A stretch of DNA of 39,898 bases from Deltaproteobacteria bacterium (GTDB taxonomy: Bacteria > Desulfobacterota > Syntrophia > Syntrophales > UBA5619). The stretch spans positions 1-39,898 of the forward strand of contig JAFGRP010000174.1 of assembly GCA_016935075.1 (NCBI GenBank), in the 5' to 3' direction. Numbering within the stretch: the first letter of the stretch is position 1; every line of letters begins with the position of its first letter. The notes beneath the pieces were generated by a model that was not told where the DNA came from, made no database searches, and was given only the letters and a program-made list of their open reading frames with translations. Shown one piece after another: positions 1 through 39,898 of this stretch. The position numbers were made by a program, and so were the translations under genes.

Positions 1-1
1 G

Positions 2-841
2 ATCATCGGCGTCGTCCTCAACGGCCTCAAGGCGGAAATCAGCCCGGATTACGAATATCACGATAAATACTACTACTATTACGGCAGTGAACGGAAAAAA
101 ACTCTCACCGTATGGGAAAAAGTATTGTCCTTGTCGGGAATGGATAAAAAAAATGTGAAGGATCCTCCCGAAAAATCGAGTAGTGCAAAGAAAGAAAAAA
201 AAAGACCGCAACGGGTTGCCGATGGCAAGTCCGGCGCCAGGTCCGGAGTTTTGAGGATTGGCCTATTGCTTCTGGCGCTTGGTTTGCTGATCGCAGGTCT
301 ATATTGCCCGGAGATGATTGGCAAGTTCGTCCATGTTTTGGAAAAACCGGACGATGTCATCGTGAAGCCCCCTTCTGCAAAGGTTCAAACGGCTCCGATA
401 CATGCTTTGCCGCCTAATACTGCTGTTGATCCGGGTGCTGCCGTATCTTATTCCCAACAGGGGGCATCCGTGATGGTGGGAGGGAAAAATGCAGAAGAGC
501 GGGAAGCCGCTATAACCATGGCGCAGGATACACCGAACCTGCCCTATACCATTCAGGTGCGTGCCACGCAGGATGTTCGTGTAGCCAAAAATACAGTCGA
601 TGCTTTAAAACGACAAGGCCATGACGCCTTCAGCGAAATGGTCGATATTGAAAAAAAAGGCATGTGGCACAGAATATTTATCGGCCGCTTTGCCTCTGAG
701 AATGAAACCCGGCAGTACGTCGAGACAAAAAAAATTGCAGCCGTTTATCCGGACTTCATGATCCGTCAGGCCACGAAAATGGCCGGCAAGGATTCAGAAA
801 ACAAGGATAACCCCTCAGAAAAGAAACCCGTGCCGCGATGA
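2..841 (+). CDS. C-terminal part of a probable BY-kinase (CpsD/Wzc-type tyrosine autokinase) fused to a TM helix and SPOR domain (5' truncated by window)
   Basis: Frame 2 is open from the window edge: IIGVVLNGLKAEISPDYEYHDKYYYYYG (BY-kinase-like end with Tyr cluster) runs without a stop into ...VLRIGLLLLALGLLIAGLY (TM) and LPYTIQVRATQDVRVAKNTVDALKRQGHDAF...WHRIFIGRFASENETRQYVE (SPOR-like). The track ORF 125..841 is its 3' part. Confidence 0.75.
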   Translation: MIGVVLNGLKAEISPDYEYHDKYYYYYGSERKKTLTVWEKVLSLSGMDKKNVKDPPEKSSSAKKEKKRPQRVADGKSGARSGVLRIGLLLLALGLLIAGLYCPEMIGKFVHVLEKPDDVIVKPPSAKVQTAPIHALPPNTAVDPGAAVSYSQQGASVMVGGKNAEEREAAITMAQDTPNLPYTIQVRATQDVRVAKNTVDALKRQGHDAFSEMVDIEKKGMWHRIFIGRFASENETRQYVETKKIAAVYPDFMIRQATKMAGKDSENKDNPSEKKPVPR

Positions 842-1083
842 ACCTTTTCAGGCGACGACATGTTCGATACAGGAAACCCGGGACGCCATTAATGTGGATG
901 GCGATCATATTGATTGTGGTGGTTATTCTTGCCGCCGTTCTGGGATTGGGAGGAGGCGCCATCAATTTCATAGAGAAATACTTCGGTTATCGGGACGATT
1001 CATACCGGCCAATGGATACGGACCGACAAACCACTGATCTATTACAAGAGCGATCCCAATCAACCCATCCATCCGGACGATAA
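838..1083 (+). CDS. small single-pass membrane protein, unknown function
   Basis: 81 aa; ATGA overlap with upstream stop; hydrophobic stretch PLMWMAIILIVVVILAAVLGLGGG followed by polar tail. Confidence 0.65.
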   Translation: MNLFRRRHVRYRKPGTPLMWMAIILIVVVILAAVLGLGGGAINFIEKYFGYRDDSYRPMDTDRQTTDLLQERSQSTHPSGR

Positions 1084-2477
1084 TGTTTAGAGCGGAAATC
1101 GACAGCAGAGCCATTCTTCCCTTTTTGGCGGTTATTCTGGTAACCCTCATCGGAGGGATGTACCTGCCCCAGATCTCGATCGGCGTCGCTTTCGCCGTTG
1201 TCGGGGCCATTATCCTGGCATTGATCTGTTTCGTGAGTCCGGCTCTCGGTCTCTACATTCTCATCTGTGCCATGTTATTGGGACCGCAATTCGGGACCGG
1301 GGGCCTGACGGGAGAAGGGGTGCGCAGCAGGGGCTTGACGTTGCGCCTGGATGATTTTCTCCTGCTGGTCATCGGGTTCAGTTGGTTTTTAAGCACGGCC
1401 GTCCATAAAGAGCGGGGTCTGTTTCTCAAGACGCCCCTGAATCGTTATATCGCATATTATTTCATTGCATGTCTTGTTTCCACGTTGATCGGATATATGA
1501 TGGGACGGGTCAAGGGTATAGCGGGCATCTTTTTTGTTCTTAAATATTTTGAGTACTATATCGTCTATTTCATGGCTGTTAATTATTTGAAAGAAAAAAA
1601 GCAGATGGAACGCCTGGTCTTCATGATGCTGATCGTCTGCATGGTTGTTTGTGCGATCGCGATCTATCAGATTCCTTCCGGCGTTCGCGTGTCAGCGCCT
1701 TTCGAAGGAAAAGAAGGCGAACCCAATACCTTGGGTGGTTATCTGTTGTTGATGCTGTCCGTGGTCATGGGACTTTTATTTAATAATTACGGCACAAAAA
1801 AACAGAAAATCTTTTTAGGGACACTCGTTTTTTTCATTTTGATCACCCTGGCCGCAACCCTTTCCCGAAGTTCCTGGCTGGCACTGGGACCGATGCTGCT
1901 GGCCCTGATCTGGTTCAGCCAAAGAAAAGCTGTGGTGATCATCCCGCTGATCTTCCTGGTGATCATATCCGCCTTTCTGTTACCCACGGCCGTGAAGGAG
2001 CGGGCATTATACACCTTTACCCAAAAAGCTGAAGAGGGCCAGGTGAAGGTGGGGGGGGTCCGCATCGATACCTCCACGTCCGCCCGCCTGAACTCATGGA
2101 AAAACGTTCTGACAAGGGATTTCATACAACAGCCCTTGATCGGCTATGGCGTTACCGGGTATTCTTTTATTGATGCCCAATATCCCCGAGTTTTGGCGGA
2201 GACCGGCATCTTGGGGATGTTTTTTTTCATCGTCCTGCTGGTCGCCATTTACAGAAACGCCGTTCAAACCTGGCGACGATATGCAGATGATCCTTTCTTT
2301 CTGGGCGTTTCCACGGGCTTTCTGGCCGGTTTTTTTGCTATGCTCACCCATGCCATCGGGGCGAACACATTCATCATTGTCCGGATCATGGAGCCATTCT
2401 GGTTTCTGACGGCAATCATTATCATGATTCCGCAGATCGCGCCGTCATCCCAGACGGAAATGACGGTCTCCAAGTGA
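1083..2477 (+). CDS. O-antigen ligase/polymerase-like polytopic membrane protein
   Basis: 464 aa, many TM segments; LIGYGVTGYSFIDAQYPRVLAETGILGMFFF resembles the conserved Wzy_C/O-antigen ligase region. Confidence 0.8.
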   Translation: MFRAEIDSRAILPFLAVILVTLIGGMYLPQISIGVAFAVVGAIILALICFVSPALGLYILICAMLLGPQFGTGGLTGEGVRSRGLTLRLDDFLLLVIGFSWFLSTAVHKERGLFLKTPLNRYIAYYFIACLVSTLIGYMMGRVKGIAGIFFVLKYFEYYIVYFMAVNYLKEKKQMERLVFMMLIVCMVVCAIAIYQIPSGVRVSAPFEGKEGEPNTLGGYLLLMLSVVMGLLFNNYGTKKQKIFLGTLVFFILITLAATLSRSSWLALGPMLLALIWFSQRKAVVIIPLIFLVIISAFLLPTAVKERALYTFTQKAEEGQVKVGGVRIDTSTSARLNSWKNVLTRDFIQQPLIGYGVTGYSFIDAQYPRVLAETGILGMFFFIVLLVAIYRNAVQTWRRYADDPFFLGVSTGFLAGFFAMLTHAIGANTFIIVRIMEPFWFLTAIIIMIPQIAPSSQTEMTVSK

Positions 2478-2633
2478 CAAGTTGGTTATTTTGAGCGATA
2501 ATAGAACAGGCCATCCGGCTTTGTCGATGATGGCGCTCCTCTGTAATTCAAGGGGCGGAGCTGTATCATCAACCATGCAAAGCCGTGCCATTCGCGTCGC
2601 AGATTCGGACAAACGCCGCAGGATCGGCTTGCC

Positions 2634-3494
2634 ATGGAACACATGACCGACAGATCATCCACATATTTGCAGGAAACCATCCTCATTATCGAACCCGGTC
2701 GCACGGAGAAAAACTACTGGGCCGATCTCTGGCGCTACCGCGAACTCTTTCTGATCCTGGCCTGGCGGGATATTGCCGTCCGTTACAAGCAAACCGTCAT
2801 CGGGATTCTCTGGGCCATCCTCCGGCCGCTTCTCACAATGGTCGTCTTCACGGTTATTTTCGGACGCATCGCCGGGCTTCCCAGCGACGGCGGCGCCCCC
2901 TACGCCCTGATGGTCTTTGCGGCCATGCTGCCCTGGTCCCTCTTCTCGAACGCGCTGAGCGAATCCTCCAACAGCCTGATCGGAAACGCCAACCTGATCG
3001 GCAAAATCTACTTCCCCCGGATGATCGTTCCGGCGGCCACCCTTGTCACGGCGTTCATCGATTTTCTCATCAGCTTGGCGATCCTCCTCGTCATGATGGT
3101 CTGGTATCAATTCGCTCCCGGATGGCAAATCGTCTTGCTGCCGGCCTTCATCATCCTGGCCCTGTCGGCCAGTCTGGGCCCCGGCCTCTGGATCACGGCC
3201 CTGAACGTCAAATACCGCGATTTCCGCTATGTGATCCCCTTTGTGGTGCAGTTCGGCCTCTACATTTCCCCGGTCGGCTTCAGCAGCGGTGTCATCCCGG
3301 AGAAATGGCGGTTCCTTTACAGCCTTAATCCCCTGGTGGGGGTGATCGACGGCTTCCGCTGGTGCATCCTCGGCGGCAACAGCCCGCTTTATCTTCCCGG
3401 ATTCCTGTTGAGCCTGGCCGTTATCGTCTTTTTTCTGTGGCTGGGCGTTTCACGCTTCCGGAAGACTGAAAAAACCTTTGCCGATTTGATATAG
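2634..3494 (+). CDS. wzm: polysaccharide ABC transporter permease (Wzm/TagG type)
   Basis: RELFLILAWRDIAVRYKQTVIGILWAILRPLLTMVVFTVIFGRIAGLPSDG is typical of ABC2 polysaccharide exporters; adjacent to Wzt-like ATPase. The start could instead be the ATG at 2643. Confidence 0.92.
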   Translation: MEHMTDRSSTYLQETILIIEPGRTEKNYWADLWRYRELFLILAWRDIAVRYKQTVIGILWAILRPLLTMVVFTVIFGRIAGLPSDGGAPYALMVFAAMLPWSLFSNALSESSNSLIGNANLIGKIYFPRMIVPAATLVTAFIDFLISLAILLVMMVWYQFAPGWQIVLLPAFIILALSASLGPGLWITALNVKYRDFRYVIPFVVQFGLYISPVGFSSGVIPEKWRFLYSLNPLVGVIDGFRWCILGGNSPLYLPGFLLSLAVIVFFLWLGVSRFRKTEKTFADLI

Positions 3495-3501
3495 AAGAAC
3501 C

Positions 3502-4797
3502 ATGTCCGATTCTGTCATTAAAGCGGAGAATCTTGGAAAACGATACACCATCGGCCACCAGACCGGGAAGGGCGACCGGGCGACATTCCGGGAAGCGCTG
3601 CTCCGGCACATGCGGGATCTCTGGAACAAAACCCGGGACCTGGCTCAGGGAAAACCGATCATCCAGGGTGACACGCAGGAAGAGGTGTGGGCCCTCAAGG
3701 GCGTGAGTTTCGAGATCCGGCGGGGCGAGGCCGCCGGCATCATCGGCCGCAACGGGGCAGGCAAGAGTACGCTGCTGAAGATCTTGAGCCGTATCACCGA
3801 GCCGACAGAGGGACGGGTGACCATCAAAGGCCGCGTCGCCAGCCTTCTGGAGGTGGGAACCGGTTTCCACTCGGAACTGTCGGGGAGGGAGAACATCTAC
3901 CTGAACGGGACGATACTGGGCATGACCCGGGCCGAGATCAAACGCAAATTCGATGCGATCGTCGGCTTCGCCGAAGTGGAGAAATATCTCGATACCCCGG
4001 TCAAACGTTATTCCAGCGGCATGTACGTCCGGCTGGCCTTCGCCGTTGCCGCCCATCTGGAGCCGGAAATCCTCGTTGTCGATGAGGTTCTGGCCGTCGG
4101 GGACGCTGAATTCCAGAAGAAGTGCCTGGGAAAGATGGGCGAGGTCGCCAAAGCGGGTCGGACCGTCCTGTTTGTGAGCCACAACATGGGCGCGGTGCAA
4201 TCGCTGTGTGGAACGGCCTTTCATCTGGAATCGGGTCGCATCGCACAGACCGGCGATTCCAAGACGGTGGTTTCAAACTATCTTTCCGGTTCCGGTCGAA
4301 ATACCTCGGTGATGAAATGGCGCGACGAATCAGCGCCGGGAAATGAGGATGTCAGATTGAAATCGATCGGTGTTAATACGGGGAACCGTGATGATCGCGG
4401 CGTCTATCAGAGCCGAAACAGTATTTTCGTCGAGATGCAATTTACGGTCAATAAGATCCACTCCGCCCTTTGTATCGGTTTCGACCTGCTCAATTCTCAG
4501 GGCGAGACCATTTTAAGGAGCTATCAGACGGATATGTCCCCCGCAGACTGGCCAAAGGTCAGACAGGGGGATAATCTCTGGCGTTGCACGATCCCCGGCG
4601 GTTTGCTGAACGGCGGAATCTATAATCTTTGCCCGCGGATCGGATTGCACAATCTCAATTGGATTGTCTATCTTGGGACTGTCGTGCAATTCGAGGTCAT
4701 TCTCGATCATGGCGTTTCTCCTTTTTGGAGTTCCCTGGACAGCCGCAGTCGTCCGGGCATCATCGCCCCTGTATTCAAATGGGAATCCGGGCCCTGA
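3502..4797 (+). CDS. wzt: polysaccharide ABC transporter ATP-binding protein with C-terminal Wzt-type glycan-binding domain
   Basis: Walker A GRNGAGKSTLLK, signature YSSGMYVRLAFAVA, Walker B EILVVDEVLAVGD; extra ~160 aa C-terminal beta-rich region (residues ~270-431) as in Wzt_C. Confidence 0.92.
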   Translation: MSDSVIKAENLGKRYTIGHQTGKGDRATFREALLRHMRDLWNKTRDLAQGKPIIQGDTQEEVWALKGVSFEIRRGEAAGIIGRNGAGKSTLLKILSRITEPTEGRVTIKGRVASLLEVGTGFHSELSGRENIYLNGTILGMTRAEIKRKFDAIVGFAEVEKYLDTPVKRYSSGMYVRLAFAVAAHLEPEILVVDEVLAVGDAEFQKKCLGKMGEVAKAGRTVLFVSHNMGAVQSLCGTAFHLESGRIAQTGDSKTVVSNYLSGSGRNTSVMKWRDESAPGNEDVRLKSIGVNTGNRDDRGVYQSRNSIFVEMQFTVNKIHSALCIGFDLLNSQGETILRSYQTDMSPADWPKVRQGDNLWRCTIPGGLLNGGIYNLCPRIGLHNLNWIVYLGTVVQFEVILDHGVSPFWSSLDSRSRPGIIAPVFKWESGP

Positions 4798-4810
4798 TAC
4801 AGTGACTGAA

Positions 4811-5722
4811 ATGAGAGAAAGCGAAAGTCGCATCAGGCGTTTATTCGGGCACCTGCATCAAGGAACGCTGATCGAACGTATCCGGGAGGAGTGGCGGGCG
4901 CATATCAAAGCAAGACGAACCCTTTGGTGGCAGAAACAGACGGGGAAAAGAGAATCTGTCGTCTTCGATCTCCAGCCCGGGCTTAGAATGATGCTCTATT
5001 TCGACAGCAGGCTGAGCCGGGAAATCTATTGCGGTTCTTTCGAAAGCAAGGAACGTCAATTCATCAACCGTTATTTGAGGCCGGGAGAAATATTTGTGGA
5101 TGTCGGCGCCAATATCGGGATGTTCACGCTCATCGCATCGCAAAGGGTTGGTCAACAGGGACGGGTATACGCTTTCGAACCCTGTTCCGTGACCTATTCG
5201 CGGCTGGTTGGAAATGTCGATTTGAATGGATTGAAAAATGTGAAGTGTCTTCAGATCGCCCTGTCCGATCGTTCCGGGGAGTCGGCGATGAATGTATCCC
5301 TGGACGGGTACGATGCATGGAATTCCTTCGCGCAACCGGCGGCGGGAAATTCGTTTGCCCAAGAAAAAGTATGCGCGGCAAGGTGGGATGACTTTGCGGT
5401 AGAGCATCACCTCGCCGGCCGGGCGTCCCTGATGAAAATAGATGTCGAAGGTTGGGAAAGCCATGTCCTGTCGGGCGGTCGGGAATTTTTTGGCAGGCCG
5501 GATGCGCCGGTTCTGCAAATCGAATTCACCGACGAGGCCAGTCAATCCGCGGGGACGTCCTGTGAGGCCCTATATCGGCAACTCGAAGCTCTCGGTTATC
5601 GAATGTTTATTTACGAAGCGAAAACACGAAAACTGATTCCCGATCCCCTGCGCGAACGTTATCCCTATCTCAATTTGTTTGCGGTCAAACAGCCGGAAGA
5701 AGTCCAGGCGAGACTCGAATAG
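4811..5722 (+). CDS. FkbM family methyltransferase
   Basis: EIFVDVGANIGMFTLIASQRVGQQGRVYAFEP...LMKIDVEGWESHVLSGG. Track start 4664 overlaps wzt; ATG 4811 or GTG 4802 is more plausible. Confidence 0.85.
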   Translation: MRESESRIRRLFGHLHQGTLIERIREEWRAHIKARRTLWWQKQTGKRESVVFDLQPGLRMMLYFDSRLSREIYCGSFESKERQFINRYLRPGEIFVDVGANIGMFTLIASQRVGQQGRVYAFEPCSVTYSRLVGNVDLNGLKNVKCLQIALSDRSGESAMNVSLDGYDAWNSFAQPAAGNSFAQEKVCAARWDDFAVEHHLAGRASLMKIDVEGWESHVLSGGREFFGRPDAPVLQIEFTDEASQSAGTSCEALYRQLEALGYRMFIYEAKTRKLIPDPLRERYPYLNLFAVKQPEEVQARLE

Positions 5723-5758
5723 GGCCATTCCTGTCCGTCGAATGCCGGGATCACAACG

Positions 5759-6589
5759 ATGAATGCCACGGATTCGATAAAAGAACTCCTGAAAAGGATC
5801 GCACGGCGCTGCGGGTTTGTCGTGCAACGGTACGATCCGCGACATCCGCCGTCAAGATGCTCTCTCCAGAGTTCCATGAGAGTAGCCCACGCAATCGGGT
5901 TTGCGCCCGAAACCGTCATTGACGTCGGCGCTGCGCGTGGTTGTTGGTCCGCGGAGGTTTCAACCATCTGGCCGGAGTCTCACTATATTCTGATCGACCC
6001 GCTTGAAGAGAATCAAGATGATCTCAAAAGCGTGGGAAAAAAGCTCAAGCATTCGGATTACAGGATAGCGGCGATGACCGATCGTTCCGGGAATCTCACC
6101 CTCAACGTTCATGCCGACCTGGAAGGTTCTTCCATATTTTTGGAGCGGGAAGACGGCATCAACGGCATGCCCCGTGAAATCGAATCGCTGACCGTGGACG
6201 ACCTGGTGTCCGATATGGGCCTTCGACCCCCCATCCTTTTGAAGGCGGACGTTCAAGGGGCGGAAATGCAGGTTATCATGGGAGCGAAGCGGACATTGCC
6301 CATTGTGGAGATGATCATCCTGGAGGTGTTGCTGTTCGACATTTATCAGGGGGAAAATCCCCAGCTATTCGATACGGTGTCTTACTTGAAGTCCAATGGT
6401 TTTGTGACCTGGGATATCTTCGGAATGGGCTATCGCATGCTCGACGACGCCCTCTGTCAGGTCGACATGGTTTTCGTCCGGGAGGGCGGCCTGTTCCGGG
6501 AATTCCACCAGTATGCCAATCGGGACCAACGGCAGGAACAATTGGCTGCCATTAAAAGAGACAATCCCAAACGTTTGAACCAAAGATGA
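5759..6589 (+). CDS. FkbM family methyltransferase
   Basis: ETVIDVGAARGCWSAEVS...LLKADVQGAEMQVIMGAKRTL, FkbM-like motifs. Confidence 0.82.
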   Translation: MNATDSIKELLKRIARRCGFVVQRYDPRHPPSRCSLQSSMRVAHAIGFAPETVIDVGAARGCWSAEVSTIWPESHYILIDPLEENQDDLKSVGKKLKHSDYRIAAMTDRSGNLTLNVHADLEGSSIFLEREDGINGMPREIESLTVDDLVSDMGLRPPILLKADVQGAEMQVIMGAKRTLPIVEMIILEVLLFDIYQGENPQLFDTVSYLKSNGFVTWDIFGMGYRMLDDALCQVDMVFVREGGLFREFHQYANRDQRQEQLAAIKRDNPKRLNQR

Positions 6590-7461
6590 CAGCCACACCC
6601 AAAATCAGCATTGTCACCCCCTCATACAATCAGGGAGAATATCTTGAGGCAACGATCAAATCCGTTCTCGATCAGGCTTACGAGGGGTTGGAGTACGTCA
6701 TCGTCGATGCGGGATCATCGGACCGCAGTGTCGATATCATCAGGCATTATGAAAAGAGACTCGCGTATTGGGTGAGCGAGCCGGACGCCGGACATGCCGA
6801 CGGCATCAACAAGGGTTTCGCACGGACGCATGCCGGAATCATGGGGTGGATCAACAGCTCCGATGTCTATTACCCCTGGACACTGAAAACCGTCGTCCGG
6901 ATATTTGAAGATCTGCCGGAAGTCAAATGGATTTCGGGCATTCCGACTATTGTATCTGATGGGGCCGTGCCGAAAAGAATCAAAGCCGACCACAGAAACC
7001 AATATGACTTTCTCTCCGGTCGTTATAACTGGCTGCAGCAGGAATCCATGTTCTGGCGGAGAGGTTTATGGGACGAAGTCGGGGGGAAACTCAATGCGAA
7101 TCTGAAGTATGCCTGCGATTTTGAATTGTGGTTAAGGTTTTTCCGAAAAACTTCATTATGCTATGTCGACACGATCCTTGCCGGATTCAGAACCCATGAA
7201 AATCAACGCGGCGCCGGCGCCGTGGACGTTTACCGTGCAGAAGCTGCTCAGGCCTTTGCCGGTTTCCGGCGATTTTATGGAAATCGTGACCGCCTGCGGG
7301 CTAATTTTATCAGACTGACAAACGGCAGGCAGGGACGGCTATTTAGAGCACTTCTAAGACACTTCGGGCTTATTCGCTGGTATGCCCATCCCCAGATTTT
7401 GTTTGATTTTGAGGAGAAGCGATGGGTGTTGGCCAAGGATTCGGGAGCGGATCTGTTCTGA
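6586..7461 (+). CDS. glycosyltransferase family 2
   Basis: PKISIVTPSYNQGEYLEATIKSVLDQAYEGLEYVIVDAGSSDRS...INKGFARTHAGIMGWINSSD; ATGA overlap with upstream gene. Confidence 0.93.
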   Translation: MTATPKISIVTPSYNQGEYLEATIKSVLDQAYEGLEYVIVDAGSSDRSVDIIRHYEKRLAYWVSEPDAGHADGINKGFARTHAGIMGWINSSDVYYPWTLKTVVRIFEDLPEVKWISGIPTIVSDGAVPKRIKADHRNQYDFLSGRYNWLQQESMFWRRGLWDEVGGKLNANLKYACDFELWLRFFRKTSLCYVDTILAGFRTHENQRGAGAVDVYRAEAAQAFAGFRRFYGNRDRLRANFIRLTNGRQGRLFRALLRHFGLIRWYAHPQILFDFEEKRWVLAKDSGADLF

Positions 7462-7524
7462 TTTGATCGGGCTGGAGATGATCAGAGGTGCTCGTTGGCA
7501 AATGACACTGCCGGGTGGTGAATC

Positions 7525-8541
7525 ATGATGGCGGGCCGCGCATCGGTTGACAAAAAATACATTGTCACGATGCGTCATAAAAGGGGGATGCACACCGACG
7601 TCTATGAAGACTTCGAAGCGGACCTTATCCGATACACCGGCTGGAAGGCCGTCCGGGGATCCTTCAATATCCTGGAGCGCATTTTTGAAAAATTTTTTCT
7701 GCCCCGTCTTCATTATCGGACCTTTCCTTTAAACCTTCCCTCGCTGCATCGCAACAGGATCTACTTCTCATCCCTTTCAGGGATAGAATACATAAAAATC
7801 TTTCAACATTATTCGTTTCGCGCAAAACTCAAGGCGATCTACCAGTTCGACTCCTGGACGCATGATAATGCCGTCAACGAAAACGCCTTCCGGTCATTCG
7901 GAATCAACATCGCCTTTGTTTCCATCAAAAGGGCTGCCGAGTATTTCAATGCATTGCGGATTCCCGGTTTTAAAGCATACTGGATACCGGAGGCCATTCG
8001 CTGCGACCGTTATCGCTGGCTGGATTATGGGGACAAGAATATTGACTTTTTGCAGTACGGGCGGCGCTGGGATTGGATGCACAAACAATTGCTCGCCTTT
8101 TGCAAATCAAGGGATCTCCGTTATCAATACCCTCAGGACCGGGACCATGACAAAAGCCAGTTTACAGACAGGGAGGCGCTTCTGGACGGATTGGCCAAAT
8201 CCAAAATCGCCGTCTGTGTTCCTAAAACGATTACCCATCCTGAGATTCACGATCTCTCCACCGTCACAACGAGATATTTTGAGTGCATGGCTTCGAAATG
8301 CCTGATCCTGGGGCATGCGCCCGAGGATCTCATCGCCCTGTCTGGATACAATCCGGTTGTGGAGGTCGATTATTCCGATCCCGTCGGCCAGTTGGAATAT
8401 CTCCTGGACCACTATCTCGGATTTGTCCCGCTGATTGAAAAGAATTATCGGATGATAAAAGAAGGACACCAGTGGAAAAACAGAATCACGGAGATTGCCA
8501 GAATCATTGACAAAGCCAGCGGTTTCGAAGGGATGACATGA
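7525..8541 (+). CDS. GT-B glycosyltransferase-like protein (glycosyl transferase group 1-like C-terminus)
   Basis: 338 aa; C-terminal TRYFECMASKCLILGHAPEDLIALSGYNPVVEVDY resembles the GT group 1 donor region; flanked by GT genes. Confidence 0.65.
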   Translation: MMAGRASVDKKYIVTMRHKRGMHTDVYEDFEADLIRYTGWKAVRGSFNILERIFEKFFLPRLHYRTFPLNLPSLHRNRIYFSSLSGIEYIKIFQHYSFRAKLKAIYQFDSWTHDNAVNENAFRSFGINIAFVSIKRAAEYFNALRIPGFKAYWIPEAIRCDRYRWLDYGDKNIDFLQYGRRWDWMHKQLLAFCKSRDLRYQYPQDRDHDKSQFTDREALLDGLAKSKIAVCVPKTITHPEIHDLSTVTTRYFECMASKCLILGHAPEDLIALSGYNPVVEVDYSDPVGQLEYLLDHYLGFVPLIEKNYRMIKEGHQWKNRITEIARIIDKASGFEGMT

Positions 8542-9560
8542 AAATCCTCTTCAGCGGACATCATAATCCCCATTTTTTTACCATCACAGAATATCAGGAA
8601 AGTGCAATCAGGTCGTTGGGGCATGAACTTGTTGTATTTGAAGATCGACAGCACAGAATTCCGGGAAGGTTGAGGAAACGGTTCAACTTCTTACATAGAA
8701 TTGATCAAAAAATAATTAGTCGACAACTACTTTCACTTGTCTGGGCCACCATGCCGGACATAGTTATCGTCCAAGGCGGATACAGAGAATTACCGGATAC
8801 ACTGAAGAGGTTAAAAAAATTTGGGACGAAAACAATTTTATGGACAACCGACGCCCCCATATCATTTCAAGTTATCATAGAAACGGCACCACTTTACGAT
8901 TATATCTTTTGTTTGGGCACTGAGGCCATTGAGTTACTTGATCGGGCTGGCATTAAAGGCGCTCAATGGTTACCGATGGCATGCGATCCCGATTACCATC
9001 ATCCTGTCAAATGTACACCCGATGAATTGAAAAAATTTGGCAGTGATGTCGTTTTTGTCGGCTCTTACTACCCGGAACGGGCGACGTTGTTTGAGCGCTT
9101 GTTAGTGTTGAATTCTTGCGAACTTGCGATATGGGGACCAGGCTGGAATGCCCTGCCAGCTGCTTCCCCATTGCGAAAACATATAAGGGGTCTCCATATC
9201 CGTCCCGAAGAATGGCTGAAGATATACAGCGCCGGTAAGATTGTCCTCTCTGCACACTATCATGACCCGCAGGGAGTGATTCCCGTTTATCAGGCCAGCC
9301 CCCGGGTCTTTGAGATCATGGCCTGCGGGGCCTTTCAGCTTTGCGACGATCAACGGGATGTGTTCGCGCTCTTCAAAGACGGGCAGGATCTTGTCAAATT
9401 CTCGGACGGGAAAGATCTGGTTGCCAAGGTGAAATATTATCTCGACCATCCCGAAGAGAGAAAGGCGATTGCATCGCAAGGCAGGAAGACGGTGTTGGCC
9501 CGTCACACCTATCGGGACCGCGTCAGGGAATTGTTGGCAAAGATTGGCCATGATGTCTGA
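8538..9560 (+). CDS. CgeB-like glycosyltransferase
   Basis: ASPRVFEIMACGAFQLCDDQRDVFALFKDGQDLVKFSDGKDLVAKVKYYLDHPEER is typical of CgeB/GT group 1 proteins; ATGA overlap with upstream CDS. Confidence 0.78.
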   Translation: MKILFSGHHNPHFFTITEYQESAIRSLGHELVVFEDRQHRIPGRLRKRFNFLHRIDQKIISRQLLSLVWATMPDIVIVQGGYRELPDTLKRLKKFGTKTILWTTDAPISFQVIIETAPLYDYIFCLGTEAIELLDRAGIKGAQWLPMACDPDYHHPVKCTPDELKKFGSDVVFVGSYYPERATLFERLLVLNSCELAIWGPGWNALPAASPLRKHIRGLHIRPEEWLKIYSAGKIVLSAHYHDPQGVIPVYQASPRVFEIMACGAFQLCDDQRDVFALFKDGQDLVKFSDGKDLVAKVKYYLDHPEERKAIASQGRKTVLARHTYRDRVRELLAKIGHDV

Positions 9561-10716
9561 AGCGGGCAGCTTCATGCAGCCGGTGAATGTTCTCCACGCC
9601 GTGGAAGACCTGAAGATCGGCGGTATGGAACGGGTCATCGCTTCGATCGTCACGGGACTCGATCCTGTAAAATATGCCGCCCATGTTCTCTGTCTGACCC
9701 GAGGCGGAACCGTGGCCGATGAATTGATCAGACAGGGGGTCCCCGTCACGATTCTGGGGCTCGACAACTATCACCGTCCCGGTCAACTCCTCGCCCTGTG
9801 CCGCTGGCTGCGAGGGAATAACTGCCATATCCTCCACACCCACGGCTATTTTGCAGGCGTTTTCGCACGTATTGCCGGTTTATGGGTGGGGGTTCCCCAC
9901 ATCATCACCCATGTGCACAGCGCCTACGTGGATTACCAAAGTAAAAATCGCTGCATGGAAAAGGTCCTTTCGTTTTGGACCGACAGGGTCATCTGTGTGT
10001 CGCGGACGGTGCAGGAATGGGTGGTTGAAGCCGAAAGGATCGACAGGGGAAAAACATGCGTCATTTACAACGGCGCCGGTCTCAACTTCCCCGACCGGCC
10101 CAATGGATTCGTCTCTACGGCATTGCGGCGCACCTTGGGGATTCCGGATTCCGACACGGTCTTCACGGTCGTCGCCTCCCTCACATCCAACAAGGGTCAT
10201 CATGTCTTGCTGGAAGCGTTCAAAAGCGTGCTGGCCGCGCATCCTGACGCGACGCTTCTGGTTGTCGGAGACGGCCCCCGGCGGACCGAGATTGAAACCC
10301 GGGCCCGGCAGTTGGCGATCGATCGAAAAGCCATCTTTACGGGCCTGCGAACCGATATCGATGCATTGCTGGGGATATCGGACGTATGCCTCTTGCCTTC
10401 CCAATTCAGGGAGGGACTCGGGTTGGCATTGATCGAGGCGATGGCAACGGGTCTTCCCGTTATCGGCACGCGCATCGGCGGCATCCCCGAGGTGATCCAG
10501 GACGGTGAAAACGGCTTTCTGGTCCCGCCCGGAAATCCTGGAGCGTTGGCCGACGCCATGATACGTATTGCGAAAGACCGGGATTTAAAAATCCGTATGG
10601 GGAGACGAGGCCGACAGATTTATGAAGAAAAGTTCTCCCTGTCCGAAATGATCCGGCAAATTGAAACCCTTTATGCCCTTTTGCCGGAGGATCAAAACCA
10701 TGCCCTCACATACTAA
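9550..10716 (+). CDS. glycosyltransferase family 4
   Basis: LKIGGMERVIASIVTGLD...GLGLALIEAMATGLPVIGTRIGGIPEVIQDGENGFLVPPGN. Start reassigned from track 9469 to ATG 9550, which overlaps the upstream stop. Confidence 0.92.
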   Translation: MMSEAGSFMQPVNVLHAVEDLKIGGMERVIASIVTGLDPVKYAAHVLCLTRGGTVADELIRQGVPVTILGLDNYHRPGQLLALCRWLRGNNCHILHTHGYFAGVFARIAGLWVGVPHIITHVHSAYVDYQSKNRCMEKVLSFWTDRVICVSRTVQEWVVEAERIDRGKTCVIYNGAGLNFPDRPNGFVSTALRRTLGIPDSDTVFTVVASLTSNKGHHVLLEAFKSVLAAHPDATLLVVGDGPRRTEIETRARQLAIDRKAIFTGLRTDIDALLGISDVCLLPSQFREGLGLALIEAMATGLPVIGTRIGGIPEVIQDGENGFLVPPGNPGALADAMIRIAKDRDLKIRMGRRGRQIYEEKFSLSEMIRQIETLYALLPEDQNHALTY

Positions 10717-11830
10717 AAACATCCTCTTCTGCTCAACCTTCGGCAACCTCCGCTGGGGCGGACAGAAGAGCCTTTACCATCTGGTCACCCGGCTGGATCG
10801 AACAAAATATCGGCCGGTAGTGTTGTTGCCGACGGAGGAGGATTTGGCGGAGATGCTGCGCGGACAAAAGATGGAGGTCGTGATTCACGAACTGCCTCCG
10901 ATTGGGTTGATCGCTCCCTTTGCGTGCCTGTTGTCCGTCAGGTATCTTTTCAGGCTGATTGAAACCCACGATATCGCGTTGATGCACACGGACGGCCCCA
11001 GGAATACGCTCTATGCGGGGCTCGTCTCTTGGTTGAAGGCTATCCCCGTCGTATTCCATGTCCGCGCTTCCGACCGGGACCGCTATGACCGGATCATCTA
11101 CAGATGCTCGGATCGAATCGTTCTGGTCGCCGAAGCACTGAGGGACCGCTTTGATTGGGTGAACGATAACAGCAAGTTCAGGACGATTTACAACGGCGTG
11201 GATTTGAAACAATTCGAAGGGCCGACACCCGCGTCTATCGCCGTCGAGGTCCAAGCCCTTTCAGGAAAGGAGGTGATGATCGTTTGCGCCGGTCGGGTCG
11301 AACCACAAAAAGGGCAGTATAATCTTATCGAGGCCTGTGCAAAGCTGAAAGACGCAAGGATTCCTTTTCAACTTTTATTGGCAGGGGACGTAACAGATGA
11401 AAAATATCTGGCAACGTGTCGAAATAAGGCTATGGAACTGAAAATCAATGATCGGATAACCTTTTCCGGCCATATCGAAAATATGCCTGATGTGTTGTAT
11501 CGAACAGACATCTTTGTGTTGCCGTCCATCCATGGCGAGGCCTTCTCCAGGGCGATCATCGAAGCCATGGCCGCGGGCAGGCCGGTGGTGGCCACCGATG
11601 TGGGCGGCGCCCGGGAGGCTATTGAAGAGGGCGTTTCCGGCTTCATTGTTCCTCCGGCAAATCCCGCCACACTGGCGGAAAAGATCCTTCTGCTGGCCCG
11701 TGACGCGTCGGTCCGACGAAAGTTTGGTGCGGCAGCGAGAAAGCGGGTTGAAGAGCGCTTCACGATAGAAAGAAATGTTCGGAAAACGGAGCAGGTATAT
11801 GCGGAACTCTTGAGGACCGTCGTATCATGA
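10700..11830 (+). CDS. glycosyltransferase family 4
   Basis: SIHGEAFSRAIIEAMAAGRPVVATDVGGAREAIEEGVSGFIVPPANP; start reassigned to ATG 10700 (MPSHTKNILF). Confidence 0.92.
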   Translation: MPSHTKNILFCSTFGNLRWGGQKSLYHLVTRLDRTKYRPVVLLPTEEDLAEMLRGQKMEVVIHELPPIGLIAPFACLLSVRYLFRLIETHDIALMHTDGPRNTLYAGLVSWLKAIPVVFHVRASDRDRYDRIIYRCSDRIVLVAEALRDRFDWVNDNSKFRTIYNGVDLKQFEGPTPASIAVEVQALSGKEVMIVCAGRVEPQKGQYNLIEACAKLKDARIPFQLLLAGDVTDEKYLATCRNKAMELKINDRITFSGHIENMPDVLYRTDIFVLPSIHGEAFSRAIIEAMAAGRPVVATDVGGAREAIEEGVSGFIVPPANPATLAEKILLLARDASVRRKFGAAARKRVEERFTIERNVRKTEQVYAELLRTVVS

Positions 11831-12654
11831 AGGACAAGACGACCATATGCAATCTCTGTGGAGCGGTTCACTTCAATGTTGTCGAAGACAGTGAAAAACC
11901 CTTTTATGTGCTGAAGTGTATCCGCTGCGGGCTTGTTTTTGTCGATCCGGTTCCAGAACCATCCTTCCTTGAGGCACATTACGATGCGGATTACTATGCG
12001 GACTGGATGGGGCCGCAGCAGGAAAAACGCCTCCGGATGTGGCGAAAGAGGCTGGATACGATAGAGAAACGCTCGCCCAAGGGACGACTCCTGGACGTGG
12101 GTTGCGCCACAGGCACTTTCCTTCAATTGGCACAAAAGAACGGCTGGGAAGTCGAGGGAACGGAATTGTCACCGTATGCGGTATCGTTTGCAAAGAATCT
12201 CCTGAACGCCAATATTTTTTGCGGCCACCTGATGGATGCAGGGTATGAAGAGGCGTCTTTCGACGTGGTCACGTTCTGGCATGTCCTGGAACATCTCTCC
12301 GATCCGATGCGCTACCTGCAGGAAGCACATCGGATCCTCAAACCGTCCGGGCTCCTGGTCATTGCCGCCCCCAACGTCAACGATTACATCATGAAGATCT
12401 CATACAGGATTGTGAAACGACGCCCGCTGAAGCTGTTTTTCAGGACCGACCGGGAGATTCATCTCTTTCACTTTTCAGCGGATACCTTGCGATTATATCT
12501 GAATAAAACGGGATTCCGATGCACCGGTATTTTCCCGGACAACGGCATCACCGAACCATCCAAAAGGGTGGTCCATGCCGTCGGCGTGGCCCTCTACCAT
12601 GTGACGGGGTTGAGATTCTTCAACGCCCTGGAGGTCCATGCGATTCGCGTTTGA
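11827..12654 (+). CDS. class I SAM-dependent methyltransferase with N-terminal zinc ribbon
   Basis: CNLCG...CIRCG Cys pairs; LLDVGCATGTFLQLAQKNGWEVEGTELS; FWHVLEHLSDPMRYLQEAHRILKPSG. Confidence 0.9.
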   Translation: MKDKTTICNLCGAVHFNVVEDSEKPFYVLKCIRCGLVFVDPVPEPSFLEAHYDADYYADWMGPQQEKRLRMWRKRLDTIEKRSPKGRLLDVGCATGTFLQLAQKNGWEVEGTELSPYAVSFAKNLLNANIFCGHLMDAGYEEASFDVVTFWHVLEHLSDPMRYLQEAHRILKPSGLLVIAAPNVNDYIMKISYRIVKRRPLKLFFRTDREIHLFHFSADTLRLYLNKTGFRCTGIFPDNGITEPSKRVVHAVGVALYHVTGLRFFNALEVHAIRV

Positions 12655-13774
12655 AATCCGGATAAAGGTTGTAATCAAGACAATCTACCTGACGGCCAGA
12701 AGGTATGCGCTCAGAGGACTCCATCTCCTCCTTTCTCGTGAAAAATCCATCCCTGTTTCCGAAAGTCTTCGGACCATTCTTTTTATTCGTGTGGACAGGG
12801 TCGGGGATATGGTCCTCTCCACTCCGGCCTTTGAGGCGATAAAGGCCGCATTCCCCCGGGCTCAACTCACGGTGATGGCATCGAAGGTGAATATGTCCAT
12901 CCTGAAATACAATCCCCATGTGGATGAGGTGATCGTCTATGACCGCTCTGCGATCCTGACTGAAAAGATTCACTTTTTGAAGGGTTTACGGCGGCACCAT
13001 TTCGATCTGGCCATCGATCCCTGCGACGACTATGAATTGGAAACGGCCTGGATCGCCTGGATGAGCGGTGCAACTTATCGGATAGGTTATGCGGCATATG
13101 GCCGGGAGATCTTTTTAAATGGACCGACGCCAAAAATCGAGGCAGAAAAGCATTTCATCGATGTCACACGCGATCTTTTACGATTCATCGGTGTTACATC
13201 CGATCATTACCATCCACTCATTTATCTGGATGAATCCGAACAGGTGTGGGCAACAAAATGGCTTAAGGAAAAGGGACTGCAAGACAAGATGCTCATCGCG
13301 ATCCATCCGGGGGCACATTACGAAACGCAGCGTTGGCCGCCGAAATACCACGCCGAGCTGATTCGTTTAATTCGTGATCGCACGAAGACCGAGGTCATCC
13401 TGTTCGGAGCCCCGGCGGACGCCGGCCTGATTGCGAAAATCCAGGACATGGTTCAAAAACCCGTTCATGTATCCATTGAATCCGATATCCGGCGCTTCCT
13501 GGCTCTCCTGTCCCGTTGCAGGATGCTTGTGTGCAACAATTCCGGGCCGCTGCATTGCGCCGCGGCACTCCATGTTCCCACCATTTCTTTCATGGGCCCC
13601 ACAGCCAAAGAACGTTGGATGCCTATCGGAGACATGCATCACGTTTTGAGAATCGACGACCTGCCCTGCATAGGCTGCAATATTGGCACCTGTAAAATCA
13701 AGACCCACGATTGCATGAGATTGATCCGGCCGGAAAAAGTGCTCCAGATTATAAGCGAGAAAATCAATGGTTGA
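12638..13774 (+). CDS. glycosyltransferase family 9 (heptosyltransferase-like)
   Basis: ILFIRVDRVGDMVLSTPAFEAIKAAFPRAQLTVMAS...IAIHPGAHYETQRWPPKYHAELI...LVCNNSGPLHCAAALHVPTISFMGPT. Confidence 0.92.
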   Translation: MRFAFEIRIKVVIKTIYLTARRYALRGLHLLLSREKSIPVSESLRTILFIRVDRVGDMVLSTPAFEAIKAAFPRAQLTVMASKVNMSILKYNPHVDEVIVYDRSAILTEKIHFLKGLRRHHFDLAIDPCDDYELETAWIAWMSGATYRIGYAAYGREIFLNGPTPKIEAEKHFIDVTRDLLRFIGVTSDHYHPLIYLDESEQVWATKWLKEKGLQDKMLIAIHPGAHYETQRWPPKYHAELIRLIRDRTKTEVILFGAPADAGLIAKIQDMVQKPVHVSIESDIRRFLALLSRCRMLVCNNSGPLHCAAALHVPTISFMGPTAKERWMPIGDMHHVLRIDDLPCIGCNIGTCKIKTHDCMRLIRPEKVLQIISEKING

Positions 13775-13817
13775 AAATCGTCACATGATATACTTTTCGC
13801 AGGATTGTTGTTCACTA

Positions 13818-15776
13818 TTACGACAACCTGAATTTCATGCCTTTGACATCATCCATGACCTTATCCGGATCGTTCGTGATTTTATCCCTGAACAGCCAGC
13901 CGATATACAGAGCTATGAATTGTCCGTGAAGATCGTGAGGCACCCCAAATTTTTCGAGTATTGCTTTCGTGCAGTCAATGTAAGCGGCATTACGCGACAA
14001 TTTTTCAAGCCGTTTGATGACGACAGCACCTTGCATCGGGTGTCTACGCGCATTTATCACAAGATTTCGCAATAGGAAATCGTACCAGTTCAAAACAGCG
14101 GGACCTATCCGAGCGTGTTCAAAATCGAGCAATATGATTTTATCCTCCTCTTTGTACACAATGATGTTCCCGGAGTTCAAATCGCCATGTATTATCTGGC
14201 TCTTTTGAAGAAAGGAATGTAACTCCGGGCTCAATCCGTTTTCCCGAACAATATCCGCAAGGTTTTCCCTGATGTCAATTTTTTCAAAGATACTAGGCAT
14301 ATCTTCCGATTTGACATTGAGTTCGCCAAACATTCCCATGATGTGGACAAGACTCCTGACACAATGACGTTTCTTTATGTTTAGTTGCCTACCCGGAACT
14401 GCATCTGTCAGCGTTATCGGACCATGTCCGGTTTCGTAAACGTTTGAATAAAGGCAGTGGCCGGCCAGCGATGGAGAATTCTTTCTGATATATTCTACGC
14501 AGATTTGCGATATTCCGGCTTTCGTCCGTGCCCTGTCGCTGATTGGTATTGAACATTTCCGCCTGATTTTACCGGAATGCCTGTCAACAATGAATATCCC
14601 CGCATTTCTGACGGTTACAACGACAGCCATGCCGGTTTCCCGGGCGTCACCTAATTTGATTAAGGACCCTGCCTTTCTTATTCCTATCAGCGGCGGATTT
14701 GATTCAGACGCCATGATTATCCATGATGGAGAAAAAAACGATGCTGCCAGATTCATGAGCGTTACGGAAATGGTCCTAATTTTATCTGGAAGATTTGAAA
14801 ACCACGAGGCTGTGTTAAACGACGAAGATAAAATTGAAGCAAACAGAAAGTGTATTGCACCAGGGCCGTGTAAAGATATCAGATATCTTGCATTTCTGTA
14901 GCTTGGATGCACTCCGAAACAAAGGGTTTGTTTCAGTCCGCATTCGTCAAGCAGTTTCAATAAAGCATGTCGCGAGTGTGTAATGGCTCTGAATTCATTT
15001 TTCTTGATAATCCTGTGATATATACGCGCTACATGTCTGGGCAGGATTGAAACAAAACGAAGCCCTGTGTGCTCTTCGTTATATCCGAGAAAATATTGAA
15101 GGCCGAACCTGTTTTCAATCGCCAAGCATAAGGTTCCGTCAGGTTTAAGAACGCGTTTGATTTCAAGTAAAGCTTTTTTTTGTAAAGTTTCCGGGGGTTC
15201 GTTATCCGTAATAGTCCCGATCCATTCCAAAACGCCGTTAAGCACAACCACATCGAAGAATTTGTCTTCAAAGGGCATAGATAAAATACTTCCCTGAACC
15301 GCATGCACGTTTTTATTTTTATTCTGGGCCGCTCTTATATTTATAAAATGAAGCCCGTCAATCTGGGTGTCAAGCGCGTAAGTGTCGTCAAATTCGCGCG
15401 ACAGCCAGAATGTTAAACCACCCCATCCGCACCCGCAGTCCAATGCCCTGCCTTTTGGCGAACACAGGATTGAAAGCGGAAATCGTTTACGGCCGGAAAT
15501 CCAATCGGCACGGTCCGGGTCCATGTCTTTTAACGACTGTTCCCAGCCGAGCAAACGGGCGTTGTCGAGTATTGTGCCGGACGAATTCTTGTCCGGTATG
15601 CTCCATGCGCTTGTATTGCCTGCGAAGCAGGGAATGCCGCTATTAACGGGATAAGAAACGCCGCATTGCGCGCATGACAAGGAATCGACACCGGGCTCAA
15701 GCCTGTGCTTGCAGGAGGGACATACAAATTCGTTGTTGGCAGCATTGTTAATGGTTGAATCAACAGGTATATTCAT
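13818..15776 (-). CDS. zinc-ribbon + class I methyltransferase + APH-type kinase fusion protein
   Basis: CPSC...CAQC ribbon; ALDCGCGWGGLTFWLSREFDDTYALDTQ (SAM motif I); C-terminal IIHGDLNSGNIIVYKEEDKIILLDFEHARIGP (APH catalytic loop and DFE). Start chosen at ATG 15776 (MNIPVDS); track start 15815 is GTG. Confidence 0.85.
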   Translation of the reverse strand: MNIPVDSTINNAANNEFVCPSCKHRLEPGVDSLSCAQCGVSYPVNSGIPCFAGNTSAWSIPDKNSSGTILDNARLLGWEQSLKDMDPDRADWISGRKRFPLSILCSPKGRALDCGCGWGGLTFWLSREFDDTYALDTQIDGLHFINIRAAQNKNKNVHAVQGSILSMPFEDKFFDVVVLNGVLEWIGTITDNEPPETLQKKALLEIKRVLKPDGTLCLAIENRFGLQYFLGYNEEHTGLRFVSILPRHVARIYHRIIKKNEFRAITHSRHALLKLLDECGLKQTLCFGVHPSYRNARYLISLHGPGAIHFLFASILSSSFNTASWFSNLPDKIRTISVTLMNLAASFFSPSWIIMASESNPPLIGIRKAGSLIKLGDARETGMAVVVTVRNAGIFIVDRHSGKIRRKCSIPISDRARTKAGISQICVEYIRKNSPSLAGHCLYSNVYETGHGPITLTDAVPGRQLNIKKRHCVRSLVHIMGMFGELNVKSEDMPSIFEKIDIRENLADIVRENGLSPELHSFLQKSQIIHGDLNSGNIIVYKEEDKIILLDFEHARIGPAVLNWYDFLLRNLVINARRHPMQGAVVIKRLEKLSRNAAYIDCTKAILEKFGVPHDLHGQFIALYIGWLFRDKITNDPDKVMDDVKGMKFRLS

Positions 15777-15821
15777 AAACTTATTATAATTATTTGCCTT
15801 GTAAACGTCAATCACAAGATA

Positions 15822-17045
15822 ATGAGAATCCTTTTTGTTTCAGATGTTTCGATCCAGGCTGTGATCGGCGGCGCCGAGCGTGTGCTTTATGAGCAGGCCG
15901 TCGGTTTGCAGCGACGGGGTCACGAAGTCCATATCCTCACGCGGCATCTCCCGGAACATCGGACCGATCAGGAGACCCTCGAAGGCGTCCGCGAATGGCG
16001 TTATGACATCAATCCTTCAAGCGGCACCTCCTTCTTGATCTCCACTTTCAGGAATGGTGCGTTCCTGTTCGGGCGGTTGCAAAACGAATACGCTTTTGAC
16101 TGCATCAACGGACATCAGCCCTTTTCCGCCTGGGCCGTCCGGCGCTCCTCCGCGGCCCAGGGGATTCCTTTTGTTTACACCTGCCATTCCCTCTCATTCG
16201 AGGAATACATTTCCCGCCGTAAAAAACCATCGGGCTTTCTGGGACAGGGTCTTGATATCTTCAACGCCTTTCTTCGCAGGCAGATCGAAAAGCGGGCTTT
16301 TGCCGCCGCCGATCAAATCATCGCCTTGAGCGAATTCACACGGAATAAGCTTATGGCCGTCTATGGAATCGCCGAGAACCGCATATTGATTATTCCGGGT
16401 GGAGTGGATATCCGACGTTTCCATCCGATGAGCGGCCGCAAGACGGTCCGAAACAATTTAGGCCTTCCCGTCGACCGCTTCATCCTGCTGACTGTTCGCA
16501 ATCTCGTACCCAGAATGGGTCTGGAAAACCTCATCGAAGCCATGCGGGCCATTACCCGGGCCATCCCCGATATCTGTCTGGTCATCGGCGGGGTGGGTCC
16601 ACTGAAGGCATCCCTCATTCGGCAACGTGACGATCTTAAATTGCAGGACCATATCTTCTTTACAGGTTTCATCCCCGAGGCGGATCTCCCCGATTATTAC
16701 CGTTCCGCAGATGTTTTCGTCCTCCCAACGGTCGAACTGGAGGGATTCGGTTTGGTGACGGTCGAGGCGCTGGCATCCGGAACCCCCGTCCTGGGAACAC
16801 CCGTGGGCGGAACCCGGGAGATCCTCGGCCGATTAGATAAAAACTATCTTTTCAGGGATAGCAGTCCGGCCGCTCTGGCGGAATTGATTACCGAAACATC
16901 CCGGCGGTTTATGGAAAACCATGAACGATGGGAAGCGGCCTCCATGCAATGCCGGCAGTTTGTGGAACAGCACTACACATGGGAGAAGAATATCACCGAT
17001 CTCGAAAAGGTTTTAGAACATGTGCGGCATCTGCGGAAAACTTGA
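15822..17045 (+). CDS. glycosyltransferase family 4
   Basis: GGAERVLYEQAVGLQRRGHEVHILTR...ELEGFGLVTVEALASGTPVLGTPVGGTREIL. Confidence 0.93.
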   Translation: MRILFVSDVSIQAVIGGAERVLYEQAVGLQRRGHEVHILTRHLPEHRTDQETLEGVREWRYDINPSSGTSFLISTFRNGAFLFGRLQNEYAFDCINGHQPFSAWAVRRSSAAQGIPFVYTCHSLSFEEYISRRKKPSGFLGQGLDIFNAFLRRQIEKRAFAAADQIIALSEFTRNKLMAVYGIAENRILIIPGGVDIRRFHPMSGRKTVRNNLGLPVDRFILLTVRNLVPRMGLENLIEAMRAITRAIPDICLVIGGVGPLKASLIRQRDDLKLQDHIFFTGFIPEADLPDYYRSADVFVLPTVELEGFGLVTVEALASGTPVLGTPVGGTREILGRLDKNYLFRDSSPAALAELITETSRRFMENHERWEAASMQCRQFVEQHYTWEKNITDLEKVLEHVRHLRKT

Positions 17046-18930
17046 TTTCTCCGGTGCGCCGGTCGGAGAAGATCTGCTGCGGCGGATGACGGACCGGCTG
17101 GTTCACCGGGGGCCGGACGATTCCGGCGTCTATATGAGCCATCGGGGCGGTGTCGGCTGCGGCCTTGGCCATCGGCGGCTGAGCATCATTGACCTGTCGG
17201 CGGCCGGCCGCCAGCCCATGGCCAACGAAGACAAAACCGTCTGGATGGTCTTCAACGGGGAGATATACCACTTTACCGCCCTGCGGAACGATCTGGAGAA
17301 AAAGGGCCATCGGTTCGCCTCCCGAACCGACAGCGAAGTGATCATACACCTCTTCGAGGAAGAAGGGTCGGCCGGCGTCGCCCGTCTCGTCGGGATGTTT
17401 GCCCTGGCCCTCTGGTTGGAAAAAACGCGGACCCTCGTCCTGGCCCGAGATCACATCGGTATCAAACCGCTCGTCTACTACTGGGACGGCAAACGCTTTC
17501 TCTTCGCCTCGGAGATCAAGGCCCTCCTCGCCGATCCATCCGTCAAAAAAGAGATTGACCTGGAGGCACTGGACCTCTACCTCAGCCTGAATTACATCCC
17601 CGCCCCCCATACGATCTTTAAACACATCCGTAAGCTCCGCCCCGGCCATACCCTGACGGTCTGCGATGGTGTCCTCAGGGAAGAGCGATTCTGGGATATC
17701 TCCCCGGTGATGACTGCCGACGTACTGGAGGTTCGTGATTTTGAGCAGACCAAGGCGGCCCTCTTCCGCACCCTGGAGGAGGCCGTCAGCGGCCAGATGG
17801 TGGCCGACGTCCCACTCGGGGCCTTTTTGAGCGGCGGCATCGACTCGAGCGTCATCGTCGGTTTGATGGCGCGAAACGCCTCCCGGCCGGTGAAGACCTA
17901 CGCGATCGGCTACAAGGATATGCCGCTGTACGATGAAACCTCCTACGCACGGGAGGTTGCCGCATTCCATAAGACGGAACATCACGAAATCATGCTGGGT
18001 TCGCAGGAGATCGTCGAGACGGTTCCCGCCGTTCTCGCCTCCTTCGACGAGCCGTTTGGCGACTCTTCTGCCGTGCCTGCCTATGTGGTCGCCCGCGAGA
18101 CCGCCCGGGACGTCAAGGTTGCCCTCTCCGGCGACGGCGGTGACGAACTTTTCGCCGGTTACCGCATGTACAAAGGCGAGGCATGGTACCACCGGTATTG
18201 TCTCTTTCCCCGATTCTTCCGTGCGGGACTTATAGAGCCGGCCATCCGTTCCCTTCCCGATTCCCGCGATCAAAAATACGCTGAACGGATCCGGCGGATC
18301 AAAAAATTTATCCGTGGGGCGAAGGAAACATTCGCGGAACGCTTCTACGCCTGGAATGAACTGTTCAGCCGGGAGAACCGGGATCTTCTTCTGACCGACG
18401 GATACCGGACGGATGGAGCATTGGCGCAGGAATTGTTCGACGGCGCCCTGAACCATTTGCCGGCCGATCCTATCAACCGGATGCTTTACGCCGACCTCCA
18501 GATCTCCCTGCCGGCAGACATGCTCTGGAAGGTCGATATGATGAGCATGCAGCATTCCCTCGAGGTCCGGGTCCCCCTGCTCGACCCCCGGGTCTGCGAA
18601 CAGGCTTTCCGGATCGGGGGCAAATGGAAGATCCGACATGGCCGCAGCAAATATATCTTCATCGAAACATTCAAGGACATTCTTCCAAAATCGCTGCACC
18701 ACCGGCCCAAATGGGGCTTCGAGATGCCCGTCAGCAAGTGGTTGAAAACAGACCTCCACGACCTTATCGCGACCCATCTTTCCCGGGAAATAATTGAGAA
18801 ACAGGGGATCTTTCACTACCCCGTCATTGAAAACCTGGTCGCCGATCTGATGCGAAGCAGGAGGGACACCGCCTGGCAGATCTGGAATCTGATCGCCTTT
18901 CAGGCCTGGCATGAATCCACCATGCAATAA
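17020..18930 (+). CDS. asnB: asparagine synthase (glutamine-hydrolyzing)
   Basis: MCGICGKLDFSG (Cys2 glutaminase), HRGPDDSG, PP-loop LSGGIDSSVIVGLM, VPLLDPRV; 26-nt overlap with upstream GT. Confidence 0.95.
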   Translation: MCGICGKLDFSGAPVGEDLLRRMTDRLVHRGPDDSGVYMSHRGGVGCGLGHRRLSIIDLSAAGRQPMANEDKTVWMVFNGEIYHFTALRNDLEKKGHRFASRTDSEVIIHLFEEEGSAGVARLVGMFALALWLEKTRTLVLARDHIGIKPLVYYWDGKRFLFASEIKALLADPSVKKEIDLEALDLYLSLNYIPAPHTIFKHIRKLRPGHTLTVCDGVLREERFWDISPVMTADVLEVRDFEQTKAALFRTLEEAVSGQMVADVPLGAFLSGGIDSSVIVGLMARNASRPVKTYAIGYKDMPLYDETSYAREVAAFHKTEHHEIMLGSQEIVETVPAVLASFDEPFGDSSAVPAYVVARETARDVKVALSGDGGDELFAGYRMYKGEAWYHRYCLFPRFFRAGLIEPAIRSLPDSRDQKYAERIRRIKKFIRGAKETFAERFYAWNELFSRENRDLLLTDGYRTDGALAQELFDGALNHLPADPINRMLYADLQISLPADMLWKVDMMSMQHSLEVRVPLLDPRVCEQAFRIGGKWKIRHGRSKYIFIETFKDILPKSLHHRPKWGFEMPVSKWLKTDLHDLIATHLSREIIEKQGIFHYPVIENLVADLMRSRRDTAWQIWNLIAFQAWHESTMQ

Positions 18931-20119
18931 AATCAAAGTGATGCACATCATCACCCGTTTCGACAAGGGCGGCTCGGCGGAAAACACCTTCCTGACGGTC
19001 TGCGGTCTCGACACGACCCGCTATGATGTCAGTCTCATCACGGGGGCGTCCCTTCAGGGGAATTTGGGAGAGAAGGAAAAAGAGTCAGGGGATTCGGAAA
19101 ACGAAGCGGTGAGGGCCAATATCACCGCTGTACGCGAACAGGGTGTCCGGTTGATCGGCCTCCCCCATCTCATCCGGGAGCTGAGACCCTTCTCTGAACT
19201 GTCCGCTTTTTTCTCGCTGATCCGGATCATCCGGCGCGAAAAGCCCCGGATTGTTCATACCCATACCTCCAAGGCGGGGATTCTGGGACGATGGGCGGCC
19301 TTCATCTGCCGCGTGCCCGTCATTATCCATACGCCGCACGGCCATGTCTTCTGGGGCTATTTCAGGCCATGGCAAACCCGCCTGTTCATCCTTCTGGAGC
19401 GGTGGACGGCCCGGATCACCGACAGGATCGTGGCCCTCACCCCGCAGGAGCGGTCGGATCATCTCCGTTTCCGGATCGCCCCAAAAGAGAAATTCACGGT
19501 GATCCACAGCGGCGTCGATTTAACCCGGTTTTATAACACCGTCACGGATATTTCTCAGATGAAAAAAAACTTGAATCTTCCGGGCGGCTCATTTGTTGTG
19601 GGCACTTTGGGCAGACTGACGCCCGTCAAGGGTCAAATCCATTTGCTTCGGGCGGCGGTGGAGATCGTCGCGGACAGGCCGGACATATACTTTGTATTTG
19701 TGGGAGAAGGCGAGCTTCACGACGATTTGGAGAAGTTTGCCGAGGTTGCCGGTATCATGGAGAACGTAAGGTTTCCTGGCTGGAAATCGGATGTGGCATC
19801 GGTGCTGTCTGTTTTTGACATCTTTGTCTTCCCCTCTCTGAATGAGGGCATGGGAAAGGCGATCGTTGAGGCTATGGTGATGGGGAAACCAATTATTGCC
19901 AGTGATATTGGCGGAATTTCCGATTTGGTCGTCTCGGGGGAAACCGGCATCCTGGTTCCACCCGCCGGCAGCAACGCCATTGCAGAGGCCATTAAGACCC
20001 TTTATGCAAACCCTGAAAAACGAACGGAAATGGGGAAACGGGGACAGGAAAGAGCCGCGGCGTACAGCGCCGAGTCTATGTTGCATAAAATAAAAACGTT
20101 ATATGAATGTCTTCTTTGA
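18911..20119 (+). CDS. glycosyltransferase family 4
   Basis: FDKGGSAENTFLTV...TLGRLTPVKGQIHLLRAA...NEGMGKAIVEAMVMGKPIIASDIGGISDLVVSGETGILVPP. Confidence 0.93.
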   Translation: MNPPCNKIKVMHIITRFDKGGSAENTFLTVCGLDTTRYDVSLITGASLQGNLGEKEKESGDSENEAVRANITAVREQGVRLIGLPHLIRELRPFSELSAFFSLIRIIRREKPRIVHTHTSKAGILGRWAAFICRVPVIIHTPHGHVFWGYFRPWQTRLFILLERWTARITDRIVALTPQERSDHLRFRIAPKEKFTVIHSGVDLTRFYNTVTDISQMKKNLNLPGGSFVVGTLGRLTPVKGQIHLLRAAVEIVADRPDIYFVFVGEGELHDDLEKFAEVAGIMENVRFPGWKSDVASVLSVFDIFVFPSLNEGMGKAIVEAMVMGKPIIASDIGGISDLVVSGETGILVPPAGSNAIAEAIKTLYANPEKRTEMGKRGQERAAAYSAESMLHKIKTLYECLL

Positions 20120-20294
20120 TTCATCGCAAAAGATGAAAGAGATGATCGACACAAAAAGGATAGTCTTGACACACAAGCTATAATATGATAACAATTTCAG
20201 AAGGATGAATGATTTACGGGGCGTTGGTATTTCAAATTCAGCCTTTCCGAAAGGAATTCGGGCATACGGAAGACGGAAGATAGAAGGTGAAGCG

Positions 20295-22214
20295 ATGAAA
20301 AAGTTATTGATCAAGACGGCCGTTTTGGCCGCGATATTGGCCTCCTTGGCAATGACCGTTACGGCCCATGCTGAACCCATCACCGTGGGCAATGATACAG
20401 CCGCAAGGGAAGAAGCAGACGGGTGGAGCGATTTTGTCGTTGTCGATAAAAATCATCCGGTATCTCTCGATGGTTGGCTGACGATCTTCAAATATTATGC
20501 CTTGGACCAAAGTCCTTTCCGCTTTATACTGATCGATGGAAGCAATACGGTCCGGTGGGTGAGTGAACAAATTACGCCCGCGGGAGAAGGGGTTAATGTG
20601 TTTGCCCCCGACAGCGCTGTCGAGGTCAAGGCGGGGTGGAATTTGGGTCTCTATATTGTTGAAACCGGATCAATTCCTTATGAGTCTCATGGCGCTCTTG
20701 CCTCCTATACGGCAGAATATTCAGGGCTTCCGGGCGTCGGAAATATATTAAGTTTTACGGGTAGCATCAACCGTACCTATTCCTTTGTGGCTGCCGGCGA
20801 CACGCAAGTGACGACCCCGCCTACAACCGTGAGCGTTACCGTCGTTCAATACCTGGATGGCGGGCCAGCAACTGCAGCTTCCGCAAACAATACCTATTTC
20901 CTGATAAACGATTCCTGGAGCGATCCCAATATCGGTTCAGGCTCCAGCCGTTTTGCCCTTGGTCCGGTTGGTTTGAACACGGACAGTCCTTACCAGGCCG
21001 TTACCGCCAGTATGACCGGCGGCGCCTCCTACAACATCAGCGAAGATACAAACCAGTATGCGGTCGGAACAACTTGCGGTAATGGACGGGCATACCGATT
21101 GGCCGGCTATACCGTAGGCGATACGATGGCCGAGGCCGCGGCGGCAACTCCCAACCTTATGGAACCGAATCTCACCCTGACGGGGAGCAAATACGTCATA
21201 GTCTGGAACAACACCTGTGCACAGGATCAAACCATCGTGGCCGGCAATGACACAAACGGCACAGATATCAGGCCAATCCTGGACACTTTTGGCGATTTTG
21301 TGATCATCGATACCAACCATCCGGTATCCGCCAACGGCTGGTTGACGAACTTTCATTATTACGCCGCCAATCTGAACCCCTTCCGTTTTGTTCTGGTTGA
21401 CGGAAGCGACGTGGTCCAATGGGTCAGCGATGAAATCATCCCGCCGGAAACGGGAATCCAAACCTTTACCGTTTCCGCTCCGGTTCCCGCCCAGAAAGGG
21501 TGGAACGTGGGTTTGTATTTCGCGGCGACCGGCAACCTGTATAACGGCACCATCCCCTATGAATACACAGGCGCCCCGGCCTACTATCGGTCGAACTATT
21601 CCGGTTCACCGCTGCCGGCGGTGGGCAAAACCCTGGTCTATGAAAACAGCAGCAACCGGATCTACTCTTTCGCGGCCACCGGTGTCACATCCATTCCTCT
21701 TCCCGAGACGGTGAGCGTGACCGTCGTCAAATACCTGGACGGGACGCGTGCCGATGCCGCTTCCGCAAACGATACCTCATTCCCGATGCAATCCATTTGG
21801 AGTGCCGATAACCTCAATGCCGGTTCCTCCAGTTTCGTTCTGGGTCCGACCGGTGTCAATACCTCAAATTCCTATGAAGCGGTAACGCCTGAAATGACAA
21901 GCGGCGCTTTCTACAGCGTCTGGGAAGATACCAGCCAGATGACGGTCGGCATGACATGCGATGGCGACCATTTGTACCGGTTGGCCGGCTATACCACCGG
22001 CGAAACGCTTGCGCAGGCCGTTACGGCAAAAAAAACCACCAAGACGCCCAGCTTAAGCAATATAGCCAGTAACCAATACGTCATCGTCTGGAACGAGGCG
22101 TGCGAGACCGATGATTGTACGGACGACAATGGCCATCACTACGGGAACGACAAGGGCGACAATCACAAAGACAAATGCAAGGATAAAAAGGATAAAGACA
22201 ACAAGGATAAATAA
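20295..22214 (+). CDS. secreted protein with two ~280-aa tandem repeats and Lys/Asp-rich C-terminus
   Basis: Signal peptide MKKLLIKTAVLAAILASLAMTVTAHA; two copies of GNDT...D(F)VVVDKNHPVS...GWLT...FRF.L.DGS...WVS...VSVTVV.YLDG...VIVWN..C; tail DDCTDDNGHHYGNDKGDNHKDKCKDKKDKDNKDK. Start moved from track 20205 to ATG 20295. Confidence 0.82.
   Translation: MKKLLIKTAVLAAILASLAMTVTAHAEPITVGNDTAAREEADGWSDFVVVDKNHPVSLDGWLTIFKYYALDQSPFRFILIDGSNTVRWVSEQITPAGEGVNVFAPDSAVEVKAGWNLGLYIVETGSIPYESHGALASYTAEYSGLPGVGNILSFTGSINRTYSFVAAGDTQVTTPPTTVSVTVVQYLDGGPATAASANNTYFLINDSWSDPNIGSGSSRFALGPVGLNTDSPYQAVTASMTGGASYNISEDTNQYAVGTTCGNGRAYRLAGYTVGDTMAEAAAATPNLMEPNLTLTGSKYVIVWNNTCAQDQTIVAGNDTNGTDIRPILDTFGDFVIIDTNHPVSANGWLTNFHYYAANLNPFRFVLVDGSDVVQWVSDEIIPPETGIQTFTVSAPVPAQKGWNVGLYFAATGNLYNGTIPYEYTGAPAYYRSNYSGSPLPAVGKTLVYENSSNRIYSFAATGVTSIPLPETVSVTVVKYLDGTRADAASANDTSFPMQSIWSADNLNAGSSSFVLGPTGVNTSNSYEAVTPEMTSGAFYSVWEDTSQMTVGMTCDGDHLYRLAGYTTGETLAQAVTAKKTTKTPSLSNIASNQYVIVWNEACETDDCTDDNGHHYGNDKGDNHKDKCKDKKDKDNKDK
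20388..21218 (+). repeat. protein-coding tandem repeat unit 1
   Basis: Encodes GNDTAAREE...YVIVWNNTC; aligns by eye to unit 2. Confidence 0.75.
21243..22103 (+). repeat. protein-coding tandem repeat unit 2
   Basis: Encodes GNDTNGTDI...YVIVWNEAC; same order of motifs as unit 1 and visible DNA-level similarity (e.g. gtgagcgttaccgtcgttcaatacctgga vs gtgagcgtgaccgtcgtcaaatacctgga). Confidence 0.75.
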
Positions 22215-22264
22215 GGATCACGGGAACAAGCTTGATGGGCTTGGGTGACCCATTAAAACAGACG

Positions 22265-23737
22265 ATGACTATCTCCCGCAACTTCCTCTCCTCGCTCATC
22301 CTTTTTGCAGCAACTTGCCTCTTGCCTGTTTCGCCGCCCCCGGCCTGCGGGCAAACCACGCCTGTGCCCTACGAACAGGTTCCCGCCCTGATGGACCTGC
22401 GCACCACCTTCAGCGACGGTGATTACGATCCCGAGGCCCTCGTGCAGATGGCCCTCAGGAAGGGCTTCAGCATCGTCTTTCTCAACGATCATGACCGCAT
22501 GGTCATGGAATATGGCTTCCCGCCCTTCCGGAATATCGTCCGAAAGAAAGTGGAGCTGAACTCCATCAACAAATCAGGGGCGGATCGATATCTCCGGGTC
22601 ATCACAGGTCTCCGGAAGATGTACCCGAATGTGATCCTCATCCCCGGCACGGAGAGCGCCCCCTTTTATTACTGGACGGGCAGCCCGTTTGCCGGGACCC
22701 TGACCGCCAACGACCATGAACGCCGGATATTGACGATGGGGCTGGAAAAGCCGGAAGACTACGAAACCCTGCCCATTCTGCACAACGGTCTCTCCGGATC
22801 CCATATCCGGGCGGTGATGCCCGCGCTTCTGGCATTCATTTTCTGCTTCCTGATCGCCGTCTACTTCCTGTTCAAGAACGGCTGGTGGCGTATTTCCGGG
22901 ATCTTCCTGGCCATCTTCAGCGCCGGTTTTTTCATCAATACCGTATTCGCCCGACCTTCCCCTTTCGACGCTTACCACGGGAAACAGGGCGCGGCGCCGT
23001 ATCAGCTCTTTATCGACGCCGTCGGGCAGAAGGGGGGCCTCACCTTCTGGAACTATCCGGAAACACGCTCGGGAGTCAGAAAACTGGGTCCCATTGGGGT
23101 GAAAACCCTGCCTTACCCCCATATGCTTCTGGAAACGAGAAACTATACGGGCTTTGCCGCCATTTATGGGGATACGGTCACGATTACGGAGCCGGGAAAT
23201 GTCTGGGATGTGGTCCTGGGGGAGTACTGTTCGGGATTCCGGAAACGGCCGCCGTGGGGAATCGCCACGGCGGACTTTCATAAGGAAGGGGGTTCCGGCC
23301 AGAACCTGGGCGACTTCCAGACCGTCCTTTGGCTGACCGAAAAATCCCCCCGGTCCGTTTTGGAGGCCCTGAAGGCCGGCAAGATGTACGCCTGTCAGGG
23401 AAAGTTCCCCAAAATCCCCCGGCTCGACGAATTCTCCGTATCCGCCGCTGAACCGGATACAGTCCCCCCGATGATTTCCGGGGATGAACTCATTCTGGAA
23501 CGCAATCCCCGTATTCGGATCGCCGTCTCCGGCGGCGTGGCAGGAGCAGGAAAGGAGGTCCGTGTGCGGCTGATCCGTTCCGGGAGTCTCATCCGGATCT
23601 TCAAGGGGTCCTTGCCCCTGAATATCGATTACACGGATATTCTGGAGACGCCGGGAGAAAAGATCTACTATCGGATGGACATGACCGGGTACGGGACCAT
23701 CGTCTCCAACCCGATCTTCGTGAAATTCACCAGATGA
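22265..23737 (+). CDS. exported/membrane PHP-domain-like protein
   Basis: Signal-like N-terminus; PHP-like MDLRTTFSDGDYDPEALVQMALRKGFSIVFLNDHDRM, GTES, WGIATADFHKEG; internal hydrophobic segments AVMPALLAFIFCFLIAVYFLF and ISGIFLAIFSAGFFINTVFA. Start moved from 22232 to ATG 22265. Confidence 0.75.
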   Translation: MTISRNFLSSLILFAATCLLPVSPPPACGQTTPVPYEQVPALMDLRTTFSDGDYDPEALVQMALRKGFSIVFLNDHDRMVMEYGFPPFRNIVRKKVELNSINKSGADRYLRVITGLRKMYPNVILIPGTESAPFYYWTGSPFAGTLTANDHERRILTMGLEKPEDYETLPILHNGLSGSHIRAVMPALLAFIFCFLIAVYFLFKNGWWRISGIFLAIFSAGFFINTVFARPSPFDAYHGKQGAAPYQLFIDAVGQKGGLTFWNYPETRSGVRKLGPIGVKTLPYPHMLLETRNYTGFAAIYGDTVTITEPGNVWDVVLGEYCSGFRKRPPWGIATADFHKEGGSGQNLGDFQTVLWLTEKSPRSVLEALKAGKMYACQGKFPKIPRLDEFSVSAAEPDTVPPMISGDELILERNPRIRIAVSGGVAGAGKEVRVRLIRSGSLIRIFKGSLPLNIDYTDILETPGEKIYYRMDMTGYGTIVSNPIFVKFTR

Positions 23738-24417
23738 TCGTTGCCGTTCATCAGCCCCAATACCTGCCCTGGCTCGGATATTTCGACAAGATCGACCGCG
23801 CCGATCTCTTTGTCCTGCTCGACACGGTCCAGTTCAAGAAGAACGAGTGGCAGAACCGCAACCGGATCAAAACGGCCAACGGCCCGCAATGGCTGACGGT
23901 GCCGGTCACCTATAAATTCCCGCAGCGGATCAGCGAGGTCGGCGTCAACAACCGGGTGCGCTGGCAGCATCAGCAACGGCAGGCCATCCTCTCCAATTAC
24001 CGGAAGGCCCCCTGCTGGGATGCCGTTTCCCCCCTCCTCGAGGAGATCTTTACTCCGGCATGGGAATTTCTCGCCCCTTTGAACATATTTGTGGTAAAAA
24101 GGCTCGCCGGGTTCCTGGGCATCGCGACCCCCCTCTATGTGGCTTCGGAACTGCCGGCATTTCCCGAACACCCGGATGAAAGGCTGATCGCCATTGTAAA
24201 ACATTTCGGCGCGGACGCCTATCTGGCCGGCGGCGGGGGCCGGGACTACATGGATCTTGACCGGTATGAGAAAAATGGCGTAAAAGTGCTTTTCCAGGAG
24301 TACCGTCATCCCGTATATGAACAACGGTTCGGAGCGTTTGAACCGTTCATGTCGGTTCTGGACCTGCTGTTCAACCACGGATCGGAGAGTCTGAACATTC
24401 TGAGGGGGAAGAGATGA
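23734..24417 (+). CDS. WbqC family protein
   Basis: MIVAVHQPQYLPWLGYFDKIDRADLFVLLDTVQFKKNEWQNRNRIKTANGPQWLTVPV is the WbqC signature. Confidence 0.92.
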   Translation: MIVAVHQPQYLPWLGYFDKIDRADLFVLLDTVQFKKNEWQNRNRIKTANGPQWLTVPVTYKFPQRISEVGVNNRVRWQHQQRQAILSNYRKAPCWDAVSPLLEEIFTPAWEFLAPLNIFVVKRLAGFLGIATPLYVASELPAFPEHPDERLIAIVKHFGADAYLAGGGGRDYMDLDRYEKNGVKVLFQEYRHPVYEQRFGAFEPFMSVLDLLFNHGSESLNILRGKR

Positions 24418-25043
24418 AAATCTTGGCGATCGGCGCCCATCCGGACGACATCGAGGTGGGTTGCTCCGGAACCCTGGCCAAATATGCGCAGAACGGCCAT
24501 GACATTTACCTGCTGGTCATGACGGAAGGCCACATGGGCGGGGAAGGGGCGGTCCGGAAAAAGGAGCAGGCGAAGTCGACGAAGATCCTCAAGCCCCGGG
24601 AACTGATCTGGGGGGGCTATAAAGACACGCTGCTTTCGCCGCATATGAACCAGATGGTCCATGACATCGAGGCCGTGCTGAGACGAATCGTTCCCGATTT
24701 CATTTTCGTCCATCACGAGGACGACACCCACCAGGATCACCGGGCCCTGACCAAGGCGACCGTCTCCGCCACACGCTATGTCCGCAACGTCCTTTTCTAT
24801 GAGGGACCGACAACGCAGAACTTTTCCCCCACCATCTTCGTGGACGTCAAAGAGACCCTCGAGATGAAAATCGTGATGCTCCTGGCGCACCATTCCCAGG
24901 TGGAAAAGACCAACATCAAGGGGCTCTCCATCACGGACGTCGTCCGTTCGACCGCCGTCTTTCGCGGCATCCAGGGACGGGTGCAGTTCGCGGAGGCCTT
25001 TTTGCCCCTGCGGCTGTTCATTAATGTTTCCAAACATATGTAG
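24414..25043 (+). CDS. PIG-L/LmbE family deacetylase
   Basis: MKILAIGAHPDDIEVGCSGTLAKYA (AHPDD) and HHEDDTHQDHRALT. Confidence 0.93.
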   Translation: MKILAIGAHPDDIEVGCSGTLAKYAQNGHDIYLLVMTEGHMGGEGAVRKKEQAKSTKILKPRELIWGGYKDTLLSPHMNQMVHDIEAVLRRIVPDFIFVHHEDDTHQDHRALTKATVSATRYVRNVLFYEGPTTQNFSPTIFVDVKETLEMKIVMLLAHHSQVEKTNIKGLSITDVVRSTAVFRGIQGRVQFAEAFLPLRLFINVSKHM

Positions 25044-25057
25044 AGGATTGTCTTTTC

Positions 25058-26101
25058 ATGCGGATGATTCCCCATTCCCGTCCCACCATCGATCAGGGTG
25101 AAATCGACGCCGTTGACGCTGTTCTGCGGTCCGGACGGCTTGCCCAGGGGGAGCGGGTCCTCGAGTTCGAAAAGATCCTGGCCTCGCTGACCGGCGCCGG
25201 CGGCGCCGTGGCAGTCAGTTCCGGCACCGCCGGCCTGCACTTAAGCCTGCTGGCCCTCGGGGTGGGCGAAGGGGACGAGGTCGTGATCCCCGGTTTCGTC
25301 TGCCCGGCCCTCCTGAACGCGATCCTTTATGTCCGTGCCTTGCCTGTCCTGGCGGATATCGACCGGGAAACCTTCAACATCGATGTCCGGGATCTCAAGC
25401 GGCGCCGGACGGAAAAGACGAAGGCCGTCATCGTTCCCCACATGTTCGGCCTGCCGGCGGATATCGGGGAAATCGTCGCCCTGGGCGTGCCCGTCATTGA
25501 GGATTGCGCCCAGGCCCTGGGAAGTCGCTATGAAGGGCTACCGATCGGCAGCTTCGGCGTGTTGTCCGTTTTTTCCTTTTATGCCACCAAGGTCATCTGT
25601 ACCGGCGAAGGGGGCATGGTTGCGGCGAATGACCGGCACTTGCTGGAAAAAATCCGGGATCTGCGCGATTATGACGAAAAGGATGATCATCGCCTCCGCT
25701 ACAACTACAAGCTGACGGATCTGCAGGCGGCCCTGGGTCTGGCGCAGATCCGGAGGCTGCCGGTCCTGATCGAACGCCGCCGGGCCATTGCCCGGCAATA
25801 CGATGCATTTCTTCGCGAACGCCGCTTGCCCGCGCCGGCCTGCCCTCCGGACCGCGAGCATATCTATTACCGTTACGTCATCCGGACAAAACAGGTTGCC
25901 GGGCTTCTCGCCGCCGGCGAGGAGGCGGGCATCGCCTATCGCCGGCCGGTCTTCAAACCGCTGCAACATTACCTCGGGATGACCGGCTATCCCCGGACCG
26001 AAAAGGCCTTCATCGAAACCGTTTCTCTGCCCATCTATCCTTCTCTGAGCGATGCGGAGGTCGAAGCCATTCTTCATTCCTTGCGGTCCGTTCTGAAATG
26101 A
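25058..26101 (+). CDS. DegT/DnrJ/EryC1/StrS family aminotransferase
   Basis: VSSGTAGLHLSLLALGVGEGDEVVIPGF...VIEDCAQALGSRYEG...FYATKVICTGEGGMVAAND (PLP Lys). Confidence 0.93.
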   Translation: MRMIPHSRPTIDQGEIDAVDAVLRSGRLAQGERVLEFEKILASLTGAGGAVAVSSGTAGLHLSLLALGVGEGDEVVIPGFVCPALLNAILYVRALPVLADIDRETFNIDVRDLKRRRTEKTKAVIVPHMFGLPADIGEIVALGVPVIEDCAQALGSRYEGLPIGSFGVLSVFSFYATKVICTGEGGMVAANDRHLLEKIRDLRDYDEKDDHRLRYNYKLTDLQAALGLAQIRRLPVLIERRRAIARQYDAFLRERRLPAPACPPDREHIYYRYVIRTKQVAGLLAAGEEAGIAYRRPVFKPLQHYLGMTGYPRTEKAFIETVSLPIYPSLSDAEVEAILHSLRSVLK

Positions 26102-26102
26102 G

Positions 26103-27269
26103 GTGACCGGTATGTTCTCCAAAGAAAACAGGAAGAAATTTTCTTTCCTGCGGGCATTCTGGATATTGGCGCTGATCCTTTTCTTCGCGCTCGTGACGCC
26201 CGCCATTCGTCTGTTCTTCTTTGGCCATCTCGGCCGCTGGCTTTATATCCTTCTTTTTGCTTTTTCCACCGCCGCCCTGCTGACGCCGCTCATGATGTTC
26301 ATCGCCGACAAGGTTGGTATCGTCGATGCCCCCGGCGGCCGGAAGATCCATACCCGGATCACTCCCCTGCTGGGAGGCGTGGCCATTATCATCTCCTTTA
26401 TTTCCGCCCTCCTGGCCAATATGATCCTCGATGCGCGGGATATCGTACTGATTGCGGGAGGAACGGTCATGGCAATCGTCGGCCTGATCGACGACTGGAA
26501 AAGCATTCCGGCCCGCTACAAACTCTTTGTCCAGGTCTGCGTTGTCATCGTCCTGATCCGTTCCGGGATCATCCTCGATCTTTTTCCGGTCCATACGACG
26601 TGGGGCTATTTCCTCAACGCCGCCCTCTCCATCATCTGGATCGTGGGTCTGACCAACGCCATGAACTTTATCGACGGTATGGACGGTCTGGCCACAGGCG
26701 TTTCGGCGATCATGTCCCTCTTCATGGGGATCGTGGCCTTCCAGACCCATCAGCCGTTCATGGGCTGGATCGCCATCGCGATGCTGGGAGGCTGCCTCGG
26801 TTTCCTCCCGTTCAACTTCAGTATGCGAAAAAACAGGCAGGCGTCCATTTTTCTGGGCGACGCCGGCAGCACCTTCTTCGGGTTCGTCCTTTCGTCCCTC
26901 GCCATCAAAGCCGCCTGGGCGGACAACAATCCTATCGTCTCTTTCGCAACCCCCATCCTCATTTTCTGGGTGCTGATCTACGACATGGCCTATATCAGCC
27001 TGGGGCGCATCATCACCGGTAAGGTGAAAAGCTTCCAGGACTGGATCGATTATGTGGGAACCGATCATATCCATCACCGGCTCCTGGTTATTTTCGGAGA
27101 CCGGAGAAAAGTGGTCTTTTTCATCTTCTTTCTCTGCGCCACCCTCGGCATCAGCGCCGTCACCCTGCGGGGCGCCAGTACAAGCGACGGAATTCTGACC
27201 GTTGTACAGGCCTTCCTGATCACCGTCATCGTTTCCATTCTCGAATATTCCGGCCGGAATCAAACATAA
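26103..27269 (+). CDS. WecA/MraY-like undecaprenyl-phosphate glycosyl-1-phosphate transferase
   Basis: VDAPGGRKIHTRITPLLGGVAI, GLIDDWKSIPARYKL, NAMNFIDGMDGLATG, FLGDAGSTFFGFVL. GTG start at 26103 or ATG at 26112. Confidence 0.92.
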   Translation: MTGMFSKENRKKFSFLRAFWILALILFFALVTPAIRLFFFGHLGRWLYILLFAFSTAALLTPLMMFIADKVGIVDAPGGRKIHTRITPLLGGVAIIISFISALLANMILDARDIVLIAGGTVMAIVGLIDDWKSIPARYKLFVQVCVVIVLIRSGIILDLFPVHTTWGYFLNAALSIIWIVGLTNAMNFIDGMDGLATGVSAIMSLFMGIVAFQTHQPFMGWIAIAMLGGCLGFLPFNFSMRKNRQASIFLGDAGSTFFGFVLSSLAIKAAWADNNPIVSFATPILIFWVLIYDMAYISLGRIITGKVKSFQDWIDYVGTDHIHHRLLVIFGDRRKVVFFIFFLCATLGISAVTLRGASTSDGILTVVQAFLITVIVSILEYSGRNQT

Positions 27270-27339
27270 GTTAGAGCAAGTTAGAGGGTCAGGTCTTGAA
27301 ATTTAGCGTTTTTCAGCGGTCATTGCGTGAGGCGGTTCC

Positions 27340-28041
27340 ATGCTGAAGGTGAAGCAGTTTCGCTATGGCGTTGACAATTTGGGGTATCTGATTTACGGAA
27401 CGGAAAGCGGTATGGCGGTGGATGGCGGCGCGGCGGACGAGATCCTTGCCTTTCTCGGGGAGCATCGGCTCACCCTGAAGTATGTCGCCAACACCCATGA
27501 TCATCAGGATCATACGATCGGCAACGAAGCCCTGCTTGCGGCCACGCACGCCCGTCTCTTGAGCAGGGGGGATCTTCCGGACGGCGGTCAGATTGCGTTG
27601 GACGGGGGCAAGATCCGGATCATCCATACCCCCGGCCATACGGAGGAGTCGCGGTCCTTTCATATCGATAAAGTATTGCTGGGAGGGGACACCCTCTTCA
27701 ACGGGACGATCGGGAACTGCTTCTCGGGCGATCTCGAAGGTTTTTACCGTTCCATCCGGAAACTGATGGGGCTTCCCGACGAGACCGTCATTTATGCCGG
27801 GCACGATTATGTAAAGAGCTCCATGGCCTTTGCGAGGCGGCTTGAACCGGGCAACCGGGCGATCGGCGCCTTTCTCCGGCGTTACGATCCCAAACACGTC
27901 TTTTCCACACTGGCCGAGGAGAGAAGGATCAACCCCTACCTCCGTTTCAACGAACCGGCCATCGTGAAACTTCTCGCGAAGCTGCGTCTCCCCCGGGAAA
28001 CGGAATGGGAACGCTGGCACTCCCTCATGAGCATCGAATAA
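27340..28041 (+). CDS. MBL-fold hydrolase, glyoxalase II-like
   Basis: NTHDHQDHTIGNEALL (HxHxDH), HTPGHTEESRSFHID, GGDTLF, YAGHDYV. Confidence 0.9.
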   Translation: MLKVKQFRYGVDNLGYLIYGTESGMAVDGGAADEILAFLGEHRLTLKYVANTHDHQDHTIGNEALLAATHARLLSRGDLPDGGQIALDGGKIRIIHTPGHTEESRSFHIDKVLLGGDTLFNGTIGNCFSGDLEGFYRSIRKLMGLPDETVIYAGHDYVKSSMAFARRLEPGNRAIGAFLRRYDPKHVFSTLAEERRINPYLRFNEPAIVKLLAKLRLPRETEWERWHSLMSIE

Positions 28042-28244
28042 AAAAATCCCTGCCCCGTGCGACAGCACAGCGGTACCGATTCCTTTTCATTTACCCCGGA
28101 AAGGCTGCGCAAGGACCGCCTCTCATTCTCCTTCCTGTTGACGGTGAAGGAGCCCCACCGGATCATCCGCGACAACATCCGTTTCTCCCCCCGTTAATCT
28201 TCACACGCCCTTCACTGGCCGAAAATGGCGAGAGGGCCATGTGT

Positions 28245-29396
28245 TCAGATATAACGATTCATCATCGCAGACAGATGTTTCTCCAGGGAACCCTTGCCCA
28301 TCTTTTCATAATGGTGGGCGATATTTTTCAAATTCTCATAGGCGCTCATGTCCGACAAATCGGACAGCTTTCTGTACATTCCGCTTCTCCTGCCCAAGCG
28401 GAAGACAATCCTCTGTTCTTCGGAAAGGGAAAAATATCGCTCCAGGACACCCAGCATCTTTTTCCTGTCTTGGGGAAGCCTGCCTTCGATCTCTTCCAAA
28501 AGGTTCAGAACATGGTCGCTGACGATCGTTGTTTCGATCCCGTCCAGACCGGAAATCAATTCTCGAATTTCCCGCAGAACATCCTCATCCCCTAATGGAG
28601 AAAATTCCCCTTTTTGCATCAGTTCCATCAGCGGCGTTTCGTTGACCACATGCAGGGTGCGCAGGCGGACGAAATCGGGACGGATCGCATTGATGACCCT
28701 TGCCGTTTCCCGGGCATGTTCTCCGGAATACGACTTTCCTCCCAGGCCGGGAATGACATACTCGCAAAGCGAAATTCCGGCTGCCTTTATTTTTTGCCCG
28801 CCCTCGATATGATCTGCCGCGGTGGCACCTTTCCGGATCAGTTTTAACAACGGATCCAAGCCGCTTTCCATGCCGATATGGATCCTGGCCAGACCGGCAA
28901 CCCGGAGCGACTGCAGTTCCGACAGGGATTTTCGCGCGGCGGTTCTGGATCGGCAGTAGGTTGTGATTCGGGTCACGGAAGGAAAAGCGCCGCGAATGTA
29001 CCGGAGAATGGATAGAATATCATCCGTTTTCATCACGAGCGAATCGGCATCCTGGAGAAATACCGATTCGCCGCCGTAATAGAGCCAGAGGGCAACGGCC
29101 CTGTAGCACTCATGATCAAGGGGGTGGCGATTGGAAACGATATTGACGATTCTGTCCGTCATCCGTCCCTGATCACCCTCCCTTATGGAAATGTCTTTCA
29201 AGATCGACGTAATTTCAGCCATGTTGTCGATATCTTTTTTGATCTCTTCGACACTTCTGAACTCGAATTTTGAATTTTTATAGGTGTGGCAAAAGGCGCA
29301 TTTGTTCCAGGGGCAATTTCTGCTGACCCGTACGAGAAGACTCCCCGCCTCGCTGGGCGGGCGAATGGGCCCCTGTTCAAAGAATGGATGGGTCAT
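28245..29396 (-). CDS. radical SAM protein
   Basis: LLVRVSRNCPWNKCAFCHTYKNSKFEFRSVEEIKKDI; start overlaps/abuts the ettA stop, same strand. Confidence 0.87.
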   Translation of the reverse strand: MTHPFFEQGPIRPPSEAGSLLVRVSRNCPWNKCAFCHTYKNSKFEFRSVEEIKKDIDNMAEITSILKDISIREGDQGRMTDRIVNIVSNRHPLDHECYRAVALWLYYGGESVFLQDADSLVMKTDDILSILRYIRGAFPSVTRITTYCRSRTAARKSLSELQSLRVAGLARIHIGMESGLDPLLKLIRKGATAADHIEGGQKIKAAGISLCEYVIPGLGGKSYSGEHARETARVINAIRPDFVRLRTLHVVNETPLMELMQKGEFSPLGDEDVLREIRELISGLDGIETTIVSDHVLNLLEEIEGRLPQDRKKMLGVLERYFSLSEEQRIVFRLGRRSGMYRKLSDLSDMSAYENLKNIAHHYEKMGKGSLEKHLSAMMNRYI

Positions 29397-29397
29397 C

Positions 29398-31083
29398 TCA
29401 GATCCTCGTCAACTGACGATACTTGATCCGGTGCGGCTGGCTTGCCGCTGCACCCAGACGGGCCCTCCGATCCGCCTCGTATTCGGAGTAGTTTCCCTCG
29501 AACCAAACAACCGTGCTGTCCCCTTCAAAGGCCAGGATGTGCGTGGCGATCCGGTCGAGGAACCAGCGGTCGTGGCTGATGACGACGGCGCAGCCGGCGA
29601 AATTTTCCAGCGCCTCCTCGAGGGCGCGCATTGTGTTCACGTCGAGGTCGTTCGTCGGCTCGTCGAGGAGCAGGACGTTTGCCCCCTCCTTGAGCATCCG
29701 TGCGAGGTGGACGCGGTTCCGCTCGCCCCCGGAGAGCTGGCCGACCTTCTTCTGCTGGTCGGTTCCTGAAAAATTGAAGCGGGAAACATAGGCGCGTGAG
29801 TTGACCTCGCGGTCGCCGAGGAGGATGACGTCTCTTCCTTCGGAGATCGTTTCCCAGATCGTTTTGCCCGGGTCGAGAACGTCGCGGCTTTGATCCACAT
29901 ACGCCAGCTTTACCGTATCGGCAATCCGGATCGTGCCGGAATCCGGCTTCTCCCGGCCGGTGATCATCCGGAAGAGGGTCGTTTTCCCCGCGCCGTTCGG
30001 GCCGATGATCCCGACAATCCCGCCGGGCGGCAGATTGAAGGACATGTTATCAATCAGGAGGCGGTCGCCGTAGGCCTTGCCCACCCCCTCGGCCTCGATG
30101 ACGAGTTTTCCCAGACGGGGTCCGGGCGGGATGTAGATCTCCAGTTCCTTTGCACAGGTGTCCATTTCCTGGGAAAGGAGGTTCTCATAAGAGCTGATCC
30201 GGGCCTTGGATTTCGCGTGGCGTCCCTTGGGCGACATCCGGATCCACTCCAGCTCCCTCTGGAGGGTCTTCTGCCGTTCGCTTTCCGATTTCTCCTCCTT
30301 CTGGAGGCGGTTCCGTTTCTGTTCGAGCCAGGAGGAATAGTTTCCTTTCCAGGGGATCCCCTGGCCGCGGTCCAGCTCCAGAATCCAACCGGCAACGTTG
30401 TCCAGGAAGTAGCGGTCATGGGTCACGGCGATGACGGTACCCGCATAGGCCTGGAGATGGTGCTCCAGCCAGGCGACGGACTCGGCGTCGAGGTGGTTCG
30501 TCGGTTCGTCGAGGAGCAGGATGTCGGGATTCTGGAGCAATAGCCGGCAGAGGGCGACCCGCCTGCGCTCCCCGCCGGAGAGAACCTTCACCGGGATCTC
30601 CCCCGGCGGGCAGCGGAGCGCGTCCATCGCCATCTCGAGGCGGGAGTCGAGGTCCCAGGCATCCCGGGCGTCAAGCTTTTCCTGGACCTTCGACTGGCGG
30701 TCGAGGAGTTTGTTCATCGCCTCGTCGGACATCGGCTCGGCGAATTTCTCGTTGATTTCATTGAATTCATTGACGAGATCGACCGTCTCCTGCACCCCCT
30801 GCTCGACGGTTTCGCGGACGGTTTTCGTATCGTCCAGCCTCGGCTCCTGTTCGAGGAAGCCGACGGTATGGCCGGGGGAGAGGATTGTCTTGCCGATGAA
30901 ATCCTGATCCACGCCGGCCAGGATCCGGAGGAGCGAACTCTTGCCGGAGCCGTTCAGCCCCAGGACGCCGATTTTCGCCCCGTGGAAATAGGAGAGGTAG
31001 ATCTCTTTCAGAACCGGTTTTTTCTCGTAAACCTTGCTCACTCCGATCATGGAATAGATCACCTTGTTCGGATCGTTCGCCAT
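29398..31083 (-). CDS. ettA: energy-dependent translational throttle protein EttA (ABC-F)
   Basis: Two ABC domains (GLNGSGKSSLLRIL, GPNGAGKTTLFRMI; LSGGERRRVALCRLL, LSGGERNRVHLARML) with ~561 aa from ATG at 31083 (MANDPNKVIYSMIGVSKVY). Confidence 0.94.
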   Translation of the reverse strand: MANDPNKVIYSMIGVSKVYEKKPVLKEIYLSYFHGAKIGVLGLNGSGKSSLLRILAGVDQDFIGKTILSPGHTVGFLEQEPRLDDTKTVRETVEQGVQETVDLVNEFNEINEKFAEPMSDEAMNKLLDRQSKVQEKLDARDAWDLDSRLEMAMDALRCPPGEIPVKVLSGGERRRVALCRLLLQNPDILLLDEPTNHLDAESVAWLEHHLQAYAGTVIAVTHDRYFLDNVAGWILELDRGQGIPWKGNYSSWLEQKRNRLQKEEKSESERQKTLQRELEWIRMSPKGRHAKSKARISSYENLLSQEMDTCAKELEIYIPPGPRLGKLVIEAEGVGKAYGDRLLIDNMSFNLPPGGIVGIIGPNGAGKTTLFRMITGREKPDSGTIRIADTVKLAYVDQSRDVLDPGKTIWETISEGRDVILLGDREVNSRAYVSRFNFSGTDQQKKVGQLSGGERNRVHLARMLKEGANVLLLDEPTNDLDVNTMRALEEALENFAGCAVVISHDRWFLDRIATHILAFEGDSTVVWFEGNYSEYEADRRARLGAAASQPHRIKYRQLTRI

Positions 31084-31176
31084 TTCGCTCCTCCTCGGAA
31101 ATGATACCGGAATTCTATCAGGAATCGGGAACGATGAAAAGCGTTTTGCGGGCGCCGCAGATTGGCCTGATCCGTC

Positions 31177-31205
31177 TTGACACGCGGCGGCGCTGGTGTC
31201 ATAGT
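31177..31205 (+). promoter_or_regulatory. possible sigma70-type promoter upstream of glutamate dehydrogenase
   Basis: TTGACA (31177-31182), 17-nt spacer, CATAGT (31200-31205); about 96 nt before the ATG. Weak -10. Confidence 0.3.
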
Positions 31206-31301
31206 CAATAACATCGAAGGCGGTGTTCCAATATCTTTTCACGAGAGACGGACAGGCCAGGGGAGCGGATATAGAACTGGCGGAAAGGGGATGTGTAAAT
31301 C

Positions 31302-34229
31302 ATGAAGCCGGGAGTCCAGACCATCGAAGCCCGCAGCCGGCGGGAACGTGAATTGAAAAAGAAAGAGGTCTGCCGCCTGCTCGAAGATTTCTATCGCATG
31401 GAGCAGAACACGGTCGGCAAAATCGTCGGCGCCTTTTTCCATCATGATTTCCTTCCGAACTGGTATTTTCATTCGAACCGGGCCGAGGATGTGGCGAGCG
31501 ACATCTTCATCGTCAGCCAATTGCTGTCCGCCAAAGACGAGTATCTCACGCACACCAGCCTCGACGGCAAAAAAATCACCTATTTCCTGAATGTGGGGCG
31601 CGACTTTCCCGGCAGGCTGAAAACCATTCTCAGCCAGAACAGCACGCTTGACATCGTCTCCTACGACTCGATGAAGACGCGTTCGGGCCTCCGGCTCGTC
31701 ACCATCGAAAAGTCCGGTGCGGAGGGGATGCCCATGAGCCGGGATGAAGAGGCTGCCGCCGCACGGATTCTGGTTGAACTGCGACAACGGACCGCCGGCC
31801 TGGGCCACCGTCAAACCGAGGCGTTTATCGCCAGCCTGCCGGTGAACTACCTCAATGAGGAGGTCAATACCTTCGCCGTCCCCCCGCGCATATTCCGGCA
31901 CGAACTCATTTTCGAGCAGGTCCGAAACGGACAGGGTTTTTATGTCGGCCGGGAGAGCACCGAGGGCGAACACGGCGAGCCGAGCGAGCGGCTCTCCGCG
32001 CGCGAGACCCGGTTTCATCTCGGCTTCGAGGAGCCGGACATCGCCTTCATCCTGGAGGTGCTCGATGTGGTGCGAAAACTGGACATCAACATAAATCGTT
32101 CCTATTACGACCGTTTCACGCCCCCCGCGGGCGGAGGCGCGGCCATGGGCATCATGACCTTTTATCTCGATCCCTCCGTGGACACCGCCAATCTGGAAAA
32201 GGCACTGGCAGGGCTGAAAAAAGGGGCGCATGGGGGCCGGACGAAAGACGGCAGCCTGCTGGTCGATCTCGAAGCGATCCTGCGCGGCCTGAGCCGGCGC
32301 GGGCTGACTCAGGAAGAGACGGCCGGCCTGCTCGCGCGCCTGCGGGCCTATACCGAGGTCAATGCGGACACCGCGAACGAGGCGGAATTCGGGAACTTCC
32401 TGCTGAATTCCCTGAGCGATTTTTTGGAGGCGGCCGATTCGCTCGGCGTGTCGGACAACCCACGCATCATGCGGCGCCTGCTCGGGTTCGACGCGTTCGA
32501 GGAATTCTGGGTGGACACCAAGTGCGGCCAGACCGTCGCGGTCACCGAGGGCTTCCGCACGAGACACAATTCCGCCCGCGGGACGGCCAAAGGCGGACTG
32601 CGCATCGATCCGATCGTCGAGTTCTCCGAGGTGGCGGCCCTTGCCTTCATGATGACCTGGAAGTGCGCCCGCTCGAAGATTTTGTTCGGCGGCAGCAAGG
32701 GCGGCCTCAAGCTCAACCCGCGCGATTTCAGCCAGGCCCGGCTGGATTACTCCTACACCCTGACCAATTTCGGCCGGTCGCTCTTCCTGGTCACCGGGCC
32801 GGTCCGCGACGTGCCGGCGGGCGACGTTGGCTGCGGCCCGCAGGAAATCGGGTTGCTCTTCGAAGGTTTCAAGTCGGCCCTGCACGACCTGGCCATGATT
32901 GCCTACGGGATGAAGAAGAGCGCGGCCTTTCTCGGCAACAAGGTTCTCACCCTTGACGATGCCCGGTCCATTCTGAGCGGACATTTCGATGTGGACTGGC
33001 ACGACGAGCGCATCCTGCACGAGTTGGTGATGAACGAAAACTATCTTGAGCGCGTGGTTTCCCCCCAGATTACGGGCAAGCCGCGCATGGGCATCCAGAC
33101 CCGAACCGGCGCGACCGGACGCGGTTTGCGTTACGCCCTGCTGGCCGTTGTGACCCGGATGTATCTGGACGGCCGCTGGAAGCCGGTCGAGGAACCGACG
33201 GCCGGAGAGCGGCATCTTCTGGAAAAACTGGCCGGGGTGAACGAGACCGCCCTGCTGGCCGCGGCGGACCGTGAAGACGGCGCCGGTCCGATTGCGGACG
33301 AAACCTGGCAGGCACTTGAAGAACGCGTGTTTCCGAAACTGCTTAAAGACAAGCGCATTGTGGTACAGGGGTCCGGCAAGGTCGGCGGATCCTTTATCGA
33401 GGAGATGGCGCGTTTCCCCGTCATTTTCGTGGCCGTGGCAGACCGCGACGGCGCCGTGATCGGCCGTCTCGATCCGGCCGAGTTGCTCCAGGCGGCCGGG
33501 AGCGCCGGAACCGTATTCGGCTGTGCGAAAGGTGTCGAGCGAAGGATCCCCGGGGCCGAAGAGGGCAAGGCCGTGCTTGAACTCGATTGCGACATCCTGG
33601 TGCCGGCGGCGCTCGAAAACGCCATCCATGCGGGCAACGCCGAAAAAGTCAGGGCGGCGTTGGTGGTGTGCGGCGCGAACGGTCCCAACACCACGAAGGC
33701 CGAAATACTGCTCCATCGGCGCGGCGTGACGGTGCTGTACGACTTTCTGGCCAACGGCGGAGGGGTGGTCGCCTCCTACTTCGAATGGCTCCGGAACCTG
33801 GCGGAACGGAACCGTTTCGAATCCGAGACCATCCGGGGCGGCCAGTTTAAGGCGCAGGATCTTGTCAAGTTCGTGATGCCCGAATTCCGCTCCCGGATCC
33901 TCGCCATTCTTCAGAAACCCGAATCCACGGAAGTCACGGCGGCGTGGAACACCGTGCTGCGCGACATCATGATTGCCGCCGTGAACGAGGATTACGACGA
34001 GGCTGTTCGGCGCGGTGTTTCGCTCAAAACGGCCGGTTACGCCGTCGCCATTCTGCGGGTGCTGGCGGCGGAACTGCTGAGGGCGCCGCAATCCGCCCGC
34101 CCGGGCTTTATCGCCGGTCTGAAGCAGGAGACCCGCCGCCGTCTCGCCCGGTGCCTGCGACATCCCGAGGCGGCCCTGATCGATCCCGGCGCCGCGGCGC
34201 TGGCGGAAAGGGTGGAAGCGGGACTGTAG
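31302..34229 (+). CDS. large Glu/Leu/Phe/Val-type (NAD-)glutamate dehydrogenase
   Basis: TAKGGLRIDPIVEFSEVAALAFMMTWKCARSKILFGGSKGGLKLNP...GPVRDVPAGDVGCGPQEIG...VVQGSGKVGGSFIEEMARF; 975 aa. Confidence 0.9.
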   Translation: MKPGVQTIEARSRRERELKKKEVCRLLEDFYRMEQNTVGKIVGAFFHHDFLPNWYFHSNRAEDVASDIFIVSQLLSAKDEYLTHTSLDGKKITYFLNVGRDFPGRLKTILSQNSTLDIVSYDSMKTRSGLRLVTIEKSGAEGMPMSRDEEAAAARILVELRQRTAGLGHRQTEAFIASLPVNYLNEEVNTFAVPPRIFRHELIFEQVRNGQGFYVGRESTEGEHGEPSERLSARETRFHLGFEEPDIAFILEVLDVVRKLDININRSYYDRFTPPAGGGAAMGIMTFYLDPSVDTANLEKALAGLKKGAHGGRTKDGSLLVDLEAILRGLSRRGLTQEETAGLLARLRAYTEVNADTANEAEFGNFLLNSLSDFLEAADSLGVSDNPRIMRRLLGFDAFEEFWVDTKCGQTVAVTEGFRTRHNSARGTAKGGLRIDPIVEFSEVAALAFMMTWKCARSKILFGGSKGGLKLNPRDFSQARLDYSYTLTNFGRSLFLVTGPVRDVPAGDVGCGPQEIGLLFEGFKSALHDLAMIAYGMKKSAAFLGNKVLTLDDARSILSGHFDVDWHDERILHELVMNENYLERVVSPQITGKPRMGIQTRTGATGRGLRYALLAVVTRMYLDGRWKPVEEPTAGERHLLEKLAGVNETALLAAADREDGAGPIADETWQALEERVFPKLLKDKRIVVQGSGKVGGSFIEEMARFPVIFVAVADRDGAVIGRLDPAELLQAAGSAGTVFGCAKGVERRIPGAEEGKAVLELDCDILVPAALENAIHAGNAEKVRAALVVCGANGPNTTKAEILLHRRGVTVLYDFLANGGGVVASYFEWLRNLAERNRFESETIRGGQFKAQDLVKFVMPEFRSRILAILQKPESTEVTAAWNTVLRDIMIAAVNEDYDEAVRRGVSLKTAGYAVAILRVLAAELLRAPQSARPGFIAGLKQETRRRLARCLRHPEAALIDPGAAALAERVEAGL

Positions 34230-34326
34230 TTTCGCAAGCCGTTTCAGGATCGGACCGAAGCCGTGCCATCGCTGTTTTTGCCGGGCGGGATTTGGGCGCA
34301 CGGTTCTGATATGGGGTGTCGATGGG

Positions 34327-34740
34327 ATGGCTTACCGGGTTTTTGACCATACCGCCGATCTGGGCGTGGAGGTGACCGCCGCTACGCAGGAGGAGCTCTA
34401 TGCGGGCGCCGCCATCGCCCTGTTCGACCTGATGGCAGATCTTGCGACGGTCCGGGCCGGGACGTCGCGGAAGGTCGCCGTCGCGGGAGAGGATGCGGCC
34501 GATCTGCTCGTTAATTTCCTGAGAGCGCTTCTTGATGGATATAACGGCGACGGCTTTCTCACAAAGGCGTGTCTCGTAACCGAGATCGACTCCCGGAGGC
34601 TCAGAGCGTTCCTGAAGGGTGAGCGCTGCGATCCCGCACGCCACCGGATGCGGATGGAGATCAAGGCGGTGACCTACCATCAGATCTCGGTCGAGCAAAC
34701 CGGGGACGAATGGGTGGCCAGGGTGGTGTTTGATGTCTGA
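34327..34740 (+). CDS. archease
   Basis: YRVFDHTADLGVEVTAATQEELYAGAAIALFDLM...; immediately upstream of rtcB. Confidence 0.93.
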   Translation: MAYRVFDHTADLGVEVTAATQEELYAGAAIALFDLMADLATVRAGTSRKVAVAGEDAADLLVNFLRALLDGYNGDGFLTKACLVTEIDSRRLRAFLKGERCDPARHRMRMEIKAVTYHQISVEQTGDEWVARVVFDV

Positions 34741-36175
34741 TCATCATTTCAGGAAGATCGACGCGTGGCGGTGGGAGATACCGGCAACCGGCCAGATGCG
34801 CGTCCCCGGGCTTCTCTACACAAGCGAAAAGCTGATGATGGGGATGGGGGCCGACGAGGGGCCAAAACAGGTCGTCAATGTCGCCCATCTCCCCGGGATC
34901 GTCAGGGCTTCGCTTGCAATGCCGGACATGCACTGGGGATACGGTTTTCCCATCGGCGGTGTCGCCGCCTTTGAGATGGATGAGGGGATCGTCTCCCCCG
35001 GCGGCGTCGGTTACGACATCAACTGCGGTTGCCGCCTCATGACGACCCGTCTGATCTATGATGATATCCGCGAGACGATTCCTGCGCTCGTCGCGGCGCT
35101 CTTCCGGCAAATCCCTTCCGGCGTCGGCTCGCGGGGCCCCCTGCGCCTTTCCCCGAAGGAGGAACGGGCGGTTCTGCTCGAAGGGGCGGCCTGGGCGGTC
35201 AGCCAGGGATACGGCGAGGCCGCGGATCTCGAAACCACGGAAGACGAAGGGGTGATGGCGGGGGCCGATCCGGAAAAGGTGAGCGAGCGGGCCCTGGAGC
35301 GGGGCAGGGATCAGCTCGGGACCCTCGGCTCGGGTAACCATTTCCTCGAGATCGAGGTGGTCGAGGAGATCTTTGACGAGGAGGCTGCCGCGGCCTTCGG
35401 ACTGGAGAAGGGCCGGATCGCCGTCGCCGTCCACAGCGGTTCCCGGGGCCTGGGCTATCAGGTCTGCGACGACTACCTGGCCCGGATGGTCAGGCACATG
35501 GACGAGATCGGGATTTCCCTTCCGGATCGCCAGCTCGCCTGCGCAAAATTGAGCTCCGGTCGGGGGCGGGATTACCTCGCCGCGATGGCCTGCGCGGCGA
35601 ACTACGCCTGGGCAAACCGCCAGATTCTGATGCACCGCACCCGTGAGATCTTTCAAAGGACGCTGGGGATGGGACCGCGGGATCTGGGGATGCGGCTTCT
35701 CTACGACGTCTGCCACAATATCGCCAAGATCGAATCGCTGCCCGTGGGGGGGAGGGAACTCCGGCTTTGTGTCCACCGGAAGGGGGCGACGCGGGCCTTT
35801 CCGCCGGGGCATGCGGCCCTGCCGCTGCGCTACCGGAAGATCGGGCAGCCGGTCCTCATCCCCGGGGACATGGGAACAGGTTCCTATGTTTTAGCAGGGA
35901 CCCAGAGGGCCTTCACAGAAACCTTCGGGAGCACCTGTCACGGTGCCGGGAGGGTGATGAGCCGGACCCAGGCGACGAAGTCCTGCCGGGGGCGTTCGAT
36001 TCCAAGAGAGATGGCGGCACGCGGGGTGATCGTGATGTCCTCGGGAAAGAGGACGCTGATGGAAGAGATCCCCGAGGCCTACAAGGATCTGGATGAGGTC
36101 GTCGAGGTGGTCCACCGGGCGGGCATCTCCAAGAAAGTGGCCCGCCTGCGGGCATTGGGCTGCATCAAGGGTTAG
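34733..36175 (+). CDS. rtcB: RtcB family RNA-splicing ligase
   Basis: MPDMHWGYGFPIGGVAAFE, GGVGYDINCGCRL, LGSGNHFLEIE, VHSGSRGLGYQV, HGAGRVMSR. ATG 34733 used instead of track TTG 34730. Confidence 0.95.
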   Translation: MSDHHFRKIDAWRWEIPATGQMRVPGLLYTSEKLMMGMGADEGPKQVVNVAHLPGIVRASLAMPDMHWGYGFPIGGVAAFEMDEGIVSPGGVGYDINCGCRLMTTRLIYDDIRETIPALVAALFRQIPSGVGSRGPLRLSPKEERAVLLEGAAWAVSQGYGEAADLETTEDEGVMAGADPEKVSERALERGRDQLGTLGSGNHFLEIEVVEEIFDEEAAAAFGLEKGRIAVAVHSGSRGLGYQVCDDYLARMVRHMDEIGISLPDRQLACAKLSSGRGRDYLAAMACAANYAWANRQILMHRTREIFQRTLGMGPRDLGMRLLYDVCHNIAKIESLPVGGRELRLCVHRKGATRAFPPGHAALPLRYRKIGQPVLIPGDMGTGSYVLAGTQRAFTETFGSTCHGAGRVMSRTQATKSCRGRSIPREMAARGVIVMSSGKRTLMEEIPEAYKDLDEVVEVVHRAGISKKVARLRALGCIKG

Positions 36176-36181
36176 AAAAGA

Positions 36182-36300
36182 AAAAGGGGGGACAGCTCCC
36201 TGTTTTCTATTGGGGAAAAGGGGGGACAGCTCCCTGTTTTCCAATAGAAAACAGGGAGCTGTCCCCCCTTTTCCCCCTTTCCCCTGTCCCCCCTTTCCCC
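36182..36300. repeat. REP/BIME-like intergenic palindromic repeat cluster
   Basis: AAAAGGGGGGACAGCTCCCTGTTTTCTATTGG (36182-36213) is perfectly inverted at 36241-36272; a second direct copy 36212-36241 pairs with 36247-36276 as a 30-bp perfect stem with 5-nt loop; degenerate partial copy after 36277. Confidence 0.88.
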
Positions 36301-36383
36301 GGGTTCTGGAAGGGCCACTTGATTTTGTCCACGTTTTATGACTTAAAGGCACTTGAAATAAAATCCGTTCAAGAGGAGACGAT

Positions 36384-37670
36384 ATGGCAGAAGACTTGAA
36401 GAAGATGTACCGGACCGTGATGGAGGACCACTTTCCCGATTCCCTGCGAATGACCTTCGGCGATCAGGAGCTCATCTACCAGAAAAGGAGTTGGAAGTTT
36501 CCGGACGCCGGGGGCGAAATCATCGAAAAGGGTCTGCGCTATGGTGAAAATCCGGGCCAGGAGGCGGCGCTGTACGAACTGGTGGGCGGAAACCTGATCC
36601 TTGGGGGGTGCCGCTTCATCGATCCGAACAACGGCCTGGTCAGCGCCATCCGCGAGGAGGATATGCTCCAGGAGGGGAAACATCCGGGCAAGACCAACCT
36701 CACCGACCTGGACAACGGCCTGAACATCATGAAATACCTGATGGGGAAACCGGCGGCTGCGATCCTGAAACACAACAACCCCTGCGGTGTCGCCTACGGC
36801 GGGACCCTCGCGGAGGCCTACCGGCGGGCGAACCGCGCGGACCGGATCGCGGCCTTCGGCGGTTGCCTGGTCCTGAATCGGCCGGTGGACAAGGAAACGG
36901 CGGTCCTCATCGCCGAGAACTACCTGGAGGTCGTCGGCGCCCCGGATTACGAGGAGGGGGCCCTGGAGATTCTCAAAGGACGGGCCAACCTGCGGATCAT
37001 CCAACTGGCAAAGATCGACCGCCTGACGGAATTCCTCTCCCGGCGTTTCGTGGACATCAAGTCTCTGATCGACGGGGGGATCATCGTCCAGCAGTCGCCG
37101 CTCAACAAGGTTAAGGGCGCGGCCGATCTGATCCTTGCCGAGACCACCTACAAGGACAAGACCTACCGGATCGAGCGGCCGCCGACCGCGCGGGAGATGG
37201 AGGATCTCCTCTTCGGCTGGTTCGTCGAACAGGGGGTGACTTCCAATTCGGTGCTCTACGTCAAGGACGGGTGCACCGTCGGGATCGGTACGGGCGAGCA
37301 GGACCGCGTCGGCGTGGCCGAGATCGCGGTCTACAAGGCCTACCAGAAATATGCCGACGCCCTCTGCTTTGACCGGTACGGCATTCCCTACAAGGATCTT
37401 GAACTGGCCGTCGAGCAGGGGACCCGCCCGAAGGAGGAAAAGGACCGGATCGACGCCGAAACCGCCGAGGCCAAAGCGGGCCTCAAGGGATCGGCGATGG
37501 TTTCGGATGCCTTCTTTCCCTTCCGGGACGGTGTGGACGTGGGGATCCGTCAGGGGGTGACCGCCGTGGTCCAGCCCGGCGGGTCCATGCGGGACTGGGA
37601 GGTGATCGGGGCGTGCAACGAGGCGGGGGTGACGATGGTCCTGACGGGCCAGCGGGCCTTCAAACACTGA
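36384..37670 (+). CDS. standalone AICAR transformylase (C-terminal PurH domain only)
   Basis: LRYGENPGQEAALY, KHNNPCGVAYGGTLAEAYRRANRADRIAAFGG, SNSVLYVKDGCTVGIGTGEQDRV, SDAFFPFRDGVD, VVQPGGSMRDWEVI; no N-terminal IMP cyclohydrolase (MGS) domain. Confidence 0.9.
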   Translation: MAEDLKKMYRTVMEDHFPDSLRMTFGDQELIYQKRSWKFPDAGGEIIEKGLRYGENPGQEAALYELVGGNLILGGCRFIDPNNGLVSAIREEDMLQEGKHPGKTNLTDLDNGLNIMKYLMGKPAAAILKHNNPCGVAYGGTLAEAYRRANRADRIAAFGGCLVLNRPVDKETAVLIAENYLEVVGAPDYEEGALEILKGRANLRIIQLAKIDRLTEFLSRRFVDIKSLIDGGIIVQQSPLNKVKGAADLILAETTYKDKTYRIERPPTAREMEDLLFGWFVEQGVTSNSVLYVKDGCTVGIGTGEQDRVGVAEIAVYKAYQKYADALCFDRYGIPYKDLELAVEQGTRPKEEKDRIDAETAEAKAGLKGSAMVSDAFFPFRDGVDVGIRQGVTAVVQPGGSMRDWEVIGACNEAGVTMVLTGQRAFKH

Positions 37671-37681
37671 CGATGTTTCCG

Positions 37682-37721
37682 GGCCGGGGCGATCCCTTTT
37701 TGCAGAGGCATCGCCCCGGCC
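37682..37721 (+). terminator. hairpin downstream of AICAR transformylase
   Basis: GGCCGGGGCGAT (37682-37693) pairs perfectly with ATCGCCCCGGCC (37710-37721); only a short T run follows, so termination is uncertain. Confidence 0.5.
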
Positions 37722-37751
37722 GTTTCATGGGTTGGATGGGGTGAGCCCTGC

Positions 37752-38183
37752 CTACAGGCCGTAGAGCTTCGCCCCCGGCATAACCGTCAGGCCGTTTTGC
37801 TTGAGGACCTCAATGGCCTTGTCCGGGGCGTCGAACCGGAAGATCATCACGGCGTTTTCACCGCTGCGCTCCACGAAGGCGTAAAGATACTCCACGTTAA
37901 TCCCGTTTTTCGTGACGACCTCGAGGATTCCGTGGAGGCCGCCCGGACGATCCGGAACTTCGACGGCCACGACGTTCGTCCGGCTGAAGCGGATGCCGTT
38001 TTCCTTCAGGACGCGTGATGTCGTATCCACGTCGTTCACAATCATGCGGAGGATACCGAAATCGGAGGTGTCCGCCAGCGTCAGGGTGCGGATGTTGATC
38101 CCGGCCCCCTTCAAAATCCCCGTCACCTGTTCCAGCCCGCCCGGCCTGTTTTCCAGGAATATGGAAATCTGTTCCACCTTCAT
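37752..38183 (-). CDS. tandem ACT-domain protein
   Basis: [49 protein letters not shown]...[34 protein letters not shown]; upstream of paaK-like gene on same strand. Confidence 0.92.
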
Positions 38184-38207
38184 CGGTTGACCCCCTTTCC
38201 TTACGAA

Positions 38208-39515
38208 TCAGATACGACGCTTGTCCAGGACCCGGATCACTTTCCCCTCCAACCGCTGGATGGTTTTGGGTTCCACCAGTTTCACCTTGGCCGATACCCC
38301 CAGATAATCCTTGATGTCCTTCACGATCCGCCGCTCCATGTTCTGGAGGACCTTGACCTCGTCGGCGTTGGAGAAGATCTGCTCGCCGACCTCCACCTGG
38401 ATCTCGAGGGTGTCGAGGTTGCCGGTGCGTTCCACGATCAACTGGTAGTGGGGTTCCACGCCTTCGATGGCCAGGAGGATCGCCTCGATCTGGGAGGGGA
38501 AGACGTTCACCCCCCGGATGATCAGCATGTCGTCGCTGCGGCCCATGACGCGGTCCATCCGGTGGAGCGTCCTGCCGCACCGACAGGGTTCGGTGAACAG
38601 GCGGGAGAGGTCCCGGGTCCGGTAGCGGATCAGCGGAAAGGCCTCCTTTGTGATCGTTGTGAAGACGAGTTCCCCCTCCTCGCCCGGCGGCAGAACCTCT
38701 CCGGTTTCGGCATTGATTGTCTCGACCAGGAAATGGTCCTCGAAGATGTGCATACCGTGGCGGCCTTCCAGGCACTCCATCGCAACCCCGGGGCCCATCA
38801 TTTCAGAGAGGCCGAAGATGTTGAGCGCGGTGATGTTGAGGAGATTTTCGATCTCCTGACGCATCTGCTCGCTCCAGGGCTCCGCGCCGAAGACCCCGAC
38901 CCGGAGATTCAGGGCCTTCATATCGATTCCCATCGCTTTGCCCTGTTCGGCGAGGTTCAGGGCATAGGAGGGGGTGCAGCAGATCGCCGTCGGGCCGAAA
39001 TCCTGGAGGATCATGATCTGCCGTTTCGTGTTGCCCCCGGAGATGGGGATGACGCTCGCGCCTAATTTCTCTGCTCCGTAGTGGGCGCCCAGCCCTCCGG
39101 TGAAGAGACCATAGCCGTAGGCGTTGTGGATGATATCATTTTTCGTGAGTCCCGCGGCGACAAAGCAGCGGGCCATCAGTTCCGACCATGTGTCGATGTC
39201 GCGCTTCGTATAGCCCACGACGGTCGAGCGGCCGGTCGTTCCGGAGGAGGCGTGAAGGCGGACGACGCTGCTCATCGGGACGGCGAACATGCCGAAGGGG
39301 TAGTTGTCCCGGAGATCCTGCTTCGTGGTGAAAGGGAACCGTTTGAGATCATCAAGGGTTTTGATGTCGTCGGGCGTGACTCCGGCTTCATCGAAGACCC
39401 GCCGGTAAAAACCGACGGTATGGTATACCCTCTGGATGACCTGTTTGAGCCTCTTGAGCTGCAGGGCCTCCAGCACCTCGCGCGGCAGTGTTTCAAACTC
39501 TTCATTGTAGATCAT
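38208..39515 (-). CDS. paaK: phenylacetate-CoA ligase
   Basis: [30 protein letters not shown]...[35 protein letters not shown]...YRTRDLSRL. Start chosen at ATG 39515 ([19 protein letters not shown]). Confidence 0.93.
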
Positions 39516-39640
39516 GAAACCTCTCCCCCTCTCGTTTTTTCGGATGGATCCGCCCTTACACCGGGAAATGATATCATAACCAATAACAGAAATCTTTCCC
39601 GGGGGCAAGGAGACCTTTTCTTCCTGCGGTCTCTTCCTGT

Positions 39641-39898
39641 TCAGGCGGTTTGCCGGGAACGGCGGGCGTATCGCTGATAGAGGCGCACCAGCCGGACGAT
39701 GATGATGGCCACGACGAGACGGGGGACGTAAAGCCAGAAGGGGTGGATGCCCAGCGGCAGAAAGAGGGCCGGGTCTTCGACCATCGAGTGGTTCGTCCCG
39801 ATGGAGAGATGGAGGAGTTCCAGATCGTCCCGGCTCAGGTGTCCGCTTTTGGCCTCCTCCACGATGATCGCCCCGCCGTAGGAGAGGCCGAAGATCAC
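39641..39898 (-). CDS. C-terminus of nucleoside-recognition (Gate)-domain membrane protein, truncated by window edge
   Basis: [48 protein letters not shown]...; ORF open at the window end. Confidence 0.7.

Follow-up and report, generated by a model that had tools for sequence, protein, structure and literature searches.

A methyltransferase-kinase fusion in a surface glycan cluster as a candidate for methylphosphate decoration that may follow the glycan rather than its exporter

Methylphosphate ends are known stop-and-export marks of ABC-exported O-chains. WbdD of E. coli O9a carries its methyltransferase in front of a eukaryotic-type kinase (HDD..PWN, DFG) and has a coiled coil in the C-terminal region 460-708 (PMC3482155). 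ORF6 of Klebsiella O7 phosphorylates the glycan end and then methylates this phosphate in vitro, and terminators of its architecture consist of a methyltransferase, an unannotated kinase domain, a coiled coil and sometimes a GT2 domain (PMC11231755). Lcin_0519 of Legionella appears to be of the same kind; its family combines methyltransferase and kinase in one protein with a predicted role in LPS modification (PMC9758233). Lani_1194/NoeA, a further kinase-methyltransferase fusion, may decorate secreted glycolipids. As the equivalent of its kinase lysine is R38, its kinase is apparently N-terminal and the domain order appears opposite to that of the protein studied here, from which it was set apart on the published description (PMC9758233).

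The window, the whole stretch of 39,898 nucleotides that was analysed, encodes a methyltransferase-kinase fusion with the following features:

13818..15776, minus strand: methyltransferase-kinase fusion gene, 652 aa (ORF, Pfam)
15642..15725, minus strand: N-terminal zinc ribbon, residues 18-45, CPSC...CAQC, Trm112-like (Trm112p E 0.0015, under cut-off; pLDDT about 90)
14877..15491, minus strand: class I SAM methyltransferase domain, residues 96-300 (Pfam; AF2 pLDDT mostly 65-96; Foldseek to methyltransferases E 3e-11)
15420..15440, minus strand: SAM-binding motif DCGCGWG, residues 113-119 (motif reading)
15069..15116, minus strand: ENRFGLQYFLGYNEEH, residues 221-236, motif in common with the ORF6-O7/Lcin_0519-like branch (carried by both branches, and by none of 36 generic methyltransferases)
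13821..14693, minus strand: APH-type kinase domain, residues 362-652 (Pfam, alignment, low-confidence model with kinase-like strand order)
14166..14189, minus strand: catalytic loop HGDLNSGN, residues 530-537 (H, G, D and N invariant, n=9 kinase sequences)
14118..14126, minus strand: metal-binding DFE, residues 551-553 (D invariant, n=9 kinase sequences)

The preliminary description of this DNA had placed a zinc ribbon, a SAM methyltransferase and an APH-type kinase in one reading frame. The frame starts with an ATG at 15776 and is free of internal stops, the motifs were located, and an HMM search of both halves bore out the two large domains, with matches over the curated cut-offs for Methyltransf_11 (5.5e-17) and APH (PF01636; 4.4e-6, 27.1 bits against a cut-off of 23.2). 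The signature motifs of the APH fold, HGDxxxxN and D(F/W)(E/D), are both there. The cysteine pairs of the zinc ribbon are present (CPSC, residues 19-22; CAQC, residues 35-38), while its Trm112p match stays below the cut-off. In the predicted structures from two AlphaFold jobs the methyltransferase half is well modelled and matches solved methyltransferases in Foldseek, whereas the model of the kinase half is of low quality (pLDDT about 40) and retrieves mostly kinases with E-values above 0.03, which are not significant. A joint alignment including kinase-only rows was left out of the folding, as it misplaced the N-lobes across the methyltransferase. Short helices are all that the low-confidence model shows at the C-terminus, where the protein ends with the kinase. 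In a heptad scan, a simple and crude home-made score, the protein scored below its shuffled sequence; no coiled coil was detected, in line with the earlier view that a C-terminal coiled-coil ruler is missing. With a GC content of 0.453 and a third-position GC of 0.481, the lowest among the window genes measured, the base composition suggests that the fusion gene is a later arrival in the cluster.

The earlier proposal of a WbdD analogue is partly supported, with a methyltransferase followed by a kinase in a glycan locus, a conserved catalytic loop and a grouping with methylphosphate terminators; kinship with WbdD and export-coupled termination are not supported. The domain order and, as proposed, the general chemistry resemble those of WbdD (PMC3482155). 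Membership in the WbdD family was rejected, as the sequence kinship is negligible: BLASTP of the window protein against WbdD gave E 0.2, the methyltransferase profile aligned over only 44 columns at the SAM motif, and the kinase profile reached a probability of 2%. WbdD also has no zinc ribbon, and the window protein has neither a C-terminal coiled-coil ruler nor a membrane- or polymerase-binding region. The family is not that of WbdD, while the methylphosphate-type chemistry is likely to have been suggested correctly.

Profile searches of the window's class and phylum yielded ten clear relatives of the fusion protein. In other sampled genomes of its genus nothing beyond a generic methyltransferase domain was found, and a pattern-based scan of genome contigs for close relatives returned one unrelated methyltransferase only. 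Two relatives (L052, L053) are fusions like the window protein, and six (L051, L055, L082, L084, L085, L086) are adjacent pairs with the methyltransferase gene first, the gene ends overlapping or nearly so. L083 is cut off by the contig end, and L054 is a methyltransferase relative with no kinase gene beside it. The methyltransferase is thus paired with an APH-type kinase in nine of the ten testable loci of the window branch (three fused, six adjacent). As no reading frame with the kinase motif lies beside any of 36 generic methyltransferases, and the kinase-loop residues are invariant, the pairing of the two enzymes is real and not due to chance. Glycan genes are present in the loci with annotated neighbours.

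The H, G, D and N of the catalytic loop and the metal-binding D, which in the window protein begins the DFEHA sequence at residue 551, are invariant in all nine aligned kinase sequences of the branch. Together with the conserved partners, this loop identifies a real kinase-type domain, as judged by sequence. In a by-eye ungapped alignment with the fused relative L053, Ser is read at both positions of the ion pair, that of the lysine in the N-lobe and that of the glutamate in helix C, so the N-lobe of the window protein looks degenerate or divergent and the protein may have a changed kinase activity or none. A kinase half that is inactive, leaving the methyltransferase to act alone, would account for this loss of the ion pair; we regard it as extremely improbable, since the residues of the catalytic loop and the metal site are all kept, the Lcin_0519 kinases likewise have no recognisable ion-pair glutamate (PMC9758233), and ORF6-O7, whose kinase is atypical, is active (PMC11231755).

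A set of longer proteins (L056-L058, L060-L062, L038), from the window's phylum and, for L062, a Citrobacter plasmid, fits the description of the ORF6-O7 terminator architecture. Published SAM-site residues of ORF6 (Y28, Y66, G91, G93, E112, Y158) correspond to invariant residues of the set (Y27, Y65, G92, G94, E113 and Y159 in L062 numbering), and the kinase residue D441 to the invariant D446; the link to ORF6-O7 is thus one of residue numbering and of the architecture of lookalikes, not of direct sequence alignment. L002, a non-member, was left out of the alignment. This set and the window family have in common the motif EN(R/Q/K)..G..(D/E)xH together with the segment that follows it, while ENR..G..DH occurs in none of the 36 generic methyltransferases checked. 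Set against the ORF6/Lcin_0519-like profile, that of the window branch's methyltransferase half gave an alignment of 301 columns (E 2.7e-37), compared with 165 columns (E 3e-31) for a control with generic methyltransferases; in view of this control the E-value carries little information by itself, and the alignment length and the motif are more telling. In the methyltransferase tree the window branch and the ORF6-like set group together with a support of 82/59, or 97/93 with one extra row, giving moderate support to a sister relationship. For the kinase halves, profile comparison between the two branches gave a weak match of 41 columns covering the catalytic loop (probability 31%, E 5e-4).

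Like ORF6-O7, the window protein consists of a methyltransferase followed by an APH/AmiN-like kinase and is encoded in a glycan locus, and it shares the methyltransferase extension and the ENR..DH motif with the ORF6-O7 lookalikes. It differs in its zinc ribbon, its canonical HGD..N loop and the missing coil, whereas ORF6-O7 has a CBM-like domain, a coiled coil, GT2 modules and a pathway with an ABC exporter (PMC11231755). The Lcin_0519 family differs in that it often comes with Wzt/Wzm and a coiled coil and is devoid of helix C (PMC9758233). The APH-like kinase had been taken as a departure from WbdD; given the in vitro activity of ORF6, Klebsiella O7 already provides an example of a methylphosphate terminator with such a kinase (PMC11231755).

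Several ORF6/Lcin_0519-like methyltransferase-kinase proteins adjoin Wzt or Wzm/Wzt (L057, L058, L060, L062, L091, L092), and some of these carry a coiled coil and GT2 modules; the Citrobacter plasmid with L062 is conjugative. L090 is a split form of the ORF6-like type (4920-8495 and 8489-9394, both on the minus strand), in which the methyltransferase gene is followed by a 1192-aa gene with a kinase-like domain at its start and GT2.

The surroundings of the fusion gene in the window include:

12638..13774, plus strand: GT9, heptosyltransferase II-like, convergent neighbour (TIGR02195 132.3 bits vs cut-off 134.6)
2634..3494, plus strand: Wzm, ABC permease (domain search)
3502..4797, plus strand: Wzt ATPase with weak Wzt_C extension (Wzt_C E 0.001, under cut-off)
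4811..5722, plus strand: FkbM methyltransferase, next gene downstream of wzt and competing candidate for the terminator (TIGR01444 6.1e-28)
5759..6589, plus strand: second FkbM methyltransferase (TIGR01444 1.8e-20)

The fusion gene is the sole minus-strand gene of the glycan cluster, as described earlier, with plus-strand neighbours on both sides; the GT9 gene ends about 44 bases away from it, and the divergent GT4 gene starts at a distance of about 45 bases. Wzm and Wzt are both present, while the extended C-terminal domain attributed to Wzt corresponds to a weak match. Elsewhere in the same genome (G000:C146:9064-9450) there is another Wzt, whose Wzt_C domain is clear (1.2e-29). Two further proteins of the window have no Pfam match, one of 501 aa that is probably membrane-anchored (22232-23737) and one of 669 aa with two similar halves, which also has no NCBIfam match (20205-22214).

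The fact that the cluster also encodes Wzm and a C-terminally extended Wzt, and that the ORF6-like branch, which is of the proven terminator kind, adjoins Wzm and/or Wzt in six of nine loci, would fit a WbdD-like chain terminator, which places methylphosphate at the non-reducing end, thereby halting polymerisation and labelling the chain for the C-terminal domain of Wzt. We consider this role unlikely for the window protein. No coiled-coil ruler is present, the gene is antisense and 9 kb away from wzt, and the Wzt_C match of this Wzt is under the cut-off. The two FkbM methyltransferases (4811-6589) lie directly downstream of wzt, where ORF6-like loci usually have their terminator, and are better placed than the fusion protein as candidates for an export-linked end mark. 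The co-occurrence with Wzm/Wzt expected from the preliminary description largely fails: Wzt lies beside the methyltransferase-kinase gene at one of eleven window-branch loci, the window itself, and beside none of the ten relatives. As some contigs are short, this absence at the locus level weighs less than the genome-wide search, in which a Wzt_C domain was detected in two of the eleven genomes (in G372 on another contig) and was absent in nine of the ten others; this search misses Wzt proteins devoid of that domain.

Wzx-type flippases are found on the same contig as the pair in G250, G174 and G431. The most informative case is G250, which belongs to another family of the phylum: its locus (L051, L087) is orthologous to that of the window, with identities of 41% for the WzyC-like protein, 42% for a GT, 41% for GT4, 40% for GT9, 48% for DegT, 52% for PIG-L, 54% for WbqC and 41% for the MraY-like protein. 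The best G250 match of the window's GT9 (L051:11335-12498) adjoins the split methyltransferase-kinase pair. Methyltransferase and kinase genes are kept there as neighbours and Wzx replaces Wzm/Wzt, an apparent exporter swap. With Wzt found only at the window among the eleven loci and Wzx in the orthologous locus, export-coupled termination is not supported across the relatives. From the G250 locus and the relatives in heptosyltransferase loci, the pair appears to go with the glycan and not with the exporter.

We lean slightly, at little better than even, towards a cytoplasmic two-step glycan-decorating enzyme that adds methylphosphate and serves the glycan of the cluster and not its exporter. 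The C-terminal APH-type kinase would phosphorylate a sugar hydroxyl of a surface glycan (O-chain or LPS-core-like) during its growth; the methyltransferase at the N-terminus would next methylate that phosphate, so that the glycan carries methylphosphate as a substituent or as a cap. What is observed are the domains, a catalytic loop with its residues intact, the conserved pairing, the ENR..DH motif and the fact that the protein groups with a family characterised as adding methylphosphate. Counting against this reading are the weak match between the kinase halves of the two branches, the Ser read at both N-lobe positions, the poor kinase model, the moderate support of the sister node and the relative L054, which has no kinase gene next to it. 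Phosphorylation and then methylation of the phosphate is the most likely chemistry in view of the homology to ORF6 and the fused or coupled arrangement; we infer a sugar as the acceptor, the sequence of the steps, the position, and a methyl group on the phosphate rather than on a sugar hydroxyl.

The neighbourhoods could also be read as pointing to two separate modifications, with the kinase phosphorylating a core sugar (e.g. heptose, WaaP/WaaY-like) and the methyltransferase making an O-methyl sugar. Heptosyltransferase-family genes lie beside the pair in five of eleven loci, three of them (L082, L085, L086) LPS-core-type loci with heptosyltransferase III over the cut-off, and in one locus a Kdo-kinase-like gene is adjacent. 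Such a division of labour is quite unlikely, as the related ORF6 methylates phosphate and not sugar (PMC11231755), and fusion and tight gene coupling favour a single common acceptor. An action of both domains on a soluble precursor, as a small-molecule or nucleotide-sugar enzyme, would agree with the best kinase model, Pfam APH, which includes small-molecule kinases; it seems very improbable because the sole characterised relative acts on polymer ends and no dedicated nucleotide-sugar pathway was seen with the pair across the annotated loci.

Returning to the decoration of the cluster's glycan, we tentatively suggest, as a possibility short of an even chance, that methyltransferase-kinase pairs, as fused or adjacent genes, form a branch of their own that is independent of the exporter and puts methylphosphate on Wzx-type and LPS-core-type glycans. 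This would extend an end mark of ABC export to glycans that are exported otherwise, and methylphosphate made in Wzx or LPS-core-type loci would serve for something other than recognition by an exporter. The fused and split pattern over eleven loci and the orthologous pair of loci differing in their exporter make the exporter-independence directly testable. At L085, a phytase gene (7321-8466, minus strand; PF02333, 3.9e-105) lies just downstream of the split methyltransferase-kinase pair.
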